Part shown: in pieces, positions 1 through 61,103 of the stretch
How positions within the stretch are numbered: the stretch's first letter is position 1
Layout of the letters: each line of letters begins with the position of its first letter
Assembly: GCF_008326305.1 (NCBI RefSeq)
Contig: NZ_BIXY01000038.1
Location: 1-61,103 of the forward strand
Origin: Dictyobacter arantiisoli
GTDB taxonomy: Bacteria > Chloroflexota > Ktedonobacteria > Ktedonobacterales > Ktedonobacteraceae
DNA length: 61,103 nucleotides
Reading direction: 5' to 3'
Position numbers and translations under genes: made by a program
The notes under the pieces: generated by a model
The model's database searches: none
What the model saw: only the letters and a program-made list of their open reading frames with translations
Told to the model about the DNA's origin: nothing

Positions 1-107
1 TCTTTCACCTGTTCAAATGCCCGATACAATGATGCAGCATCTCTCGCCAGGGATGCCTGGTTCTCTTGCTCTGATCCATCGAATATGTTAAGGTACATCC
101 AAGCCAT
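1..107 (-). CDS. Hypothetical protein, 5' part only
   Basis: An open frame begins with ATG at 107 and runs out of the window through base 1, giving 35 residues that begin MAWMYLNIFDGSEQ. It reads away from the histidine kinase gene that starts at 262, so the two would be divergent. The only possible ribosome-binding signal is a weak GCGAGA stretch just upstream. I do not recognise the family. The residues are acidic and Gln/Ala-rich and look like a soluble helical start. With so little visible it could be a chance frame. Confidence 0.35.
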   Translation of the reverse strand, partial: MAWMYLNIFDGSEQENQASLARDAASLYRAFEQVK

Positions 108-226
108 TTCTCGCTTTCATAGGCATGTTATGATTTTCCTATTCTAGCAAGATCTGGCTTCCTTTTTATTCTTTCGGGACTTTCGGGTACACCGAAAAGC
201 CCTGGCACAAAAGACAGACATGGCAC

Positions 227-256
227 TTGCAACCAGAGAGATCAACATGCTAAACT
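227..256 (+). promoter_or_regulatory. Candidate promoter of the histidine kinase gene (leaderless)
   Basis: A -35-like TTGCAA (227-232) is followed by an 18-base spacer and a -10-like TAAACT (251-256). The GTG start codon lies five bases after the -10, where transcription should begin, and no Shine-Dalgarno sequence is visible. The message is therefore probably leaderless. This is a visual match only. Confidence 0.45.
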
Positions 257-261
257 GAATT

Positions 262-2265
262 GTGTCTACTGTATTTTACGCTGAACAACAGACAACTCAT
301 GCCTGGTGGCAGCGCATACGCCCCAGGCTTACCATCCTGTATCTCATAATCGCGTGTATCCTGCTTCTCATAAGTGGAGCGGGCCATCTTCGGCTGCTCG
401 GCGAAGTCGGGAAAGTGTTTGGCGGCTTTACCTGGACAATCGATAAGGATAGTCTCAATGGGGAGATTGCTATTATATCCACCCCACCACAACTCATGAC
501 TTTTGCTATTCCTGCAGGATCGCTCAGCAATGATAGCCATATCGTAACGGTCAACCACAGGAATGGTGCGTCAGGATTGCAGCAGGTTTATCAGCACGCC
601 CAGCCTCAAGATCCCATTGTCTATACAGCCCGTGGCAATAGGATGGCACCTCTGACGATTACGCGTCCAGCTACGATTTTTACCCTCTCTCTGTGGTGGC
701 AAACATTTGGGCTGGCTTTCCTGGCCGGCACCAGCTGGCTGATCGTCGGTATTATCTTAGTAGCAACCGCATCCGAATGGACAGGTGCCGTCGAAGGTAT
801 GACCATGCTACCACCGGCGCTACTCCTGCTCTTATATAGCCATTGGGGTAACATTCAGACTGCGACGCCACCAGATTTTGTCGCGCAAATGATCTGGATT
901 CCTTCCTTCGCGTTGCTGGGAGCAGCTTTTATCCACCTCAGTCTGACTTATCGCCCGGCCGCAATGAGTAATAGAAGAAATCCCAGCTGGCTGGTTGATG
1001 GTCTACCTTATGCTCCACTTCTCTTGTTGATCATCTATGATTGGTTCTGCTTGTTAACACTTGGACATGTTCCGCTACGTACCAATATCGAGTTGAGTCT
1101 GGGGTATGCTGTGCTCGGTGGAGTAATTAGCCTGGGGATTGGCATTACCTCAATCCTACAGATACTCGGCATGTGGTCATTGAAGAAAGACAACCAGGAA
1201 GCAACTTCCAGGCAGACAATCTCGCCACGTATTCGACATTATCTGGGAGATCTCCTGACCCTATGGATTGGTGGGATCGGGCTGGGATTCTGCTTCGGCG
1301 TCTTACCCATCCTCCTGGTAGGACAGCCACTGCTGCCACTCTCGATCTTTTACGTGCTGGCTACCGTCTATCCACTCCTCCTGCTCTACGCCATTCGTTC
1401 GTTGCGTTTAATCGCGCGCTTACATATATCGTTGGAACAACGCGAGGTAGCACTACAGGAACAACAGAAGACTGCGGGAGAGCTCCGCCAGACCAATGAG
1501 GAATTGAAACAGGCCACCTCACTCTTATTGCACGCTGATACTCATCTTCGATCTCTCCTCTCGCAACGCATCCATGATCAACCTAAACAGGAGGCATTGC
1601 GCATCCGCTCACTGCTAGGATACTGGCAACATAAACTCCGCCTGGAGATGGAACGTGCACCAGATGGCAGGGTTGCAGCTCCACAAATCATTGAAGCCCT
1701 GGGAAAAGTTCGCAAGATTAGTGAAGAACTAGAGCGCGACTTGCGTGGATTGCAATTGCTGGTCGAAGACGCCTATCAACGTCGCAGCCTCGGCCTGAAA
1801 TTACACTTAGAAAAGCTCATTCGGGAAGATTTGCCGCAACTCCATGCGGAATCGTTACTGGAAATCACACCGGATCTCTGGGCCATTGATGCCCTCAATC
1901 CTGACTTAGAGCAAACAGCCGAGGGAGGAAAAATCGCCGAGGCCATCTCATACACGGTCACGCAGGCCTTGCTCAATGTTTATAATCATGCCGGCGCCAG
2001 TTTTGCAACAGTACGAACCTATTATAATAATAGTATTCTCACTGTTGAAATCAGTGATGATGGACGTGGTTTTGATACGCAACAGATTCCACCCGAAAAA
2101 ACGAGCCTCTTTAAAGCCGAACTCAAAGTACGTGAAACAGGCGGAAGGTTATCAATTACCTCTATTCCTCGTCCACAGGCCAAACATGGCACATGCGTGA
2201 CCTTAGAAATGCCTCTGCCTCCAGATACACAGGTACACTCAGAACAAGAAGAACAGCACACCTGA
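262..2265 (+). CDS. Membrane sensor histidine kinase, NarL/ComP-like
   Basis: A 667-residue sensor kinase. One hydrophobic helix (about residues 24-44) is followed by a region of about 100 residues that is probably outside the membrane, then about seven more membrane helices (147-378), a coiled coil, and a kinase core. The phosphoacceptor is His438 in RIHDQPKQ, the HDxxxQ box of NarL-type kinases. The ATPase has an N-box-like ALLNVYNHAGA and the G1 box DDGRGFD. One helix, an external domain and then many helices recalls the quorum sensor ComP, but I cannot show a PDZ fold, so that likeness is inference. The start is GTG with no ribosome-binding site. The next in-frame Met lies far past the first membrane helix, so no better start exists. 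Its stop lies four bases from the stop of the convergent regulator, its probable partner. Confidence 0.85.
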   Translation: MSTVFYAEQQTTHAWWQRIRPRLTILYLIIACILLLISGAGHLRLLGEVGKVFGGFTWTIDKDSLNGEIAIISTPPQLMTFAIPAGSLSNDSHIVTVNHRNGASGLQQVYQHAQPQDPIVYTARGNRMAPLTITRPATIFTLSLWWQTFGLAFLAGTSWLIVGIILVATASEWTGAVEGMTMLPPALLLLLYSHWGNIQTATPPDFVAQMIWIPSFALLGAAFIHLSLTYRPAAMSNRRNPSWLVDGLPYAPLLLLIIYDWFCLLTLGHVPLRTNIELSLGYAVLGGVISLGIGITSILQILGMWSLKKDNQEATSRQTISPRIRHYLGDLLTLWIGGIGLGFCFGVLPILLVGQPLLPLSIFYVLATVYPLLLLYAIRSLRLIARLHISLEQREVALQEQQKTAGELRQTNEELKQATSLLLHADTHLRSLLSQRIHDQPKQEALRIRSLLGYWQHKLRLEMERAPDGRVAAPQIIEALGKVRKISEELERDLRGLQLLVEDAYQRRSLGLKLHLEKLIREDLPQLHAESLLEITPDLWAIDALNPDLEQTAEGGKIAEAISYTVTQALLNVYNHAGASFATVRTYYNNSILTVEISDDGRGFDTQQIPPEKTSLFKAELKVRETGGRLSITSIPRPQAKHGTCVTLEMPLPPDTQVHSEQEEQHT

Positions 2266-2269
2266 TTAA

Positions 2270-3046
2270 CTAGCGGATAGTAGGCTCACTACGTAAACCA
2301 ACATAGGCTTCATAGGCATGAGCTAACAGGACGCGCCGTCCAGGATCGCTCGGGGCACCTTCAATTGAGAAGAAGGTGTAAAGCTCACTTACGAGATTTT
2401 CTACAGGGCCAATATTTGGCCCCCCTTTAGCATTCAGGAAACCCATACGTACAGAAATATCATCGTTACTCAAGCCCTGCGCAATCAATGCGGCACACTC
2501 TTCCTGACGGGGAGTCAAACGTTGTCCACGTAGCTTTTTCAGCAGATAATCGAGGACTTCAGGATCGATAAAAGATTCATTGCGAGATACAACCGATGAG
2601 GCAATATGGTCTAAATAGGTTGGCTCCATATTGTTGAAGAGCGCATAGCCATGCAAGCCAGATTTCTTGCCTGAACGACGGCTCGCGTTGCGTGGTGTAC
2701 CCCGTCGCGTATATTCCTGCCGAAAAACCTCTGCGGCAAGCGTCCAACTGGGGTCCTGCGTATAGATCACAACATGCAAACCTGATGCAATCTCTAGCAG
2801 CGTACGGCCTAATTCAATCCCATTACTCGTTCCAAGGCGCAAATCTGACAAGATCAACCAACCGGCAAGATTAGGATTATCTGTTTGCTGCTGGCACAGT
2901 TCTTCAATCAGTACCACTGCTCCTTGAGCATCTCCTGATTGTCCGACCAGCTGGAGCTGTTCTGTTTCCTCAACAAATTCACAGACACCGCGCCGCTTAA
3001 CCGGTGTATCATCAATCACAATCACAGGAATCCGTATCTTGTTCAT
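2270..3046 (-). CDS. Response regulator, receiver plus LuxR-type HTH (atypical)
   Basis: A 258-residue regulator. The receiver has the acidic pair Asp12/Asp13 and phosphoacceptor Asp68 (LILSDLR). The usual Lys near the end of a receiver (GYLLK) is replaced by GYALFNN, and a basic insert of about 20 residues comes before it. The C-terminal part starts as a LuxR/GerE helix-turn-helix (LTPRQEECAALIAQGLSNDD) but then departs from the family around FLNAKGGPNIGP. It is probably the partner of the kinase at 262-2265, which is encoded tail to tail with it. Such pairs are usually co-directional, so the convergent layout is unusual. The ATG start has no ribosome-binding site and sits six bases after a good -10, so the message is probably leaderless. 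Confidence 0.8.
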   Translation of the reverse strand: MNKIRIPVIVIDDTPVKRRGVCEFVEETEQLQLVGQSGDAQGAVVLIEELCQQQTDNPNLAGWLILSDLRLGTSNGIELGRTLLEIASGLHVVIYTQDPSWTLAAEVFRQEYTRRGTPRNASRRSGKKSGLHGYALFNNMEPTYLDHIASSVVSRNESFIDPEVLDYLLKKLRGQRLTPRQEECAALIAQGLSNDDISVRMGFLNAKGGPNIGPVENLVSELYTFFSIEGAPSDPGRRVLLAHAYEAYVGLRSEPTIR

Positions 3047-3052
3047 GTTTAT

Positions 3053-3082
3053 AGTATATGCCTCGAACGCTAGTGTTGTCTA
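3053..3082 (-). promoter_or_regulatory. Candidate promoter of the LuxR-type regulator (leaderless)
   Basis: Reading the minus strand, TAGACA (3082-3077), an 18-base spacer and TATACT (3058-3053) stand six bases before the ATG at 3046. Transcription would begin at or next to the start codon. The layout copies that of the kinase promoter at 227-256, including the 18-base spacer. Confidence 0.5.
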
Positions 3083-3382
3083 GAATGACGCCATTCAAAA
3101 ACAAACAGTAGATCGAGCCAATTATGATGGCATTTCATCCCATACAGGTTGGTACAGCTTTGGTCCACAAAAAAAGAGAAGCATATTCAGTGCCAGAGAA
3201 GAAATTAAGCATAAATACTTTGAATATTTCCATAGATAGTAGTGGATCGACCTCTAGAAAGTGTAAAGCAGCCATCATCTCGTATGAAAAAACTTGTACG
3301 GATGCGCCAGACGTTGTACTCTATGAAAAGACCTGACCGTATACCATTTTAACGCTGGCTAGAGTAAAAAAGGAGTTCTATT
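3083..3382. other. Intergenic region, no gene supported
   Basis: The space between the divergent regulator and the gene at 3383. A 70-codon open frame (3124-3336) is present, but it has no ribosome-binding site and an unremarkable composition. No clear hairpin is seen. The promoter for 3383 should lie here but cannot be singled out. Confidence 0.5.
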
Positions 3383-3904
3383 GTGCCTGAGAAATATAGA
3401 TCTGATCGACCATCACAGTCTGGCAAACAGCCCATTCTAGGACAGGGCCATTCCTTAAGCGATACTGAAGGCGAAATGATCAAGCAAATGATCCGCGAAG
3501 AACAACATCCTTCCCGTAAACTCTTCATTCCTCAGGAGGATCTGGCGGCCGAGGCCACAACGACTATGTCGCCTGCAACAGCTCATGTGATTGGAATGAG
3601 TCGCATCCGGCCCATCCTGGACATGTTCAATCGAGACTTTCTCTATGGACAGGGACGCTTCGATGCCTATAAAGATGGCTTAATCTTTAAATGGGGTGAT
3701 GGCTATTCTCGCCGCCATATCTGGGCCACGGTTGAAAATGACAATTTGATCCTGGAGACCAGTCACGCCAAAAAATGTGATAAACCATACTGTAATGGTA
3801 CCCATCACGTACTCACTCCGGATCTTTATACCAATATCGAGCTGATTAATCAAGAGTTGGGAGAACGCTTTCGTCGTCCCGTCTATGAAACACCCGAAGA
3901 TTAA
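3383..3904 (+). CDS. Hypothetical protein with a half CDGSH-like motif
   Basis: A 173-residue soluble protein starting at GTG, with AGGAG nine bases upstream. The first 60 residues are polar and probably disordered. The rest looks folded (DMFNRDFLYGQGRFDAYKDG onwards). Residues around 130 read CDKPYCNGTHH, which matches the second half of a CDGSH iron-sulfur finger (KPYCDGTH), but the CxC half that should come before it is missing. The family is not recognised. The next gene, a degenerate receiver, starts 27 bases downstream on the same strand, so the two probably form an operon. Metal binding is a guess from the motif alone. Confidence 0.75.
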   Translation: MPEKYRSDRPSQSGKQPILGQGHSLSDTEGEMIKQMIREEQHPSRKLFIPQEDLAAEATTTMSPATAHVIGMSRIRPILDMFNRDFLYGQGRFDAYKDGLIFKWGDGYSRRHIWATVENDNLILETSHAKKCDKPYCNGTHHVLTPDLYTNIELINQELGERFRRPVYETPED

Positions 3905-3931
3905 CGCGGCACCAGAAATAGGAAACGTATT

Positions 3932-4351
3932 GTGACCACAAAGATTCTTACCCTTGAGAAAGATCTGTTTTTCTCAGTAAAGATTCGCGATACCTTACGG
4001 CATCATGATATGGATGTTGCGGTTGTCCGCAACCTCTCCGCCTTTGAAACGCGCCTTGCTACACCGGATATCCCTCGTCCCGACCTGGCAATCATTAATA
4101 TCTCCATTCAAGGAGTGGATTGGGAAGCAGCGATTCGCGCAGCTCGGGCTCAGCATATTCCAATACTGGCCTTTGGCTCACATATGGATCTCGATGCACG
4201 TGCGAAGGCATTACAGGCTGGCGCACGCAAAGTAATTGCAAATTCAAAGTTTGCCAGCGACATGCCTGGTCTGGTCCAACGCATGCTCACGTCTCTCGCC
4301 AATGCGCAGGACGAAGAGGATGCCGACACAGAAAATGCCAGTAAAGAATAA
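3932..4351 (+). CDS. Degenerate receiver-domain protein (pseudo-receiver)
   Basis: A 139-residue protein made of one receiver-like domain and an acidic tail. The hydrophobic strand that normally ends in the phosphoacceptor Asp reads DLAIINIS, placing Asn56 where Asp should be. The N-terminal acidic pair is also broken (TLEKDLFF). The C-terminal Lys may survive in IANSKF. Phosphorylation is therefore unlikely, and the protein is better seen as a binding or scaffolding receiver. The GTG start has AGGAAA seven bases upstream. It follows 3383-3904 closely and ends at a strong terminator. No DNA-binding or enzymatic domain is attached. Confidence 0.75.
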   Translation: MTTKILTLEKDLFFSVKIRDTLRHHDMDVAVVRNLSAFETRLATPDIPRPDLAIINISIQGVDWEAAIRAARAQHIPILAFGSHMDLDARAKALQAGARKVIANSKFASDMPGLVQRMLTSLANAQDEEDADTENASKE

Positions 4352-4387
4352 AGTTCCTTTGATCGACATAATAAGAGTATAAAAAAA

Positions 4388-4420
4388 GAGCCTCCTTGAG
4401 CTAGCATAGTCAGGAGGCTC
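4388..4420. terminator. Bidirectional terminator
   Basis: A perfect 9-bp stem (GAGCCTCCT with AGGAGGCTC) around a 15-base loop. A run of seven A lies on the left and a T-rich stretch on the right. It sits between the convergent genes ending at 4351 and 4473 and can serve both. Confidence 0.85.
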
Positions 4421-4472
4421 TTCTCTATTCAGACCAGACATCAATAAATTGATACCTGATCAATGCGGTTGC

Positions 4473-4874
4473 TTAGTGGCCACAACCACAGCTGCGGGCT
4501 TCGCCACCACCATCGGCAGTTTTGAAAGAGTGTCCACAACCACAGCTGGAGACAGCGTTAGGATTGTTCACGGTGAAGCCAGCACCCATCAGGCTATCGA
4601 CATAATCGACTTCGCTTCCAGTGATATAACCCAGGCTCATGTCATCGACAAAGAGTTTGAAATCATTCAAAGAGATGACAGTATCACCATCTTGTTCCTC
4701 ATCGAGAGTCATTCCATACTGAAGACCCGAGCAACCGCCACCGGCGACGAAAACACGCAGACCCAAAGCTGGATCATTTTCCTGCTTGAGCAGCTCTTGG
4801 ACTTTTTCCGCTGCAGCGGATGTCATTGTGATTATGCTTGTTTCAGTCGCCAACTGCTGGTTCTGCTCAATCAT
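4473..4874 (-). CDS. erpA: A-type iron-sulfur cluster carrier (ErpA/IscA family)
   Basis: This HesB/IscA-family protein carries and inserts Fe-S clusters into apoproteins. The conserved cysteines appear in GGGCSGLQY and in SSCGCGH near the end. The protein then continues for 17 residues and finishes with a second RSCGCGH. That extra CGCGH tail is not part of the normal family, which ends soon after one CGCG. At DNA level the two stretches share a direct repeat (CCACAACCACAGCTG), so the tail looks like a short tandem duplication. A GTG at 4883 also opens the frame, but it is part of the GGAGAGGTG ribosome-binding site, so ATG 4874 (133 residues) is the likelier start. Many Fe-S proteins lie further along the window. 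Confidence 0.9.
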   Translation of the reverse strand: MIEQNQQLATETSIITMTSAAAEKVQELLKQENDPALGLRVFVAGGGCSGLQYGMTLDEEQDGDTVISLNDFKLFVDDMSLGYITGSEVDYVDSLMGAGFTVNNPNAVSSCGCGHSFKTADGGGEARSCGCGH

Positions 4875-5120
4875 ATAATTCACCTCTCCGAAAGGAGCGC
4901 CAGTAGCAACCCCTTACTTTCCAGATAAAACGATTCTTGTGTTTACAATTACTTTTGAGTGTATTGTAACTTATACAAAATGAAGCGTCAAGAACTGATG
5001 CCCCACATACAACAACACTCCAGAGGCGTTATTTATTTCCAATTCACCCCTAAAATGCTTGCTCAAGTGGCCTAAAAAGCAAGCACACAGACAAGAAGCA
5101 ATGCACGTATAAACTCCCCC

Positions 5121-6761
5121 TTACAATCCAAAGTGTTGTCGAACAGAGATGATATTGGCAAGCAAACTGGGTACAGCAGGAGGGATACCAGACAGGAGAT
5201 CACTATGTTGTTCCTGACCTGACGAGAGACGTGCAATAATATTGGCCGCCGACCATCCCTGTGCCATCAAATGTGCACCCAGAGCGCTCATCATTGGTGT
5301 AGCAAACGAGGTGCCACTCCAATCAGCCCAACCAGTGTTATTGAGTGCTCCAGATGGAAAAGTGGGTGAAATAAACACTCCACGAACGGCATCAGGCAAG
5401 CCATTTTTATCCTCGACCCCTGGTCCATCTCCACCAAAAGTAGCCACACCTGAAGTAGAAGGGGCAAGATTAGCTGCATTGGCAAAGTTCGATGGTAAGA
5501 GATTGCTATTTACCGATGTAACCGCCAGAGTTGAACTATAACGGGCCGGTGCACGAGGTGGGCGAGGAGGTAACTCTTGCTGCAAAGCCAGCGTAGAGTC
5601 ATTGCCAGCCGCTGCCACCACCAGGGCCCCATGGGCTGCCAGACTCTCAAAGAGGAGACGCAATCCCTCTTCTATTTGTCCCAGGGCACGCTGCACACCG
5701 ATGAGTTGAGAGGTCGGCCATTGACGCTCTTGAAACCAGAGATAAGGTAAACGCCGGATATCAGGCATAATGTTTAAACTCAGATTAATCACCAGACGGC
5801 GGATCGTACCGGACACCAGTTCATGTTCCAGATCAGTCAGGATAGCGTAGAAACTATAAAGATCGTTGCCGCCAAAATCATTGAGCGCACGCACCAGACG
5901 AATCTGCGCACGGGGAGCCAGATCTCGAATAATACCAGAAACGAACAGGCCATGATCTGGCATAAGATAGTAGCGCGCTTGCTGAGAAATATCATGGCCG
6001 GTACGAACATCGTTAGTGAGCGCATAGCGATCATATTCCACGACAAAAGAGCCATCTTCCTGACGCATATCATTGACCAATTGTTGAAGCAACCAGTTAC
6101 GCCGTAACTCTGGCCTTGTGGCGGCGCTACGGATACGATCAGGATGATGGGCGGTATCCAACACAACCACCAGCACATCCTCGGCATCCTGCGCATCAAG
6201 CGTCAATCCGGGTGGTGGTGAAAATTTGAGATGCCAGCCAGGCATGGCTTGCGGAGGAGACTGCACTTCTACCGAAGGCGCAGGACGAGGTGGAGATGCT
6301 GGTCCGCCAGCGCCATAGAAGAAGGGGGCCGCAGTCACTATCCAATTTGGCATTGCAGAGAGAATGTGGAGCCCTTGCTGAGCAAAATATTCAAGGTGAG
6401 CATGAATATAGGAAAGAGCGGCTGGTAAAGGATCTTTTTGTTGTTCATCGCGATGACGAGTGTGAAAAAACACAGCCAGTAAAGGTTGCTTTTGATGCAG
6501 ACCAAAGACAAACGCACGGCGGCGGACAGGTGGCATAGTGGGACTCTCACTCCAACGTCCAGCAGTGCCATATGCATCTAGTGCAAAATGATAACGAGCC
6601 AGAAAGGTATTCAACTGGATACGAATCTGCTCAACCACCGTATCCAGGACATTGTCAAGTGGAATACGCGTCAAACGTACCACGACAATCATTTCGCCTG
6701 GAATCCAATGAAACCACCCGGCAGGTGTTCCCATAAATTCTGTTGAGCTACGAGACTGCAC
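5121..6761 (-). CDS. Subtilisin-like serine protease (S8 family)
   Basis: About 546 residues from GTG 6761, chosen because GGAGGGGGG stands just upstream. An in-frame TTG at 6794 would add 11 residues but has no such site. The catalytic triad is visible: Asp202 in VVVLDTAHH, His270 in DHGLFVSGI and Ser485 in SGTSFATP, with oxyanion Asn387 in AAAGND. The first 150 residues are an unrecognised domain, followed by a Pro-rich linker (about 155-175) and the peptidase. No signal peptide or lipobox is seen, which is unusual for this family. The enzyme may act inside the cell, leave by another route, or be a maturation protease for an unseen substrate. The neighbours give no clear partner. Confidence 0.88.
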   Translation of the reverse strand: MQSRSSTEFMGTPAGWFHWIPGEMIVVVRLTRIPLDNVLDTVVEQIRIQLNTFLARYHFALDAYGTAGRWSESPTMPPVRRRAFVFGLHQKQPLLAVFFHTRHRDEQQKDPLPAALSYIHAHLEYFAQQGLHILSAMPNWIVTAAPFFYGAGGPASPPRPAPSVEVQSPPQAMPGWHLKFSPPPGLTLDAQDAEDVLVVVLDTAHHPDRIRSAATRPELRRNWLLQQLVNDMRQEDGSFVVEYDRYALTNDVRTGHDISQQARYYLMPDHGLFVSGIIRDLAPRAQIRLVRALNDFGGNDLYSFYAILTDLEHELVSGTIRRLVINLSLNIMPDIRRLPYLWFQERQWPTSQLIGVQRALGQIEEGLRLLFESLAAHGALVVAAAGNDSTLALQQELPPRPPRAPARYSSTLAVTSVNSNLLPSNFANAANLAPSTSGVATFGGDGPGVEDKNGLPDAVRGVFISPTFPSGALNNTGWADWSGTSFATPMMSALGAHLMAQGWSAANIIARLSSGQEQHSDLLSGIPPAVPSLLANIISVRQHFGL

Positions 6762-6954
6762 GAAAATCCCCCCTCCACACGATGTGGTATACAATAATTA
6801 TTTCATAAGAATAAGCAGCGAAATAGTAAAGAAAGGTGGCATTGCCCTATCCTAAGGGAGTAATACAAGCTGAAGCGAAGAATAGTTCCATTATAGCGTA
6901 CTGAACGTAGACAAACAACTGCAGCGGCCTATCGTCTCATTGTCACCAGAAGGA

Positions 6955-6981
6955 TTGGTTTTTACGTTTATATACTATAAT
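6955..6981 (+). promoter_or_regulatory. Candidate promoter of the M20 peptidase gene
   Basis: TTGGTT (6955-6960) and a perfect TATAAT (6976-6981), 15 bases apart, stand just before the GAGGAG ribosome-binding site of the gene at 7001. The spacer is short, so the -35 assignment is uncertain. Confidence 0.4.
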
Positions 6982-7000
6982 GAAATAGAGGAGAGACCCA

Positions 7001-8104
7001 ATGTTTATATATGCAGAGCAGCTTTACCAGACCATGGTAGAACTGGTAAAAATCCCAAGCACATCAGGACAAGAAGCCTACGTGCGTGCCTATCTTGAGA
7101 AACGCCTGATCGCGCTGGGGCTCAAAACACAGACGGATGCACAGGGCAACTTGATCGCGACCCGTGAGGGCGAAGGTACACCACTTTTACTCAATGCCCA
7201 TATGGATCGTGTCGCACCTGGACTAGGCCATACGCCAGTACTGAAAGAGGGTATCCTCTATAGCGATGGACAGACCAACCTCGGCGCTGATGACGCCGCC
7301 GGCATTACCATTATTCTGGAAGTATTACGACGCGCCATTGAGCAACAACTTCCATTACCTCCACTGGTTCTCCTTTTTACGGTACAGGAAGAAACTGGTC
7401 TCTGTGGAGCACACAATTTTCGCGGCGAGGAGTGGCAGGTGACCGATGGCATTGTATTTGATAATGCTTTTGAGCCAGGTGTGGTTGTATCGAAAGGGGC
7501 AGCCTACGAAGCCTTTACGGTTACGATCCACGGCAAATCCGGACATCCAGGCAAAGATCTCACAAACACGGTGAGCGCCATAGAAATCTTCCATCAGACA
7601 CAATTCCCCAATGGTTCCCTCAATCTTGACCAGACACGTATCAATATCGGCACTATCAATGGTGGCCACGCCCGCAATGCGGTGCCAGATACGCTCACAC
7701 TCGAAGGCGAGATCAGGAGTTACGAGTCCACAGAAGCTATTCAGCAGTATAAAGCGGAACTCCAGGAAGCCTTTGAAGAAACAGCCCAACGATTGGGCGG
7801 TCGTGCTGAAATCAGCTTTGAGACCCACAATCAGGGCTATAGCATCAATCTCGATGAACCCCTGCTACAAACCTATCAGGTTGCACTCTCACAGCGAGGT
7901 GCGGTCCTGCAGATGCTGCCAACATTTATTGGCAGCGATACCGGCGGCTTCCGTCCAGATATACGTGTATTTACCATTTCCACCGGCGTATGTAACGAAC
8001 ATACGAAAGATGAATATATCGCCCTTGCCCCCCTTGAGCAGATTGTAATGGATACGCTCTATCTTCTCCATCTATGGCGTACCCAGACCATTGAGGAAAA
8101 ATAA
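7001..8104 (+). CDS. M20-family metallopeptidase, PepT-like
   Basis: A 367-residue two-zinc exopeptidase of the PepT/M20 type, expected to release N-terminal residues from short peptides in the cytoplasm. Metal and catalytic residues are visible: His67 and Asp69 in NAHMDRV, Asp97/Asp98 in GADDAAG, Glu130/Glu131 in VQEETG, and a late His in NEHTKDE. The central dimerisation domain (about residues 170-280) contains GKSGHPGKD. The length is typical. The ATG has GAGGAG at good spacing. It is divergent from the S8 protease and convergent with the membrane protein at 8252. The exact substrate cannot be read from the sequence. Confidence 0.9.
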   Translation: MFIYAEQLYQTMVELVKIPSTSGQEAYVRAYLEKRLIALGLKTQTDAQGNLIATREGEGTPLLLNAHMDRVAPGLGHTPVLKEGILYSDGQTNLGADDAAGITIILEVLRRAIEQQLPLPPLVLLFTVQEETGLCGAHNFRGEEWQVTDGIVFDNAFEPGVVVSKGAAYEAFTVTIHGKSGHPGKDLTNTVSAIEIFHQTQFPNGSLNLDQTRINIGTINGGHARNAVPDTLTLEGEIRSYESTEAIQQYKAELQEAFEETAQRLGGRAEISFETHNQGYSINLDEPLLQTYQVALSQRGAVLQMLPTFIGSDTGGFRPDIRVFTISTGVCNEHTKDEYIALAPLEQIVMDTLYLLHLWRTQTIEEK

Positions 8105-8135
8105 CTGCCGTATACAGAAGAAACTGGCCATACAA

Positions 8136-8201
8136 GGAAGAAGAGGAAAGGATCGGACCGGGAAAATAACATTTCCTGATCTGATCTTTTCCTCTTCTTC
8201 C
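8136..8201. terminator. Long hairpin between convergent genes, probable terminator
   Basis: A 19-bp purine/pyrimidine stem (8136-8154 with 8183-8201; one position is a G-T pair) encloses a 28-base loop. It lies between the 3' ends at 8104 and 8252. No long T-run follows, so intrinsic termination is probable but not certain. Confidence 0.6.
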
Positions 8202-8251
8202 TCTACATAAGAGACACACAGCAACTATCAAAGACAGTCACCAGGATATTT

Positions 8252-8683
8252 TTATTTTTCCTTTTGAGGCCCTGACTTGCTTTTAGGGGAAATAACTCGA
8301 TTAAAATAGGCATTGATAGAGATAATAGTAATACATATAAAAACTGAAGCATAGCCTAAAACAATGCCTCCACCTCCATTCCCTAGTCCCAGGGATAACG
8401 CAAACACCAGAATGAGAAAGAGCGGCACTAGAATACAAATTGAGACAATCGCCAGGGCCACCCGATACCCGATCGTGGGATCTTTGCCACCTGCTAATTC
8501 ATCTCGCAATTCTTCTTTTAATTTGCGTGCCAGCAATGTAGCAAACGATTCATCTTCATCGGGCTGTAACTTTTGACCAGATGTATGGGCTGTATAAGGA
8601 TCATTCAGAACATTGGGAATGTCTTCATCTCTATAGCCTTGCTGCCAGGGCTCTCCAGGTTCACCAGCAGATCTTTGGTGCAT
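8252..8683 (-). CDS. Small membrane protein, unknown function
   Basis: 143 residues with a polar N-terminal half (about 70 residues, rich in Asp, Glu and Gln) followed by two membrane helices (about 76-98 and 106-128) and a Lys-rich tail. The polar part should face the cytoplasm. ATG 8683 is preferred over a TTG three bases earlier because AAAGGAT lies upstream of both and ATG is stronger. The family is not recognised. It is divergent from the MarR regulator at 8905. Confidence 0.75.
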   Translation of the reverse strand: MHQRSAGEPGEPWQQGYRDEDIPNVLNDPYTAHTSGQKLQPDEDESFATLLARKLKEELRDELAGGKDPTIGYRVALAIVSICILVPLFLILVFALSLGLGNGGGGIVLGYASVFICITIISINAYFNRVISPKSKSGPQKEK

Positions 8684-8904
8684 CAAAAGTATCCTTTCCC
8701 GAGACTATCAAACAGTACTTTACGCTCTCTAAAGAGAGACGTACCAGGGATGGAAAGTATGCAAGCATTTCATCAATAGCGAAGAAATGAACGAAAAGCA
8801 GACGATCAACCTCCCTCTTATAGACGAAAAGATAGTCTACTACTCCAATCGAGCGTATCGTTGCTGCCAAAATGATGTGCTATACTTGTGTGCAGGGGGA
8901 CGAA

Positions 8905-9402
8905 ATGTCAGAAACACACGAGCGCACAATCATTACAGCACTGGATACCTATGCACAGATTGCCAATATGCTACAACGCACTACATTGCCACACTGGCTT
9001 ACTCTCAACGTCAGCATGGCTCAGCTAAAAGTGCTGTTCGTACTGCTACAAAAAGGCTCAACCACTATCGGGAAGATTGCTAACGCGTTAGATATTGGTT
9101 TGCCGACAGCCAGCCATCTCGTTGAACGGTTGGTACGCGCGGGCCTGGTACAACGCCGTGAAGATCCTACCGACCGTCGTCAAATGCTCACATCACTTAC
9201 AGCAACCGGTCAGGAGTACATCGATTTTATGCAATCCAGCCATCAAGCTCAACTTGCTCATTGGCTCAATTTGATGAGTGAGGATGATCTCCAGGCCTTC
9301 ACACGTAGCTTGCAAGCACTGATACGCACCGCACATGCATCATCCTGTGCCAGCGAACAACTGACTGATTATCACCTCACGGAACAAATACCACAGCCTT
9401 AA
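8905..9402 (+). CDS. MarR-family transcriptional regulator
   Basis: A 165-residue winged-helix regulator. The DNA-binding part reads TIGKIANALDIGLPTASHLV followed by the wing REDPTDRRQMLTSLT, whose Asp-Arg-Arg is the family signature. N- and C-terminal helices should form the dimer interface. MarR proteins usually repress adjacent genes and are released by small phenolic or oxidised ligands. A Cys near the end (HASSCASE) might sense oxidants, but this is speculation. The start at ATG 8905 follows AGGGGGA; the frame is open upstream without a better site. The neighbours are a divergent membrane protein and trxB downstream, so redox genes are possible targets. Confidence 0.88.
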   Translation: MSETHERTIITALDTYAQIANMLQRTTLPHWLTLNVSMAQLKVLFVLLQKGSTTIGKIANALDIGLPTASHLVERLVRAGLVQRREDPTDRRQMLTSLTATGQEYIDFMQSSHQAQLAHWLNLMSEDDLQAFTRSLQALIRTAHASSCASEQLTDYHLTEQIPQP

Positions 9403-9570
9403 GTGTTTCCTATTTTGGTGTGCATACAAACACAAGCCTCAGTACATTGGCAAGGTTTATCTTATGCTAAAAAGTGTCCGGTAGGAATAAGCTATTGTTA
9501 TAATAAGTAGAACATTCCTACACAGATCAATCATTCTACTGTCTGGAAACAGTGGCATAAATTACTGACG

Positions 9571-9598
9571 TTGTTTGTTATGATAGGCACAAGATAAT
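9571..9598 (+). promoter_or_regulatory. Candidate trxB promoter
   Basis: TTGTTT (9571-9576), a 16-base spacer and GATAAT (9593-9598), ending 23 bases before the ATG. Upstream, GTAGGAAT and ATTCCTAC (about 9482-9521) form an 8-bp inverted repeat that could be an operator. Confidence 0.4.
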
Positions 9599-9621
9599 CA
9601 TAAAGATGAGGAAATAATCCA

Positions 9622-10572
9622 ATGGCAAAAATATATGGTGTCACAATCATTGGCTCTGGTCCGGCTGGCTATACAGCGGCTATTTACGCAGCACGTTCTA
9701 ATTTATCAGTGTTAGTGCTGCAGGGCTATCAGTCTGGTGGGCAGCTGATGCTCACCAGCGAAGTGGAAAACTTCCCAGGCTTTGAAACAGGCATCTTAGG
9801 CCCTGAGATGATGGAAAAATTTGAGAGCCAGGCCAGACGCTTTGGCGCTGAACTTGTCCCAGAGGATGCAATTGCCATCGATTTTAGCAAACGTCCATTT
9901 ACCATCACTACTGACACGGGCACATACCAATCCCGTTCCGTGATCATCGCTACAGGTGCCAGCGCAAAATGGCTGGGACTGCCAAGCGAGAAGCGTCTGC
10001 AAGGTCGTGGAGTTACGGCTTGCGCAACCTGTGATGGTTTCTTCTTCAAGAACAAAGAGGTAATCGTCATCGGTGGTGGGGATACCGCGATGGAAGAGGC
10101 AACCTTCCTGACACGCTATGCCAGCCATGTCACGCTTGTCCATCGCCGAGATAGCTTCCGCGCCAGCAAGATTATGCAGAATCGCGTTACTGATAATCCA
10201 AAGATCAGTGTCTTGCTAAATAAGGAAGTAGTTGAAGTGCTGGGTGAGGATGCAGTAACAGGTGTACGCCTGCGCGATACCAAAACTGGTGAGGAAAGCG
10301 TGAAAGAGACGCAGGGTTTCTTCCTGGCGATTGGTCATCAACCCAACACCGAACTGTTCAAAGGGGTACTGGATATGGATGAGGCAGGCTATATCAAGCC
10401 ATCTGAACTGACCATGACCAATATTCCTGGTGTCTTTGCCGCCGGTGACGTTACCGATCATCGCTATCGTCAAGCCATCACAGCCGCCGGAGATGGTTGC
10501 CGCGCCGCCCTGGATCTGGAACACTGGTTAGCCGAACAGGGCGATGATGTTGGCATTGAAGACTGGAACTAA
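9622..10572 (+). CDS. trxB: Thioredoxin reductase
   Basis: A 316-residue flavoenzyme that passes electrons from NADPH through FAD to thioredoxin. The FAD-binding GSGPAGYTAA is at the N-terminus. The redox-active pair is Cys134/Cys137 in ACATCDGFFF. The NADPH fold has GGGDTAMEEA and HRRDSFRAS, the latter carrying the arginines that read the 2'-phosphate. The second FAD motif, GVFAAGDVTD, is near the end. The length is typical. The ATG follows GAGGAAATAATCC. The gene stands alone between the MarR regulator and the convergent aldolase gene. No thioredoxin gene is beside it. Confidence 0.96.
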   Translation: MAKIYGVTIIGSGPAGYTAAIYAARSNLSVLVLQGYQSGGQLMLTSEVENFPGFETGILGPEMMEKFESQARRFGAELVPEDAIAIDFSKRPFTITTDTGTYQSRSVIIATGASAKWLGLPSEKRLQGRGVTACATCDGFFFKNKEVIVIGGGDTAMEEATFLTRYASHVTLVHRRDSFRASKIMQNRVTDNPKISVLLNKEVVEVLGEDAVTGVRLRDTKTGEESVKETQGFFLAIGHQPNTELFKGVLDMDEAGYIKPSELTMTNIPGVFAAGDVTDHRYRQAITAAGDGCRAALDLEHWLAEQGDDVGIEDWN

Positions 10573-10636
10573 TACCGTCTAAAATAACCTCTCATCCGAT
10601 TTGCCTGGACCTTAAAAACAGTAATGACAAAAAAAT

Positions 10637-10698
10637 CCCTCTCCATCGATAAAGAATGGAGAGGGGGATCTCAAAAATACCTCCCACAGAGGTATTTT
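10637..10698 (-). terminator. Tandem terminators of the aldolase gene
   Basis: Two perfect hairpins stand after the aldolase stop. The first, met on the minus strand at 10698-10674, has a 10-bp stem (AAAATACCTC) and 5-base loop. The second, at 10665-10637, pairs CCCTCTCCAT with ATGGAGAGGG and is followed on the minus strand by a run of T. They may also stop trxB transcription from the other side. Confidence 0.85.
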
Positions 10699-10705
10699 GG
10701 CATGC

Positions 10706-11629
10706 TTACTTGATAGAGCCTTCATAAATGCCCATGATAGTGCCCAGGAATTTGACGGCATCCTCATGGCTACGCTGGAATGAGTTACGGCCCATGATTG
10801 AACCAAAACCACCACCATCGCGAATACCACGAACTTCATTAAACACCTGATCATCACTAGCAGCAGCACCGCCAGAGAAGATTACAATACGGCGTCCATT
10901 AAAGGAACTCTGAATGACATGCTGGACGCGCTCTGCCAGGGTTGCAGTTGGGATCTCATACTTCTGATAGACCTTCTGAGCTTCAGCCAACTCGATTTTT
11001 GCACTTGGTAGTTTTACTTTGATGATGTCCGCACCCAATTGTGCCGCGATCTGTGCCGCATAAGTAACGACATCCAAAGCAGTCTCACCATCTTTGCTCA
11101 AGGAACTGCCACGAGGATAGGACCAGACAACGGTAGCCAGACCAGCTGACTTGGCCTCCAGCGTCAATTCACGTAACTGCTCATACATGTGTGTGCGCTC
11201 AGACGATCCTGGATAAATAGTGAAACCAATGGCCGAACAACCCAGACGCAAAGCATCCTCAACGCCAGATGTGACAGCCGAAATTGGGTCACGCTCATCG
11301 TTCAGAACATCATGATTGTTCACCTTTAAGATCAAGGGAACCTCGCCAGCAAACTCAGCCGCACCAGCTTCCAGAGCGCCCAAAGGAGCTGCATACGCAT
11401 TACAGCCAGCATCTATCGCCAGTTGGAAGTGGTAACGGGGATCATAACCAGCAGGATTGGGGGCAAAGCTACGCGCCGGGCCATGCTCAAAACCCTGGTC
11501 AACTGGCAGGATAACCATTTTACCAGTTCCACCCAAACGCCCATGATTTAACATACGGGCCAGATTGGTGCGAACACCAGGATTCTCACTGGCATACCAG
11601 CTTAAAATTTCTCGAATACGGTCATTCAT
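10706..11629 (-). CDS. Class I fructose-bisphosphate aldolase (DhnA type)
   Basis: 307 residues of the DhnA/FbaB family, which cleaves fructose-1,6-bisphosphate in glycolysis or joins trioses in gluconeogenesis through a Schiff-base lysine. The likely base-forming Lys is in ADIIKVKLPSA. The phosphate-binding end of the barrel appears as VIFSGGAA followed by GSIMGRNSFQR. The VDQGFEHGP motif near the N-terminus is typical of the family. The start at ATG 11629 is preceded by AAGGAACGAAGAA; the frame stays open 26 codons further upstream without a ribosome-binding site. The gene is monocistronic and ends at two terminators. Confidence 0.92.
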   Translation of the reverse strand: MNDRIREILSWYASENPGVRTNLARMLNHGRLGGTGKMVILPVDQGFEHGPARSFAPNPAGYDPRYHFQLAIDAGCNAYAAPLGALEAGAAEFAGEVPLILKVNNHDVLNDERDPISAVTSGVEDALRLGCSAIGFTIYPGSSERTHMYEQLRELTLEAKSAGLATVVWSYPRGSSLSKDGETALDVVTYAAQIAAQLGADIIKVKLPSAKIELAEAQKVYQKYEIPTATLAERVQHVIQSSFNGRRIVIFSGGAAASDDQVFNEVRGIRDGGGFGSIMGRNSFQRSHEDAVKFLGTIMGIYEGSIK

Positions 11630-12055
11630 TTCTTCGTTCCTTAACGTACTTTCCTTCAAGGAATCCACCACAACTGAGTAGTGGCAATGTCTACTATATT
11701 GTATCACGATGTGTCTGGCTACAGCTCAGATTAGGAGCGCTTAACATCGTTTATCTATACGGAAAAACAAACCAGCATGTATACTAATTGTATACATTTG
11801 GCTGCTCTACAAAATCTCATATCCTTAGTGTAGCACACACGACAATCCAGTCACAAGCATAAATTTACCACTGCTTTACCTCTTCAATTCAATCATAGAA
11901 GAGACTCACTTCTTTACAAAAAGAGCATCTCAGACACACGACTGTTGTTACCTGTCCTGAGTTGATACGTTTCTATATCCAGACACAAAAAATATCGCAA
12001 TTAACCTTGTTAGCTACAATAAGGATAAAGAATCATACTGAAGGAGATAGATAGT
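11630..12055. other. Divergent intergenic region
   Basis: 426 bases between the divergent aldolase and hypothetical genes. It holds the palindrome at 11777-11797, listed separately, and must hold both promoters. No small gene is supported. Confidence 0.5.
11777..11797. promoter_or_regulatory. Candidate operator palindrome
   Basis: ATGTATAC, five bases, GTATACAT: a perfect 8-bp inverted repeat spanning 21 bases, about 150 bases upstream of the aldolase start and 260 upstream of the gene at 12056. Its size and symmetry suit a dimeric repressor. The binding protein is unknown. Confidence 0.4.
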
Positions 12056-12625
12056 ATGGGCGGCAGCAGCTTCGATCTTATCGCACAAGAAATACAAAAG
12101 CAACAACACATCATGGAGGAACTGAAAGCGGAGAATCGCCAGCTGCATCAGCAACTTTCTGCGCTACGTGCGGGTCAGGGCATTTTTTTAGAAATTAATG
12201 GTACACGTATCGCTCTCGCGACGCCTTTCGTATCATCTTCCTCATCATCAACACATTTCACTGCCACACTTCCAGAGACACCACAAACCACATGGACTTA
12301 TGCTGACAAAGTGCACAATGAAGAAGCACAAGCCATACCATCATCCTTTGATGGTGACAGTGCGAAAGAAGAAGAAAACGTTCAGCCACAAGAGCAAGCA
12401 GAGGTGCCAATGTCTGAGCAAGCACAACTACTTTCTGAAGCTCCCACCAAAGAGATCGCCGTAGAAACAACCTTCCTTGAAGAAATCATGCTCGATGAAT
12501 TTGCAGCCGCGCTTACCGCTCCGAATCAAGCACTGCAAACGGCTGATCCCAGAAAAAATCATACGAAGGAAGAACAGAAAGCCACATTACGCCGTGAATT
12601 AATGGGCAGTTTCTTGCTCGAATAA
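12056..12625 (+). CDS. Hypothetical coiled-coil and disordered protein
   Basis: 189 residues. An N-terminal coiled coil (about 8-40; IQKQQHIMEELKAENRQLHQ) is followed by a short Ser-rich stretch, a long acidic Gln/Glu-rich region that should be disordered, and a basic C-terminal helix ending ELMGSFLLE. There is no signal peptide or membrane segment. The ATG has AAGGAGAT at good spacing, so expression is likely. The family is not recognised. A coiled coil with a charged tail suggests a scaffold or a cell-structure protein, but nothing in the context confirms this. It ends at a strong terminator shared with the convergent DUF4397 gene. Confidence 0.75.
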   Translation: MGGSSFDLIAQEIQKQQHIMEELKAENRQLHQQLSALRAGQGIFLEINGTRIALATPFVSSSSSSTHFTATLPETPQTTWTYADKVHNEEAQAIPSSFDGDSAKEEENVQPQEQAEVPMSEQAQLLSEAPTKEIAVETTFLEEIMLDEFAAALTAPNQALQTADPRKNHTKEEQKATLRRELMGSFLLE

Positions 12626-12650
12626 ATACATCAGGAAAAAGCATAGAGCA

Positions 12651-12696
12651 AGAGAGGGACTCCGGCTACTCGCTAGAGTAGCTGGAGTCCCTCTCT
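12651..12696. terminator. Bidirectional terminator
   Basis: A 21-bp stem with one mismatch (12651-12671 with 12676-12696) around a 4-base loop, between convergent genes. It is the strongest hairpin of this type in the window. Confidence 0.85.
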
Positions 12697-12771
12697 TCAT
12701 TCATTCACACCCGCATGTTCCTTACCTCTCATCTTTGTGTCACCAACATGCAATCAGTGGCAGTGGAGAGA

Positions 12772-13467
12772 TTACGAACCTTTCACCGCTGTAGTTACAA
12801 ATTGTAAGGCGGGTGTTCCCTTGTACAATCCAATCGCGAATACGCTATAGACCATACCCGAGGCCAGGGTTGCAGTCACTGGCACGGTTGTCTTCGTCTG
12901 TAGAGCCGTCACATTAAAGGTATAGCTATTGGCGGTCAAGGATAAGTAACTGCTGGCACTCTTGTAGCTCAGGCTGGGGATAACCGTCTTCCCACCAGTA
13001 GCAACACTCACAGGACCTACATTTGGGGAGAGGTGATAAACTCGTATCCTGGCGGCAGCCCCATTAAGACTATTGTTATCAATAAAGGTTTGCATGCCAA
13101 ATCCCGTGGCCTGTGAGCCAACGGCTGCTGCTGTATAGATCGTATTCGCCGCTACAGAGGCGGTTTGTGTGATGATAGCAGCGCCAATACCTTTTCCGGC
13201 AGGAGCAATCTTCACAGTATGTGTACCTGCAGGCACTGATACATACTTCGTTACCGATCCATAGGAAAAATCGCTGATGGCTTTTGTGTTGTCAATAAAG
13301 ATATCAACATTGCCCGCTCCTGCTGCGGCATGCACCAGACGCACGGTAGCGTTAGCCATAGGCTTCGCAAAGGTCACACTAGAAGTAACCACAAGTAGCG
13401 CAATAATACCTGCTAAGACCATTAAACAACGACTCAAGTAAGGAACATGGTAGCTTGCTTTCGTCAT
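12772..13467 (-). CDS. Secreted DUF4397-domain protein
   Basis: About 231 residues. A basic start and a long hydrophobic stretch (LMVLAGIIALLVVTSSVTFA) form a signal peptide, cut probably after TFA. The mature part has two related beta-rich segments beginning VRLVHAAAGAGNVDIFIDN and IRVYHLSPNVGPVSVATGG. This is the DUF4397 pattern, found in secreted and surface proteins of unknown function. No catalytic motif or sortase signal is seen. The start is ATG 13467, which follows GGAGGAGGGA; a TTG ten codons earlier overlaps that site and is unlikely. It lies next to other exported proteins. Confidence 0.85.
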   Translation of the reverse strand: MTKASYHVPYLSRCLMVLAGIIALLVVTSSVTFAKPMANATVRLVHAAAGAGNVDIFIDNTKAISDFSYGSVTKYVSVPAGTHTVKIAPAGKGIGAAIITQTASVAANTIYTAAAVGSQATGFGMQTFIDNNSLNGAAARIRVYHLSPNVGPVSVATGGKTVIPSLSYKSASSYLSLTANSYTFNVTALQTKTTVPVTATLASGMVYSVFAIGLYKGTPALQFVTTAVKGS

Positions 13468-13953
13468 CACTATCCCTCCTCCAATTGTGGTAAACAATAC
13501 AGATCTACGGACACAATGAATACAACGGTATGGCGTGCCTTTGCTACATGACAGTTACAATAACTGACGTAACACTTTACAGAATAAGGACGTATGATCT
13601 CCGCAAAGAGAGACAAATGTGTAACTTCCAAAAATTCTGTATTGTATGATAACTTTCAACCTGGCGTTCATTGACACGTTTTTCATTTATCAGCTTATTT
13701 ATAACCGCAGATACTTCATCCAGGTTAACAATTTCAAGCAGGATGCACAACTACAGGACTGAGTGGAGAAAGATTTATGCACAAGAGAGACGGTGTTCCT
13801 ACCCTTTTTACAAGCCCCTCACGTCGTGTCTGTAGAGAAAAGTGTGCCTATCCTCTAAAGAGCGTATGGAAGCGAGCAGTGCATATGTTTATCCCTTATA
13901 GATAGATAGCTATTTCCCATCAGCCACGAGAAAAAAAAGGGAGTGAAGATACG
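13468..13953. other. Divergent intergenic region, no gene seen
   Basis: 486 bases between the divergent DUF4397 and beta-propeller genes, AT-rich towards the middle. I see no open frame with a ribosome-binding site, no strong palindrome and no RNA gene. It should contain two promoters. Confidence 0.5.
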
Positions 13954-15216
13954 ATGAGTGAACATGGCAAGGAAGACCATGAGCAATCACAACAAGCGTC
14001 AGAGATCACCAGAGATAAGGAGCTGGAGCAGCGACTTTCACAATTCTTCAACGCTGAAACAAAGCACATCCATATGACACCCCAACTACGTGCCAGTATG
14101 CTACTACCTCTACGACAAAAACCGGCCCATCGATATCAGTCCACACAAAAATATCTTGTATATACTCTTCTAGCAGTTGCAGTTATGCTTCTGGTTGTAT
14201 TTGCCAGCCTCAGCACATTCGCACCCCATCTGTTCCAGCCACAATCCCTGGCATTACGCTACAAGATTACCAGGGATATCGTTGTAGCAGAGGGACTGGC
14301 AAAAGGAGGGCAACTGCTTTCCCTGGATCCAACAGAGCAACGCATTGTCTATCAACCGGCTAATCAGGCAGGAACTCTGTATATGGCCGATATCGCCAAT
14401 CCTCTTCAGAGCAATACTCTGGTCATGCGCGATGCCCACGATATGGCCTGGGCTCCCGATGGATCAGCCCTGGTCGCAACAATTACAGCGACACAGGCTC
14501 ACCATCCATTCCTTGCTCTGGCTCCAAAGGGGCAATACATGCACTTTCTTGGCCTGGACGCACTGTCTGCTAATTGGTCCACAAGTAAGCCACACCGGAT
14601 TATGTATATCCTGCAAGGCAAAAGCCAAACACAACTCTGGACAACCACTACAAGTGGAGCACCTCCAGACCTGCAAATTAAGATGAAAGAAAAACTTTTA
14701 GTACAGCATATGCTCTGGTCACCCAATGGAAAAAATCTGGCTTTGATTGTCTCCAGCAAAGGTCAGGTAACGAAGGAAACACTTAACCAACCTGGCAGAG
14801 AAATATATGTCATGAATATTCATACCCATAAACTTACCCTTCTGGTACCGCAGGGAAATTTTACATTGGGAGCCGTAGCCTGGTCTCCGAATGGACAAAA
14901 TTTAGCCTATGAGCAAATCAACCCAACAGGGGCGAGCCAAATCCAAACGCTCTCTCTCGTCAGACCAAGCTCTATCGCCAGTATCATACCCAGACAACAT
15001 CTAATCGGCTGGAGTTGGTCCCCGGATAGCCATGCACTGATTTATAGTGACGGAGGCCGGCTTGTAGCCCATGTTTTTTCGGGTGCCACACCGCTTTTTC
15101 CTCAAACGCAAGCACAATTACATACACCCTTCTGGCTCAAGAATGGACAAATTCTTTGTATGAAGATCAGTAATGGTACTGGTAGTTTAATATACCTGAC
15201 ACCACAGACCATATAG
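13954..15216 (+). CDS. Membrane-anchored beta-propeller protein
   Basis: 420 residues. A polar cytoplasmic part of about 65 residues, with coiled-coil character, is followed by one membrane helix (about 68-89) and a large external domain. That domain repeats TolB/WD40-like blades: AWAPDGSAL, LWSPNGKNL, AWSPNGQNL and SWSPDSHAL. Such propellers bind proteins or peptidoglycan and are not usually enzymes. The layout of a short cytoplasmic head, one helix and an outer sensor resembles anti-sigma factors of this phylum, but no zinc or anti-sigma motif is visible, so this is only a possibility. The ATG has AAGGGAGTG upstream. The gene ends five bases before the stop of the convergent zinc-ribbon gene. 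Confidence 0.8.
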   Translation: MSEHGKEDHEQSQQASEITRDKELEQRLSQFFNAETKHIHMTPQLRASMLLPLRQKPAHRYQSTQKYLVYTLLAVAVMLLVVFASLSTFAPHLFQPQSLALRYKITRDIVVAEGLAKGGQLLSLDPTEQRIVYQPANQAGTLYMADIANPLQSNTLVMRDAHDMAWAPDGSALVATITATQAHHPFLALAPKGQYMHFLGLDALSANWSTSKPHRIMYILQGKSQTQLWTTTTSGAPPDLQIKMKEKLLVQHMLWSPNGKNLALIVSSKGQVTKETLNQPGREIYVMNIHTHKLTLLVPQGNFTLGAVAWSPNGQNLAYEQINPTGASQIQTLSLVRPSSIASIIPRQHLIGWSWSPDSHALIYSDGGRLVAHVFSGATPLFPQTQAQLHTPFWLKNGQILCMKISNGTGSLIYLTPQTI

Positions 15217-15221
15217 CGCGC

Positions 15222-16379
15222 TTAAAAAGAAAAATTGACGCTTTGCTTATCAAAGCCATCATTACTCTGTGAAGCCAGGATCAGTGTAAAGCTCGAGGTA
15301 TGCTGTGGCACCAGGAAAACGGCTGATCCTATCTGATTCTGCACGTTAGCGGCCACAGAAATAGGAGCAGTTGCCTGCTGAGGAGTAAACGTCATATTGG
15401 CAGCCTGCAAACGTAGATAATCAAATGGAGAGCCCACAACCACGGACTGCGAGAGAGGATTCGCTATTGTAAAGTTCACGCCGACATAGCTCATGCCTCG
15501 TGGGGCCAGTTTACCATCCAGACTCCTTTCCAAAACAGCCTCTTTCACCTGGTAATTTAAGCTACGATACGTCGAGAGCTGATTTACGGTTATGGTCTTA
15601 GGGGCATACTTCTGCATATCAGCATGAGCCGTAAGAGGTATGTCCAGACGAGCCTCAGCTTGAGTGCCCAAACGTAATGCCAATTGATCGATCTTCATGG
15701 TAGCTGGTACAGCAAAATCCAAAGTACTTGCCTTCGTTTCACCTGCCGCCAGAACTGGATTGCCAGCTACATAGACCGTATTGACCTCGGTCCCATTTGT
15801 AAGCACAACGTGCGCGATATCATTATAGACCAGGGTGACCGTGCTCTTGGTGCGATTCACAGCCTGTAGATGCAGGCGTAACATGCCATTAGAAGCTGAA
15901 TGGGGATCGTCAACGAAGTTAGCGGATTGCTGGGCGTCCTGAATTTGAACATCAGCACCATCATAAGAGACTGTTGTATGCAATGAGGAGATAGCAATGG
16001 TCGCCTGCGTAGCTCTTCCAATGCCCAGAAGTGGTAACACAACAAAGCCCAATGCCCCCAACAATAATAAGATAGCCAATCCCAACAGAATGATGCCGAC
16101 CGGGCCAAAACGTCGCCGCTGAAGTGTTTGTGGCTTTATTGGTCCTGGTATACTTTGTGTGGACATCGTCGGCCGCTGCATACGTTTCTGAGCCGTGAAA
16201 TGGGCTGGTGGCTCCTGGTCGGAGAATGCGGATGCATTGATGGGCGATCTGGCTGGCGAAAACTCCTGTTGTGCAGGAATAGGAAGGATGATCGAAGTGC
16301 CACAACGTGCACAAAAACGCTGCTGTGGCACAAGTGGACTCCCACATTGTGGGCAATGGTGGGGAATTTGTTGGGCCAT
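15222..16379 (-). CDS. Zinc-ribbon membrane protein
   Basis: 385 residues. Cys9, Cys12, Cys23 and Cys26 (CPQCG and CARCG) form an N-terminal zinc ribbon. A Pro/Ser-rich linker and one membrane helix (about 91-118) follow, then about 265 residues outside the membrane, mostly beta, with two similar halves. The outer part resembles DUF4352-type domains (for example MSYVGVNFTIANPLSQ), which bind unknown ligands. The ATG has AAGGAG ten bases upstream. It is co-directional with the sedolisin gene upstream, about 135 bases away. A role in sensing at the surface is inferred from the architecture only. Confidence 0.8.
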   Translation of the reverse strand: MAQQIPHHCPQCGSPLVPQQRFCARCGTSIILPIPAQQEFSPARSPINASAFSDQEPPAHFTAQKRMQRPTMSTQSIPGPIKPQTLQRRRFGPVGIILLGLAILLLLGALGFVVLPLLGIGRATQATIAISSLHTTVSYDGADVQIQDAQQSANFVDDPHSASNGMLRLHLQAVNRTKSTVTLVYNDIAHVVLTNGTEVNTVYVAGNPVLAAGETKASTLDFAVPATMKIDQLALRLGTQAEARLDIPLTAHADMQKYAPKTITVNQLSTYRSLNYQVKEAVLERSLDGKLAPRGMSYVGVNFTIANPLSQSVVVGSPFDYLRLQAANMTFTPQQATAPISVAANVQNQIGSAVFLVPQHTSSFTLILASQSNDGFDKQSVNFSF

Positions 16380-16513
16380 AACTCTACTGCTCCTTGCCTG
16401 TTCTCATTGTTTGCTTTGCTGTTCATATTGTACAACATCATGGAACAGGCGAATACGGCGCAACAATAATGAGACGTCTGATGCTGATATATCGATCAGG
16501 CGTCTCATACAGA

Positions 16514-18268
16514 CTATGATTGCAACAACGTGGCGTAGAATGTGGATAGGTTCGGTGTACCCAAACCGGTCGTATAATCCCAACCATTGGTTGCCTGATA
16601 GTAGAGATTATTTCCCTGAGTCACATCATAATAGGACCGATTGTTATTCTGCGCCACCTTATAGAAAACGTCCGGTGTCGCACTAAATGCTTTATGATGG
16701 GATAGTAATCCCTGGTGCACGAGAGCCAGGCCAGCAGCCCAGATGGGAGCCGCTGCGCTGGTGCCACCAACGGCCCCCCATTGTCCCTGATAATACACAG
16801 CCAGACCATAGGCAACAGCTGAGACATCGGGAATTTGTCGTCTTCCATTGGAGGATTGATTTTTGATGCCCGGCTGGTTTTGCCAGCTCGGTTCAGAGAA
16901 GATCTGACTCAGGCCGCCGCCGGTTCCCCAGCTATTTTTACAACTCCGTCGATTTGAATCGTCCGACCAGGCAACTTCCTGGGCACGATTCTGTCCCGCA
17001 TCAATCTGGAGAATCGATCCTCCCACCGATACAGCCCAGGGATCGCTGGCGGGAAAACTGACGGAGAGATTCCCATAGTGTTGACTGGTAAACGCACCAC
17101 AGTCTCCACTTGCCACAAACACCGCCATATGCTCAATCTGTGTCAGCTGTTGAATGCTTTGATCAATCGCATGCATATCCTGCTGCGACATTTCACCTTC
17201 GGAGATACCCAGACTGATACTAACGGTCCCTCCCGCATTCGCATGCTGAAAGTTATCATCCAGAATACGCTGTAGCTCATCATTGACATTGACCCAGATA
17301 TCATTTGTGCTATTATCGCTAGCATTGGTTTGATAGACATTAATCGTCGCGGAACGTGCCAGACCGGCTACCATCTGAATATCCAGGGTTGACTCACCCA
17401 ACGCATCAGTGGGATGACCATCGACATCAACTGGATTAATTTTTCCCTTAAATTGGATACAATCCAGATAGTTCTGGACGTCACTCTTATAAGATCCGTC
17501 GATCTCAACCAGATTGATGGACATATTTTCTCCATGGAAACCGTTCTGCCAGAGCTGATCAAAGCCATAAGCATGAGCAATATCCTTTGGCAATAAGGTC
17601 TGTTGATCTGGTGAACAATCAGCATGGGTACGCTGAGCCAGCGCAACCTGCTCTGGAGTAAAGGTACTGGCATGGATAGGTTGAGAACTATAATTATCTA
17701 AGCCTGTTATCGCTGCAATATGATCGAATAAGAATGCCGGTACCATGGGAGGATTTTTAGCGTCCGGCGCATAGAAGGTATGACCTTGATAGCGATGCAC
17801 GACAAATTTCGTCTTTAATACTTTCGCAATAAGACCCGTCCTGGCATTGATCGCCAGTTGGGTACGCAATTTGCTCAGTCGCAGTGAAATGCCGTCCAGC
17901 TTAAAAAAGTCTTTAAACTTTTGATACGTCCCATCATCAATACCCAGCTTCTTAGCCACACCTTCTAGATGAGACGGCTGCCCTGGCTGAACCTGTTGAC
18001 CTTGCATCTGCCTCATTGTATTCGAGTCTAATTTTAAGGTGACCCGTACACGGAGTACAGTATTGTCAGGTAGCTGTTTCACGACAGGCGATTTTAAAGC
18101 ATCAGTTGGAATGGATAAATCCAACGGTGTCAATTTAAGAACACTTGCCACAGGATTATTGTTATTTGTACAGCCTGTCAATGGTAATAATAATAAACAC
18201 ATGCCCAAAATGCTTCCCAGCACGCGACTACCACAAAAAGAGCGCTTCCCACTCCAGAGCCTGCGCAT
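16514..18268 (-). CDS. Lipoprotein sedolisin (S53 serine-carboxyl peptidase)
   Basis: 584 residues. The start has a signal sequence ending in the lipobox LTGC with Cys33, so the enzyme should be anchored to the outer face of the membrane. Residues about 60-190 are a pro-kumamolisin-like prodomain. The peptidase has Glu292 and Asp296 in ESTLD, Asp389 in ASGDCG and the nucleophile Ser504 in GGTSAAAP. Calcium-site residues near the end (YYDVTQGNN, GWDYTTGLGTP) are kept. Sedolisins work in acid and digest proteins outside the cell, which would fit an acid-soil or compost bacterium. The ATG follows GGAGAGGAT. The first Ser of the usual SGTS is Gly here, a common variation. Confidence 0.93.
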   Translation of the reverse strand: MRRLWSGKRSFCGSRVLGSILGMCLLLLPLTGCTNNNNPVASVLKLTPLDLSIPTDALKSPVVKQLPDNTVLRVRVTLKLDSNTMRQMQGQQVQPGQPSHLEGVAKKLGIDDGTYQKFKDFFKLDGISLRLSKLRTQLAINARTGLIAKVLKTKFVVHRYQGHTFYAPDAKNPPMVPAFLFDHIAAITGLDNYSSQPIHASTFTPEQVALAQRTHADCSPDQQTLLPKDIAHAYGFDQLWQNGFHGENMSINLVEIDGSYKSDVQNYLDCIQFKGKINPVDVDGHPTDALGESTLDIQMVAGLARSATINVYQTNASDNSTNDIWVNVNDELQRILDDNFQHANAGGTVSISLGISEGEMSQQDMHAIDQSIQQLTQIEHMAVFVASGDCGAFTSQHYGNLSVSFPASDPWAVSVGGSILQIDAGQNRAQEVAWSDDSNRRSCKNSWGTGGGLSQIFSEPSWQNQPGIKNQSSNGRRQIPDVSAVAYGLAVYYQGQWGAVGGTSAAAPIWAAGLALVHQGLLSHHKAFSATPDVFYKVAQNNNRSYYDVTQGNNLYYQATNGWDYTTGLGTPNLSTFYATLLQS

Positions 18269-18596
18269 AATCTATCCTCTCCGCGAAAACTATTTCTCGA
18301 TGTATAGCTATAAAACACAATAAGCAAAATTTATCATGCTTTTTGTATCACGCATCACCCCGATAAAACAGCTCAAGAAGGCTAAATCTATCTATGCAGC
18401 TGCCAGTTCTCTTCTCAACAGCCATCGACTATCCTTTTTAATAAGCAATAAATGCAATAATGACAGAAGCGTTGTATTGATTTCTACAGTATAAATGGGC
18501 AGAGAAACGAACACAGTCACGCCTCAAAGTGGTATAATGGAGGAGTCATTGGAAAAAACATTCTATGCCAGCAGAGGGGATAGAGGAAAGCAACGC
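18269..18596. promoter_or_regulatory. Divergent intergenic region with uvrB -10 element
   Basis: The region upstream of both the sedolisin and uvrB genes. TATAAT at 18533-18538 stands about 58 bases before the uvrB start at 18597. No convincing -35 lies 16-18 bases before it. A LexA-type box was looked for and not seen. Confidence 0.4.
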
Positions 18597-20588
18597 ATGC
18601 CAGCATTTAAAGTCGAATCACCTTTTGAGCCAACCGGCGACCAACCAGATGCGATCGCAGAACTGAGTGAAAATATTCGTGATGGCAACAAATATCAAAC
18701 GTTACTTGGAGTAACTGGTAGTGGTAAAACATATACAGTCGCCAAAGTTGTTGAACAAATACAACGTCCCACACTGGTGCTTGCCCCCAATAAGACACTT
18801 GCAGCCCAACTCTATAGTGAATATAAGGAATTTTTCCCCAATAACGCTGTAGAATACTTCGTCTCGTATTATGACTATTATCAGCCAGAGGCTTATATTG
18901 CGCGTACAGATACCTATGTAGAGAAGGAAAGCATGCTCAATGAAGAGATTGAGAAGTTGCGACTTTCTGCAACGCGAAGTCTGTTTGAGCGGCGCGATGT
19001 TCTCATTGTAGCCTCGGTATCCTGTATCTATGGTCTGGGTAGTCCGGAAGAATATGGTGAGGTTGTTCTGACACTAAAAGTGGGTCAGGAACGCCGTATC
19101 GACAAAATTTTACGACATTTGACAGAAATCCAATATGAACGCAACGATGTCAACTTTGTGCGTGGTCGCTTCCGTGTTCATGGCGATGTATTGGAGATCT
19201 TTCCTGCTTATGAGGATGTAGCGGTACGCATCGAGTTTTTCGGCGACGAGATTGAACGCATGACGGATATCGATCCCCTCACCGGTGAAGTGCTCAACCG
19301 ACGGGAAAAACTTGATATCTATCCCGCCAAACACTGGGTTACGACGAAAGAGCGCCTCTTTAAGTCTATCGAGTTAATCGAGCAGGAATTAGAACAGCGC
19401 CTGCAAGAACTTGAAGCTGAAGGAAAATTGTTAGAGGCAGCACGTCTGAAGCAACGGACAAACTTTGATCTGGAGATGCTCCGTGAAACAGGAGCTTGTG
19501 CAGGCGTCGAAAACTATTCACGCCATCTGGCAGGACGCGACTCTGGTGAGCGTCCCTGGACCCTCCTCGATTATCTACCAGATGATTATCTGCTGGTTGT
19601 CGATGAGTCGCACGTGGCATTGCCACAGGTGCGGGGTATGTTTGCGGGGGACCGCTCACGCAAACAGATGCTGGTTGACTATGGTTTCCGTCTGCCATCC
19701 GCACTGGATAATCGGCCATTGACCTTTACAGAGTTTGAGACTGAGGTAAAACAAGCCCTCTTCGTCTCCGCTACTCCCGGTCCCTATGAACAAGAGCATA
19801 GCCAGGTCATTGTTGAGCAGGTCATCCGTCCAACTGGACTACTCGATCCAGAAATCAGCGTTCGACCAACACAGGGGCAGATTGATGATCTCATCTATGA
19901 GATTCGCCAATGCATCGATAAGCAGCATCGCGTGCTAGTAACGACGTTGACCAAGAAGATGGCTGAAGATCTAGCAGACTATATGCAAGAACTCAATATT
20001 AAGGTTCACTATCTGCATTCTGAAATTGATACCATTGAACGCATTGAGATACTACGCGATCTTCGTCGGGGTGTCTATGATGTAGTAGTGGGCATCAACC
20101 TGCTCCGAGAAGGACTGGACTTACCAGAGGTGTCTCTGGTGGCGATTCTTGATGCGGATAAAGAAGGTTTCTTGCGTTCGGGGAACTCACTCATCCAGAT
20201 TATCGGCCGTGCCGCACGTCATGTGGAAGGCAAGGTCATTATGTATGCGGATCGCACGACAGCTTCAATGCAGCATGCCATTGATGAAACCTATCGCAGG
20301 CGCAAAATCCAGCAAGCCTATAATGAGGAACACGAGATTACACCACGAGGCATCAAAAAAGAGATCAAGACCCTTTCTGAGCGTCTCAAAGCCATGAGTA
20401 AAAATGGAGACGAGGGAGTCGAAGAGAATGTGGCAGCGGCTCTCACCGGTATTCCTAAAGATGAGGCATTACGCTTAATAAAAGATCTTGAGTCGCAAAT
20501 GCGACTTGCCGCGAAACAACTGGAATTCGAAAAAGCAGGCCAACTTCGTGATCAAATCATTGAAGTGCGGCGTTCAATGATTGAATAA
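18597..20588 (+). CDS. uvrB: Excinuclease ABC subunit B
   Basis: 663 residues, the damage-verifying helicase of nucleotide excision repair, which works with UvrA and UvrC. Walker A is GVTGSGKT. The beta-hairpin that clamps DNA contains [14 protein letters not shown] is the Walker B box, and helicase motifs V and VI appear as [13 protein letters not shown] and QIIGRAARH. The C-terminal UVR domain that contacts UvrC ends the protein ([20 protein letters not shown]). I place the start at ATG 18597 ([10 protein letters not shown]) because AGAGGAAAG stands upstream and the family begins here. The frame is open 34 codons further up, but that part crosses the -10 element. uvrA and uvrC are not in the window. 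Confidence 0.97.
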
Positions 20589-20604
20589 CATATCCACTAT
20601 TCAT

Positions 20605-20645
20605 AAAAGGCTCGGGATGCTCTTATGCAGGCATCCTGAGCCTTT
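20605..20645 (+). terminator. uvrB terminator
   Basis: A 15-bp stem with one mismatch (AAAGGCTCGGGATGC, 20606-20620, with 20631-20645), followed by TCTCTTT. It lies 17 bases after the uvrB stop. Confidence 0.85.
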
Positions 20646-21003
20646 CTCTTTATCATCTTTCACCAACGACATTCTATGACAGCACAGGCATATGGATTGT
20701 ACATTAGCCGACCTATCCTATCTCGTAGTAACACTTCAGACGAACGTATCTGGAAACGATAGTATGTACACTATGAATCGTATTCTGTTTCTAGCCGTAC
20801 AAGTTTCACACTCTACTTAAAATAGAATAAATCAGGTCAATATTGGTTCGACATTAGATAAAACAAGGGCAATTGGATAGGGGGAAATATTTGGGAATCC
20901 TAACTACCTAATATTCACAGATAGGTTGTACCAGGAGGGCTAAAATCGGGTATAGTATACAGTGTTCTCTTGACCGGATTATAGAAAGGATCTTTTTGTA
21001 ACA
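20646..21003. other. Intergenic region before the polyamine genes
   Basis: About 360 AT-rich bases without a supported gene. TTGTAC (20926-20931) and TATAGT (20951-20956), 19 bases apart, are a weak candidate promoter for the gene at 21004, whose ribosome-binding site is AAAGGATC. Confidence 0.35.
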
Positions 21004-22125
21004 ATGACACATCAGCATGACCACGCTTCAGATGAGCACGCTGAAGCAAATCACCATGACCTTTTAAGTGGACCCAAAATTCTGCCTCATCGAGTGCGTC
21101 CAAATATGACTGTCACTGAACTGATTGATGAACAGTATCAGGCATATAATGCTGCACGTTTGAATGAAGCCGCGCGCCTTTACGCCGAGCGGATGCTTGA
21201 TCCAGAGTTGGATGTGACGATCGGACTAACCATGGCCGGAGCCCTGACGCCGGCTGGCCTGGGAGGCAGTATTCTTACACTCATGGAATACGGCTTTATC
21301 GATTTTATTATCAGCACTGGAGCAAATCTCTATCACGACATGCACCACGCGCTGGCGATGTCGCTGCACCGGGGCGATTTCCGCCTGGACGACATCAAAC
21401 TGCAAGAAGAGGGCGTTATCCGCATCTACGATATCCTGTTTGATGACAAGGTACTGCTGGATACTGATGCCTTTGTACGCGAGAGCCTGCGCAGCCTGCC
21501 CAATCGTCCAATCTCTACCTCCGAGTTGCATCATCATCTCGGAACACAGCTCTTAAAGGCAGGTGTCAAACCAGAATATTCGGTTCTGGCTCAGGCCGCA
21601 GCCTGGAATATACCCGTCTACACATCCTCACCAGGGGACTCATCAATTGGGATGAACATTGCCCGGCATGCCCTGGATGGGAACGCATTGACTCTTGATC
21701 CCCTGGCCGATGTCAATGAAACCACAGCGATCGTCCATCACGCGACGCGCAATGGCGTCATTATTCTGGGTGGTGGTAGCCCAAAGAACTTCTATCTACA
21801 GACACAACCACAGTTGTGGGAGGTACTGGGAATTCAAAAAGGTGGACACGATTACTTTGTGCAGATCACTGCGGATGCGCCTCATTGGGGCGGTCTCTCA
21901 GGTGCTACGCCTTCTGAAGCGGTTTCCTGGGGCAAAATTAAACCCGATCAGTTGAAAGATGCAGTAGTAGTCTACGGTGATTCTACTATTGCTTTACCAC
22001 TTCTGACCGCTTACGCCGTGAGCAAAGCGCAACCCCGTCCGCGCCGTGAGCTTTATCTACAACGTGAAGCTAGCTTGCAGGAATTAAAAGATGCCTATGC
22101 AGTGGCGAAACAAGCACGCCCATAG
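21004..22125 (+). CDS. Deoxyhypusine synthase-like protein
   Basis: 373 residues of the deoxyhypusine synthase family. The eukaryotic and archaeal enzyme moves an aminobutyl group from spermidine to a lysine of eIF5A with NAD. Bacteria lack eIF5A, and bacterial members are thought to make polyamines such as homospermidine or related aminobutyl products. The Rossmann elements (TMAGALTPAGLGG, STGANLYHD) are present, as is the enzyme-intermediate Lys311 in SWGKIKPDQ. The His-rich start (HQHDHASDEH) is unusual and may be disordered. speD follows 286 bases downstream and speB after that, so a polyamine role is well supported by context. The exact product is open. Confidence 0.88.
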   Translation: MTHQHDHASDEHAEANHHDLLSGPKILPHRVRPNMTVTELIDEQYQAYNAARLNEAARLYAERMLDPELDVTIGLTMAGALTPAGLGGSILTLMEYGFIDFIISTGANLYHDMHHALAMSLHRGDFRLDDIKLQEEGVIRIYDILFDDKVLLDTDAFVRESLRSLPNRPISTSELHHHLGTQLLKAGVKPEYSVLAQAAAWNIPVYTSSPGDSSIGMNIARHALDGNALTLDPLADVNETTAIVHHATRNGVIILGGGSPKNFYLQTQPQLWEVLGIQKGGHDYFVQITADAPHWGGLSGATPSEAVSWGKIKPDQLKDAVVVYGDSTIALPLLTAYAVSKAQPRPRRELYLQREASLQELKDAYAVAKQARP

Positions 22126-22167
22126 CATCTATCTAATGAGCAGTGTCGTTTCCCTTTAGGTAGAGAG

Positions 22168-22228
22168 CTAAATGGCATTTAGATTGAGGTCTAAATGCCA
22201 TTTAGGTTGATTGCTTAGTGGCATTTAG
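22168..22228. repeat. Nested palindromes upstream of speD
   Basis: CTAAATGGCATTTAG (22168-22182) and its exact reverse complement CTAAATGCCATTTAG (22191-22205) form a 15-bp stem with an 8-base loop. Each arm is itself a 7-bp palindrome around one base, so two alternative folds exist. A third partial copy, GGCATTTAG, is at 22220-22228. It may be the terminator of the gene at 21004, a regulator-binding array, or a switchable leader of speD. Confidence 0.7.
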
Positions 22229-22271
22229 GTAGAAATGCAATTATCAATTAGGTGAAAAAAAATCAAATTAT

Positions 22272-22302
22272 TTGGCACAGGCTTGACAACCTAATGTATA
22301 AT
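22272..22302 (+). promoter_or_regulatory. Candidate speD promoter
   Basis: A perfect TATAAT is at 22297-22302. TTGGCA (22272-22277) is 19 bases before it. A perfect TTGACA (22283-22288) is only 8 bases away and so cannot pair with it. The transcript would begin near 22309, ahead of the small frame at 22333. Confidence 0.4.
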
Positions 22303-22332
22303 ATCAAACAGTGTGCAGAAAAGATAACACAC

Positions 22333-22434
22333 ATGAATATTGCAGGACTCAGCCCATCTGATATGGAAGCCACACCTGCACAGTTGGCACATTTACGAGG
22401 AGGAACACGCAATGCTGGTCCACTTGATGCTTGA
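22333..22434 (+). CDS. Possible leader peptide overlapping speD
   Basis: A 33-codon frame starting ATG (MNIAGLSPSDMEATPAQLAH onwards) and ending TGA at 22434, 22 bases inside speD in another frame. Its translation would cross the speD ribosome-binding site (AGGAGG) and start codon and could couple to or block speD. The ribosome-binding site of the small frame itself is weak (AGAAAAGATA). Small upstream frames control AdoMet decarboxylase in eukaryotes; a bacterial parallel would be new, but chance overlap is the simpler reading. Confidence 0.3.
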   Translation: MNIAGLSPSDMEATPAQLAHLRGGTRNAGPLDA

Positions 22435-22846
22435 ACTTTACAATATCGATCGCGCTATCTTATCGGATGAGGCTCTTTTACGCCGCACACTCAACGAGCT
22501 ACCAGAGCGCGTTGCAATGGAAAAAGTGAGCCCTGTTCATCTTTACGATATTGACACATCCAATCCACTTGACGCTGGTATGTCCGGCTTTGTTGTAATT
22601 GCCCAGAGCCACATCAGCCTGCATGCCTGGCCCGAATACGGCGAAGTAGACATCGACATTTGCTCCTGCAAAGAATTCAGCCAGGAAGATGCAATCGCAT
22701 TTGCGAAAGAGATTTTCAAGACTGATGATGTTGAAGCACATTTTGTTGTGCGTGCTACACGCTCGTTGCGTCCCGAAGAGCCCGATCCTGTCCGCTATGC
22801 TGAAGCGATGGAAGCACGTCGCCTGGCTAAAATGGGGGTGCGCTAA
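22412..22846 (+). CDS. speD: S-adenosylmethionine decarboxylase proenzyme
   Basis: 144 residues, the prokaryotic type that cuts itself to make a pyruvoyl cofactor and then forms decarboxylated AdoMet, the aminopropyl donor for spermidine. The self-cleavage serine is Ser66 in AQSHISLHAWPE; the residue before it is Gln rather than the usual Glu. His71 and Cys86 (ICSCKEF) match the processing and proton-donor residues. ATG 22412 is chosen because GAGGAGGAA stands just upstream. No spermidine synthase (speE) is in the window. A strong terminator follows, so speB is probably transcribed separately. Confidence 0.95.
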   Translation: MLVHLMLELYNIDRAILSDEALLRRTLNELPERVAMEKVSPVHLYDIDTSNPLDAGMSGFVVIAQSHISLHAWPEYGEVDIDICSCKEFSQEDAIAFAKEIFKTDDVEAHFVVRATRSLRPEEPDPVRYAEAMEARRLAKMGVR

Positions 22847-22862
22847 GGGCAAGATGCAGAAG

Positions 22863-22944
22863 GCGAAGTATCACTTCGCATTGCTGTCCCCTGACGCAGG
22901 AGGATGAGGTGCCAGCCAATTTTCGAGGAGGGCACCTCATTTTT
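22863..22944 (+). terminator. speD terminator, with a small preceding hairpin
   Basis: GCGAAGT, ATC, ACTTCGC (22863-22879) forms a small hairpin. It is followed by ATGAGGTGCC (22904-22913) pairing with GGCACCTCAT (22931-22940) and a run of five T. The second is a classic intrinsic terminator. Confidence 0.85.
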
Positions 22945-23020
22945 ATTGGCAACACCTTCACAATGCTAACCCCTGATGATTATCTGCAATGATTCTTGAA
23001 ACTATAAGGAACTGTTCCCA

Positions 23021-23893
23021 ATGGAAGATGGACTGATCAGCCAATTTGGAGCCCCCGATGCTCCTCACTGTAATCCCGCTACCGCCCGCATCGCAATCAT
23101 CCCCGCGCCTCTTGAATATAGCGTGTGCTATATGGAAGGGACACGTATGGGTCCACAGGCGATCTTAAATGCCTCCAGCCAGATGGAGTTATATGATGAA
23201 GAACTCGACTGTTGCCCAATTGAGGCTGGCGTCTATACTTATCCCATGCTTGACTATCATGGCATGGACCATGCAGCAGCCCTTCAAGCCACTGGTGATG
23301 CCGTACGTCAGGCGCTGGCTCAAGGTCAAATTCCACTCACACTCGGCGGCGAGCATTCCTTGTCCGCTCCCGTCATTGCAGCCGTCCATGAGCAATATCC
23401 CGATTTAACGGTCGTCCATATTGATGCCCACGGTGATTTACGCGATGAATACGAGGGCACTCCTCTTTCTCATGCCTCCATTGAACGGCGCGTAGTGGAT
23501 ATGGGTATTCCGCTGCTGGAGATTGGTATCCGTAGCTTCAGCCCCGAAGAAGCCGAGTTTATGAAAACACAACCTGATGTAGCTATCGTCTGGGCCTATC
23601 AAATTGCAAAGGGATTGGCACGCATTCCCTGGGAACGCCTGGGTCAACATACCTATGTAACCATCGACCTCGATGCGTTTGATCCCGGTGAAATGCCCGC
23701 AGTTGGTACCCCCGAACCCGGTGGATTGAACTGGTATCAGGTACTCAATCTCTTCAAAGAGATCTGCCAACGCACCACCGTCGTAGGCATGGATGTAGTT
23801 GAACTCTGTCCCATGGAAGGTCAGACACGTGCAGACTTTCTGGCAGCCAAACTTGTCTACAAAATGATCGGCTATCGCCTGTTCACCAAATAA
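23021..23893 (+). CDS. speB: Agmatinase-family ureohydrolase
   Basis: 290 residues of the arginase/agmatinase family, which removes urea from agmatine to give putrescine using two manganese ions. Metal ligands are visible in GGEHS, DAHGDLRDEY, the SHAS stretch and DLDAFDP. GTPEPGGL is the usual active-site loop. The length and ATG start (AAGGAAC upstream) are typical. In organisms that use the aminopropylagmatine route, the same family acts on N1-aminopropylagmatine to give spermidine directly, and the sequence alone cannot separate the two. Its position after the deoxyhypusine synthase-like gene and speD supports a polyamine role. Confidence 0.92.
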   Translation: MEDGLISQFGAPDAPHCNPATARIAIIPAPLEYSVCYMEGTRMGPQAILNASSQMELYDEELDCCPIEAGVYTYPMLDYHGMDHAAALQATGDAVRQALAQGQIPLTLGGEHSLSAPVIAAVHEQYPDLTVVHIDAHGDLRDEYEGTPLSHASIERRVVDMGIPLLEIGIRSFSPEEAEFMKTQPDVAIVWAYQIAKGLARIPWERLGQHTYVTIDLDAFDPGEMPAVGTPEPGGLNWYQVLNLFKEICQRTTVVGMDVVELCPMEGQTRADFLAAKLVYKMIGYRLFTK

Positions 23894-23941
23894 TATTCAC
23901 TTACCCCACGATGAGCATCCTGCTACCTTTTTTCTCAGAAA

Positions 23942-24136
23942 GTGTCAGACTCCCGTGGTCTCCACGGTCTCTGTGCATGAGTTTTCGCACCTATGGTGCT
24001 CAAAAATCTTTTGAGTGTGTGATGTCGGAAAAGTTCGAAGAACTTTTCCGACATCACACACTCAAAAGGGCGCAGGCGCGCACGCGCCTGCCAGCAAGTG
24101 AGCAGCAAGGTCCCGATGGTATTAGGAGTCTGACAC
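23942..24136. repeat. Palindromic repeat family 1, copy A
   Basis: A 195-base element. Perfect 12-bp end repeats (GTGTCAGACTCC, 23942-23953, and its complement at 24125-24136) enclose a 30-base conserved block at 23975-24004 that contains GCACCTATGGTGC. This is followed by a perfect 29-bp stem with a 3-base loop (24008-24036 with 24040-24068) and a GC-rich hairpin (GCAGGCGCG with CGCGCCTGC, 24072-24091). Copy C near 60.8 kb has the same parts in the same order. No coding capacity is seen. Confidence 0.9.
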
Positions 24137-24362
24137 ATTCTCATCTTGAGTTTGTACATTTTTAGGCTTTTGAGCCTGCGAAAAAGGGCGCGTGCGCCGC
24201 ATTTTCGAGCTCACGTTTTCAAAATTGTACAAAGTCCAACTCATACATGAGTCATCCCGGACTTTGATACTGTTGGGAAACCCTGTTACGAAACATCTTT
24301 TGAGCGTACTCACTCCAAATAGATGAGCACCGCGCAAGGGTTTCCCAACGGTATCGGACTTT
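24137..24362. repeat. Nested inverted repeats next to copy A
   Basis: TTTGTACA (24151-24158) and TGTACAAA (24226-24233) enclose two small hairpins. After that, a 19-base inverted repeat with one mismatch (24266-24284 with 24337-24355), built around GTTGGGAAACCCT, encloses a 52-base centre. The pattern resembles copy A, with outer arms around a structured core. I see no gene in 23894-24766. Confidence 0.75.
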
Positions 24363-24402
24363 TGAAACAAACGTTCGCTACAATGGGAGTGCAGAGGGCG
24401 AA

Positions 24403-24485
24403 GCCTTCTGCCGGGGTGTGGGGTGTCCCCACATACTTCTTTTCCCCTTTTTGCACGCCGCCTGCGGCGGCGCGAGGAAAAAGAG
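24403..24485. repeat. Repeat family 2, copy 1
   Basis: GCCGGGGTGTGGGGTGTCCC, a pyrimidine stretch and a GC hairpin (GCCGCCTGCGGCGGC) followed by GAGG. The same series stands at 30423-30492. The GGGG...CCCC parts can fold. The remaining bases up to 24766 hold nothing I can identify. Confidence 0.7.
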
Positions 24486-24766
24486 CGGAAGGAATTCGCC
24501 AGAGAGCCATAACTATCTTACACTCACACCCCACACAGAAACAGGTAAAGGAACTGACACCGTGCGCTAGAGTAGTAGAAAGAAGAGAAGTTGTGGTATA
24601 CTATCAGTGACGCGCCCCATGGAATCTTTGCTTCACGGAGCGCAGCGCGTCAAGCATTTAGAATAGGGTGCGGAACAAAGGACGGGAGGAAGTCTCAACA
24701 AAGATCTTGCCGATCTCAGCACTACTTCTTAGTATATCCCCATATAGCTTGACATTGAAAGGAAAC

Positions 24767-26083
24767 ATGACCAGAGAATTCAATCAGCAACGTCGAGATG
24801 GCTCACGTCCGCCATTTCGCAATTCATCCTCCGGCCGCAATGGAGAAGAAAGAACTTCACATCCAGCCCGGCCTCGCCTCAACCGAGAAACAGTAGATCG
24901 CGCCTGGGAGAATGGAGCCACACGTACACACGCGGATTACCATCCACGCAGCTCCCATGGGCCATCCCAAGCCCCGCGCAGAAATAATCAGTCCGGTGGA
25001 TATTCCTCCCAATATACACCAGGTGGTCACAAACCTTATGGACAGGGCCAGAGCGGCAATCGTTCTGAGCGCCCTTATGGCGATCAACAGGGTCCACGTT
25101 CTCGTCCCTTCAATGGTTCACGTACTAATAATGAGGGTTCCGAGAGACAGGGTTTTGACAACCGTCGCCAATTTTCAAATAACGCCGATCATGGTTACTC
25201 CCCACGAGGACGTCAGGAAGGTCGACCTCCCTATGAGCGCAATTCCTCACCACGAGGACCGCAAGCAGGCAGACCTCCATTCGAGCGCGGTTCTGCACCA
25301 CGGGGACCTCAAGCAGGCAGACCGCCTTTTGAGCACAATTCCGGTCCAAGGGGACCACAAGCACATCGACCTCTTTACAGGCGAAACGCTTCCCTGAAAG
25401 GGGGGCAAGATGGGAAACCAACATTCGAACGTACTACATTTGAGCGCGATGCTGCTCCTCGTGCTCCGAGAGTAAATACCAATCCAGCCGGTCGACGTGG
25501 AGCCGCACGTCACGAGCGTCCAGAACGTGAGTTTCAGCGTGGGCGCGACTTCCGTTCACGGAATAGTGAGGCAGGTAGCAATGTAGTGCGACCACCCGAT
25601 CCAACTAATCCTCGCTGGCTCAGCCGTCCTGCTGTACGGCAGGCACGCGATGATCAACGTCAGCAAGAAATTACCGAGCAGTTTGAAGGTGACTACGAAA
25701 GCTTCGATATAACGGAAACCTCCAGACCGTCTCAAACATATGAGCCGAAACGCTCTACACGTTCCGCAGCCAGAGAAGAAAAGCCTGAGCGTCACGTCAC
25801 TCGTCTCGAAGATGGGCGTGTCTTGAAAGGCAGTCGTCCGGAACAACGCAAAAATGCTCAATTCTGGACCGACATCAGTAGTAATACTGAAAAACTGGTT
25901 GAGTCAGTACACGTCCCAGAAACCTCGACGGATGAGGAAACCAACTCATCGACAGGGAAACGACCATCACGGCGTCCCGTCGTCCGCCGTGGTAAGAAGA
26001 CTGGTGCCGATGGAGAAGTGAAAAAGCCTCGTACACGAGGTCCTCGCCCCTCACAAAAAGGATATAAATGGCCCGACGCATAA
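24767..26083 (+). CDS. Arg/Gly/Pro-rich repeat protein, disordered
   Basis: 438 residues from ATG 24767, which has GAAAGGAAAC upstream; the frame extends 33 codons further up without a better site. The protein is strongly basic and rich in Arg, Pro, Gly, Asn, Ser and Gln. Five tandem 16-residue repeats (consensus SPRGPQAGRPPFERNS) span 25199-25438. The C-terminal third has mixed charge (RSAAREEKPERHVTRL) and ends in a Lys/Arg cluster. There is no signal peptide or membrane segment. Low-complexity RG/RGG proteins of this sort often bind RNA and can form condensates; here that is inference from composition. The neighbouring genes do not define a pathway. A perfect hairpin follows the stop. Confidence 0.8.
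   Translation: MTREFNQQRRDGSRPPFRNSSSGRNGEERTSHPARPRLNRETVDRAWENGATRTHADYHPRSSHGPSQAPRRNNQSGGYSSQYTPGGHKPYGQGQSGNRSERPYGDQQGPRSRPFNGSRTNNEGSERQGFDNRRQFSNNADHGYSPRGRQEGRPPYERNSSPRGPQAGRPPFERGSAPRGPQAGRPPFEHNSGPRGPQAHRPLYRRNASLKGGQDGKPTFERTTFERDAAPRAPRVNTNPAGRRGAARHERPEREFQRGRDFRSRNSEAGSNVVRPPDPTNPRWLSRPAVRQARDDQRQQEITEQFEGDYESFDITETSRPSQTYEPKRSTRSAAREEKPERHVTRLEDGRVLKGSRPEQRKNAQFWTDISSNTEKLVESVHVPETSTDEETNSSTGKRPSRRPVVRRGKKTGADGEVKKPRTRGPRPSQKGYKWPDA
25199..25438 (+). repeat. Five tandem 48-bp repeats inside the Arg-rich gene
   Basis: Units at 25199, 25247, 25295, 25343 and 25391, each 48 bases, in frame. Units 2 and 3 are the most alike; units 1, 4 and 5 have drifted. The number of units may vary between strains. 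Confidence 0.9.
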
Positions 26084-26104
26084 CTATCTATTGCGTTGTG
26101 AATC

Positions 26105-26138
26105 AAAATGTGTCCAGTCTCTGTACTGGACACATTTT
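26105..26138. terminator. Perfect hairpin terminator
   Basis: AAAATGTGTCCAGT (26105-26118) pairs perfectly with ACTGGACACATTTT (26125-26138) around a 6-base loop. The 3' arm ends in four T. It lies 21 bases after the Arg-rich gene. Confidence 0.85.
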
Positions 26139-26213
26139 GTGAACCATCCATAAGTAAACATGTAAAGAGCAGTGCTGAATACCTAACACCAGGAAGTGGT
26201 CGGAGTAGCTAGC

Positions 26214-27158
26214 ATGTCATATCCCAGCTATCTTAATCTTTATGAAACAGGTGAATTAGCAGAACGCGCAGCAGCCGCGTGGGAAGTATTGCGCAATTGC
26301 ACAATCTGTCCGCAGAATTGTCACTGTAATCGTATCGCTGGCAAAACCGGAGTGTGCCATTCCGGTACCGAGGCCATTGTCGCCTCCTGGAATGTGCACC
26401 GCCGCGAAGAGCCTCCCATCAGTGGAACACGAGGCGCTGGCACCATCTTTTTTGGATATTGCCAGGCGCGCTGTACCTATTGTCAAAACTTTTCACTCAG
26501 CCAGGGTGGCCTGGGTCATCGGGTCGGGCCTGAACGCCTGGCCGATATGATGCTCTATCTACAAAAGAAAAACTGCCATAATCTGGATCTGGTGACACCG
26601 ACACATTTCGTCCCGCAAATTCTGGCAGCACTGGTCGTCGCCTGCGAAAAAGGTCTTCGTTTGCCTCTGGTCTACAATTGCGCTGGCTATGAAAACCTGG
26701 AGACTTTAAAGCTTTTGGATGGAGTGGTGGACATCTATTTGCCCGACGCCAAATATTCTGACAATAAAAATGCCCTGCGCACCTCAAAGATGCCTCGCTA
26801 CGTTGACTATAACCGCGCGGCATTGCAAGAGATGTATCGTCAGGTTGGCCCTCTTCAATTGGATGAAGAGGGCATCGCAAAACGAGGCTTGCTGATCAGA
26901 CACCTCGTTATGCCTGAAGATGTCTCAGGAACTCGTGATGTGCTCCGCTGGATTGCAGAGGAACTGGGACCCGATACCCCAATCAGTCTGATGGATCAAT
27001 ATTTTCCAGCCTGGAAAGCGGTGAATGATCCCGTTCTCAACCGTCGTCTCTCCTGGACAGAATATCGGACCGCGCTTGATGCGCTGGATGAATTTGACTT
27101 TACCGCTGGATATGTTCAAGAAGATCTGGTTGAGGTGGATGTAACGTCTGATATGTAA
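26214..27158 (+). CDS. Radical SAM protein, pyruvate formate-lyase activase-like
   Basis: About 314 residues. The radical SAM cluster motif CxxxCxxC reads YCQARCTYCQN. An N-terminal Cys-rich segment (CTICPQNCHCNRIAGKTGVC) comes before it, as in PflA-like activases that carry extra iron-sulfur clusters. Such enzymes split AdoMet to make a radical, in known cases on a glycyl-radical enzyme. No glycyl-radical enzyme gene is in the window, so the partner is unknown. ATG 26214 is preferred because GGAG stands nine bases before it; a GTG at 26196 also opens the frame. The gene is separated by terminators from the Arg-rich gene upstream. Confidence 0.88.
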   Translation: MSYPSYLNLYETGELAERAAAAWEVLRNCTICPQNCHCNRIAGKTGVCHSGTEAIVASWNVHRREEPPISGTRGAGTIFFGYCQARCTYCQNFSLSQGGLGHRVGPERLADMMLYLQKKNCHNLDLVTPTHFVPQILAALVVACEKGLRLPLVYNCAGYENLETLKLLDGVVDIYLPDAKYSDNKNALRTSKMPRYVDYNRAALQEMYRQVGPLQLDEEGIAKRGLLIRHLVMPEDVSGTRDVLRWIAEELGPDTPISLMDQYFPAWKAVNDPVLNRRLSWTEYRTALDALDEFDFTAGYVQEDLVEVDVTSDM

Positions 27159-27383
27159 TAACTGTACAGGGCTTTTTCGACAATTTTTGATCTGGTTATC
27201 AAAAAGGTTGAGCTGACCCTATCACACAATGGATCTGGCACGCTATAATCAATAGGGAAACTGTACCTGTCACGACAAAGGAAAAGTATATGTAGCCGTC
27301 AGGATTAAGCCGTCATCGACCCGGGTCGAAGGCGTCGTTTATCCCTCAGGCGTGCCGGAAAACATGCAAAATGGAGAACCCTT
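27159..27383 (+). promoter_or_regulatory. Leader of the polyprenyl synthase gene
   Basis: TATAAT at 27244-27249 is a candidate -10. The transcript would then have a leader of about 130 bases containing the perfect 14-bp palindrome TCGACCCGGGTCGA (27316-27329) and GC-rich flanks. I cannot match it to a known riboswitch. Confidence 0.35.
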
Positions 27384-28376
27384 ATGAACACTACGGCCAC
27401 GTTGAGCCGCTTATTCGCAGGCGTTCAGTCTGATATGGATCAGGTGGATGTCCTCTTTAAAGAAAGAGCAACGTCGGGACTAACTATCCTCAATTCTGCT
27501 TCAATGCACGCACTTGCTTCTCCCGGCAAACGTCTACGCACGGCTTTGACTCTGCTTTCGGGTAAACTAAATACCTATAACTCCGATAAGCTGTTGCGCT
27601 TGAGCGTGGCCTATGAAATGGTTCATCTCGCAACCTTGATTCATGATGATATCATTGATGAAGCCTTAACTCGCCGTGGCAATCCTACGGTCAATGCGCT
27701 CTGGGGCGATAAAATTGGTATCCTGCTGGGCGATTATTATCTCGCTAAAACCTCTAGCATCATTGCAGATATCGAAGATTTTCGTATTGATCACCTTTTC
27801 GCTGATACCGTGGCGACTGTCTGTGAAGGTACTATTCTGGAGATGATGACAGCTGGACGTATCGATCTCACGGTCGAAACGTACTTTGAAAAGATTCAGA
27901 ATAAAACCGCCTGCCTGTTCGCCGCCTGCTCCAAAGGCGGCGCGATTCTCAGTGGTGCCTCCGATGAGCAGATAGAGCTCTTACATTCCTATGGTCTGAA
28001 TCTTGGCATCGCATTCCAAATCATTGATGATATTCTCGATTATACTGAAGATCAATCGACGATTGGCAAACCGGCTGGCAATGATTTACGCCAGGGTATG
28101 GTGACGCTCCCACTCATTTTTGCCTTACAAGACGCAGCTTCCGCCAATGGGCGTCAGCAGCAGGTGCAGGCATTGTTGAATGGTGCTGAACTCCCTGAAA
28201 AAGAGATCCAGGAGGTCGTTTCCTGGGTGAGCAATGAATATGCTATCGAACGCTCCTTACAGGAAGCACAGAACTATGGCAATAAGGCTCGCGAAGCCCT
28301 TTATCATTTCCCTGCTTCGTCTGATCGCACTATCCTGGATGAGCTGATTGACTTTGTGATCAGTCGAAACCGTTAA
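27384..28376 (+). CDS. Polyprenyl diphosphate synthase
   Basis: 330 residues of the trans-prenyltransferase family, which lengthens farnesyl or geranylgeranyl diphosphate for the side chain of a quinone. The first Asp-rich motif is DDIID (from Asp88) and the second DDILD (from Asp215). GKRLRTAL is the diphosphate-binding stretch. The ATG follows GGAG with seven bases between. menG begins 13 bases after the stop, which points to menaquinone side-chain synthesis. The chain length cannot be read safely; residues before the first Asp-rich motif are small to medium (VAYEMVHLATLIH), as in medium- and long-chain enzymes. Confidence 0.93.
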   Translation: MNTTATLSRLFAGVQSDMDQVDVLFKERATSGLTILNSASMHALASPGKRLRTALTLLSGKLNTYNSDKLLRLSVAYEMVHLATLIHDDIIDEALTRRGNPTVNALWGDKIGILLGDYYLAKTSSIIADIEDFRIDHLFADTVATVCEGTILEMMTAGRIDLTVETYFEKIQNKTACLFAACSKGGAILSGASDEQIELLHSYGLNLGIAFQIIDDILDYTEDQSTIGKPAGNDLRQGMVTLPLIFALQDAASANGRQQQVQALLNGAELPEKEIQEVVSWVSNEYAIERSLQEAQNYGNKAREALYHFPASSDRTILDELIDFVISRNR

Positions 28377-28389
28377 TGGAACGAGTGTA

Positions 28390-29136
28390 ATGAAAACGAA
28401 TTTTGCATTAGAAGAGAAATTTCAAAAAGTGGGCGGCAAGCGGCACTACGTCCAACATCTTTTTGGACGCATCGCTGGCGTCTATGATTTAATGAATAAA
28501 CTGATGAGCCTGGGACTCGATGGCCTCTGGCGCAAACGTGCCGCACGCTATTTAGCTCTGGCGACGGGCGAAACTGGTTTGGATCTGGGGGCGGGCACAG
28601 GCGATCTTGCCATCGCAGTCATCAAAGGGGCCGGTCCTGACACCAGGATGATCGGCATGGATATTACACCTGAGATGCTGGCCGAGGGCCGCCGAAAACT
28701 GGTCCGTATGGGGCTTCAGGATCGTGTGGATTTGCGTGTCGGCGATGCCGAGCACATTGATTTACCTGATAATAGTGTGGATGGTTGCTGCTCCGCCTTT
28801 ACGGTGCGTAATCTGACCAATATTGGTCAGGGCTTTCGTGAAATGTTGCGTGTTGTACGCCCGGGTGGACGTGTTGTCTGTCTGGAGATCAGTCATCCTC
28901 CCGGTAAGATTTTTGGCTCCCTGTTCTATCTTTACTTCTACAAACTGGCTCCCCTCTTCGGTACGATCATCGGGAAGGCATTTGAAGAGTATAACTATCT
29001 GCCGAACTCATTGACTACCTTTCCTAAAGCTCCTGCATTAAAGGAAATTATGGAAGAGGCTGGTTGGAGTGATGTACGCTATTACTACCAGAATGGTGGT
29101 ATTGTCGCGATCCATGTGGGTACAAAAAAAGCTTGA
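28390..29136 (+). CDS. menG: Demethylmenaquinone methyltransferase (UbiE/MenG)
   Basis: 248 residues. It adds the methyl group of AdoMet to demethylmenaquinone, the last step of menaquinone synthesis. The AdoMet site is LDLGAGTGDLAI, with the acidic residue in GMDITPEML. The family signatures FGRIAGVYDLMN near the start and FTVRNL with LEISHPP later are present. It forms an operon with the polyprenyl synthase. Menaquinone would be the acceptor for any respiratory complex I, which makes the complex I-like genes at 36-44 kb of interest here. Confidence 0.94.
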   Translation: MKTNFALEEKFQKVGGKRHYVQHLFGRIAGVYDLMNKLMSLGLDGLWRKRAARYLALATGETGLDLGAGTGDLAIAVIKGAGPDTRMIGMDITPEMLAEGRRKLVRMGLQDRVDLRVGDAEHIDLPDNSVDGCCSAFTVRNLTNIGQGFREMLRVVRPGGRVVCLEISHPPGKIFGSLFYLYFYKLAPLFGTIIGKAFEEYNYLPNSLTTFPKAPALKEIMEEAGWSDVRYYYQNGGIVAIHVGTKKA

Positions 29137-29212
29137 TGTGCCGAGCATCAAGCTGCGCAAGTTGGAGATACTAAGCAGCAGATGAGTCCATGCGGCTGCT
29201 TAGTATCTCCAA
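29130..29212. terminator. Double hairpin after menG
   Basis: AGCTTGATG (29130-29138) pairs with CATCAAGCT (29146-29154), overlapping the stop codon. A second, perfect 18-bp stem (29162-29179 with 29195-29212) follows. They separate menG from the convergent gene ending at 29281. Confidence 0.8.
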
Positions 29213-29280
29213 GTTCGCTCAAGGATCCCAGTAGCTCTTCCACTTTGCCCGTATCGGCTAACAACTTCTTTTGAACGTGC

Positions 29281-29682
29281 TTATCTCTTCTTACGCCCAA
29301 CCTCTGACAAATCCCCCAGAAAACCTTCCAGAGCCTGACGCAGATCCTGCAATTGAGCGGCTTCAGCCACGGTAATCTCATGTCCAACGCGTCCGACGCG
29401 TTGTAACAACTGGATGGCAGGATGTTTGGGAGAAGAGGGTGCCTCAGTCGTTCCAGAGCCAAACAAAGATGCACGCATAGCATCTACATTGGCATTCACC
29501 TGGTCAAGCTCAGATACATCGATAAAGCTGGCTGCTTCTGGTAATACACCTCGAACCCGCTGTGTATTCTGGTTTTCCCACTGCCTGCGGGCCTGCTTTC
29601 CAGCCGCACAATAACAAAAACGCGGCTGCACAGAATCGGTACTGATCACACCACTATCATCACAAATAGGGCAAATAGGCAT
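29281..29682 (-). CDS. Small Cys-containing protein, unknown
   Basis: 133 residues. CPICDDSG at the start and CYCAAG at about residue 24 give four cysteines in the pattern of a small zinc finger, like the zinc-binding ends of DnaJ or DnaC-helper proteins. The rest is helical and charged, ending in a basic GRKKR. The ATG has AAGGAGAT at ideal spacing, so it is probably a real gene. The function is unknown. It is convergent with menG and co-directional with the Nudix gene. Confidence 0.75.
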   Translation of the reverse strand: MPICPICDDSGVISTDSVQPRFCYCAAGKQARRQWENQNTQRVRGVLPEAASFIDVSELDQVNANVDAMRASLFGSGTTEAPSSPKHPAIQLLQRVGRVGHEITVAEAAQLQDLRQALEGFLGDLSEVGRKKR

Positions 29683-29744
29683 AGATTATCTCCTTGTTCA
29701 CACAGAAAAAGCTCTCGTGCCACTCTACTATATCATATATGCCA

Positions 29745-30209
29745 TCAGGAGAGGCACTGCTGCCCGCATAAATAGTCATTGAGCATGTGTTCACAGTCGA
29801 ATGCCATCTGCCCTAAAACGCTCTCAGGAACCTTCCAGCAAGGTTGCCCCTCAACTGAACTATGTTCCACTCCACCCCGAATACAACCTTTATAGGCAAT
29901 GGAAACAGCGCGGAAACGGGGATCACGTTCAACTGATGAATACACACCGACAAGGCCGGTAATCTGGATCTCATATCCGGTCTCTTCTGAGGTTTCACGC
30001 CGTACACATTCTTCAAGCGTCTCTTTGTAACGTACGATCCCACCAGGAATAGTGTATCCCAATTTATCACTTCGATCTATTAACAGCACCTTGCCATCTT
30101 GCTCAATAATGACGCAGGCGCTTAAAATAGGAGAAATTTGTCCTAGCGTCACCAATGCAATGATGCGCACTGCGATACCAGCTAGCAATCCTTTCAGCTT
30201 TTCTTTCAT
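29745..30209 (-). CDS. Nudix hydrolase
   Basis: 154 residues. The Nudix box is complete: GGIVRYKETLEECVRRETSE followed by ETGY, giving the metal-binding glutamates. The family hydrolyses nucleoside diphosphates linked to other groups. The specificity is not visible. A hydrophobic N-terminal helix (GLLAGIAVRIIALVTLG) is unusual and may attach the protein to the membrane. The start is ATG 30209, which follows AGGAAGGAACC; the frame extends 36 codons upstream without a site. Confidence 0.9.
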   Translation of the reverse strand: MKEKLKGLLAGIAVRIIALVTLGQISPILSACVIIEQDGKVLLIDRSDKLGYTIPGGIVRYKETLEECVRRETSEETGYEIQITGLVGVYSSVERDPRFRAVSIAYKGCIRGGVEHSSVEGQPCWKVPESVLGQMAFDCEHMLNDYLCGQQCLS

Positions 30210-30356
30210 GGTTCCTTCCTCGCTATCTCCCGTCCGGTTATTTTTATAGCGCATGCGATTAAATAAACAGACAAGTATCTTTATTGTTAGTATAAGAGAA
30301 ATGAAACTATCTGACAATAAGAAGGGGCGCTACTTTTAGGGTGAAAGCAAGGTGCA

Positions 30357-30587
30357 GGGGCGACAACCCCATAGGTGCGAATGTAAGGCTTTTCAAGCGG
30401 AATTGCCAAGGGAGGGCCCTTTGCCGGGGTTTGGGGTGTCCCCAACTACCCCTTTTTCTTCTTTTCTTTGCCGCCGCGTGCGGTGGCGAGAGGGAGGTGA
30501 GAGACCGGGGCACAGACCCGGGCCCCAGGTTAAGGGTTGCACCCTTAACAATCCCGCTTCTGTTCGCACCTATGGGGCGACAACCCC
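30357..30587. repeat. Repeat family 2, copy 2, with terminal repeats
   Basis: A 231-base element. GGGGCGACAACCCC stands at both ends in direct orientation (30357-30370 and 30574-30587). Inside and partly overlapping it, CCCCATAGGTGCGAA (30367-30381) and its complement (30563-30577) form a perfect 15-bp terminal inverted repeat. The interior contains the core shared with 24.4 kb and a perfect 9-bp hairpin, GTTAAGGGT with ACCCTTAAC (30529-30549). It looks like a non-coding mobile element (MITE-like). No gene is seen in 30210-30840. Confidence 0.85.
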
Positions 30588-30840
30588 AGACGGAGCGCGA
30601 TGGCAGGCATGCCGGGGCATGACAGTCCTCGCCATTATTCCCTTCCCCATCACCCGGAAGGATAAAGAGCTAGTAAGAATAGTGATAAAGTGACTATCAA
30701 GCTGTCGGGAAAAGAATGCACGAAAAAAGGTGTGGAAGAATAGATTAACTAGCTATATGAAGGAATCAAAATATAGGCTATAATTATGCTATAGAAAAAG
30801 GAACTTCACCTGACCAGACAAGTCACTGCTGAGGGGAACC

Positions 30841-31341
30841 ATGTCAAACACAGATCAGCCTCACTGTCCAGACCTGGAAAAAGGGCAAATCATACCAGCT
30901 TTTACGCTGCCGGGCGCTGATGGCATGCCACATAGTCCATGGGACTATAAGCAACGCGACCATCTTCTACTCCTATTTTTGCATAGTAGCATCACCAGTG
31001 AGACATGCGCGCTGTTGCGCATCTACGCTCAACACTACGCAGATTTTCGCGCTGAACAGTGTGCAATACTCGCTATCACACCTGATCCAGTGTTCATTAA
31101 TCTGCAAACGCAGGAAAAACTTCGTCTGCCATTTCCGCTCGTTTCTGATGTCCAGGGGAAGACGATTTCCCGCTACACACAGTGGAATGCAGATACCCAT
31201 ACCTTGATTCCCAGCGTCATACTGGCGAATCGGTATAATGCGCTTTATGAGCAACAAAGTTCGGAAGATATCACACAGTTGCCTGAACTACAAGATACGT
31301 TGGCAAGTCTTAACTATCTTAATTTACTGTGTACACCCTGA
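30841..31341 (+). CDS. Redoxin-domain protein with altered active site
   Basis: 166 residues with a thioredoxin-like fold of the AhpC/TSA type (GQIIPAFTLPGADG, then a hydrophobic strand LLLLFLHSS, and PFPLVSDVQGKTISRY). The peroxidase motif PxxxTxxC is not intact. The matching stretch is SSITSETC with Cys56, where Pro is Ser and the Thr is one place off. It may be an inactive relative or have another redox role. The ATG has GAGGGGAACC. It lies 113 bases upstream of a trans-sulfuration-family gene on the same strand, so a link to sulfur metabolism is possible but unproved. Confidence 0.75.
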   Translation: MSNTDQPHCPDLEKGQIIPAFTLPGADGMPHSPWDYKQRDHLLLLFLHSSITSETCALLRIYAQHYADFRAEQCAILAITPDPVFINLQTQEKLRLPFPLVSDVQGKTISRYTQWNADTHTLIPSVILANRYNALYEQQSSEDITQLPELQDTLASLNYLNLLCTP

Positions 31342-31454
31342 AAATATAGCGCGCAATTATTCAGCAAAAGGCACGGGAACGTGCCTGCACTCTCAGTCAC
31401 ATCAGCAGAGCAAATGAGAAAACGCACTATCCACAACATGGAAAGGACGACTCT

Positions 31455-32690
31455 ATGACACACCAGAACACGCCACCATCATCGGAATGGAATCTTGACA
31501 CCTTACTTGTCCATGGTGGACTTCCTCGGCCCACCAATCATCATCCAGGTGGCGATCCGACCGTGCTCCCCATTTATGCCAGCACTACATATACGCATGA
31601 AAATGTCGATGCCCTCGATCAGGCATTTAACGGCAAAACAGCAGAGGGCACACCGAGGTATGTATACGCACGTCAGGGCAATCCCAATGCCAATGCATTT
31701 GAAGAGGCCATGGCGCAAATTGAAAGAGGGATTGGGGCCGTTTCCTTTGGTTCGGGCATGGCAGCCATTCATGCCGCTTTACTGGCAGCAGGCTTAACCA
31801 CAGGATCATCCATTATCGTGTCACAGGATCTCTATGGTCCCACGATTACGCTCTTACGTAAACTATTTTCTACCGTTGGAGCTCAGGTTCTCCTGGCAGA
31901 TTTTGGTCAACCTGAAATTTATGATCTGATCCGCGATCAGGAACCAGACGTTATTTATGTCGAGACCATTTCAAATCCTCTCGTGAAGGTGCTGGATCTT
32001 GATGCTATCAGCGCAGTCGCACGTGAGGTAGGTGCTATCTCTATCGTTGACAGCACCTTTAGCCCTCCCTATCTTGTCCGACCAATTGAACATGGCTTCG
32101 ATCTGGTGGTCCATAGCGCGACAAAATATATCAGTGGACATGGAGATAGTACTGGCGGCATTGTCATAAGCGCAAAGAATATTTTGCTGGATCAACTCCA
32201 CGACTATGGTAATCTGTTAGGGGCCATGCTCAGTCCATTTGAATCGCACCTGATGCTACGCGGACTGCGTACCATGGCTCTGCGTGTGGAACGTCAATGC
32301 AGCAATGCTTTACAAATAGCCCATTTTCTTCAAGAGCATCCCGCCGTGGCTCGCGTGCATTATCCTGGATTGGTAGACCATCCATCGCATGCAGTCGCCA
32401 GCAAGCTACTGGATAATGAGCAGTACGGTGGTCTTCTGTCTTTCGAATTACAGGACCAATCACGTGCAGCCGTATTCAAATTTATCGATAAATTGAAACT
32501 TTGTACCTCAGCCACATCTCTGGGAGATGTCTTCACCCTGGTTAGCTATCCACCCATCTCATCACATCGCACCTTGAATGAACAAGAACTTCAACAAATG
32601 GGGATTAGTGCTGGCTGTATCCGCTTATCCGTTGGTATTGAGCATGCCACTGATATTATTAAGGATCTGGAACAGGCATTGGCTGAATAA
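31455..32690 (+). CDS. Cys/Met metabolism PLP-dependent enzyme
   Basis: 411 residues of the cystathionine gamma-synthase/gamma-lyase/O-acetylhomoserine sulfhydrylase family. PLP binds Lys224 in HSATKYISGH. YARQGNPN supplies the phosphate-binding Tyr and Arg of the neighbouring subunit, and GSGMAAI the phosphate loop. The family is certain but the reaction is not, since synthases and lyases differ by few residues. The ATG has AAAGGA. A small hairpin (GGCACG, GGAA, CGTGCC) lies between it and the redoxin gene. A terminator follows at 32701. Confidence 0.9.
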   Translation: MTHQNTPPSSEWNLDTLLVHGGLPRPTNHHPGGDPTVLPIYASTTYTHENVDALDQAFNGKTAEGTPRYVYARQGNPNANAFEEAMAQIERGIGAVSFGSGMAAIHAALLAAGLTTGSSIIVSQDLYGPTITLLRKLFSTVGAQVLLADFGQPEIYDLIRDQEPDVIYVETISNPLVKVLDLDAISAVAREVGAISIVDSTFSPPYLVRPIEHGFDLVVHSATKYISGHGDSTGGIVISAKNILLDQLHDYGNLLGAMLSPFESHLMLRGLRTMALRVERQCSNALQIAHFLQEHPAVARVHYPGLVDHPSHAVASKLLDNEQYGGLLSFELQDQSRAAVFKFIDKLKLCTSATSLGDVFTLVSYPPISSHRTLNEQELQQMGISAGCIRLSVGIEHATDIIKDLEQALAE

Positions 32691-32700
32691 AGGTAACATG

Positions 32701-32735
32701 CAAACACTTTGATATTTTGTCAATCAAAGTGTTTG
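32701..32735 (+). terminator. Terminator of the PLP-enzyme gene
   Basis: CAAACACTTTGAT (32701-32713) pairs perfectly with ATCAAAGTGTTTG (32723-32735), followed by TTTCC. Confidence 0.85.
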
Positions 32736-32785
32736 TTTCCTATGAGCTTAAGGCATATAAATTTTAGCACCCGAGGCGCACAAAA

Positions 32786-32893
32786 CAATGTTAGAGCGCG
32801 GTGCACAAAACATTCGAATGTTTTGTGCACCGCGCTCTAACATTGAGACCCAAAGAGTTCCTCGAAAATATGGCGCAGGCGCTCACGCGCCTG
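32786..32893. repeat. Perfect 60-bp palindrome plus GC hairpin (family 1-like, copy B)
   Basis: Bases 32786-32845 form a perfect 60-bp palindrome without a spacer, centred on TTCGAA. It is followed by a GC hairpin (CAGGCGC, TCAC, GCGCCTG at 32876-32893) that closely matches the GC hairpin of copy A. The palindrome arms do not match those of copies A and C. It lies between convergent genes and may also act as a terminator. Confidence 0.85.
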
Positions 32894-32900
32894 ACTTTGA

Positions 32901-33896
32901 TTATTTGGTGTGACGAACGAATTTTCCTGGCACAATATCTTCACCATCACCACCAGATGACGCAGCCATGACATTCAAGATGTCAGACTTTGGCTTGATG
33001 ACCAGATCGTTAACGATGGAACGTACTCCGGTAAAACTCTCGGCAATCTTCTCGGCTGCTGCCTTCTGCTGAGGCGTGTGTACTGAGCCACTCAAACGTA
33101 CCACTCCCAGGCGCGGATACACACCAATAGGCTGCTCACGGGTTCGTGGATCACGTCCCAGAGCCAGGGCCAGATCCGCTGCCAGTATGTCATCCCCGAT
33201 CAGGCGATTTTTGATTTCCAAGATGCCAGCGATGCCAGAAACCTGATCTTCAACAATATCAGCACGCAATGAGCTTGAGATATTGCCATCCAGATAAAGG
33301 ATGCTATCCAGCACGCGCGCCCTCATACCAGGGAAGTCTACATGCAATGGCGCTAACTCAAACAGGACAGATTCAACTTCGCTCTGCAAATCAGAATCTA
33401 AACGATGAGCTGGCAATGTCTGGAAAACAGCCTCAGGAACTGTTGCACTAATGCTGTCTTTTTCGATCTTCAAGATATATTCTTCGCGTAACAGAAGGTC
33501 CTGATTACCGCGCAAAGCATGAGCCACAATAAAGGCCAGTTCACCACTCTGGGGCTGAGTAGCAAATAAACGCAAAGTGCCATGTGAACCTGAAACGGTT
33601 TCGTGCACAACTGTGCGATGATCCAACTGCGTACCTTCAACAGTTGTCTGGCTGGCGGCAAGTTCAGCACGTGAAATAGAAAGGGTCACGCCATTGCCAG
33701 TCGCATCCAGCACACTAGAAAATGGAACTTCGACAGTTTTGCCGACGAAACGCCCCAATTTTACACCCAACGAAATTACACGCCGCGTACCAATGGCAGT
33801 CATTATATATGAGAGAATTCCGGCTTCACCATCCGAGCAAAATACTTTGCCTCCAAAATGGAATTTCTCTGTCTCTGAAATGAGAGATGTGTCCAT
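32901..33896 (-). CDS. BON-domain protein with PRC-barrel-like start
   Basis: 331 residues. The first 80 or so resemble a PRC-barrel (KVFCSDGEAGILSYIM). After a middle region there are two BON domains, at about 170-235 and 245-310; the second contains YPRLGVVRLSGSV and GVRSIVNDL. BON domains bind phospholipid or help stabilise envelopes, but there is no signal peptide, so the protein is probably cytoplasmic. The ATG has AGGTAAG. A family 1-like palindrome sits only a few bases past its stop. The function is not known. Confidence 0.85.
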   Translation of the reverse strand: MDTSLISETEKFHFGGKVFCSDGEAGILSYIMTAIGTRRVISLGVKLGRFVGKTVEVPFSSVLDATGNGVTLSISRAELAASQTTVEGTQLDHRTVVHETVSGSHGTLRLFATQPQSGELAFIVAHALRGNQDLLLREEYILKIEKDSISATVPEAVFQTLPAHRLDSDLQSEVESVLFELAPLHVDFPGMRARVLDSILYLDGNISSSLRADIVEDQVSGIAGILEIKNRLIGDDILAADLALALGRDPRTREQPIGVYPRLGVVRLSGSVHTPQQKAAAEKIAESFTGVRSIVNDLVIKPKSDILNVMAASSGGDGEDIVPGKFVRHTK

Positions 33897-34120
33897 GTAT
33901 CTGTCTTACCTCATCTTGCTTAATGAAACGGGATAGCCAGACAACAAGCTATCTCGCTCAAGCTACCTCGTTATACTAGTGAGAGTGTAGCACTTTATAC
34001 TTGCGCATGACAAGATACCTGTCTGGAGAGCAAAAGATAATACGTTTAATTAACTATTATACAGAACCTGCCGAAAAAGCGGATGAAAATCTGTCATTTG
34101 TTCTGAACCTGAACAGCTCG
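33897..34120. other. Short intergenic region
   Basis: Contains a small hairpin (GATAGC at 33932 with GCTATC at 33948) and little else. It should hold the promoter of the BON gene and the end of the DUF4126 gene. Confidence 0.4.
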
Positions 34121-34747
34121 CTAAAAACGGCCTGCTGAACCGTGCTGAAGCGGTACCGTTGGTGCATTGTGTTTATGGCGCATCTGGCGAAGTCGACGCA
34201 AACGCCGGATAATGCGCGGGACAATCATCAGAAAAGCGATGACAAACAGGATTATCGCGATTAATAGCACATGTGGAAGCAGAAACGCCATCGCAACACT
34301 CAATAACATCACAATATCTTCGCCCACACTTAACGCTATATTCAAACAGCCTCCTGTCGTCGCGGTTAAAGTAACACGCGTAGCCGCCTTGGTTGTATGT
34401 GTCACACCAGCAAGGACCGCTCCCAACGCCAGGGTAACAGGCAACCAGGTGCTATCAATTGTTGCATTGCCAGCGGCGGCGGCAGATAAAGCCCCAGCCA
34501 CAGGACGAATGACGGTATGAATCGCATCCCACACATGATCTACGACTGGAATCTTATCCGCAAAGATGTCCGCTAGCGTGAGAACTGCCATGAGAATCAT
34601 AAACCAGGGCTGAGTAATAAAAACAAAGTGCGGATTAATATGCACCTGTGTTGGCCAGACACGCGTAGCGATAGCCAATGCCAGTAAAGGGAAATACGCA
34701 TTAATACCAGAAGAAAAAGCCAGACCAGCGGATGTCCCAATATCCAT
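34121..34747 (-). CDS. DUF4126-family membrane protein
   Basis: 208 residues with four or five membrane helices. The conserved opening, GTSAGLAFSSGINAYFPLL, is typical of DUF4126 proteins, whose function is unknown. It ends in a basic cytoplasmic tail (IIRRLRRLRQMRHKHN). The start is ATG 34747, after TTGAGGAGAATCCG; the frame is open 24 codons further up without a site. There is no clear functional partner; the GH1 gene lies upstream on the same strand. Confidence 0.85.
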   Translation of the reverse strand: MDIGTSAGLAFSSGINAYFPLLALAIATRVWPTQVHINPHFVFITQPWFMILMAVLTLADIFADKIPVVDHVWDAIHTVIRPVAGALSAAAAGNATIDSTWLPVTLALGAVLAGVTHTTKAATRVTLTATTGGCLNIALSVGEDIVMLLSVAMAFLLPHVLLIAIILFVIAFLMIVPRIIRRLRRLRQMRHKHNAPTVPLQHGSAGRF

Positions 34748-34870
34748 TCGGATTCTCCTCAAGATCAATCGAAAAAAAGCATGTATAAGACCATCGTATG
34801 CAAAACCAGCAATCCTCACCTTATAAACGTATAAACCACACAGCTATCAAAGTGGGAGTATAAGCGGTGT

Positions 34871-36250
34871 TTAGACTGATAATTTCCGCCCACTGAAGCT
34901 GCTTTGATCAAAAATGGTTTTGATTAAGTCTGGAGCATAGCGTTCCACGATTGCTTCGGTGATCGCGTTAGCACGACAGATTTCACCAAACATACTGGCA
35001 CTGCGCCGGGGTATACGCTGCTGTGTCACCGGATCAAGTTCAATCAAGCCAAAACGCACAAACCAACCTTCATTCCATTCAAAATTGTCTACCAGCGTCC
35101 AATGGAAATAGCCTTTGACTGGAATTCCCTCTCGAATAGCTCGATGAAGATGCGCCAGATGCGCCAGCAGAGCGCCTGGACGTCGATCATCCAACCGATC
35201 ACTAAAACCATTCTCAGTGATATACAAAGGCTTATTGCCACGTGTGCGGCGGTAAACAGCTTTCAGGACACGATACAAGCCCTCAGGATAGATCTCTCCA
35301 AAACTTTCTGAAAGACCAACATCATTGCTGAGTGCTCCAGGATGTGGATAGCGTCTTCCAAAGGCTTCCAGCGGCCTGCGGGGATCAAAACGCACCATTT
35401 CACGGGTGTAATAATTAATCCCATGATAGTCTCTGGTGCCCGCTGCATGTGGAATAGTCGCCAATAAGGGACTGGAGGGAAAGCGGAAGCGGCCAGTCTC
35501 AGCAGCCTGCAAGACAGACCAGTTAAACAGCGTCTCCTGGACGTTTGCAGCCCCTTGATCCAAAGGAGATAAGGGTTGGGCAGGATCAAAAAGGCGATAA
35601 TGCAAGCAATATCCAATCTGGGACTCCGGCTGCAGACGGCGCACGGTATAGAATGCCTCCACATGCGCCTGCATCATATTATGCAGGACAGTAAAGGTGA
35701 GTAAGATATCTTTTTCACCTGGTGGAAATACACCAAACAAATAGCCTTGAAAGGCATAGACATTAGGCTCATTAATAGTCACCCAGAACGAACAAACATC
35801 TCGTAGAACGGCAACGACATGCGCGATATAGCGTATAAAAAAACGCACATTACTTGCTTTAGCAAAGCCTCCACGTTCAGCAAACCAGAGAGGATCAGTA
35901 AAATGGTGCAATGTTACGACAGGAGTGATATGCAAGCGGTGTAGAGCCAGCAACATGGAACGATAACGCTCCAGGGCTGTATGATCCCATTGTCCTTCCT
36001 GCGGCTCAATACGACTCCACTCCAGACTGAGGCGGAGCGCATTATTCTCCATCTGCTCAGCCAGCAAGAAATCCTTTTCCGCCGCCTCCCACCAGTTAGC
36101 CGCCAGACCACATCGGTCACCGCTCACGATCCGCCCCTGCTGCTCCCAGCGGTACCACTGATTATTGGTAATCCCACCTTCACACTGATACGCGGCAGAT
36201 GCAGTTCCCCATAGGAAATCTTTTGGAAAGTGTAATGCTTGCTGGCCCAT
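34871..36250 (-). CDS. GH1 beta-glucosidase
   Basis: 459 residues of glycoside hydrolase family 1, which removes terminal beta-linked glucose or related sugars with retention. The acid/base is Glu161 in TINEPN and the nucleophile Glu346 in YITENGF. The opening FLWGTASAAYQCEGG and the aglycone-site HWTLVDNFEWNEGW are kept. There is no signal peptide, so it acts on imported oligosaccharides or glycosides. ATG 36250 is chosen because GGAGAAAAGAT stands upstream; an ATG six codons earlier has none. It has no transporter beside it. Confidence 0.94.
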   Translation of the reverse strand: MGQQALHFPKDFLWGTASAAYQCEGGITNNQWYRWEQQGRIVSGDRCGLAANWWEAAEKDFLLAEQMENNALRLSLEWSRIEPQEGQWDHTALERYRSMLLALHRLHITPVVTLHHFTDPLWFAERGGFAKASNVRFFIRYIAHVVAVLRDVCSFWVTINEPNVYAFQGYLFGVFPPGEKDILLTFTVLHNMMQAHVEAFYTVRRLQPESQIGYCLHYRLFDPAQPLSPLDQGAANVQETLFNWSVLQAAETGRFRFPSSPLLATIPHAAGTRDYHGINYYTREMVRFDPRRPLEAFGRRYPHPGALSNDVGLSESFGEIYPEGLYRVLKAVYRRTRGNKPLYITENGFSDRLDDRRPGALLAHLAHLHRAIREGIPVKGYFHWTLVDNFEWNEGWFVRFGLIELDPVTQQRIPRRSASMFGEICRANAITEAIVERYAPDLIKTIFDQSSFSGRKLSV

Positions 36251-36417
36251 ATCTTTTCTCCATTCCATGATAAATAATAATCACATTAGTACTACGTATG
36301 GATGAAAAGATGAGATACATATATGAGATTAAAAAGAGGTGTTAAAGGACATATTATAGCTGCCAGGAGAGCGTTTGAAATCATACAACAAGCGCTCCTC
36401 TGACAGGATTGATACGC

Positions 36418-38826
36418 TTAGTCGCGGATGCTACGAGCAGGCAACGGACGCACCAGTGGACTCATCACGGGCAGGGCTTTCTTGCCACGCGGCAAGCGCT
36501 GACGTACCAGATAGTCCGGCGCATTCGCCAGATCATTTTTCTCCAACGTCACGTCTTCACCAAAGCGATTGAAGAACGAGAGCTCAAAGTTGGGGGTTTC
36601 ACCCAGGGCACCGTGAGGGCACACCTCGACACAATCACCACAGAAGATACAGCGATCCAGCGCAAAGGAGTAGCGAGCCAGTTCGCGCTCGGCCATCATC
36701 AGTGAACCAGTTGGGCAGACCTGCACACAGGCTCCACAGGAGACACAGTCAGTATCATGCAAGCTGACGTTGAATGGCGTCGAGACAATCGTATCGAAGC
36801 CCTTACCAAACATGCCATAGCAGTCTGGACCAATCACATCGTGACAGACACGCACACACTGGGTACAGTTGATACACTTGTTGGGATCGCGCAAGATGAA
36901 GCTGTGCGAGAGATCCAGATCGTAGTCATGGTAGTCGCTGGGTTCTCCATCGTGGAAGCGGTTATCCGCCAGACCATGCTCGATACTGTACTTCTGCAGA
37001 TCACACTGACCGGCAGCCGGACAGGCGCATTGCAGACAACGGGATGCCTCACGCTGAGCCTGCTCTTTCAAGTAGCCCATCTCGATCAACCCAAAGCTCT
37101 TCTCGCGCTGCTCATAAGGGAGCATCGGCATCTTGACTTTCGGCTCAACCGGCTTGTAGGGAACGATGTCGAAGAGATCAGGGCGGCGCTCTTCCAGTTC
37201 CAGACGGCGGGCGACCTCGTTCATGTCCTCACCCATCAGATAGGAATGGATGGAACGTGCGCCTAATTTTCCCTGGGCCACACATTCAATAATCGTACTG
37301 GCACCCAGCTGAGCATCACCGCCAGCGAAAACGCCTTCACGATCTGACATAAAGTTATGGGGATTGGTCTGGATGGTTTTCCACTTCGTCCATTTAATAC
37401 CCGACGACTCGTTAATCACATTGGTATCCACGGCCTGACCAACAGCCGGAATGACTGTGTTACAGGCAATTGTAAATTCGGTACCGGGAACTGGTACGGG
37501 ACGGCGGCGACCGCTGGCATCAGGCTCTCCTTGTTTGGTACGCTGATATTCTACACCCACCACCTTCCCATTCTCCACCACAACACGCTGCTGAGCTGCT
37601 CGCACCTGGAGATGGGTTCCTTCTGCAATACCATCCTCAACTTCCTCCAATGTCGCCGTCATATCTGCCCGGGTACGATAATAGGTTGTGTGGACTTTAG
37701 CGCCCAGACGTAGCGAGGTACGGGTACAGTCAAAGGTAGTAAAACCACCGCCAATCACAATAACCTCATCCCCTTCTTTCACGGGAACCGGCTTGCCCTC
37801 AACTTTATCATAGAGGAAACGGATAGCATTCACCACCCCCTCTGCATCCTCACCGGGCACACGCATCGACTTACTGGTCCAACAGCCGATAGCCAGATAG
37901 ACCGCATCAAAGCCCTGTGCAAACAGATCATCGATAGTAAAGTCGCGACCCAGCTTAACGTTGCTCTGCAATTCCACACCAAGCTGCCAGACATGCTCAA
38001 GTTCGCGATCCATCATATCCTTTGGCAAACGATACTCAGGAATACCATAGCGTAGCATACCACCAGCCTGGGGTTGCATATCAAAAATCTTGCAAGCGTG
38101 ACCACGCAAAGCCAGATAGTATGCACAGGACAAACCTGCGGGCCCAGCCCCTACAATCGCCACATTCTTACCCGTAGGCGCATCCTGGACGTAAGGAATA
38201 GGGGGATCAAGCAGGCAAGTCTCAGCCGCGTGACCGTGCATACGGCAGATGGCAATTTCTTCATCCACCAGCGTACGACGGCAAGCCTTCTGACAGGGCG
38301 CGGGACAGGTCAAACCCAGGATAAAGGGAAAAGGTAACACCTCTTTTACCAGGCGGGCTGCTTCCTTCATCTCACCCTGGGCAATCAACTCCAGATAGCC
38401 TGGAATATCAATATGTGTCGGGCAATCCACCTGGCAGGGAGGCTGACAGTAGGCATTGTGGTCAGAGAGCATCATTTCCAGATTCGTGCGGCGAATATGA
38501 AATAGCTCATCAGAATTCGTCGTTACCACCATGCCTGGCTCAGCAGGAGTATTACAGGAAGGCAGAGGACGCTCAGCGCCTTCGACGTGAACCAGACACA
38601 TACGACAAGCGGAGGTTGGCTCCAACTTTTCGTCATTGCACAAATTAGGAATATCAGTAATTCCATTGTCAATCGCCACGCTCAAAATGGTTTGGTTTTC
38701 ATGAGCAACCATAGTCTTACCATTGATAATAACGGTAAAACTGGGATGGCCCAGTTCATCACGTACCATTGGTTCAGTAGCATTTTGAGGGCTGAGGGAG
38801 AACGTATCGCGGGTCACGATAGTCAT
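36418..38826 (-). CDS. NuoG/GltD-like flavo-iron-sulfur oxidoreductase, copy A
   Basis: 802 residues. Cys63, Cys74, Cys77 and Cys91 form a NuoG-type [2Fe-2S] site. Cys127, Cys131, Cys135, Cys174, Cys178, Cys182 and Cys194 lie in a GltD/NfnB-type N-terminal cluster region. FAD binds GAGPAG (226-231) and NAD(P) a second site at IGGG (358-361). After CLQCACPAAGQC come three ferredoxin-type motifs: CINCTQCVRVC, CVSCGACVQVC and CIFCGDCVEVC. The fold order is NuoG head, glutamate-synthase small-subunit core and polyferredoxin tail. It is a near-duplicate of the gene at 39061 and separated from it by a terminator, so it probably has its own promoter. The electron partner is unknown; context suggests the NuoB/NuoF-like proteins. 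The ATG has AGAGG. Confidence 0.85.
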   Translation of the reverse strand: MTIVTRDTFSLSPQNATEPMVRDELGHPSFTVIINGKTMVAHENQTILSVAIDNGITDIPNLCNDEKLEPTSACRMCLVHVEGAERPLPSCNTPAEPGMVVTTNSDELFHIRRTNLEMMLSDHNAYCQPPCQVDCPTHIDIPGYLELIAQGEMKEAARLVKEVLPFPFILGLTCPAPCQKACRRTLVDEEIAICRMHGHAAETCLLDPPIPYVQDAPTGKNVAIVGAGPAGLSCAYYLALRGHACKIFDMQPQAGGMLRYGIPEYRLPKDMMDRELEHVWQLGVELQSNVKLGRDFTIDDLFAQGFDAVYLAIGCWTSKSMRVPGEDAEGVVNAIRFLYDKVEGKPVPVKEGDEVIVIGGGFTTFDCTRTSLRLGAKVHTTYYRTRADMTATLEEVEDGIAEGTHLQVRAAQQRVVVENGKVVGVEYQRTKQGEPDASGRRRPVPVPGTEFTIACNTVIPAVGQAVDTNVINESSGIKWTKWKTIQTNPHNFMSDREGVFAGGDAQLGASTIIECVAQGKLGARSIHSYLMGEDMNEVARRLELEERRPDLFDIVPYKPVEPKVKMPMLPYEQREKSFGLIEMGYLKEQAQREASRCLQCACPAAGQCDLQKYSIEHGLADNRFHDGEPSDYHDYDLDLSHSFILRDPNKCINCTQCVRVCHDVIGPDCYGMFGKGFDTIVSTPFNVSLHDTDCVSCGACVQVCPTGSLMMAERELARYSFALDRCIFCGDCVEVCPHGALGETPNFELSFFNRFGEDVTLEKNDLANAPDYLVRQRLPRGKKALPVMSPLVRPLPARSIRD

Positions 38827-39004
38827 AATACTGCCTCTTTAACGTTATTCCTTAACAGCAGGAAAAACTTTTTGTTACAATGTCAAATACGTTAAATCTC
38901 CCTCTATATTACTCCAGTGATTGCCAGGAGTAAAGACATTGAAAAAAGTAATCTTTCTATATACATGCTCGATTTACAGTAAGGCAACTTCCTGTGACAT
39001 ATAA

Positions 39005-39035
39005 AAAGCCGGACCTCATAACGAGGCCCGGCTTT
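39005..39035 (-). terminator. Terminator between the two 802-residue genes
   Basis: AAAGCCGGACCTC pairs, with one mismatch, with GAGGCCCGGCTTT. On the minus strand it is followed by TTTTT. It stands just after the stop of copy B, so most transcripts from the nuoB operon should end before copy A. Confidence 0.85.
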
Positions 39036-39060
39036 CTGGAGCATATTTCCTGTTAGATGC

Positions 39061-41469
39061 TTAGTCGCGGATGCTACGAGCAGGCAACGGACGCACCAGT
39101 GGACTCATCACGGGCAGGGCTTTCTTGCCACGCGGCAAGCGCTGACGTACCAGATAGTCCGGCGCATTCGCCAGGTCATTTTTCTCCAACGTCACATCTT
39201 CACCAAAGCGATTGAAGAACGAGAGCTCAAAGTTGGGGGTTTCACCCAGGGCACCGTGAGGGCACACCTCGACACAATCACCACAGAAGATACAGCGATC
39301 CAGTGCAAAGGAGTAGCGAGCCAGTTCGCGCTCGGCCATCATCAGTGAACCAGTCGGGCAGACCTGCACACAGGCTCCACAGGAGACACAGTCAGTATCA
39401 TGCAAGCTGACGTTGAATGGCGTCGAGACAATCGTATCGAAGCCCTTACCAAACATGCCATAGCAGTCTGGACCAATCACATCGTGACAGACGCGCACAC
39501 ACTGGGTACAGTTGATACACTTGTTGGGATCGCGCAAGATGAAGCTGTGCGAGAGATCCAGATCGTAATCATGGTAGTCGCTGGGCTCACCATCGTGGAA
39601 ACGGTTGTCCGCCAGACCATGCTCGATACTGTACTTCTGCAAATCACACTGTCCAGCAGCCGGGCAGGCGCACTGCAGACAACGGGATGCCTCACGCTGG
39701 GCCTGCTCTTTCAAGTAGCCCATCTCGATCAAACCAAAGCTCTTCTCGCGCTGCTCGTAAGGGAGCATCGGCATCTTCACCTTGGGCTCGACCGGCTTGT
39801 AGGGAACGATGTCGAAGAGATCAGGGCGGCGCTCTTCCAGTTCCAGACGGCGCGCAACCTCGTTCATGTCCTCACCCATCAAGTAGGAATGGATGGAACG
39901 TGCATTGAGCTTACCCTGTGCGACACCTTCAATAATGGTCTTCGCACCCATCTGACAATCACCACCAGCGAAAACGCCTTCGCGATCTGACATAAAGTTA
40001 TGGGGATTGGTCTGGATGGTTTTCCACTTCGTCCATTTGATGCCAGAAGCATCATCAAGCACGCTGGTATCCACAGCCTGACCAATAGCCGGGATAACGG
40101 TATCGCAGTTCAGCACAAACTCAGAACCGGGAACTGGTACGGGACGGCGGCGACCGCTGGCATCAGGCTCTCCCAATTTATTGCGCTGGAACTCAACACC
40201 GGTCACACGACCGTTCTCCGAAACGACACGCGTCTGACTGACATACAGCTGCAGATGTGTACCTTCTGCTTCACCGTCTTCAACCTCTTCAGTTGTCGCG
40301 CCCATCTCGGTACGACCACGACGATACATCGTGTGGACTTTGGCACCCAGACGTAACGAGGTACGGGTACAGTCAAAGGCAGTGAAACCACCACCAATCA
40401 CAATAACCTCATCACCGTCTTTCACAGGCACTGGCTTACCTTCAACTTTGTCACCCAGATAACGAATGGCGTTCACCACGCCCTCTGCATCCTCACCAGG
40501 AACACGCAGATCATTACTGGTCCAACAGCCGATAGCCAGATAGACCGCATCAAAGCCCTGTGCAAACAGATCATCGATAGTAAAGTCGCGACCCAGTTTG
40601 ACATTGGCCTGGAAATCAATACCCATATCCCACAACTGCGCGAACTCGCGATCCATCATATCCTTTGGCAAACGATACTCAGGAATACCATAGCGCAGCA
40701 TACCACCAGCCTGGGGTTGCATGTCAAAAATCTTACAGTAGTGACCACGCATAGCCAGATAGAAGGCAGCAGTCATACCAGAAGGGCCACCACCAACAAC
40801 AGCAACTTTTTTACCAGTTGGCGGATCTTGCACGTAAGGCAAAGGAGGATCAAGCAGGCAAGTCTCAGCCGCGTGACCGTGCATACGACAGATAGCGATT
40901 TCTTCATCTACCAGCGTACGACGGCAAGCCTTCTGACAGGGCGCGGGACAGGTCAAACCCAGTGTGAAAGGGAAAGGCAACACCTCTTTTACCAGACGAG
41001 CCGCTTCCTTCATCTCACCCTGGGCAATCAACTCCAGATAGCCTGGAATATCAATATGTGTCGGGCAATCCACCTGGCAGGGAGGCTGACAGTAGGCATT
41101 GTGGTCAGAGAGCATCATTTCCAGATTCGTGCGGCGAATATGAAATAGCTCATCAGAATTCGTCGTTACCACCATGCCTGGTTCAGCAGGAGTATTACAG
41201 GAAGGCAGAGGACGCTCAGCGCCTTCGACGTGAACCAGACACATACGACAAGCGGAGGTTGGCTCCAACTTTTCGTCATTACACAAATTTGGGATATCCG
41301 AAATCCCATTATCAATCGCCACGCTCAAGATGGTCTGGCCTTCATAAGCCTGTAACGTCTTGCCATCGACGGTCAGCGTAAAGCTAGGATGCCCATGCTC
41401 ATTACGCACCATCGGAGGCTGCGCCTCTTGAGAGGTGAGAAAGAAATTATCTCGGATCGATATAGCCAT
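39061..41469 (-). CDS. NuoG/GltD-like flavo-iron-sulfur oxidoreductase, copy B
   Basis: 802 residues, the same length and domain order as copy A. It differs in the first 55 residues and through the FAD/NAD(P) core (about 210-545), for example GGGPSGMTAAFYLAMRGH against GAGPAGLSCAYYLALRGH. It is identical in protein sequence over about residues 58-168 and from about 545 to the end. It follows the NuoF-like gene by about 60 bases on the same strand and is the last gene of that operon. All cysteines of copy A are kept. The ATG has AGAGGAAG. Two copies with different flavin cores but the same cluster domains might pair the same partners with different nucleotide substrates; this is inference. Confidence 0.85.
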   Translation of the reverse strand: MAISIRDNFFLTSQEAQPPMVRNEHGHPSFTLTVDGKTLQAYEGQTILSVAIDNGISDIPNLCNDEKLEPTSACRMCLVHVEGAERPLPSCNTPAEPGMVVTTNSDELFHIRRTNLEMMLSDHNAYCQPPCQVDCPTHIDIPGYLELIAQGEMKEAARLVKEVLPFPFTLGLTCPAPCQKACRRTLVDEEIAICRMHGHAAETCLLDPPLPYVQDPPTGKKVAVVGGGPSGMTAAFYLAMRGHYCKIFDMQPQAGGMLRYGIPEYRLPKDMMDREFAQLWDMGIDFQANVKLGRDFTIDDLFAQGFDAVYLAIGCWTSNDLRVPGEDAEGVVNAIRYLGDKVEGKPVPVKDGDEVIVIGGGFTAFDCTRTSLRLGAKVHTMYRRGRTEMGATTEEVEDGEAEGTHLQLYVSQTRVVSENGRVTGVEFQRNKLGEPDASGRRRPVPVPGSEFVLNCDTVIPAIGQAVDTSVLDDASGIKWTKWKTIQTNPHNFMSDREGVFAGGDCQMGAKTIIEGVAQGKLNARSIHSYLMGEDMNEVARRLELEERRPDLFDIVPYKPVEPKVKMPMLPYEQREKSFGLIEMGYLKEQAQREASRCLQCACPAAGQCDLQKYSIEHGLADNRFHDGEPSDYHDYDLDLSHSFILRDPNKCINCTQCVRVCHDVIGPDCYGMFGKGFDTIVSTPFNVSLHDTDCVSCGACVQVCPTGSLMMAERELARYSFALDRCIFCGDCVEVCPHGALGETPNFELSFFNRFGEDVTLEKNDLANAPDYLVRQRLPRGKKALPVMSPLVRPLPARSIRD

Positions 41470-41529
41470 GTACTTCCTCTTCCGAAGTTCCTAGGTTCAA
41501 AATTTGTAATGCAAGAATTTGCAGTACAG

Positions 41530-42858
41530 TTACGGCAGAACGTGCTTGGTGACAAAGCGATGGGCACGCACCGGGACACAGGTACCAGTTGGGCACTGTA
41601 ACTCCTGAATATGCGAGGTAAAGTGCTCAGGCCAGTAGCGCTTGGCGGTTTTCAGAGGATTTGTTGCCTGTACACCAAAACCACATAATGAACCATTTGG
41701 CACATATTCGGCGAACTCATCCAGTACGTCGAGATCTCCGTTGACGCCAAGATCACTCACAACCCCCTCGAGGATTCCAGTGATACGCTTCACGCCAAGG
41801 CGACAGGGCACACATTTACCGCAGGATTCTTTGCTCAGGTAAGCGCTACGCTCACGAGCCCAGGAAACCATGCAAGTGTTGCTGGGAAGCACTTCAATAA
41901 TGCCCGAACCAACAATCGCACCCGCCTCTTCCAAAGGATCGAAATCATAAGGTGTATTCAGCAGCGAGAGAGGGAGTGCTCCCCCTTCGGCTCCACCTAC
42001 CACAATAGCACGAACATCACTTTCAGTAGGATGCAGTCCAGCATGTTCCAGGATATCACCCAGTGAAGCACCAAAGGGTACCTCAACCACAGTTGGTTCG
42101 CTGCCTGGCGAAGCATAGATAGTTAAGATTTTCGTGCCACCTGTAGATGCCGAACCAGCACTTGCAAAGGCCACGGCACCATCACGGATGATTCCTGGTA
42201 CATTCACCAGAGTTTCAATAGAATTGATTGCCGTTGGCTTGTCCCACAATCCATATTGAGCCGGGAAAGGAGGACGCTGTTCAGGCATGCCACGACGACC
42301 TTTAATGACCGCCATCTGAACAGTCTCTTCACCACCCATAAAACCAATATCGACGCCGAGCACATTGATGGTACAAGAAAAATCAGTGCTAAGAATATCG
42401 CGCCCGACTAAATTGGCTTCAGTGGCTTCTTGTAGAGCCTGTTGAACTGCGGTTGCGCCCTCTGGTGTGGTACTGCGTGTGACAAGGTAAGCCTCCGTCG
42501 CGCCTACAGCATAGGCTGCCAGGAGAATACCCTCAATAACCTGATGAGGATTGCGCTCAAGCAATGTGCGGGCAGCTAATGAACGAGCATCCGCATCATA
42601 TGCATTACAAATAACATATTTTTGTTCGTCTTCCGACTCCCGCACGATCCGCCATTTCTCGCCAGCCAGACGACCAGCGCCACCACGTCCACGCAATTTT
42701 GCGTCAATGACTTGCTGGTTGACCTGTTCAGGAGTCAGTTCACGAAGGGCTTTTTCCAGGGCAGCATAACCGCTGATGCCACGATATGCGCTCAAAGAGC
42801 GTACATCGGCATCGGTATTCTGCCGCAATAAACGATGAGATTGTTCAAATTTAGGCAT
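41530..42858 (-). CDS. NuoF-like subunit with altered nucleotide site
   Basis: 442 residues of the complex I 51-kDa family. The N3-type [4Fe-4S] ligands Cys346, Cys349, Cys352 and Cys392 are present, as are GGEETV and the SLBB-like middle. The flavin/NADH loop normally written GRGGAGFPTGLKW reads GRGGAGRLAGEKW, with Arg63 in place of the Phe that stacks on NADH. The NADExEPG loop reads NAYDADARS. Binding of FMN or NADH is therefore doubtful or changed. The C-terminus has an added CPTGTC segment. Its start overlaps the stop of the upstream gene by 8 bases (ATGCCTAA), which suggests translational coupling. Confidence 0.85.
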   Translation of the reverse strand: MPKFEQSHRLLRQNTDADVRSLSAYRGISGYAALEKALRELTPEQVNQQVIDAKLRGRGGAGRLAGEKWRIVRESEDEQKYVICNAYDADARSLAARTLLERNPHQVIEGILLAAYAVGATEAYLVTRSTTPEGATAVQQALQEATEANLVGRDILSTDFSCTINVLGVDIGFMGGEETVQMAVIKGRRGMPEQRPPFPAQYGLWDKPTAINSIETLVNVPGIIRDGAVAFASAGSASTGGTKILTIYASPGSEPTVVEVPFGASLGDILEHAGLHPTESDVRAIVVGGAEGGALPLSLLNTPYDFDPLEEAGAIVGSGIIEVLPSNTCMVSWARERSAYLSKESCGKCVPCRLGVKRITGILEGVVSDLGVNGDLDVLDEFAEYVPNGSLCGFGVQATNPLKTAKRYWPEHFTSHIQELQCPTGTCVPVRAHRFVTKHVLP

Positions 42859-43591
42859 CTGGCTGCCTCACATGATTAATATTTCCCCATACGCCGCGTT
42901 TGCTCGATGCTAACCCACGTGCTGGCTGATCATCACGCTTGATACCCTTGGTAGCCGGGGCGGGCTTAAACTTCGGGCTCATGGTAGCAATGCCAAAGAT
43001 ATCACTCAGGTCAACACCGCGAGCCTGAACAATACGCTTGGCAGCCTGTAATGGCAGATAACCATAGATGTCCATCACTGCATCCAGCAGTCCCGCTAAG
43101 GCTGAAGCCTCGCGTGACCATGATAACAGTAATGTATCAACCTTACTCAGGTCAATTTCCGGCTCCAAATGGTCTTTTACCGGCATAGCCACACAGGGGG
43201 TCACCGGCTTGTTCGCATATTCAACCGCATATTCCGAAATACGTGACTTATAGAAGCCCGCATGGGAAGTACCGGTTGCTGGAGCAAGTTTGCGAGGGGT
43301 AAACTTTTCAGCGCCCTCTCGGATGTAGGACTTGAACCATGGGCGGTCTTTCCACTCGTGGAGTGGCTCATACTCAATCGTGATAGCACGAGGAGGACAG
43401 GCTTTTTCACAGAGCAGGCAGGATTCACACTTCAAGTTGAATTCGGTGTTCAGACCATCCTGCGCGATTAACTGAATCAAACCACGGCTGCGCGGTGGCA
43501 GTTTGGGTTTCTCATAGGGGTAGAGGCGTGTAACCTTTGGCTTAAACATGTGGCTAAAGGTCAGGCCCATACCTTCCAGGATACCACGCAT
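42851..43591 (-). CDS. NuoI/NuoE hybrid protein
   Basis: 246 residues. The N-terminal half looks like NuoI (RGLIQLIAQDG, then Cys55, Cys58, Cys61 and Cys65 in CxxCxxCxxxCP) but has only one of the two usual clusters. Residues about 160-205 match the helical start of NuoE (LLDAVMDIYGYLPLQAAKRI and later IFGIATMSPKF), which packs on NuoF. The thioredoxin-like half of NuoE with its [2Fe-2S] cysteines is absent. The protein could join NuoB to the NuoF-like subunit. It starts three bases after the nuoB stop and overlaps the next gene by 8 bases. Confidence 0.75.
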   Translation of the reverse strand: MRGILEGMGLTFSHMFKPKVTRLYPYEKPKLPPRSRGLIQLIAQDGLNTEFNLKCESCLLCEKACPPRAITIEYEPLHEWKDRPWFKSYIREGAEKFTPRKLAPATGTSHAGFYKSRISEYAVEYANKPVTPCVAMPVKDHLEPEIDLSKVDTLLLSWSREASALAGLLDAVMDIYGYLPLQAAKRIVQARGVDLSDIFGIATMSPKFKPAPATKGIKRDDQPARGLASSKRGVWGNINHVRQPDA

Positions 43592-43594
43592 ACA

Positions 43595-44188
43595 CTATAC
43601 CTCGATTTCGTTCTCGCCGCGCACTTTGAGACCTTGTTTAGCGATCTTTTCACGTAACTTGAGAATACCCTCAATCAACGCTTCCGGGCGTGGAGGACAT
43701 CCAGGTACGTAAACGTCTACCGGAACAAGGGTATCAACACCTTGCACAGTGTAGTAGCTATCATAGAACTCGCCACCTGAATTGGCACACTGACCCATAC
43801 TCAATACCCATTTGGGGTCTGGCATCTGCTCCCAGAGAAGACGTAGGCGCGGACCCATCTTCACAGAAACAGTTCCTGCTACAATCATCAGATCAGACTG
43901 ACGAGGGCTCGAACGGAACACTTCAGAGCCAAAACGAGATAGATCATAATGTGCTTGCGCCGAAGCCATCATTTCGATAGCGCAGCACGCCAGACCATAA
44001 CTAAATGGCCAAACAGATTTAGACCGAGCCCAGTTTTGTGCCCACTGCAACATTTCAGCTACAGTCGTCAGCTGAACCGGGAATTCCTGGTCTCCTGGGA
44101 CATACTCATGGGGTCCAGTTGCCATCGCTATCGGTACTGGCTTACGACGGCCTGCTGTACTCCCATTTTCATTGATATCGCTGCTCAT
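43595..44188 (-). CDS. nuoB: NADH-quinone oxidoreductase subunit B-like protein
   Basis: 197 residues with the ligands of the N2 cluster intact: the tandem Cys-Cys in [11 protein letters not shown], the Cys in GQCANSGG and the Cys in [13 protein letters not shown]. In complex I this subunit passes electrons to quinone at the interface with NuoD and NuoH. Here it heads an operon with a NuoI/E hybrid, a NuoF-like protein and a NuoG/GltD-like protein, and no nuoC or nuoD is adjacent. It may serve a different complex, or pair with subunits encoded elsewhere. The ATG has TAGGAG nine bases upstream. Confidence 0.9.
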
Positions 44189-44641
44189 AAATTTAAACTC
44201 CTAGGCAATGGTTCAGCAGCACCTATTGCTTGATTAGGATTGTTGTAGGGTTCTTCATTAAGACGGGGGCGATGTATATACACTCCATCCGGCATTATTA
44301 TAGCACGTTTCGCCCGGCCGTGCTATAAATACGCAAGCGCGTGCTCGCCTGCCGTGCGACACCAGGCGAGGCAGCAGATGGAGTCTGATCAGAGTCTATC
44401 ATCCGCCCTTGTCAGATAGCATTACGCTTTGGTAAACTGTGGAGTAGTTGTGCGTTCTCAGGCTAGCAGAACAACTTCCCTGAATTCGGTCCGCAATGAC
44501 CGCATGGATACGTCTATAAAGAAGACGTATCACCAGGATGATGTGGGTACACACAAGATACGACGCCCTGACCACTTTCAGGTCAGGGCTTTCCAATTCT
44601 CATGTCTGGAACGCATCTGATCGTAAGAAAGACGAGACATT
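44189..44641 (+). promoter_or_regulatory. Structured leader of leuB, possible attenuator
   Basis: The divergent region between nuoB and leuB. Towards leuB it holds a series of hairpins: TCGCCTG with CAGGCGA (44348-44372), CGGTC with GACCG (44488-44503), ATACGTCT with AGACGTAT (44508-44530), then GCCCTGACC with GGTCAGGGC (44565-44589) followed by TTT. The last looks like a weak intrinsic terminator about 50 bases before the leuB start, as in transcription attenuation. I do not find a leucine-rich leader peptide or a convincing T-box sequence. Confidence 0.5.
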
Positions 44642-45766
44642 ATGGGAAATTATACAATTACTGTCTTAGCAGGAGATGGGATCGGGCCCGAGGTTACGGA
44701 TCAGGCTGTCCGAGTGCTGGATGCGGTAGCCAAACGCTTCGGACATACCTTTACCTACCACAAACGGCTCGTCGGAGTGGCCGCGATTGAGGCTGAAGGC
44801 GACTCCATTTCAGAGGCAACACTTGAGCTCTGTCAGAAAAGCGACGCAATCCTCTTTGGAGCAGTGGGTGGTCTCCCTAACTACGATGGTCGCTTTAAAG
44901 TAAAGCCAGAAGAAGCGCTCTTCAAACTGCGCAAAGGATTACAATTCTTCGCAAACTTACGTCCAGTTAAGCCTTTGGATAGTCTTCTCAATGCCTCACC
45001 ACTCAAAGCGGAAATTGTCAAAGGGACAGATCTGCTGGTTGTCCGTGAGCTGACAGGCGGACTTTACTATGGACATCTGGAACCTCCGGTCCCTGGTAAA
45101 CCCAGTGCAATCCGTAGAACCGAGCACGGCACAGATGCTATCGACACCTTGCTCTATACAGAGGCGGAAATCGAACGTATTCTGCGCATCGCGTTCGATG
45201 CTGCGCGGGATCGCAAGAAAAAAGTCACATCTGTGGATAAAGCGAATGTGCTCAGTTCCTCAGTCCTCTGGCGGCAGGTAGCAGATCGCGTGGCAGCTGA
45301 TTATCCAGATATCGCATTTGAGCATATCCTGGTTGATGCCTGTGCGATGCACTTGATCCGCCGTCCCAGCAATTTTGATGTCATCGTCACTGAAAATCTG
45401 TTTGGGGATATATTAACCGACGAGGCATCGGTCCTGGCAGGTTCAATGGGCATGCTACCTTCAGCCAGCCTGGGTAGCCACAAGACAGTTCATGGACGGT
45501 TAGGACTCTACGAACCCATTCATGGCTCGGCACCTGACATTACCGGCCAGGGCAAGGCTAATCCAATTGCCGCTATTTTATCAGCTGCGATGCTGCTTCA
45601 ATACTCATTGGGCTTAAAGGATGAAGCCAGCGCCGTTGAAGCTGCGGTCGCGCAGACGATAGAGGCAGGATATCGCACAGAGGATCTGGCAAGTACTGGT
45701 GCCAGGACAGTCAATACAGAAGAGATGGGACAGAAGATAGCCACAACTCTCGTTGCTCAAGCGTAA
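44642..45766 (+). CDS. leuB: 3-Isopropylmalate dehydrogenase
   Basis: 374 residues. It oxidises and decarboxylates 3-isopropylmalate with NAD in leucine synthesis. The opening [19 protein letters not shown], the substrate stretch [10 protein letters not shown], the catalytic Lys in SVDKANVL, and the metal-binding region [13 protein letters not shown] are all standard. The NAD site ends in [16 protein letters not shown]. The length is typical. The start is ATG 44642. leuA, leuC and leuD are not in the window, so the gene stands alone, with its own structured leader. Confidence 0.96.
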
Positions 45767-45792
45767 ACACAACCAGCCTGAGCAACAGGCAA

Positions 45793-46032
45793 CTATCCCA
45801 TCATTGGTTTAGGGCAATGGCCCAGTGCAGTCAATTTAGCCTGGGCCATGGCTAATTGCCGTCGCACATCCCCAGCCATCGCACTCTCATCCGCCACCAC
45901 CGATCCTATTGCCTGGATGACAGGCTTCTCGGCTGGCTGCATCTGTGCAACCTGAGCCTCTAACAGAGCAATTTCGTTGAGGATCATTTGCCGCTGAAGA
46001 TACCAGCGGGTAACAGCGCGTTCAACACCCAT
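45793..46032 (-). CDS. Small coiled-coil protein, unknown
   Basis: 79 residues, two helical stretches (LQRQMILNEIALLEAQVAQM and VRRQLAMAQAKLTALG) separated by a loop, probably a helical hairpin. The ATG has AAGGCAGG, and the frame ends close to leuB, convergent with it. The family is not recognised. It lies downstream of the hybrid CheA gene on the same strand, but a hairpin stands between them. Confidence 0.65.
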   Translation of the reverse strand: MGVERAVTRWYLQRQMILNEIALLEAQVAQMQPAEKPVIQAIGSVVADESAMAGDVRRQLAMAQAKLTALGHCPKPMMG

Positions 46033-46110
46033 ATTTCACCTGCCTTGACCTCGATCTAAATGTCAGTTTCACTAACTCAATGATACCATAAGCATCCTTT
46101 GAACAAAGAA

Positions 46111-46155
46111 AGGCCCATTCATCCCTCATATAAAAATGGGGGACTTTCTGGGCCT
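46111..46155 (-). terminator. Probable terminator of the chemosensory operon
   Basis: AGGCCCA (46111-46117) pairs with TGGGCCT (46149-46155). A weaker inner pairing of CCCTCAT with ATGGGGG can extend the hairpin. On the minus strand TTTCTTTG follows. It lies after the CheA stop and before the small gene at 46032. Confidence 0.6.
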
Positions 46156-46241
46156 CTTCTGTAAAGCACATTTGCCTGTCACGAGAGCACAATAGTATCA
46201 ATAACAGTATCGAAAAATCATGTACCTACACATGACAAGAA

Positions 46242-49200
46242 CTAACGAACATCGGCTCCATAAACGAGAGAGTTGATCGTGTTGAGCAATTCTTCATCCT
46301 GGTACGGCTTGACCACATAAGCGCTTGCCCCCAACGACATCGCACGTTGCTGGTGTTTTGCAGCCGCACGCGAAGTCAGGACCACCAATGGTAGAGAACG
46401 ATATTGTTCCTGTGCGCGTACTGTTGAAATCAACTCATAGCCATCCATACGAGGCATCTCAATATCCAACAACACGGCGGCGGGTGTTTCAGCTGAAATC
46501 ATTTCCAGCGCTTCGACGCCATCACGCGCCATCTGCACTGTCCAATTATGCTGCTTCAACATATTGCTCACCACACGACGTACGCTCGGACTATCATCAA
46601 CTACCAGCAAGTGTTTGCCACGTTCAATACCAGTCTCTACACTCGTCGATGATCGCAATGGCACGCTTTGCTGCTTATGCGAAACATCCACACGCTGTCG
46701 CACCTGACCAGCCGGGGTAGGTGTCTCTTGGCGGGTAAACGCACTACTGACCTTTGAAGAAAGCAACGAGTTCAGCTCCAGGACCAGGACAACGCGACCA
46801 TTACCAAGCACAGTACCACCAGCAATGCCATGGACTTCACGCAGGTGGGGTCCCAGGTTCTTCATCACAATATCGAACTTCCCTCGAATCTCATCAATCA
46901 CCAGAGCCACACGGTGACCACCGGCATTGACCAGCAACAACTGAGCCTTGTCATCCAGGGTCATAGTTGTGGGCAAGGACAAATACTGCGCCAGCATATG
47001 AAGCGGATAGAGGTCATTACGCACGATGACCGCTTCCTGTGCGCCTGAACCAGTACGTTTAAAGTTATCCAAACGGCCAATCGACTCCACGTGGACCGTT
47101 GGGATAGCGAATTCCTGGCCGGCGACCCGCACCATCATCGCACTCTGAATAGCCAGACTGGTGGGGAAGGTCATAGTAAAAGCAGTTCCCTGGCCAGGAG
47201 CCGACTCTACCACCAGCGTCCCACGCAGGCGAGACACACTATCGCGCACAACGTCCAGTCCTACGCCGCGCCCACTTTCCTCACTCAGCACAGCAGCAGT
47301 GGAAAAACCTGGCTGGAAGATCAAGGACACCACATCATCCTCGCCAATTTGTTGATCAGCACGAATCAGTCCACGGGCAATAGCAGTGCGACGGACCTGC
47401 TCACGATCAATACCACTACCATCATCACGGACAGTAATCATAATTTGATTACCCTCATACGAGGCAGAGAGTTTGATCAGCCCAACGGGTGGCTTGCCAT
47501 GCCGTACACGCACATCAGGCTTCTCAATCGCATGGTTAACCGCATTACGGATCAGATGGAGCAAGGGTCCAGAAACTTCCTCAAAGACGGTACGATCAAC
47601 CTCGGTTGTCTCACCTTCAAGCACAAAATCGATATCTTTTCCCTGCTTCAAAGCAACAGCACGGGCAGCGCGATACAAACGAGGAGCCATGGTAGCCAGA
47701 GGAACCAGACGTACCTTCATCAAACGATCCTGAAAAGTTGTATTCAAGCGATTCTCACGCGCAAACACACCTTCACATTCACGGATAATGGTATCCATTT
47801 CAGTACTGAGCGTCGCCATATCCGAAATACCCTCGCTCAAACCACGAGCCAGTTGATGGAATTCGGTATAGCGATCCAGTTCCAGTTCATCAAACTCCGC
47901 CAGATAATCTGGCACTGCGGGATCTTTTCGATTCTGACCATTGCCCCCCGGAAGCGGGGTTGGCAGGCTGGTTGTTGTATTCGATCCAATCAGCGCATTC
48001 TGCGTCCCACGTGTCAGGCTCTGATTGCCCTCGCCAGGCATCACCTGTACGGAACGACCACTTGGCAGTGTCGCAGCTTCAAAACGACTATCCAGCTTTT
48101 GTCCTACATCAGCAAGACGATTACTACTTACCGCGACATCTGATACCAGACGGACCAAACGCTGAATACGCTCTTCAAGCACACTACGATTAACCAGCAT
48201 CTCACCAAACAGATTAACCAGTTCGTCCAATTTCAAGAGTCGCACACGCACACTAAGGTCACCGCGTGTACGAGGAGAAGGACCATCGGCGGCCGATCCC
48301 TCCAGTACATTCGACTCATGAGTCACATCGGGCGTATGATCATCGTCATCCAGATCTTCTTCAATCATTTGGACAGAAGAAGAGCTGCGCTCACCCAGAA
48401 ATGTAACGTAGCGCTGATGGAGTTCACGCACTTTGGGATCAGCAGTTGAAGCATCATTGCCTGTAATCAGAAGTTCCAATGCCTCAGCGGTATCAAGGAT
48501 CAAGCTCACCACCGTTGGTGAGATAGACATCGTTTCTTCCATAATCAAATCAAGCAAATCTTCAGATACATGACTCAGATCCGCAATTGTCTGGAAACCC
48601 ATCATGCCAGCAGCACCTTTGAGTGTGTGCGTTGCACGCCGAATCCCCTGAATCAGATCGCGATTGTTCGGATTTTTTTCCAGTGCCGCCACATGCATAC
48701 TGATCGTCTGGAGATGTTCTTCGGCCTCCAGGCGGAAGATTTCTGCCGCATCCTCGCCAAAATCATTGGTGCTAAACGATGAAGCGGTGGTTGTTTTCCC
48801 AGTCGCCTCTGTAACCGGCATCGACCGAGGTGCCAGTGGCGCAGGCGTGGAAGAATTGACCAGCACATCAGGGAAAGGCGCGGAGAAAGAGGAAGGTGGG
48901 ATGGTAGTTGCCCGTCCCTGCGTAGGATTAGCATTTGTGTTTGAGGTGCCCTGGGAAGAAAAACCAGGAACACCATCGCGCATGATCTGATCCAGGAATT
49001 CTTGTCGTACCTGGATTTCGATCTCACTGCGCAACCGTTCCTCAAGCTCCTGGGTAGACTCAGGTCCACGCTGCTCGAGGATGGCCGCACGATCTTGCAA
49101 ACGTTGCCGTTCAGCATATTCCTGACGTACTTCTGCACGGATCTGTTGCTCCAGCACAGCCCGCTCATGGGCGGCCATGCTCGCCTGAGCCTCCTGACGC

Positions 49201-50762
49201 ATTTCCTCACGAACCTGCGCCTCAATCTCAGCACGTAAAACCGCTGGATCGCCCTGCCGCTCAAACGTCACCCGTTCGCGCAACGCCTGGCTATCCTGAT
49301 TCACCTGAATATTCCAGGGACTCCAACCCGCATCTTGTCGGAGGTCAGGAACTGGTTGCTGAAATTGCTCAAAAGCCTCACCACAAGATTGGATAGAGGT
49401 ATGAAGTTGTTGCAGAGTGGTAGATAATTGCTCATCAGTAAACTCCACCCCACTCGTAATCTTCTGAATGAGATCCAAAACCTTTTTTAATCTGGAATTG
49501 GACACCCACATCACAGAAAGTGGTAAATACCGTCGAACTTGCTCGGGACTATTGCGCAAGTTCAAGCCCATCGCCTTACCGGCCCACTCTTCCATACGGT
49601 CGAGGGCATCTTTGGAACCATCTAAGAAGCCCTTAAATTCACTTCGTTGCGCTTCGATAATACTCATAGAATTGCGCAACTGTGTCACTACGCTTTTCAG
49701 AGATGCCGCCTGATTCTCCAATGTCTGCATATCCTGTTGCATATCAGCGAAAGCAACTGGCAACGCTCGATCCTGTTCCTCAGAAGGAACAACGGCAGGT
49801 ACCTGCGGAATAGTACGTTGTTGCACTCTCTCTACTGCCTGTTCACCATAAGGCGAATACGTCACAGGTTGTACCGGTGCTGCATTTGATGGTGGGAGAG
49901 CAGGAGCAACAGGGGGCGGCGTCTTTTCTGCTGGGACTGAAGCCAGGGGCGGAAACGCTTGCGAGTGCCGCGTTGAAGCCATCAATGACTCAAAAGCGCT
50001 GGTAGGGGCATTTTGAGGTGTTTGCTCTGGCGATAATGGCTCTCCCTCTGGTGTTTGTAGCACTGCCGAAACTGGCGTTGCAGGCACAGGAGACAGCGAA
50101 GATGTACTATCAAAGCGTGTCACCAGCGCCGGCTCCTCAGGCCAACCAATATCTTCACTTGATGTTGGCGACTGGGTGCGGAATGACGCCAGCACTTCAT
50201 CAAACGACGGCATCGAAGATGAGAGTGGGGCAGTTGATAACGGCATCGAGAGCGATGGAGTAGATGAAAACGCAGAGGATGTAGGCTGAACCTGACCAGA
50301 TGGAACAGCAAATGCATCCGCCATACCTAAAGTATCAGGTGCTGACGCTGCATCAACTAGAGCGCTATAACGAGCGTAGTCGGCATCATCCTCCGCAATC
50401 ACTGCTTCTTCATCAATGCCACCGCGGATACCCTCCAGGAGTTGACGCAATCGGCCTAACGAACGCTGCAAAAGACCTCGAGAGCCATCATCCAGCGTAA
50501 TTAACCCTTCTATTGCATCACCCAGGATGTCTTCCATACCATGTGCCACATGGGCCAGGCCCTGGAAGTCCATCATGGAAGCGGAACCGCCAATGGTGTG
50601 AGTGCGGCGGTAAGTTTCTTCGAGGGCATCCATGTCGCCAGGTGACTGAGCCAATCGCTCGAGGTTCGTCTCGATTTCCGGCAAATAGCTATTCACCTCT
50701 TCGATAAACGAGTCGAGGACGGATAGTTTATCAAATGTGTTCGACATGTTGCGCGTACTCAC
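46242..50762 (-). CDS. Hybrid CheA-type histidine kinase (PilL/FrzE-like)
   Basis: 1506 residues. Two Hpt domains are seen, with His55 in HTIGGSA and His712 in HTLKGAAG. A Pro/Ser-rich linker and a long charged coiled coil (about 500-610; for example AEIEAQVREEMRQEAQ) separate them. After a dimerisation domain (about 830-890) come the ATPase (LLHLIRNAVNHAI), a CheW-like domain and a C-terminal receiver with Asp1433 (LLDIEMPRMDG). The layout matches PilL/ChpA and FrzE kinases that control type IV pili or gliding. It is the last gene of a six-gene operon. The first codon is GTG 50762; an ATG five codons later is an equal choice. The receiver probably acts as a phosphate sink or internal output. 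Confidence 0.92.
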   Translation of the reverse strand: MSTRNMSNTFDKLSVLDSFIEEVNSYLPEIETNLERLAQSPGDMDALEETYRRTHTIGGSASMMDFQGLAHVAHGMEDILGDAIEGLITLDDGSRGLLQRSLGRLRQLLEGIRGGIDEEAVIAEDDADYARYSALVDAASAPDTLGMADAFAVPSGQVQPTSSAFSSTPSLSMPLSTAPLSSSMPSFDEVLASFRTQSPTSSEDIGWPEEPALVTRFDSTSSLSPVPATPVSAVLQTPEGEPLSPEQTPQNAPTSAFESLMASTRHSQAFPPLASVPAEKTPPPVAPALPPSNAAPVQPVTYSPYGEQAVERVQQRTIPQVPAVVPSEEQDRALPVAFADMQQDMQTLENQAASLKSVVTQLRNSMSIIEAQRSEFKGFLDGSKDALDRMEEWAGKAMGLNLRNSPEQVRRYLPLSVMWVSNSRLKKVLDLIQKITSGVEFTDEQLSTTLQQLHTSIQSCGEAFEQFQQPVPDLRQDAGWSPWNIQVNQDSQALRERVTFERQGDPAVLRAEIEAQVREEMRQEAQASMAAHERAVLEQQIRAEVRQEYAERQRLQDRAAILEQRGPESTQELEERLRSEIEIQVRQEFLDQIMRDGVPGFSSQGTSNTNANPTQGRATTIPPSSFSAPFPDVLVNSSTPAPLAPRSMPVTEATGKTTTASSFSTNDFGEDAAEIFRLEAEEHLQTISMHVAALEKNPNNRDLIQGIRRATHTLKGAAGMMGFQTIADLSHVSEDLLDLIMEETMSISPTVVSLILDTAEALELLITGNDASTADPKVRELHQRYVTFLGERSSSSVQMIEEDLDDDDHTPDVTHESNVLEGSAADGPSPRTRGDLSVRVRLLKLDELVNLFGEMLVNRSVLEERIQRLVRLVSDVAVSSNRLADVGQKLDSRFEAATLPSGRSVQVMPGEGNQSLTRGTQNALIGSNTTTSLPTPLPGGNGQNRKDPAVPDYLAEFDELELDRYTEFHQLARGLSEGISDMATLSTEMDTIIRECEGVFARENRLNTTFQDRLMKVRLVPLATMAPRLYRAARAVALKQGKDIDFVLEGETTEVDRTVFEEVSGPLLHLIRNAVNHAIEKPDVRVRHGKPPVGLIKLSASYEGNQIMITVRDDGSGIDREQVRRTAIARGLIRADQQIGEDDVVSLIFQPGFSTAAVLSEESGRGVGLDVVRDSVSRLRGTLVVESAPGQGTAFTMTFPTSLAIQSAMMVRVAGQEFAIPTVHVESIGRLDNFKRTGSGAQEAVIVRNDLYPLHMLAQYLSLPTTMTLDDKAQLLLVNAGGHRVALVIDEIRGKFDIVMKNLGPHLREVHGIAGGTVLGNGRVVLVLELNSLLSSKVSSAFTRQETPTPAGQVRQRVDVSHKQQSVPLRSSTSVETGIERGKHLLVVDDSPSVRRVVSNMLKQHNWTVQMARDGVEALEMISAETPAAVLLDIEMPRMDGYELISTVRAQEQYRSLPLVVLTSRAAAKHQQRAMSLGASAYVVKPYQDEELLNTINSLVYGADVR

Positions 50763-50907
50763 TTAACTATTCTGATGTTACTTCTCTTCTACTTTTCAGT
50801 TCAACAAAATTGCATTGTATCCAGAAAATAATAACATCATACTTCTATAGACAAGATACGACAGATCCACCTATAGTCTCACTGCCGTATCTCGTTTATA
50901 AGAACAA

Positions 50908-52965
50908 TTATTGATTCTGTTCGTGAATCCCGCTTTGCCAGCGTGGGCGTGGATTCTGAGCCTGGCCCGGTTGCTGCTGCTGTTGCTGTTGCTGCTGCTG
51001 CTGCTGGTATGGCTGCTGCTGATAGGGCTGCTGCTGATAGGGCTGCTGTTGGTACGGTGTCGGGAGCAGACCCGCGTTGTTCTGTACCGGTGGCTGACCC
51101 AATCCAGGATTTGAAGGCTGGAAATATGGCTGAGCAGGATTCCCAAAATTGGCTCCAGCATTAAACTGTGGTGCGCCAAATCCAGCATTCATCCCCTGCC
51201 CCTGATTATCAAAATCGCCCAGGTCATTGAAATCTAATTGATTTCCAAAGAATGCCTGATTGTTTCCATTACCACCGAAACCTGCTGGTGCTGGAATTTG
51301 TGGCTGCATACCACCCGGTGACATCTGAGTCAGATTACCAAAATCCTGCTGATTGCCAAGCGAGAATTGTCCTGAACGTGAACCCAATGAAACTAACGAA
51401 CCAGTATTTCCTGGCTCAGGCAAGGGTGGAAAATTGCCAGAAAAACTCTGGTTCCAGCCGCTCTCTGCATTATTATCCAGTGCACCACTATTAAACGATT
51501 GCTCTCCCTGATGCATACCATCCCCAAAGGATGCTATATTAGAGAACGAGCTAAGCATGTCATTTGTACGATCCGGCAAACGGAATGTGGATACCGATGC
51601 ACGCAATTGCTCAGAAAGTTCAGCCAGATAACTTACACTAACAGCCGCTTCCTGGGTACCGGCGTCTGTCTGACGGGTAATCTCAGAAATACGGCCCATT
51701 GCTACCGCTACAGCTTCAGATACAGGTGTTTGTTCATTAGCAGCACGGGCAATACTTTCAATCATTTGAGCCTGTCGTTCTACTGCGCTATAGATAGAGT
51801 TCAGTGAACGGCCAGCATCATCAGCCAGTTGTGATCCCTTCACCACTTCTTGTGTGCTATCTTCCATAGCCACAACGGCTTCATACGTATCACCCTGAAT
51901 ACTCTTCACAAGGGTTGCAATTCGCTTCGTCGATTCTGTTGAGCGCTCAGCCAGCAGGCGGATTTCGTCGGCAACCACTGCGAAACCACGTCCATGTTCA
52001 CCAGCCATCGCAGACTGAATAGCGGCGTTTAGCGCCAGCAAGTTCGTTTGATCAGCGATATCTTCAATGATACGAACGATTTCACCAATTTCATTGGAAC
52101 GCTCGCCCAGGCGTTTGATTTTCTTCGAGGTCTCCTGCACATTCTCACGAATGAGCATCATACCCTCAATCGATTGGCGTACAGCTTGCTGACCATTAGT
52201 CGCACTCTGCAACGCTTCTTGCGCTACATCCACACTTAACTGAGCATTACGAGCCACATTTTGAATAAAGATAGCCAGGGCTTCAACAGCCTCGGTGGTC
52301 TGTGCAATCTGTTTCACCTGTGTCTCTGTCGCCTGAGCCAATTCAGCCGAGCGATCCAGAATACGACGGGTGGCATTCGTCACCTGTACAGCTGTAGATT
52401 GTACACGACCCACGACCTTCGCCAACTCTTCAATCATGTAGTTGAACGAGTCAGCCAGTACACCCAGGGTGTCAGGCGTTACCTCTGCCTGCACGCGCAA
52501 GTCACCATCACCGACCGCGCTTACCTCTTGCAGCAGTTTCTCAATCTGTGCCTGCAGGGCTGCGGCATCATTTCCCACCCCGCCCATCGCAACATTTGGT
52601 GTAGAACTCTGATTATCAAGAATAGAATTTAATGAGCTCGCAAGCTGGGAGAGTTCTCCATCGCCAGAGACCGCCGCACGTACCGAGCGATCACCATTGA
52701 CAAAATCGCGACACACCTCGGTCAAGGAAACTAAACGATTTTTCACATTTCGTTGGACATTCAAGTTGGCAAGTGCCGCAATAACAACCACAATCAGTGC
52801 CATTACAAAAGCAATAATGGCGAGATTCGAGTTAGACAGATTGCTGATTAAAATTAAAAAGGCAAGTATGACAAAAAGAACTAAAGGTACCACGACCGAG
52901 CCTATCAGCCCCAAAAGATATGGGCCACTTAGCGCTGAGCCGCTCTTATTTTGATCAGGATTCAT
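50908..52965 (-). CDS. Methyl-accepting chemotaxis protein with Gln-rich tail
   Basis: About 685 residues. Two membrane helices (16-41, 48-67) with almost no outer loop mean it has no classical external sensor. Two HAMP-like segments (about 70-120, 147-195) and the signalling hairpin (about 295-340; IADQTNLLALNAAIQSAMAG) follow. After residue 470 comes a long Asn/Gln/Gly-rich tail ending in repeated YQQQP and a run of twelve Gln, a prion-like composition. No CheR-binding pentapeptide is seen at the end. ATG 52965 is chosen because GGAGGT lies seven bases before it; a more upstream ATG at 52980 overlaps that site. It is followed by the CheA gene. Confidence 0.92.
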   Translation of the reverse strand: MNPDQNKSGSALSGPYLLGLIGSVVVPLVLFVILAFLILISNLSNSNLAIIAFVMALIVVVIAALANLNVQRNVKNRLVSLTEVCRDFVNGDRSVRAAVSGDGELSQLASSLNSILDNQSSTPNVAMGGVGNDAAALQAQIEKLLQEVSAVGDGDLRVQAEVTPDTLGVLADSFNYMIEELAKVVGRVQSTAVQVTNATRRILDRSAELAQATETQVKQIAQTTEAVEALAIFIQNVARNAQLSVDVAQEALQSATNGQQAVRQSIEGMMLIRENVQETSKKIKRLGERSNEIGEIVRIIEDIADQTNLLALNAAIQSAMAGEHGRGFAVVADEIRLLAERSTESTKRIATLVKSIQGDTYEAVVAMEDSTQEVVKGSQLADDAGRSLNSIYSAVERQAQMIESIARAANEQTPVSEAVAVAMGRISEITRQTDAGTQEAAVSVSYLAELSEQLRASVSTFRLPDRTNDMLSSFSNIASFGDGMHQGEQSFNSGALDNNAESGWNQSFSGNFPPLPEPGNTGSLVSLGSRSGQFSLGNQQDFGNLTQMSPGGMQPQIPAPAGFGGNGNNQAFFGNQLDFNDLGDFDNQGQGMNAGFGAPQFNAGANFGNPAQPYFQPSNPGLGQPPVQNNAGLLPTPYQQQPYQQQPYQQQPYQQQQQQQQQQQQPGQAQNPRPRWQSGIHEQNQ
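50970..51056. repeat. CAG/CTG-rich low-complexity tract
   Basis: The coding sequence of the Gln tail of the chemoreceptor. CAG and CAA codons alternate with TAT and CCC codons. Four YQQQ-type units and a run of Gln are seen. The length may vary by slippage. Confidence 0.8.
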
Positions 52966-53041
52966 CCGCCAGACCTCCATTGATAAAAATATATCTATCT
53001 CAATTTACGTGACCATACTACAGGTCGCCGCACTATTATCA

Positions 53042-53632
53042 TTAGGCCTTATAGCGCTGCATTTTTTCGGAGAAGAGAAGACGGGCCACATCCAAAATTA
53101 CAATCGTACGATTATTCAATGACGCACTTCCACTTGAGTAAGGCACAATCCAGGATGGAATCGATGCTTGACGCACATTTCCATTGATTGCCGTCGCCGA
53201 AATTGGCAACATTTCACTTACTGCATCCACAACCAGACAGATAACCATATCATTACTTTGTAATGATAACAACCGGGTACGTGGAGTATATGGCACCTGT
53301 TCCAGATCTAAAAACATACGTGAGTCGACCACCGAGACAATAGAGCCACGTAAATTCATGACTCCTTTGACCCAGGACATGACATTGGGCACGGGCGTTA
53401 ACTCTACAAGCCGTTCAACACCTTGTACCAGCTCAGCCTTTATCGCGAACTCACGATCAGCTAAAGCGAACACCAGATATTGTTCTCCAATAGGAGGTAT
53501 CTCCCCATTAGGAGCGCCAACCCCAAATTGCCCCTGTGCCAACTGCAACTGTAACGCTGCCACAGATGGCGACTGAGAAATTAATTGTTGAATTGCTGCA
53601 AAAGCATCACGCTTTTTTTGATCTTCACTGGA
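53042..53632 (-). CDS. CheW-like adaptor (PilI-like)
   Basis: About 196 residues. The CheW fold begins near YLVFALADREFAIKAELVQG and includes the conserved VKGVMNLRGSIVSVVDSR. It couples the chemoreceptor to the CheA kinase. The first 45 residues form a Gln/Ala-rich helical extension. GTG 53632 is chosen because GGAG stands upstream; a TTG ten codons earlier lacks a site. It lies between the CheY-like and receptor genes, the usual order in pil/tax operons. Confidence 0.88.
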   Translation of the reverse strand, partial: SSEDQKKRDAFAAIQQLISQSPSVAALQLQLAQGQFGVGAPNGEIPPIGEQYLVFALADREFAIKAELVQGVERLVELTPVPNVMSWVKGVMNLRGSIVSVVDSRMFLDLEQVPYTPRTRLLSLQSNDMVICLVVDAVSEMLPISATAINGNVRQASIPSWIVPYSSGSASLNNRTIVILDVARLLFSEKMQRYKA

Positions 53633-53747
53633 CACAAAAAAATTACTCCATCTCAGGCACAAGAGGCGAGAGGCATCCTATGCGACATTCATAGGCAAGA
53701 AAGGAAGGGGAGAACCATCCCCCCATCCATCCTGCTGGTGCAATATC

Positions 53748-54113
53748 TCAAATGAGACTCCGCACACTGGCTACTAACTCATCACTATTAAAGGGCTTGG
53801 TAATATAGAGATCAGCCCCTTGTCGCATTCCCCAGGATTTATCTAGTGGGGTGTTTTTCGACGTGAGCAAGATGATTGGAATATGCCGGCTCAGTTCCGA
53901 ATTTTTTAATTTGCGGCACACCTGAAAACCATTTTGCTTTGGCAACACAACATCCAGGACGATGCATTGTGGACGCTCTTTAAATACTTTTTCGACAGCT
54001 TCATCACCATCAACGGCTGTAACAACATCAAAGCCGCTATTGCGTAATGGAGCAACGATCATCGTTAGTTCCGTCCAGCTATCATCCACAACCAAAATTT
54101 TCTGCCCAGGCAT
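53748..54113 (-). CDS. CheY-like response regulator (PilH-like)
   Basis: A 121-residue single-domain receiver. The acidic pair is in LVVDDS, the phosphoacceptor Asp in IVLDVVLPKQNG, the switch Thr in ILLTSK and the Lys in YITKPF, so it should be phosphorylated normally. It is the second of two CheY-like genes in the operon, as pilH is after pilG. The order here is PATAN protein, CheY, this CheY, CheW. The ATG has AGGAAAGG upstream. Confidence 0.92.
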   Translation of the reverse strand: MPGQKILVVDDSWTELTMIVAPLRNSGFDVVTAVDGDEAVEKVFKERPQCIVLDVVLPKQNGFQVCRKLKNSELSRHIPIILLTSKNTPLDKSWGMRQGADLYITKPFNSDELVASVRSLI

Positions 54114-54220
54114 CCAATTATAACCTTTCCTAACAAGCTAACCGATGGCGGGAAGCTTTGGCCGACCCTTCAATCCACCCTACCCAGGATGCCAGGCATC
54201 ACAGGTACTGTTACTGGGGA

Positions 54221-54652
54221 TTAGCCACGATAGCGTAAGCGCGGGCGAGCCCCTTCTTGCTGTGATGGGGCACGTTCTTGCCAATTTGCAAGATGTTTCT
54301 TGACTGTTTGCACGAGTTCAGCCGAGTCAAACGGTTTGGTAAGATACTCTGTAGATCCCGCTAAGCGGCCTCGCATCTTGTCAAACAAGCCATCCTTCCC
54401 ACTCAGCATAATAATGGGAATTTGCCGAAACTGCAAGTGTTTGCGTATTATCTGGCAAATTTGGTACCCATCCATCCTGGGAAGTTGGATATCTAACAGG
54501 ATTAAAGCAGGCATTTCATCGGCGACAGAGGTCAATGCACTCAGGCCATCTCCAACGGTAACCACTTTAATATGCTCTCTTTGTAATGTCATTTGGACGA
54601 TTTTCCGGACTGTCGGGCTATCATCCACGACCAGCACAATGGGTTCTGCCAT
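54221..54652 (-). CDS. CheY-like response regulator (PilG-like)
   Basis: A 143-residue receiver with a short basic tail. Asp pair in LVVDDS, phosphoacceptor in LLDIQLPRMDG, Ser switch in IMLSGK and Lys in YLTKPF. ATG 54652 has AAGGAGGT at ideal spacing and overlaps by one base the stop of the PATAN gene (TAATG), so the two are translationally coupled. The tail (PSQQEGARPRLRYRG) is basic and might contact a partner. It is the first CheY of the operon, equivalent in position to PilG. Confidence 0.93.
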   Translation of the reverse strand: MAEPIVLVVDDSPTVRKIVQMTLQREHIKVVTVGDGLSALTSVADEMPALILLDIQLPRMDGYQICQIIRKHLQFRQIPIIMLSGKDGLFDKMRGRLAGSTEYLTKPFDSAELVQTVKKHLANWQERAPSQQEGARPRLRYRG

Positions 54653-56055
54653 TAGATTGACCTCCTTCGTGTATCTGGCGACCACATATCCCCGGTAGCA
54701 CCAGCGGGATTTTGCCAGTTTTGTACTATGCCAAGTGATGAGGGTTGAATGTTTTCACGTCCTCGAGATGTCTGCGTGTTCCGATGCGCCCGATAAATTT
54801 GATATTGTTGGATTTCATGATCGATTTCGGAGAGAAATATACGCCAGGCAACATTGAGTTGCCGACCGACATGAGAATTGCCCACCTCATCGCGCAGCAG
54901 TTCTGTAAAAACCATGCGCATAAAGGCAACTAATCCCTTAACGGCATCCCAATAGAATTCTTCGAGTTGCTCACCTTTGACAACTTTATTTAACGTGAGT
55001 ATATCATTACAATCGAGTTGCCCATAGTGGAATGAGGTGGTCTCTAAAATAGGAAATTGATGCTGAGCCAGGGCTTGTAGTTGCGGCACAAAACGGCGCT
55101 CAAGATAACGGGCAATTTCCATAGAAGGAATCTTCCCACGACCACGCAAACTCCGCGCATAGGAGCCATGATGAGCCAGAAGATCGTTGATACAGGCCGA
55201 TAGTGTGTTGATTAAACCTAACAAATGTTGTTCTGGATTTGAGTTCTGATGTTGCTGCGCCAACAAATACTGACTCTTGATAATAATATTAGAGAGATTG
55301 CCCTGAAGTTCCGTTTCAAGCGTTGTATCAACAACCTCGATTAAGTTCAGCTCCAATAAACGTGCCATCACGCGTGCGATACGCGCCTCAGGAGACATTA
55401 AAGCCAGGGCAACTGCCTGCATGGTCAATTCCCCATTGGCAAGACAGAGTACTTCGATACCTTCTTGATTAAGGCCCAGGTTGCGCACATCATTACTGAC
55501 CTCTGGCTGCCAACGCGCCACTGTGGTCCGTGTTAGATGCGTTACTCCCTCGCCCATGATTTCTTCCCATTCGTCCGCCTGCCGCAAAGCCTCCAGTAGC
55601 ACTGAATCAACATCCAATGGCTGCATCTTGCTTTCCAGGGGTATAACCTGTCGATGAAATGCAAAACGCCCATTTACCCAGCGTAGGGCATGGCTGATCG
55701 CCTGTGTAACCTGAAATTCAAGGCGACGTTGCATCTCATTCGGATTCATCATACCACGCTCAACGAGCAGGGCGAGAGACATCTGAAAGTCACCACGCGC
55801 CAGATCGTGAATATGCTGTGCGCGCGAAGGATCTAATCTATTTAACAGGCAGAGCATCCCCAGAATATCAGGTTGGGATACACCATCCTCATGTAATCCT
55901 ACAATTTGCCCTTTGCGCAGGCTAATAGAAAGCGTTTCTGGTCCTGATGTTACAAATAACTTTCCAGTTTTTCCACTCAGGGCAAGCATTTTTAGAATAG
56001 ATTGGAGACCTAGCGTCTGTAGATCTCCATCCATGATGCGGTCTTGCTGCTCCAT
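54652..56055 (-). CDS. PATAN (DUF4388) domain protein
   Basis: 467 residues. The N-terminal 130 residues are a PATAN/DUF4388 domain (GDLQTLGLQSILKMLALSGK and later LEFQVTQAISHALRWVNGRF), as found in cyanobacterial PatA and PixE-like proteins, which bind parts of the type IV pilus machinery. There is no receiver at the C-terminus, unlike PatA. The rest is mostly helical. It is the first gene of the chemosensory operon and is coupled to the CheY at 54652. The start is ATG 56055 with GGAAG just upstream. The function is inferred by relation only. Confidence 0.85.
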   Translation of the reverse strand: MEQQDRIMDGDLQTLGLQSILKMLALSGKTGKLFVTSGPETLSISLRKGQIVGLHEDGVSQPDILGMLCLLNRLDPSRAQHIHDLARGDFQMSLALLVERGMMNPNEMQRRLEFQVTQAISHALRWVNGRFAFHRQVIPLESKMQPLDVDSVLLEALRQADEWEEIMGEGVTHLTRTTVARWQPEVSNDVRNLGLNQEGIEVLCLANGELTMQAVALALMSPEARIARVMARLLELNLIEVVDTTLETELQGNLSNIIIKSQYLLAQQHQNSNPEQHLLGLINTLSACINDLLAHHGSYARSLRGRGKIPSMEIARYLERRFVPQLQALAQHQFPILETTSFHYGQLDCNDILTLNKVVKGEQLEEFYWDAVKGLVAFMRMVFTELLRDEVGNSHVGRQLNVAWRIFLSEIDHEIQQYQIYRAHRNTQTSRGRENIQPSSLGIVQNWQNPAGATGDMWSPDTRRRSI

Positions 56056-56851
56056 TCTTCTTCCAGTTCCTTTACCAGACTAGCTTGCGCTTGTTTTGTT
56101 CTATGCATGGCAAGCGGTCTTGTCGCAGGCATGGGCGATCTTTCATCCTTGAAATCGCTTGCCTACATGCTAGCAAAAAACGCCTGTTCAACAATCAATG
56201 TATAGAACAGCTTTTTTTGCTTAGAATGACATATGAGTGGCTTAGAGGGCACCCCGGCACGTCCACACGCTCATTTCAAGATAAGCAAAGAGTGAGCGCA
56301 ACAAACGGAGAGCGCATCACACGATACCATTCATCCACAATACAAAGACCCGTTCATTTACCACATACACATATCTATTATTATCTCAAAAAAATGTTCA
56401 CCTTTTAGCATCATAGGTAAAAGGTCTCCCCTATAACAACCAACCAAACAACCACCCCCCTACCATCTGTGCATGGAACGTCAAGCATATTCTGCTACTG
56501 TGCCATGAAGCACATGCTTTCTGGCCTATAGATATAACAACGCGCCACCAGCGAGAAATGCAAAAAGGCGCGGAATTGTCATGTTCTCCATCCCCCACAA
56601 AGTCACATCCACATCATACATCGAATCGTCTTGTAATACCAGAAGGTACAATGACATACTATAACATAAAAAAGCACGTCTATCGCTATCTGGTACTATC
56701 TCAGCCCTGCATTATTCTGCTACTTATCCACACATCCTATTTAACTGGCATAGACGAGTTGGCAAAAAATTTGAAAAATACTCTTTCATAGAGTGTACGC
56801 CGAAATGAGTTAGGCCGCTATAAAAAATCACGTCCAGGCATTAAAATTCTA
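56056..56851. other. Gene-poor intergenic region
   Basis: Almost 800 AT-rich bases. It must contain the promoter of the chemosensory operon (minus strand, near 56055). Open frames at 56085-56408 and 56558-56791 (plus) have no ribosome-binding sites and an odd composition. No repeat of families 1 or 2 and no strong hairpin is seen. Confidence 0.5.
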
Positions 56852-57583
56852 TTAAGAATTTTGCGCTTCTCCTTGAGAGCGAAAAACATAGCCAATTCCG
56901 GGTTCGGTGACGATATACTGGGGACGTGAAGGTTCGACCTCTACTTTGAGGCGTAATTGCCGCACATACACACGTAAATAATCAGCCTCTTCGCCATATT
57001 CTGGTCCCCAGACAGCGCGCAACAACGAGCGATGTGTCATTACTTTACCAGCGTAAAGCATCAGCTGGCGCAACAATTCGAACTCAGTAGGGGTCAGACG
57101 CACCTCTTGCGATCCAGCACGTACCTGCCGCCGTACGACATCCATATGCAGATAGCCATCATCACTCGTCAAGACCTCTGGATCGCGTTCGTTAGACATC
57201 TCCGTCGCACTTGATCGACGTAAGCAGGCCCGTACCCGTGCTTGCAACTCATCATTGCTAAATGGTTTTGTCAGATAATCATCTGCACCACAGTCAAGCG
57301 CCTTAATTTTCTGCTTCTCTTCAGAGACAGCTGAAAGGACAATAATTGGAGTCTGTGTAAATTCGCGCACGTGTACACACACATCTACACCATCCATATC
57401 TCCTGGTAAACAAATATCCAGCAACACCAGGTCTGGTTGATGCAGCTTGACCATCTCAACTGCCTGCAAGCCATTTTCAGCGACAAGCACCTCATAGCCA
57501 CCAAAGGTCAGATTACGCTTCAAAATACGTTGAATAGGCGGTTCATCATCAACAACCAGAATGCGTTTCCCTTTCACTCTCAA
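56852..57583 (-). CDS. OmpR-type response regulator
   Basis: About 243 residues. Receiver with Asp12/13, phosphoacceptor Asp56 (LVLLDICLPG) and Lys in DYLTKPF, then a winged helix of the OmpR/KdpE type (LTPTEFELLRQLMLYAGKVM and VRQLRLKVE). Its partner is surely the kinase at 57691-60366, encoded 107 bases upstream. The start is unclear: TTG 57583 is seven bases after GGAGGAGG, and GTG 57577 is possible too; the frame runs on upstream to 57643 with no site. Confidence 0.92.
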   Translation of the reverse strand: MRVKGKRILVVDDEPPIQRILKRNLTFGGYEVLVAENGLQAVEMVKLHQPDLVLLDICLPGDMDGVDVCVHVREFTQTPIIVLSAVSEEKQKIKALDCGADDYLTKPFSNDELQARVRACLRRSSATEMSNERDPEVLTSDDGYLHMDVVRRQVRAGSQEVRLTPTEFELLRQLMLYAGKVMTHRSLLRAVWGPEYGEEADYLRVYVRQLRLKVEVEPSRPQYIVTEPGIGYVFRSQGEAQNS

Positions 57584-57690
57584 AGTGGTCCTCCTCCGCA
57601 GGTATTCTGACCTGCTGTCATGAACCCTCACCACAATCCCCACCCTTCAGCTAGCTCCGTGTGGGTGATGCCGCGTTCCCACCATCGGGA

Positions 57691-60366
57691 TCAATCAGCA
57701 ATTCTTTCTTCTATATGAACAATAGTTTGTGGATTGATTGGCAGTGTAAAGACAAAACACGAGCCGCTCGTTGCTTTTGACTCCTGCGCCCAGATACGTC
57801 CTTGATGAGCCTCGACAATCCCTTTACAGGTTGCCAGAGCCAAACCATTGCCATAGGATTGTCGCATCTGAAACGAGGTAAAAATACGTTCTCGCTCCTG
57901 CTCTGGGATGCGTACACCTTGATCCATGATTTGAATCTGCAACTGTGGTACATCCTCATCAAGAGTCTGTATCAAGAGGGTTATTTCTGAACCATCTGGA
58001 CTATGACGGGCAGCATTTTCTACCAGATTAAACAGTACCTGTGCCAAACGCGCATGATCAACATAGACCAGAGGGACCGCCGATGCTATCTGTGGCACTA
58101 ACCTGCGTGTTGCTAGGGTCCGTTTCAGTTTTGGTAGAATACCATGCAGGATTTCCGTCACGTCACACCACTCGCGTTTAACCTCCATCGCGCCCATCTC
58201 AATACGGGATAATTCAATTAACGCATTGACCAGCACAGTCAAATGATCCGCTTCACTATCAATATCGACGAGTGTATCGCGACGATCTGCATCATCCCAG
58301 GGCAAATCGGACTCCAGAAGTCCTGTTACGGCGGCTTTAATGGTGGTCAATGGTGTACGCAAATCATGGGAAAACGCTGATAAGAGTGCGGAACGGTTTT
58401 TTTCGTCACGCACCTGCTCAGTCACATCTTGTACCTGTAAAGCCACCGCTTCTAACTGTCCTATCTGGGTATAGAGAGGGTAACGGGTAAACTGGTAATG
58501 GTGATCGCCGGGCTCTCCCTCGTTGCGAGCCACGGATGCATCTGCTCCCTGCTGCGCGCCCGCCCCAGGTAGACCATCGGCAAGCACACAGCGCACTTCT
58601 TGCCGATACATAATACTATCCTGCGTAAACTCTTGTAAGTAGCTACGCACTTCTGCCTCATTGCGCATGCGAAACATAAGTGGTGCGAAAACCTCTTCAA
58701 TGAATAAGCCGATTCCCTGACCATCCATCATTGATGGCACCAGTAAAGGTGAATAATAATCAGGGGTCAGGACATCCATATTTAACTCGCATAATTGACG
58801 AGCAGCAGGATTCATATACAGGCAATTACCATTCAGGTCTATGACAAACCAGGCATCCTTTACCCAGTTGGTCGATTGTTGTAAGTGCGTGATTAAACGG
58901 TCCAGCTCACCCAGCATAGCCGCCCGGGTCAAGGCAGACTCAGCAGTTTGAACCAGTAGATTCTGGGTCTCAACAAAAGCCGCCGGCGCATCAAAGGGCT
59001 GCTCTTCAAATAATAAAGGAGAGAACCCGGTATGCTCAAGCTCTATAGGAGATCTGTGCAGGCTGAACATGCTTTCATGTTGTATAGCTTCACGAATAGC
59101 CTGCAAATCACGCTCATCGGGCGTCAAAAGATGCTTGCTCATCCAATTGATCAGGCTACCAAAGCTAACGCCAAAGGTACGCTGGGTCTCTTCCCGTATG
59201 GACTTTAACAGCGCAAGTTCATCGCGCTCCTGCTCGGCTAGCGTCCGTTCAATAGACAGTTGCTGCGACTGCTCAAAACGCTCGATGGATGCCTGAAATC
59301 TATGGCGTTGATTGACTGAGGTCAAGAGCATATCATTATGGATGGCAACGGTGGCCTGATTGGCAAAAAGTGCAAGAATATCGGCCTTCAGGGGAGTAAA
59401 ACCGCCTGCTTCAGTTGAACAGAGAACCAGTGCACCATAGGCAGTCACGCCAGTTGCCAGAGGATAACAATAGAGGGAATGGATGCCCAATTCCGTGGTC
59501 AGATTGTGATTATAAAGATAATGCTCATCATTGCCAATGTCGGAGGTAACCAGCGGTTGCCGCCGCTTCAACGTCTGTAGAAAGATACTTTTTTCGCTCA
59601 TGGCACGGCTCTGCTGCACGATACGCTCCAGCAACGTCCTGTCCAAACCAGATTGGCTCACCAGGCGTAAGGATTGGCCTCGCCGATCTAATAAGACGAT
59701 AAACGATGAGACATTGAGCGCTTTCGATACTCCTGAAACGATCTGTTCCAAAACGGTGGAGAGATCCATTGTGGAGGTTAAAGCGCTGGTGACATCTTTC
59801 AATGCTTGCCGCTGTCGATCCTGAATCGCTGCGTTCCCACCCAGTTGCACGCTTTCAATCGCAGCGGACAATACGCGTACCACTGCATTCACCAGCCGTT
59901 GCAAATTACTATCCGCATAGGTATGCATGGCCTTGCTACCCAATTCGAGCGTCCCCAATACCCGATTCTCTACCATCAATGGAGCGATAAGGGTTGAGTG
60001 AAGATCATGAAAGGCACTGAGAGCATAACCACTCTCTTCTGGAAGACCATCTAAGCCATCGGGATAATTGTGAACCTGCAAGGAACGCCTCTGCAATACA
60101 AGCTCCAGCATATTTTCGTCCAGAGGATGTTGATGTGGATGTGCCATCCAATTCCCATCTTCACGTTGACACACGGTTACTCTGACCGCCTGACGGTCAT
60201 GGCGCAACAGCACCACACCAAAAATATCAAAGGGAACAGCAGGTTCTAACTCTGCCGCTAAACGGGTATAATCAGGCTTCGCGCCGCGCACACTGGATAC
60301 AATACGAGCAACGCGTTCAATTATTGCAGACTCTTCCAGAGCAGAGGTGTGTGTTCTCGCTTCCAT
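57691..60366 (-). CDS. GAF/PAS sensor histidine kinase
   Basis: About 891 residues without membrane helices. Two GAF domains (about 30-180 and 195-350) lead to a coiled coil, a PAS domain (about 510-640; VKDAWFVIDLNGNCLYMN) and a kinase core with His667 in FSHDLRTPLT, an N-box NLVENAARHSPDG, and the G-box. The GAF domains suggest a soluble small-molecule, redox or light signal. The G1 box reads MDQGVRIPEQERERIF, with Val-Arg in place of Gly-Pro. The first codon is not certain: ATG 60366 has AGGAAG five bases before, whereas a TTG 13 codons earlier is crowded. It is probably transcribed with the regulator at 56852. Confidence 0.9.
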   Translation of the reverse strand: MEARTHTSALEESAIIERVARIVSSVRGAKPDYTRLAAELEPAVPFDIFGVVLLRHDRQAVRVTVCQREDGNWMAHPHQHPLDENMLELVLQRRSLQVHNYPDGLDGLPEESGYALSAFHDLHSTLIAPLMVENRVLGTLELGSKAMHTYADSNLQRLVNAVVRVLSAAIESVQLGGNAAIQDRQRQALKDVTSALTSTMDLSTVLEQIVSGVSKALNVSSFIVLLDRRGQSLRLVSQSGLDRTLLERIVQQSRAMSEKSIFLQTLKRRQPLVTSDIGNDEHYLYNHNLTTELGIHSLYCYPLATGVTAYGALVLCSTEAGGFTPLKADILALFANQATVAIHNDMLLTSVNQRHRFQASIERFEQSQQLSIERTLAEQERDELALLKSIREETQRTFGVSFGSLINWMSKHLLTPDERDLQAIREAIQHESMFSLHRSPIELEHTGFSPLLFEEQPFDAPAAFVETQNLLVQTAESALTRAAMLGELDRLITHLQQSTNWVKDAWFVIDLNGNCLYMNPAARQLCELNMDVLTPDYYSPLLVPSMMDGQGIGLFIEEVFAPLMFRMRNEAEVRSYLQEFTQDSIMYRQEVRCVLADGLPGAGAQQGADASVARNEGEPGDHHYQFTRYPLYTQIGQLEAVALQVQDVTEQVRDEKNRSALLSAFSHDLRTPLTTIKAAVTGLLESDLPWDDADRRDTLVDIDSEADHLTVLVNALIELSRIEMGAMEVKREWCDVTEILHGILPKLKRTLATRRLVPQIASAVPLVYVDHARLAQVLFNLVENAARHSPDGSEITLLIQTLDEDVPQLQIQIMDQGVRIPEQERERIFTSFQMRQSYGNGLALATCKGIVEAHQGRIWAQESKATSGSCFVFTLPINPQTIVHIEERIAD

Positions 60367-60784
60367 TGCTTCCTGCCAGGTCTTGCAGACATATTCCTCA
60401 ATCAAACCTTCATTGGTAAACCAATGTTCATGACAAAGACATATTATCCATTAAGCATGCTGATTTAGGCTTATAAATACTTTAAATCCTTATCACACAT
60501 ATGGATATACTAAGCGCAGAATAAACAAGGCCGCTATTGAATTGCACTCCACAAACAAGCACAACCTAAATATGCCATAAGTCCCTATTTACCTGCAAAA
60601 TATCTGTTTGCCATTGACACAAAGTATACCACATCAATGCTAGTATGGGTCAATCCTAAACAGGCTCCAAAATCACCGAGCCGAAAAATTTCATCTTCTA
60701 TTCATTCAGAAGCAATCAGGCCAACAGGAGCTTTAACACAAGAAAGCTTGTGATAGCTATTAACTTTTTTCCCTCTTCTTACAA

Positions 60785-60971
60785 AGTGTTTGATTCCCAT
60801 TGTCTTCGCCATCCTGGCGCATGAGTTTTCGCACCAATGGTGCTCAAACAGATTTTTATTATGTGATGTAGAAAAGGTTCTTCGAACCTTTTCTACATCA
60901 CATAATAAAAAGGGCGCAGGCGCGCCTGCGCCTGCCAGCAGGTATCCCGATGGTGATGGGAATCAAACACT
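60785..60971. repeat. Palindromic repeat family 1, copy C
   Basis: A 187-base element. Perfect 16-bp end repeats (AGTGTTTGATTCCCAT, 60785-60800, and its complement, 60956-60971) enclose a 30-base block at 60819-60848 that matches copy A at 29 of 30 positions. A perfect 28-bp stem with a 3-base loop (60853-60880 with 60884-60911) and a GC-rich hairpin follow. Compared with copy A, the 28-bp stems differ at six positions, and each change has its partner on the other arm. Confidence 0.9.
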
Positions 60972-60980
60972 ATCTTAGAG

Positions 60981-61103
60981 AGTGTTTGATTCCCATCACG
61001 ATGGGTATGCAGGCGCGAGCTTGGTCAAGAGGCGATGGCAGGAGGCGATTCTGATAAACGCCTCCGAACTTTCGGGCAAGCCCTCGTGATCGCGAGAGAG
61101 CCG
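60981..61103. repeat. Start of a further, inverted family 1-related element
   Basis: AGTGTTTGATTCCCATCAC (60981-60999) is the exact reverse complement of 60953-60971, nine bases away. This looks like the end of a second element facing copy C. It continues with GCAGGCGCG, and a hairpin (GGAGGCG with CGCCTCC near 61041-61065) follows before the window ends. No gene is seen here. Confidence 0.65.

Follow-up and report, generated by a model that had tools for sequence, protein, structure and literature searches.

Two intergenic palindromic elements of the Dictyobacter arantiisoli genome, here named copies A and C, are copies of a MITE whose family counts at least 204 members in that genome. Both lie on the stretch of DNA analysed here, which covers positions 1 to 61,103 of contig NZ_BIXY01000038.1 (61,103 nucleotides; the window). 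Our reading of the family as a whole, which we consider probable, is that of a high-copy MITE served in trans by an IS5 transposase, the hairpins of which are kept perfect by template switching. The relevant features of the window are given below, each with the evidence on which it was placed.

23935..23937, no strand: left TSD of copy A, TCA (sequence, TSD statistics)
23938..24140, plus strand: copy A, a 203-bp MITE (sequence, covariance model)
23938..23957, plus strand: left TIR of copy A, GAAAGTGTCAGACTCCCGTG (sequence)
23979..24004, plus strand: conserved block and short hairpin hp1 of copy A, GAGTTTTCGCACC-TAT-GGTGCTCAAA (block search, alignment)
24008..24068, plus strand: long perfect hairpin hp2 of copy A, 29 bp, loop GAA (inverted-repeat search, folding)
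24072..24091, plus strand: GC hairpin of copy A, GCAGGCGC-GCAC-GCGCCTGC (sequence, folding)
24124..24140, minus strand: right TIR of copy A, reading GAATGTGTCAGACTCCT on the minus strand (TIR survey of copies)
24141..24143, no strand: right TSD of copy A, TCA (sequence)
~32725-32895, plus strand: copy B, a diverged or degenerate relative (inverted-repeat search, covariance model E 3.6e-12)
60779..60781, no strand: left TSD of copy C, TTA (sequence)
60782..60974, plus strand: copy C, a 193-bp MITE (sequence, covariance model)
60823..60848, plus strand: hp1 block of copy C (block search)
60853..60911, plus strand: long perfect hairpin hp2 of copy C, 28 bp, loop TTC (inverted-repeat search, folding)
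60916..60935, plus strand: GC hairpin of copy C (sequence, folding)
60975..60977, no strand: TSD TTA common to copy C and the abutting IS5 element (sequence)
60978..61103, minus strand: right end of the autonomous IS5-family element, truncated where the contig stops, with TIR GAGAGTGTTTGATTCCCAT (contig-end comparison, inverted-repeat search)
60996..61103, minus strand: C-terminal end (35 aa) of the IS5 transposase, RLSRDHEGLPESSEAFIRIASCHRLLTKLAPAYPS followed by a stop (translation; agrees with the D. kobayashii transposase at its C-terminus)

An earlier note on the window had described A and C as two members of one palindrome family, and this description was confirmed: both are present, their parts follow in the order described, and the 30-base block is identical at 29 of 30 positions. 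Likewise, the inner 28-bp stems, TTTTGAGTGTGTGATGTCGGAAAAGTTC in copy A and TTTTTATTATGTGATGTAGAAAAGGTTC in copy C, differ at six positions, all of which (6/6) are matched by a change on the opposite arm, leaving the arms 100% complementary. The boundaries given by that note were corrected to 23938-24140 for A, with TCA duplicated on both sides, and 60782-60974 for C, with TTA on both sides. A further property absent from it is that the TTC loop of copy C is the reverse complement of the GAA loop of copy A. The block occurs in the window only at the A and C places, with 0.00 matches expected in shuffled sequence, and the two hairpin regions fold with z-scores of -13.0 (A) and -14.2 (C), which together exclude a chance origin of the likeness. 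Copy B consists of a left TIR, an hp1-like hairpin, a 30-bp loopless perfect palindrome at 32786-32845 and a GC hairpin; its right end is not recognisable.

The window holds other repeats as well. Beside copy A, positions 24146-24240 form a second MITE-like repeat with ends GAGTTTGTACATTTT…AAAATTGTACAAAGTC and an internal GC hairpin GGGCGCGTGCGCC, which also flanks other copies of the family (L002, L007, L009-L011, L015). A 19-bp inverted repeat (GATACTGTTGGGAAACCCT / AGGGTTTCCCAACGGTATC, 52 bp apart) at 24266-24355 is possibly a third small mobile element. Long near-perfect intergenic palindromes with arms of 31 and 22 bp lie at 8135-8202 and 12650-12697 and are unrelated in sequence to the MITE family. 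In coding DNA, an 802-aa gene is present within 36416-41469 as two tandem copies (36418-38826 and 39061-41469, with 99% identity in a comparison of 300 nt), and a 48-bp repeat occurs four times in tandem within a 471-aa ORF (25195-25386).

Further copies, the absence of which would have spoken against the earlier note, are abundant in the genome. A 26-base form of the block, allowing up to 3 mismatches, gave 204 matches in the 7.2 Mb, 256-contig assembly and none with a reversed-pattern control; 204 is a lower bound, since the pattern misses copies that are diverged or broken in the block. We retrieved 189 distinct copies for analysis, a sample that follows the conserved block. The element measures 193-203 bp (copy C 193, copy A 203) with a median of 203 bp over the family, and its order is a 3-bp TSD, TIR, linker, hp1, a 4-base spacer, hp2, GC hairpin, TIR and TSD, with no transposase gene. 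The short, invariant hp1, which is the "30-base block", has the family form GAGTTTTCGCACC-NNN-GGTGCTCAAA, and the GC hairpin has the form GCAGGCGC-n4-GCGCCTGC. Between them stands hp2, a 25-30 bp stem of variable sequence with a loop of usually 3 bases. The TIRs follow the pattern GA/CAnAGTGT…TCCCAT (sequence GA/CAnAGTGTTTGATTCCCAT; variants GTGTCAGCCTCCC and GTGTCGGACTCCC), and copies carry GTGTTTGATTCCC or GTGTCAGMCTCCC at both ends, with some hybrids. The earlier proposal that the end repeats are compensated like the stems therefore does not always hold, because several copies have two different TIR types.

The copies are dispersed and mostly intergenic, with 15 of 145 element centres falling within an ORF of at least 150 aa as against 61% of random points. 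Identical 3-bp flanks were found at 51 of the 101 copies with both ends recognised (mean 10.5 and maximum 24 over 2000 shuffles), and 42 of these 51 duplications are TNA. Copies often abut head to tail with one TNA common to both neighbours, which suggests that elements frequently insert into the target duplication at the end of another. Abutting MITE copies and IS5 element with a single shared TNA are seen at window positions 60975-60978 and at L073, L030 and L207. Orthologous or paralogous empty sites were sought, and the matches, mostly tandem MITE copies, contained no clean one. Placement relative to gene orientation is not consistent in Dictyobacter, and the copies from a second genus, g8, that could be used for this comparison are few. 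The idea of a non-autonomous element, which the earlier note had raised, is supported by the TIRs, the 3-bp TSDs, the dispersal of some 200 copies that lie mostly between genes, and an IS5-family element whose ends match.

Across the shared TTA, copy C adjoins a second sequence, which bears the same TIR and continues past the end of the window. The same 126 bp terminates five other contigs, which identifies the IS5 element as a collapsed repeat in this assembly, and the other IS terminus ends at least 3 contigs. Translation of these termini yields a transposase C-terminus (RLSRDHEGLPESSEAFI…) and N-terminus (…MTGKRPAY), the middle being absent from the assembly. The IS5 transposases located by Pfam in this genome were rejected as partners because they lack these TIRs, as is expected if the actual partner has been collapsed at contig breaks. 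D. kobayashii has an intact-looking counterpart (L103, 1501-2577), with TIR GAATGTGTCTGACTCCCATC, TSD TGA and two overlapping ORFs matching PF13340, PF01609/PF13586 and NF033580, the transposase halves scoring 118 and 81 bits against the last. The candidate for the transposase that the earlier note had suggested looking for is an IS5-family one with matching ends, found in D. kobayashii and at contig ends of D. arantiisoli itself. It resembles the IS5 family, IS1031-like group (NF033580), in the TIRs that it shares with the MITE, in DUF4096 plus DDE_Tnp_1, in two overlapping ORFs and in a 3-bp TNA duplication; MITE and IS5 element have sequence in common only at their ends (~32 bp right, ~18 bp left). 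By the TNA duplication (42 of the 51 identical TSDs) and the GAG-type ends, which mark the IS1031 group in ISfinder, the partner may be IS1031-like, but the ends vary among GAG, GAA, GAT and CAA. Judging from the shared ends, an IS5-family transposase apparently moves the MITE, and this transposase is probably the one that does so.

The pairing of the hp2 arms was examined in a gapless alignment of 102 copies picked by hairpin centre and not by perfection. Both sides had changed at 23 of the 28 hp2 pairs, and over the whole structure 415 cells were changed on both sides versus 10 on one side, with 99.1% paired. The covariation score was 0.307, compared with 0.091 for shuffled and at most 0.064 for slid partners. 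Between copies, the 5' arms differ at an average of 22% of positions; within a copy, the two arms mismatch at 0.57%. Among the retrieved copies, 123 of 149 hp2 stems are perfect and 36 of 4215 pairs are mismatched, a mismatch rate that is biased downward by a locating algorithm that rewards pairing, although the centre-selected alignment gives the same picture; about 40 of the 189 were left out of the stem statistics because their hairpins are short, deleted or cut off at a contig end. The full compensation claimed earlier is thus nearly complete and not absolute, and the uncompensated changes that could have spoken against it exist but are rare (0.85% of pairs). A minimum spanning tree of 67 distinct perfect arms contains 133 paired changes, an upper bound on events, since copies recombine and any tally of independent events is inflated by this.

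What keeps the arms alike? The earlier note had left two answers, selection of the folded form or a process that copies one arm into the other. Under the former, the long hairpin would be a selected RNA structure, either a small RNA or an element of mRNA stability or processing such as an RNase III substrate, and paired changes would arise stepwise under selection. Very strong folding (z -13 and -14), very strong covariation and the retention of the two-hairpin arrangement in five Dictyobacter genomes, with a weaker pair in genus g8, are all in keeping with it. However, one-sided, G·U-type intermediates are nearly absent (10 versus 415 cells). In RNA, G·U pairs and A·C does not. Residual G·T and A·C mismatches number 8 and 9 in D. 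arantiisoli, 5 and 5 in its relatives and 4 and 5 in g8, a pooled ~17 versus 19 with no G·U excess (at most 17 of 36 G·T: P = 0.012 under an expected 2:1 excess, P = 0.87 against equality), and this equality rules out strong RNA-specific wobble tolerance only among the remaining, possibly young, mismatches. Selection on pairing also does not account for the loop inversions described below. No Rfam family scored above its gathering score, the sub-threshold hairpin matches being generic miRNA hairpins, and the suggestion of a structured regulator found no positive evidence beyond folding and covariation. We regard selection on an RNA as unlikely to be the explanation. Because the stem retains a loose sequence consensus, e.g. 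TTTTTAnTnTGTG, an additional constraint on its sequence or structure may act. A bidirectional intrinsic terminator would likewise be intergenic and palindromic, but on either strand the stem opens with a run of T and closes with a run of A, the reverse of a terminator U-tail, and a terminator search gave weak matches only at the GC hairpin and at a 5-bp stem; this function is highly improbable.

The loops bear more directly on a copying process. The common 3-base hp2 loops (n = 125) come as pairs of reverse complements: GAA 35 and TTC 25, TAT 14 and ATA 14, ACA 16 and TGT 10. For 123 of the 125 copies the reverse-complement loop is also in the set, versus 2 of 125 with a reversed-only partner; complement-only matches number 60 and stem mainly from mirror-symmetric loops (TAT, ACA), the complement of which equals the reverse complement. 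Among the 14 stem sequences found in at least 2 copies, both loop orientations occur in 10 and only some other second loop in none (0/14). The GC-hairpin loops flip too (GCAA 20, TTGC 5), and the relatives D. aurantiacus and D. kobayashii flip other loops: ATCC 7 and GGAT 6, GAAA 3 and TTTC 3, ATCA and TGAT. Since these two genomes are assembled in two contigs, an assembly artefact was rejected as the source of the flips, and short-read assembly error is an unlikely one.

Compensation could instead reflect whole-hairpin gene conversion, in which complete hairpins are exchanged as cassettes among dispersed copies. The same stem type is indeed found on more than one backbone, and a single copy can combine different TIR types. 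Recombination between copies is also evident at L079, where the hairpin has unlike (chimeric) arms, and at L213 (1557-1675), where two left MITE halves with different TIR types are fused head to head via the hairpin; both chimeras break at the hairpin and so show it to be, in addition, a place where copies are joined. Nevertheless, gene conversion spreads perfect hairpins and neither creates new ones nor inverts loops on identical stems. It is likely a contributor and not the source, and as the explanation of compensation it is quite unlikely.

The copying alternative of the earlier note is favoured by the loop inversions and the missing G·U excess, and template switching is favoured over RNA selection because near-perfect compensation, loop inversions and the lack of a G·U excess occur together. 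Template switching between the arms of inverted repeats is documented to homogenise the arms and, together with this, to invert the spacer (PMC8604942), and it has also been put forward to account for paired changes and inverted loops in RNA hairpins (PMC8794818). We infer that the copying process is template switching rather than the work of another enzyme. In this model, an IS5-family transposase would recognise the terminal repeats and insert the MITE in trans at TNA sites of intergenic DNA. During replication, DNA polymerase would switch template inside the palindrome, and the variable hairpin would thereby stay perfect. Intramolecular fold-back would copy one arm into the other, such that an arm mutation would be lost or else be copied across to give a "compensatory" pair, while intermolecular switching between strands would invert the loop and leave the stem unchanged.

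The hairpins reach beyond the IS5 ends. The block itself is confined to three Dictyobacter genomes among those searched. A covariance model of hp1 plus hp2, counted per genome in at most 91 candidates, matches D. arantiisoli, all four other Dictyobacter genomes (4/4), four g8 genomes and, with one match, a further genus, and has none in the remaining searched genomes of the class. In one Dictyobacter genome (G026) several copies have IS5-like ends. In g8, with genomes of 10.7-13.7 Mb, hp1 reads TTCGCGCC-TGC-GGCGCTCA; three of the genomes carry 94-133 copies each and a fourth carries 2. A long hairpin follows hp1 in 23 of 30 sampled copies, 15 of the 23 being perfect. The g8 loci L314-L343 (genomes G031-G034) show the homologous short hairpin and then a mostly perfect long hairpin of 25-32 bp and variable sequence. 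No inverted repeats above chance were found around the sampled g8 hairpins. Because the pair occurs there without TIRs, it either predates the IS5 ends or can exist apart from them, and by this comparison the hairpin core would not simply be an IS5 derivative. It is possible, if doubtful, that hp1 and the variable hp2 are an old independent Ktedonobacterales repeat module that predates the IS5 ends and has its own mechanism of spreading or of regenerating hairpins; behind this reading are g8 long stems that are nearly all different yet paired, and TIR-less copies numbering ~94-133 in each of three g8 genomes.

The g8 form also resembles REP/BIME sequences and their RAYTs (PMC3733652, PMC2817692), with which the family shares high-copy intergenic palindromes. 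On this view a Y1 (RAYT-type) transposase would have moved the palindromes in single-stranded form, the IS5 ends having been acquired secondarily, and the number and palindromy of the ~94-133 TIR-less g8 copies of hp1 plus long hairpin are REP-like. However, an association of the g8 repeats with Y1 transposases was not found, the hp1 motif being at 0 of the 30 Y1 loci examined, and g8 genome G033 has 94 copies and no Y1 match. The D. arantiisoli copies moreover have TIRs and TSDs, features that REPs lack. This origin is very unlikely, and the preferred reading remains an IS5-served MITE maintained by template switching.

Template switching itself is already known. The open-licence literature searched held no description of this MITE family, of a mobile family recording template switching in more than 100 replicates, or of a hairpin pair found again in a second genus where IS5-like ends are lacking. 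Changes that are paired across a stem are normally taken as proof of a functional RNA. The family amounts to a natural replicate experiment, with more than 100 hairpins per genome in which near-complete covariation stands alongside signs that DNA was copied, namely the inverted loops and the lack of a G·U bias. It calls for caution in covariation-based RNA discovery in repeat families, and offers a system for measuring template-switch rates in bacteria.

Among known systems, bacterial IS-derived MITEs (reviewed in PMC10969869) are alike in a length of ~200 bp, TIRs shared with an IS, a short TSD, no transposase gene, high copy number and intergenic position; unlike them, the present family has a long perfect hairpin that differs in sequence among copies while its pairing is kept. 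Minute hairpin-loop inversions between plastid genes (e.g. PMC2903610) are similar as palindrome-associated inversions within species, but concern single loci and no mobile element. There is also a likeness to template-switch inverted repeats in yeast genes (PMC8604942) and RNA hairpins (PMC8794818), which share the perfect arms, the paired changes, the reverse-complemented loops and even the same GAA/TTC pair. Those cases are single events at unique loci, whereas Dictyobacter presents a dispersed family with more than 100 replicate hairpins.
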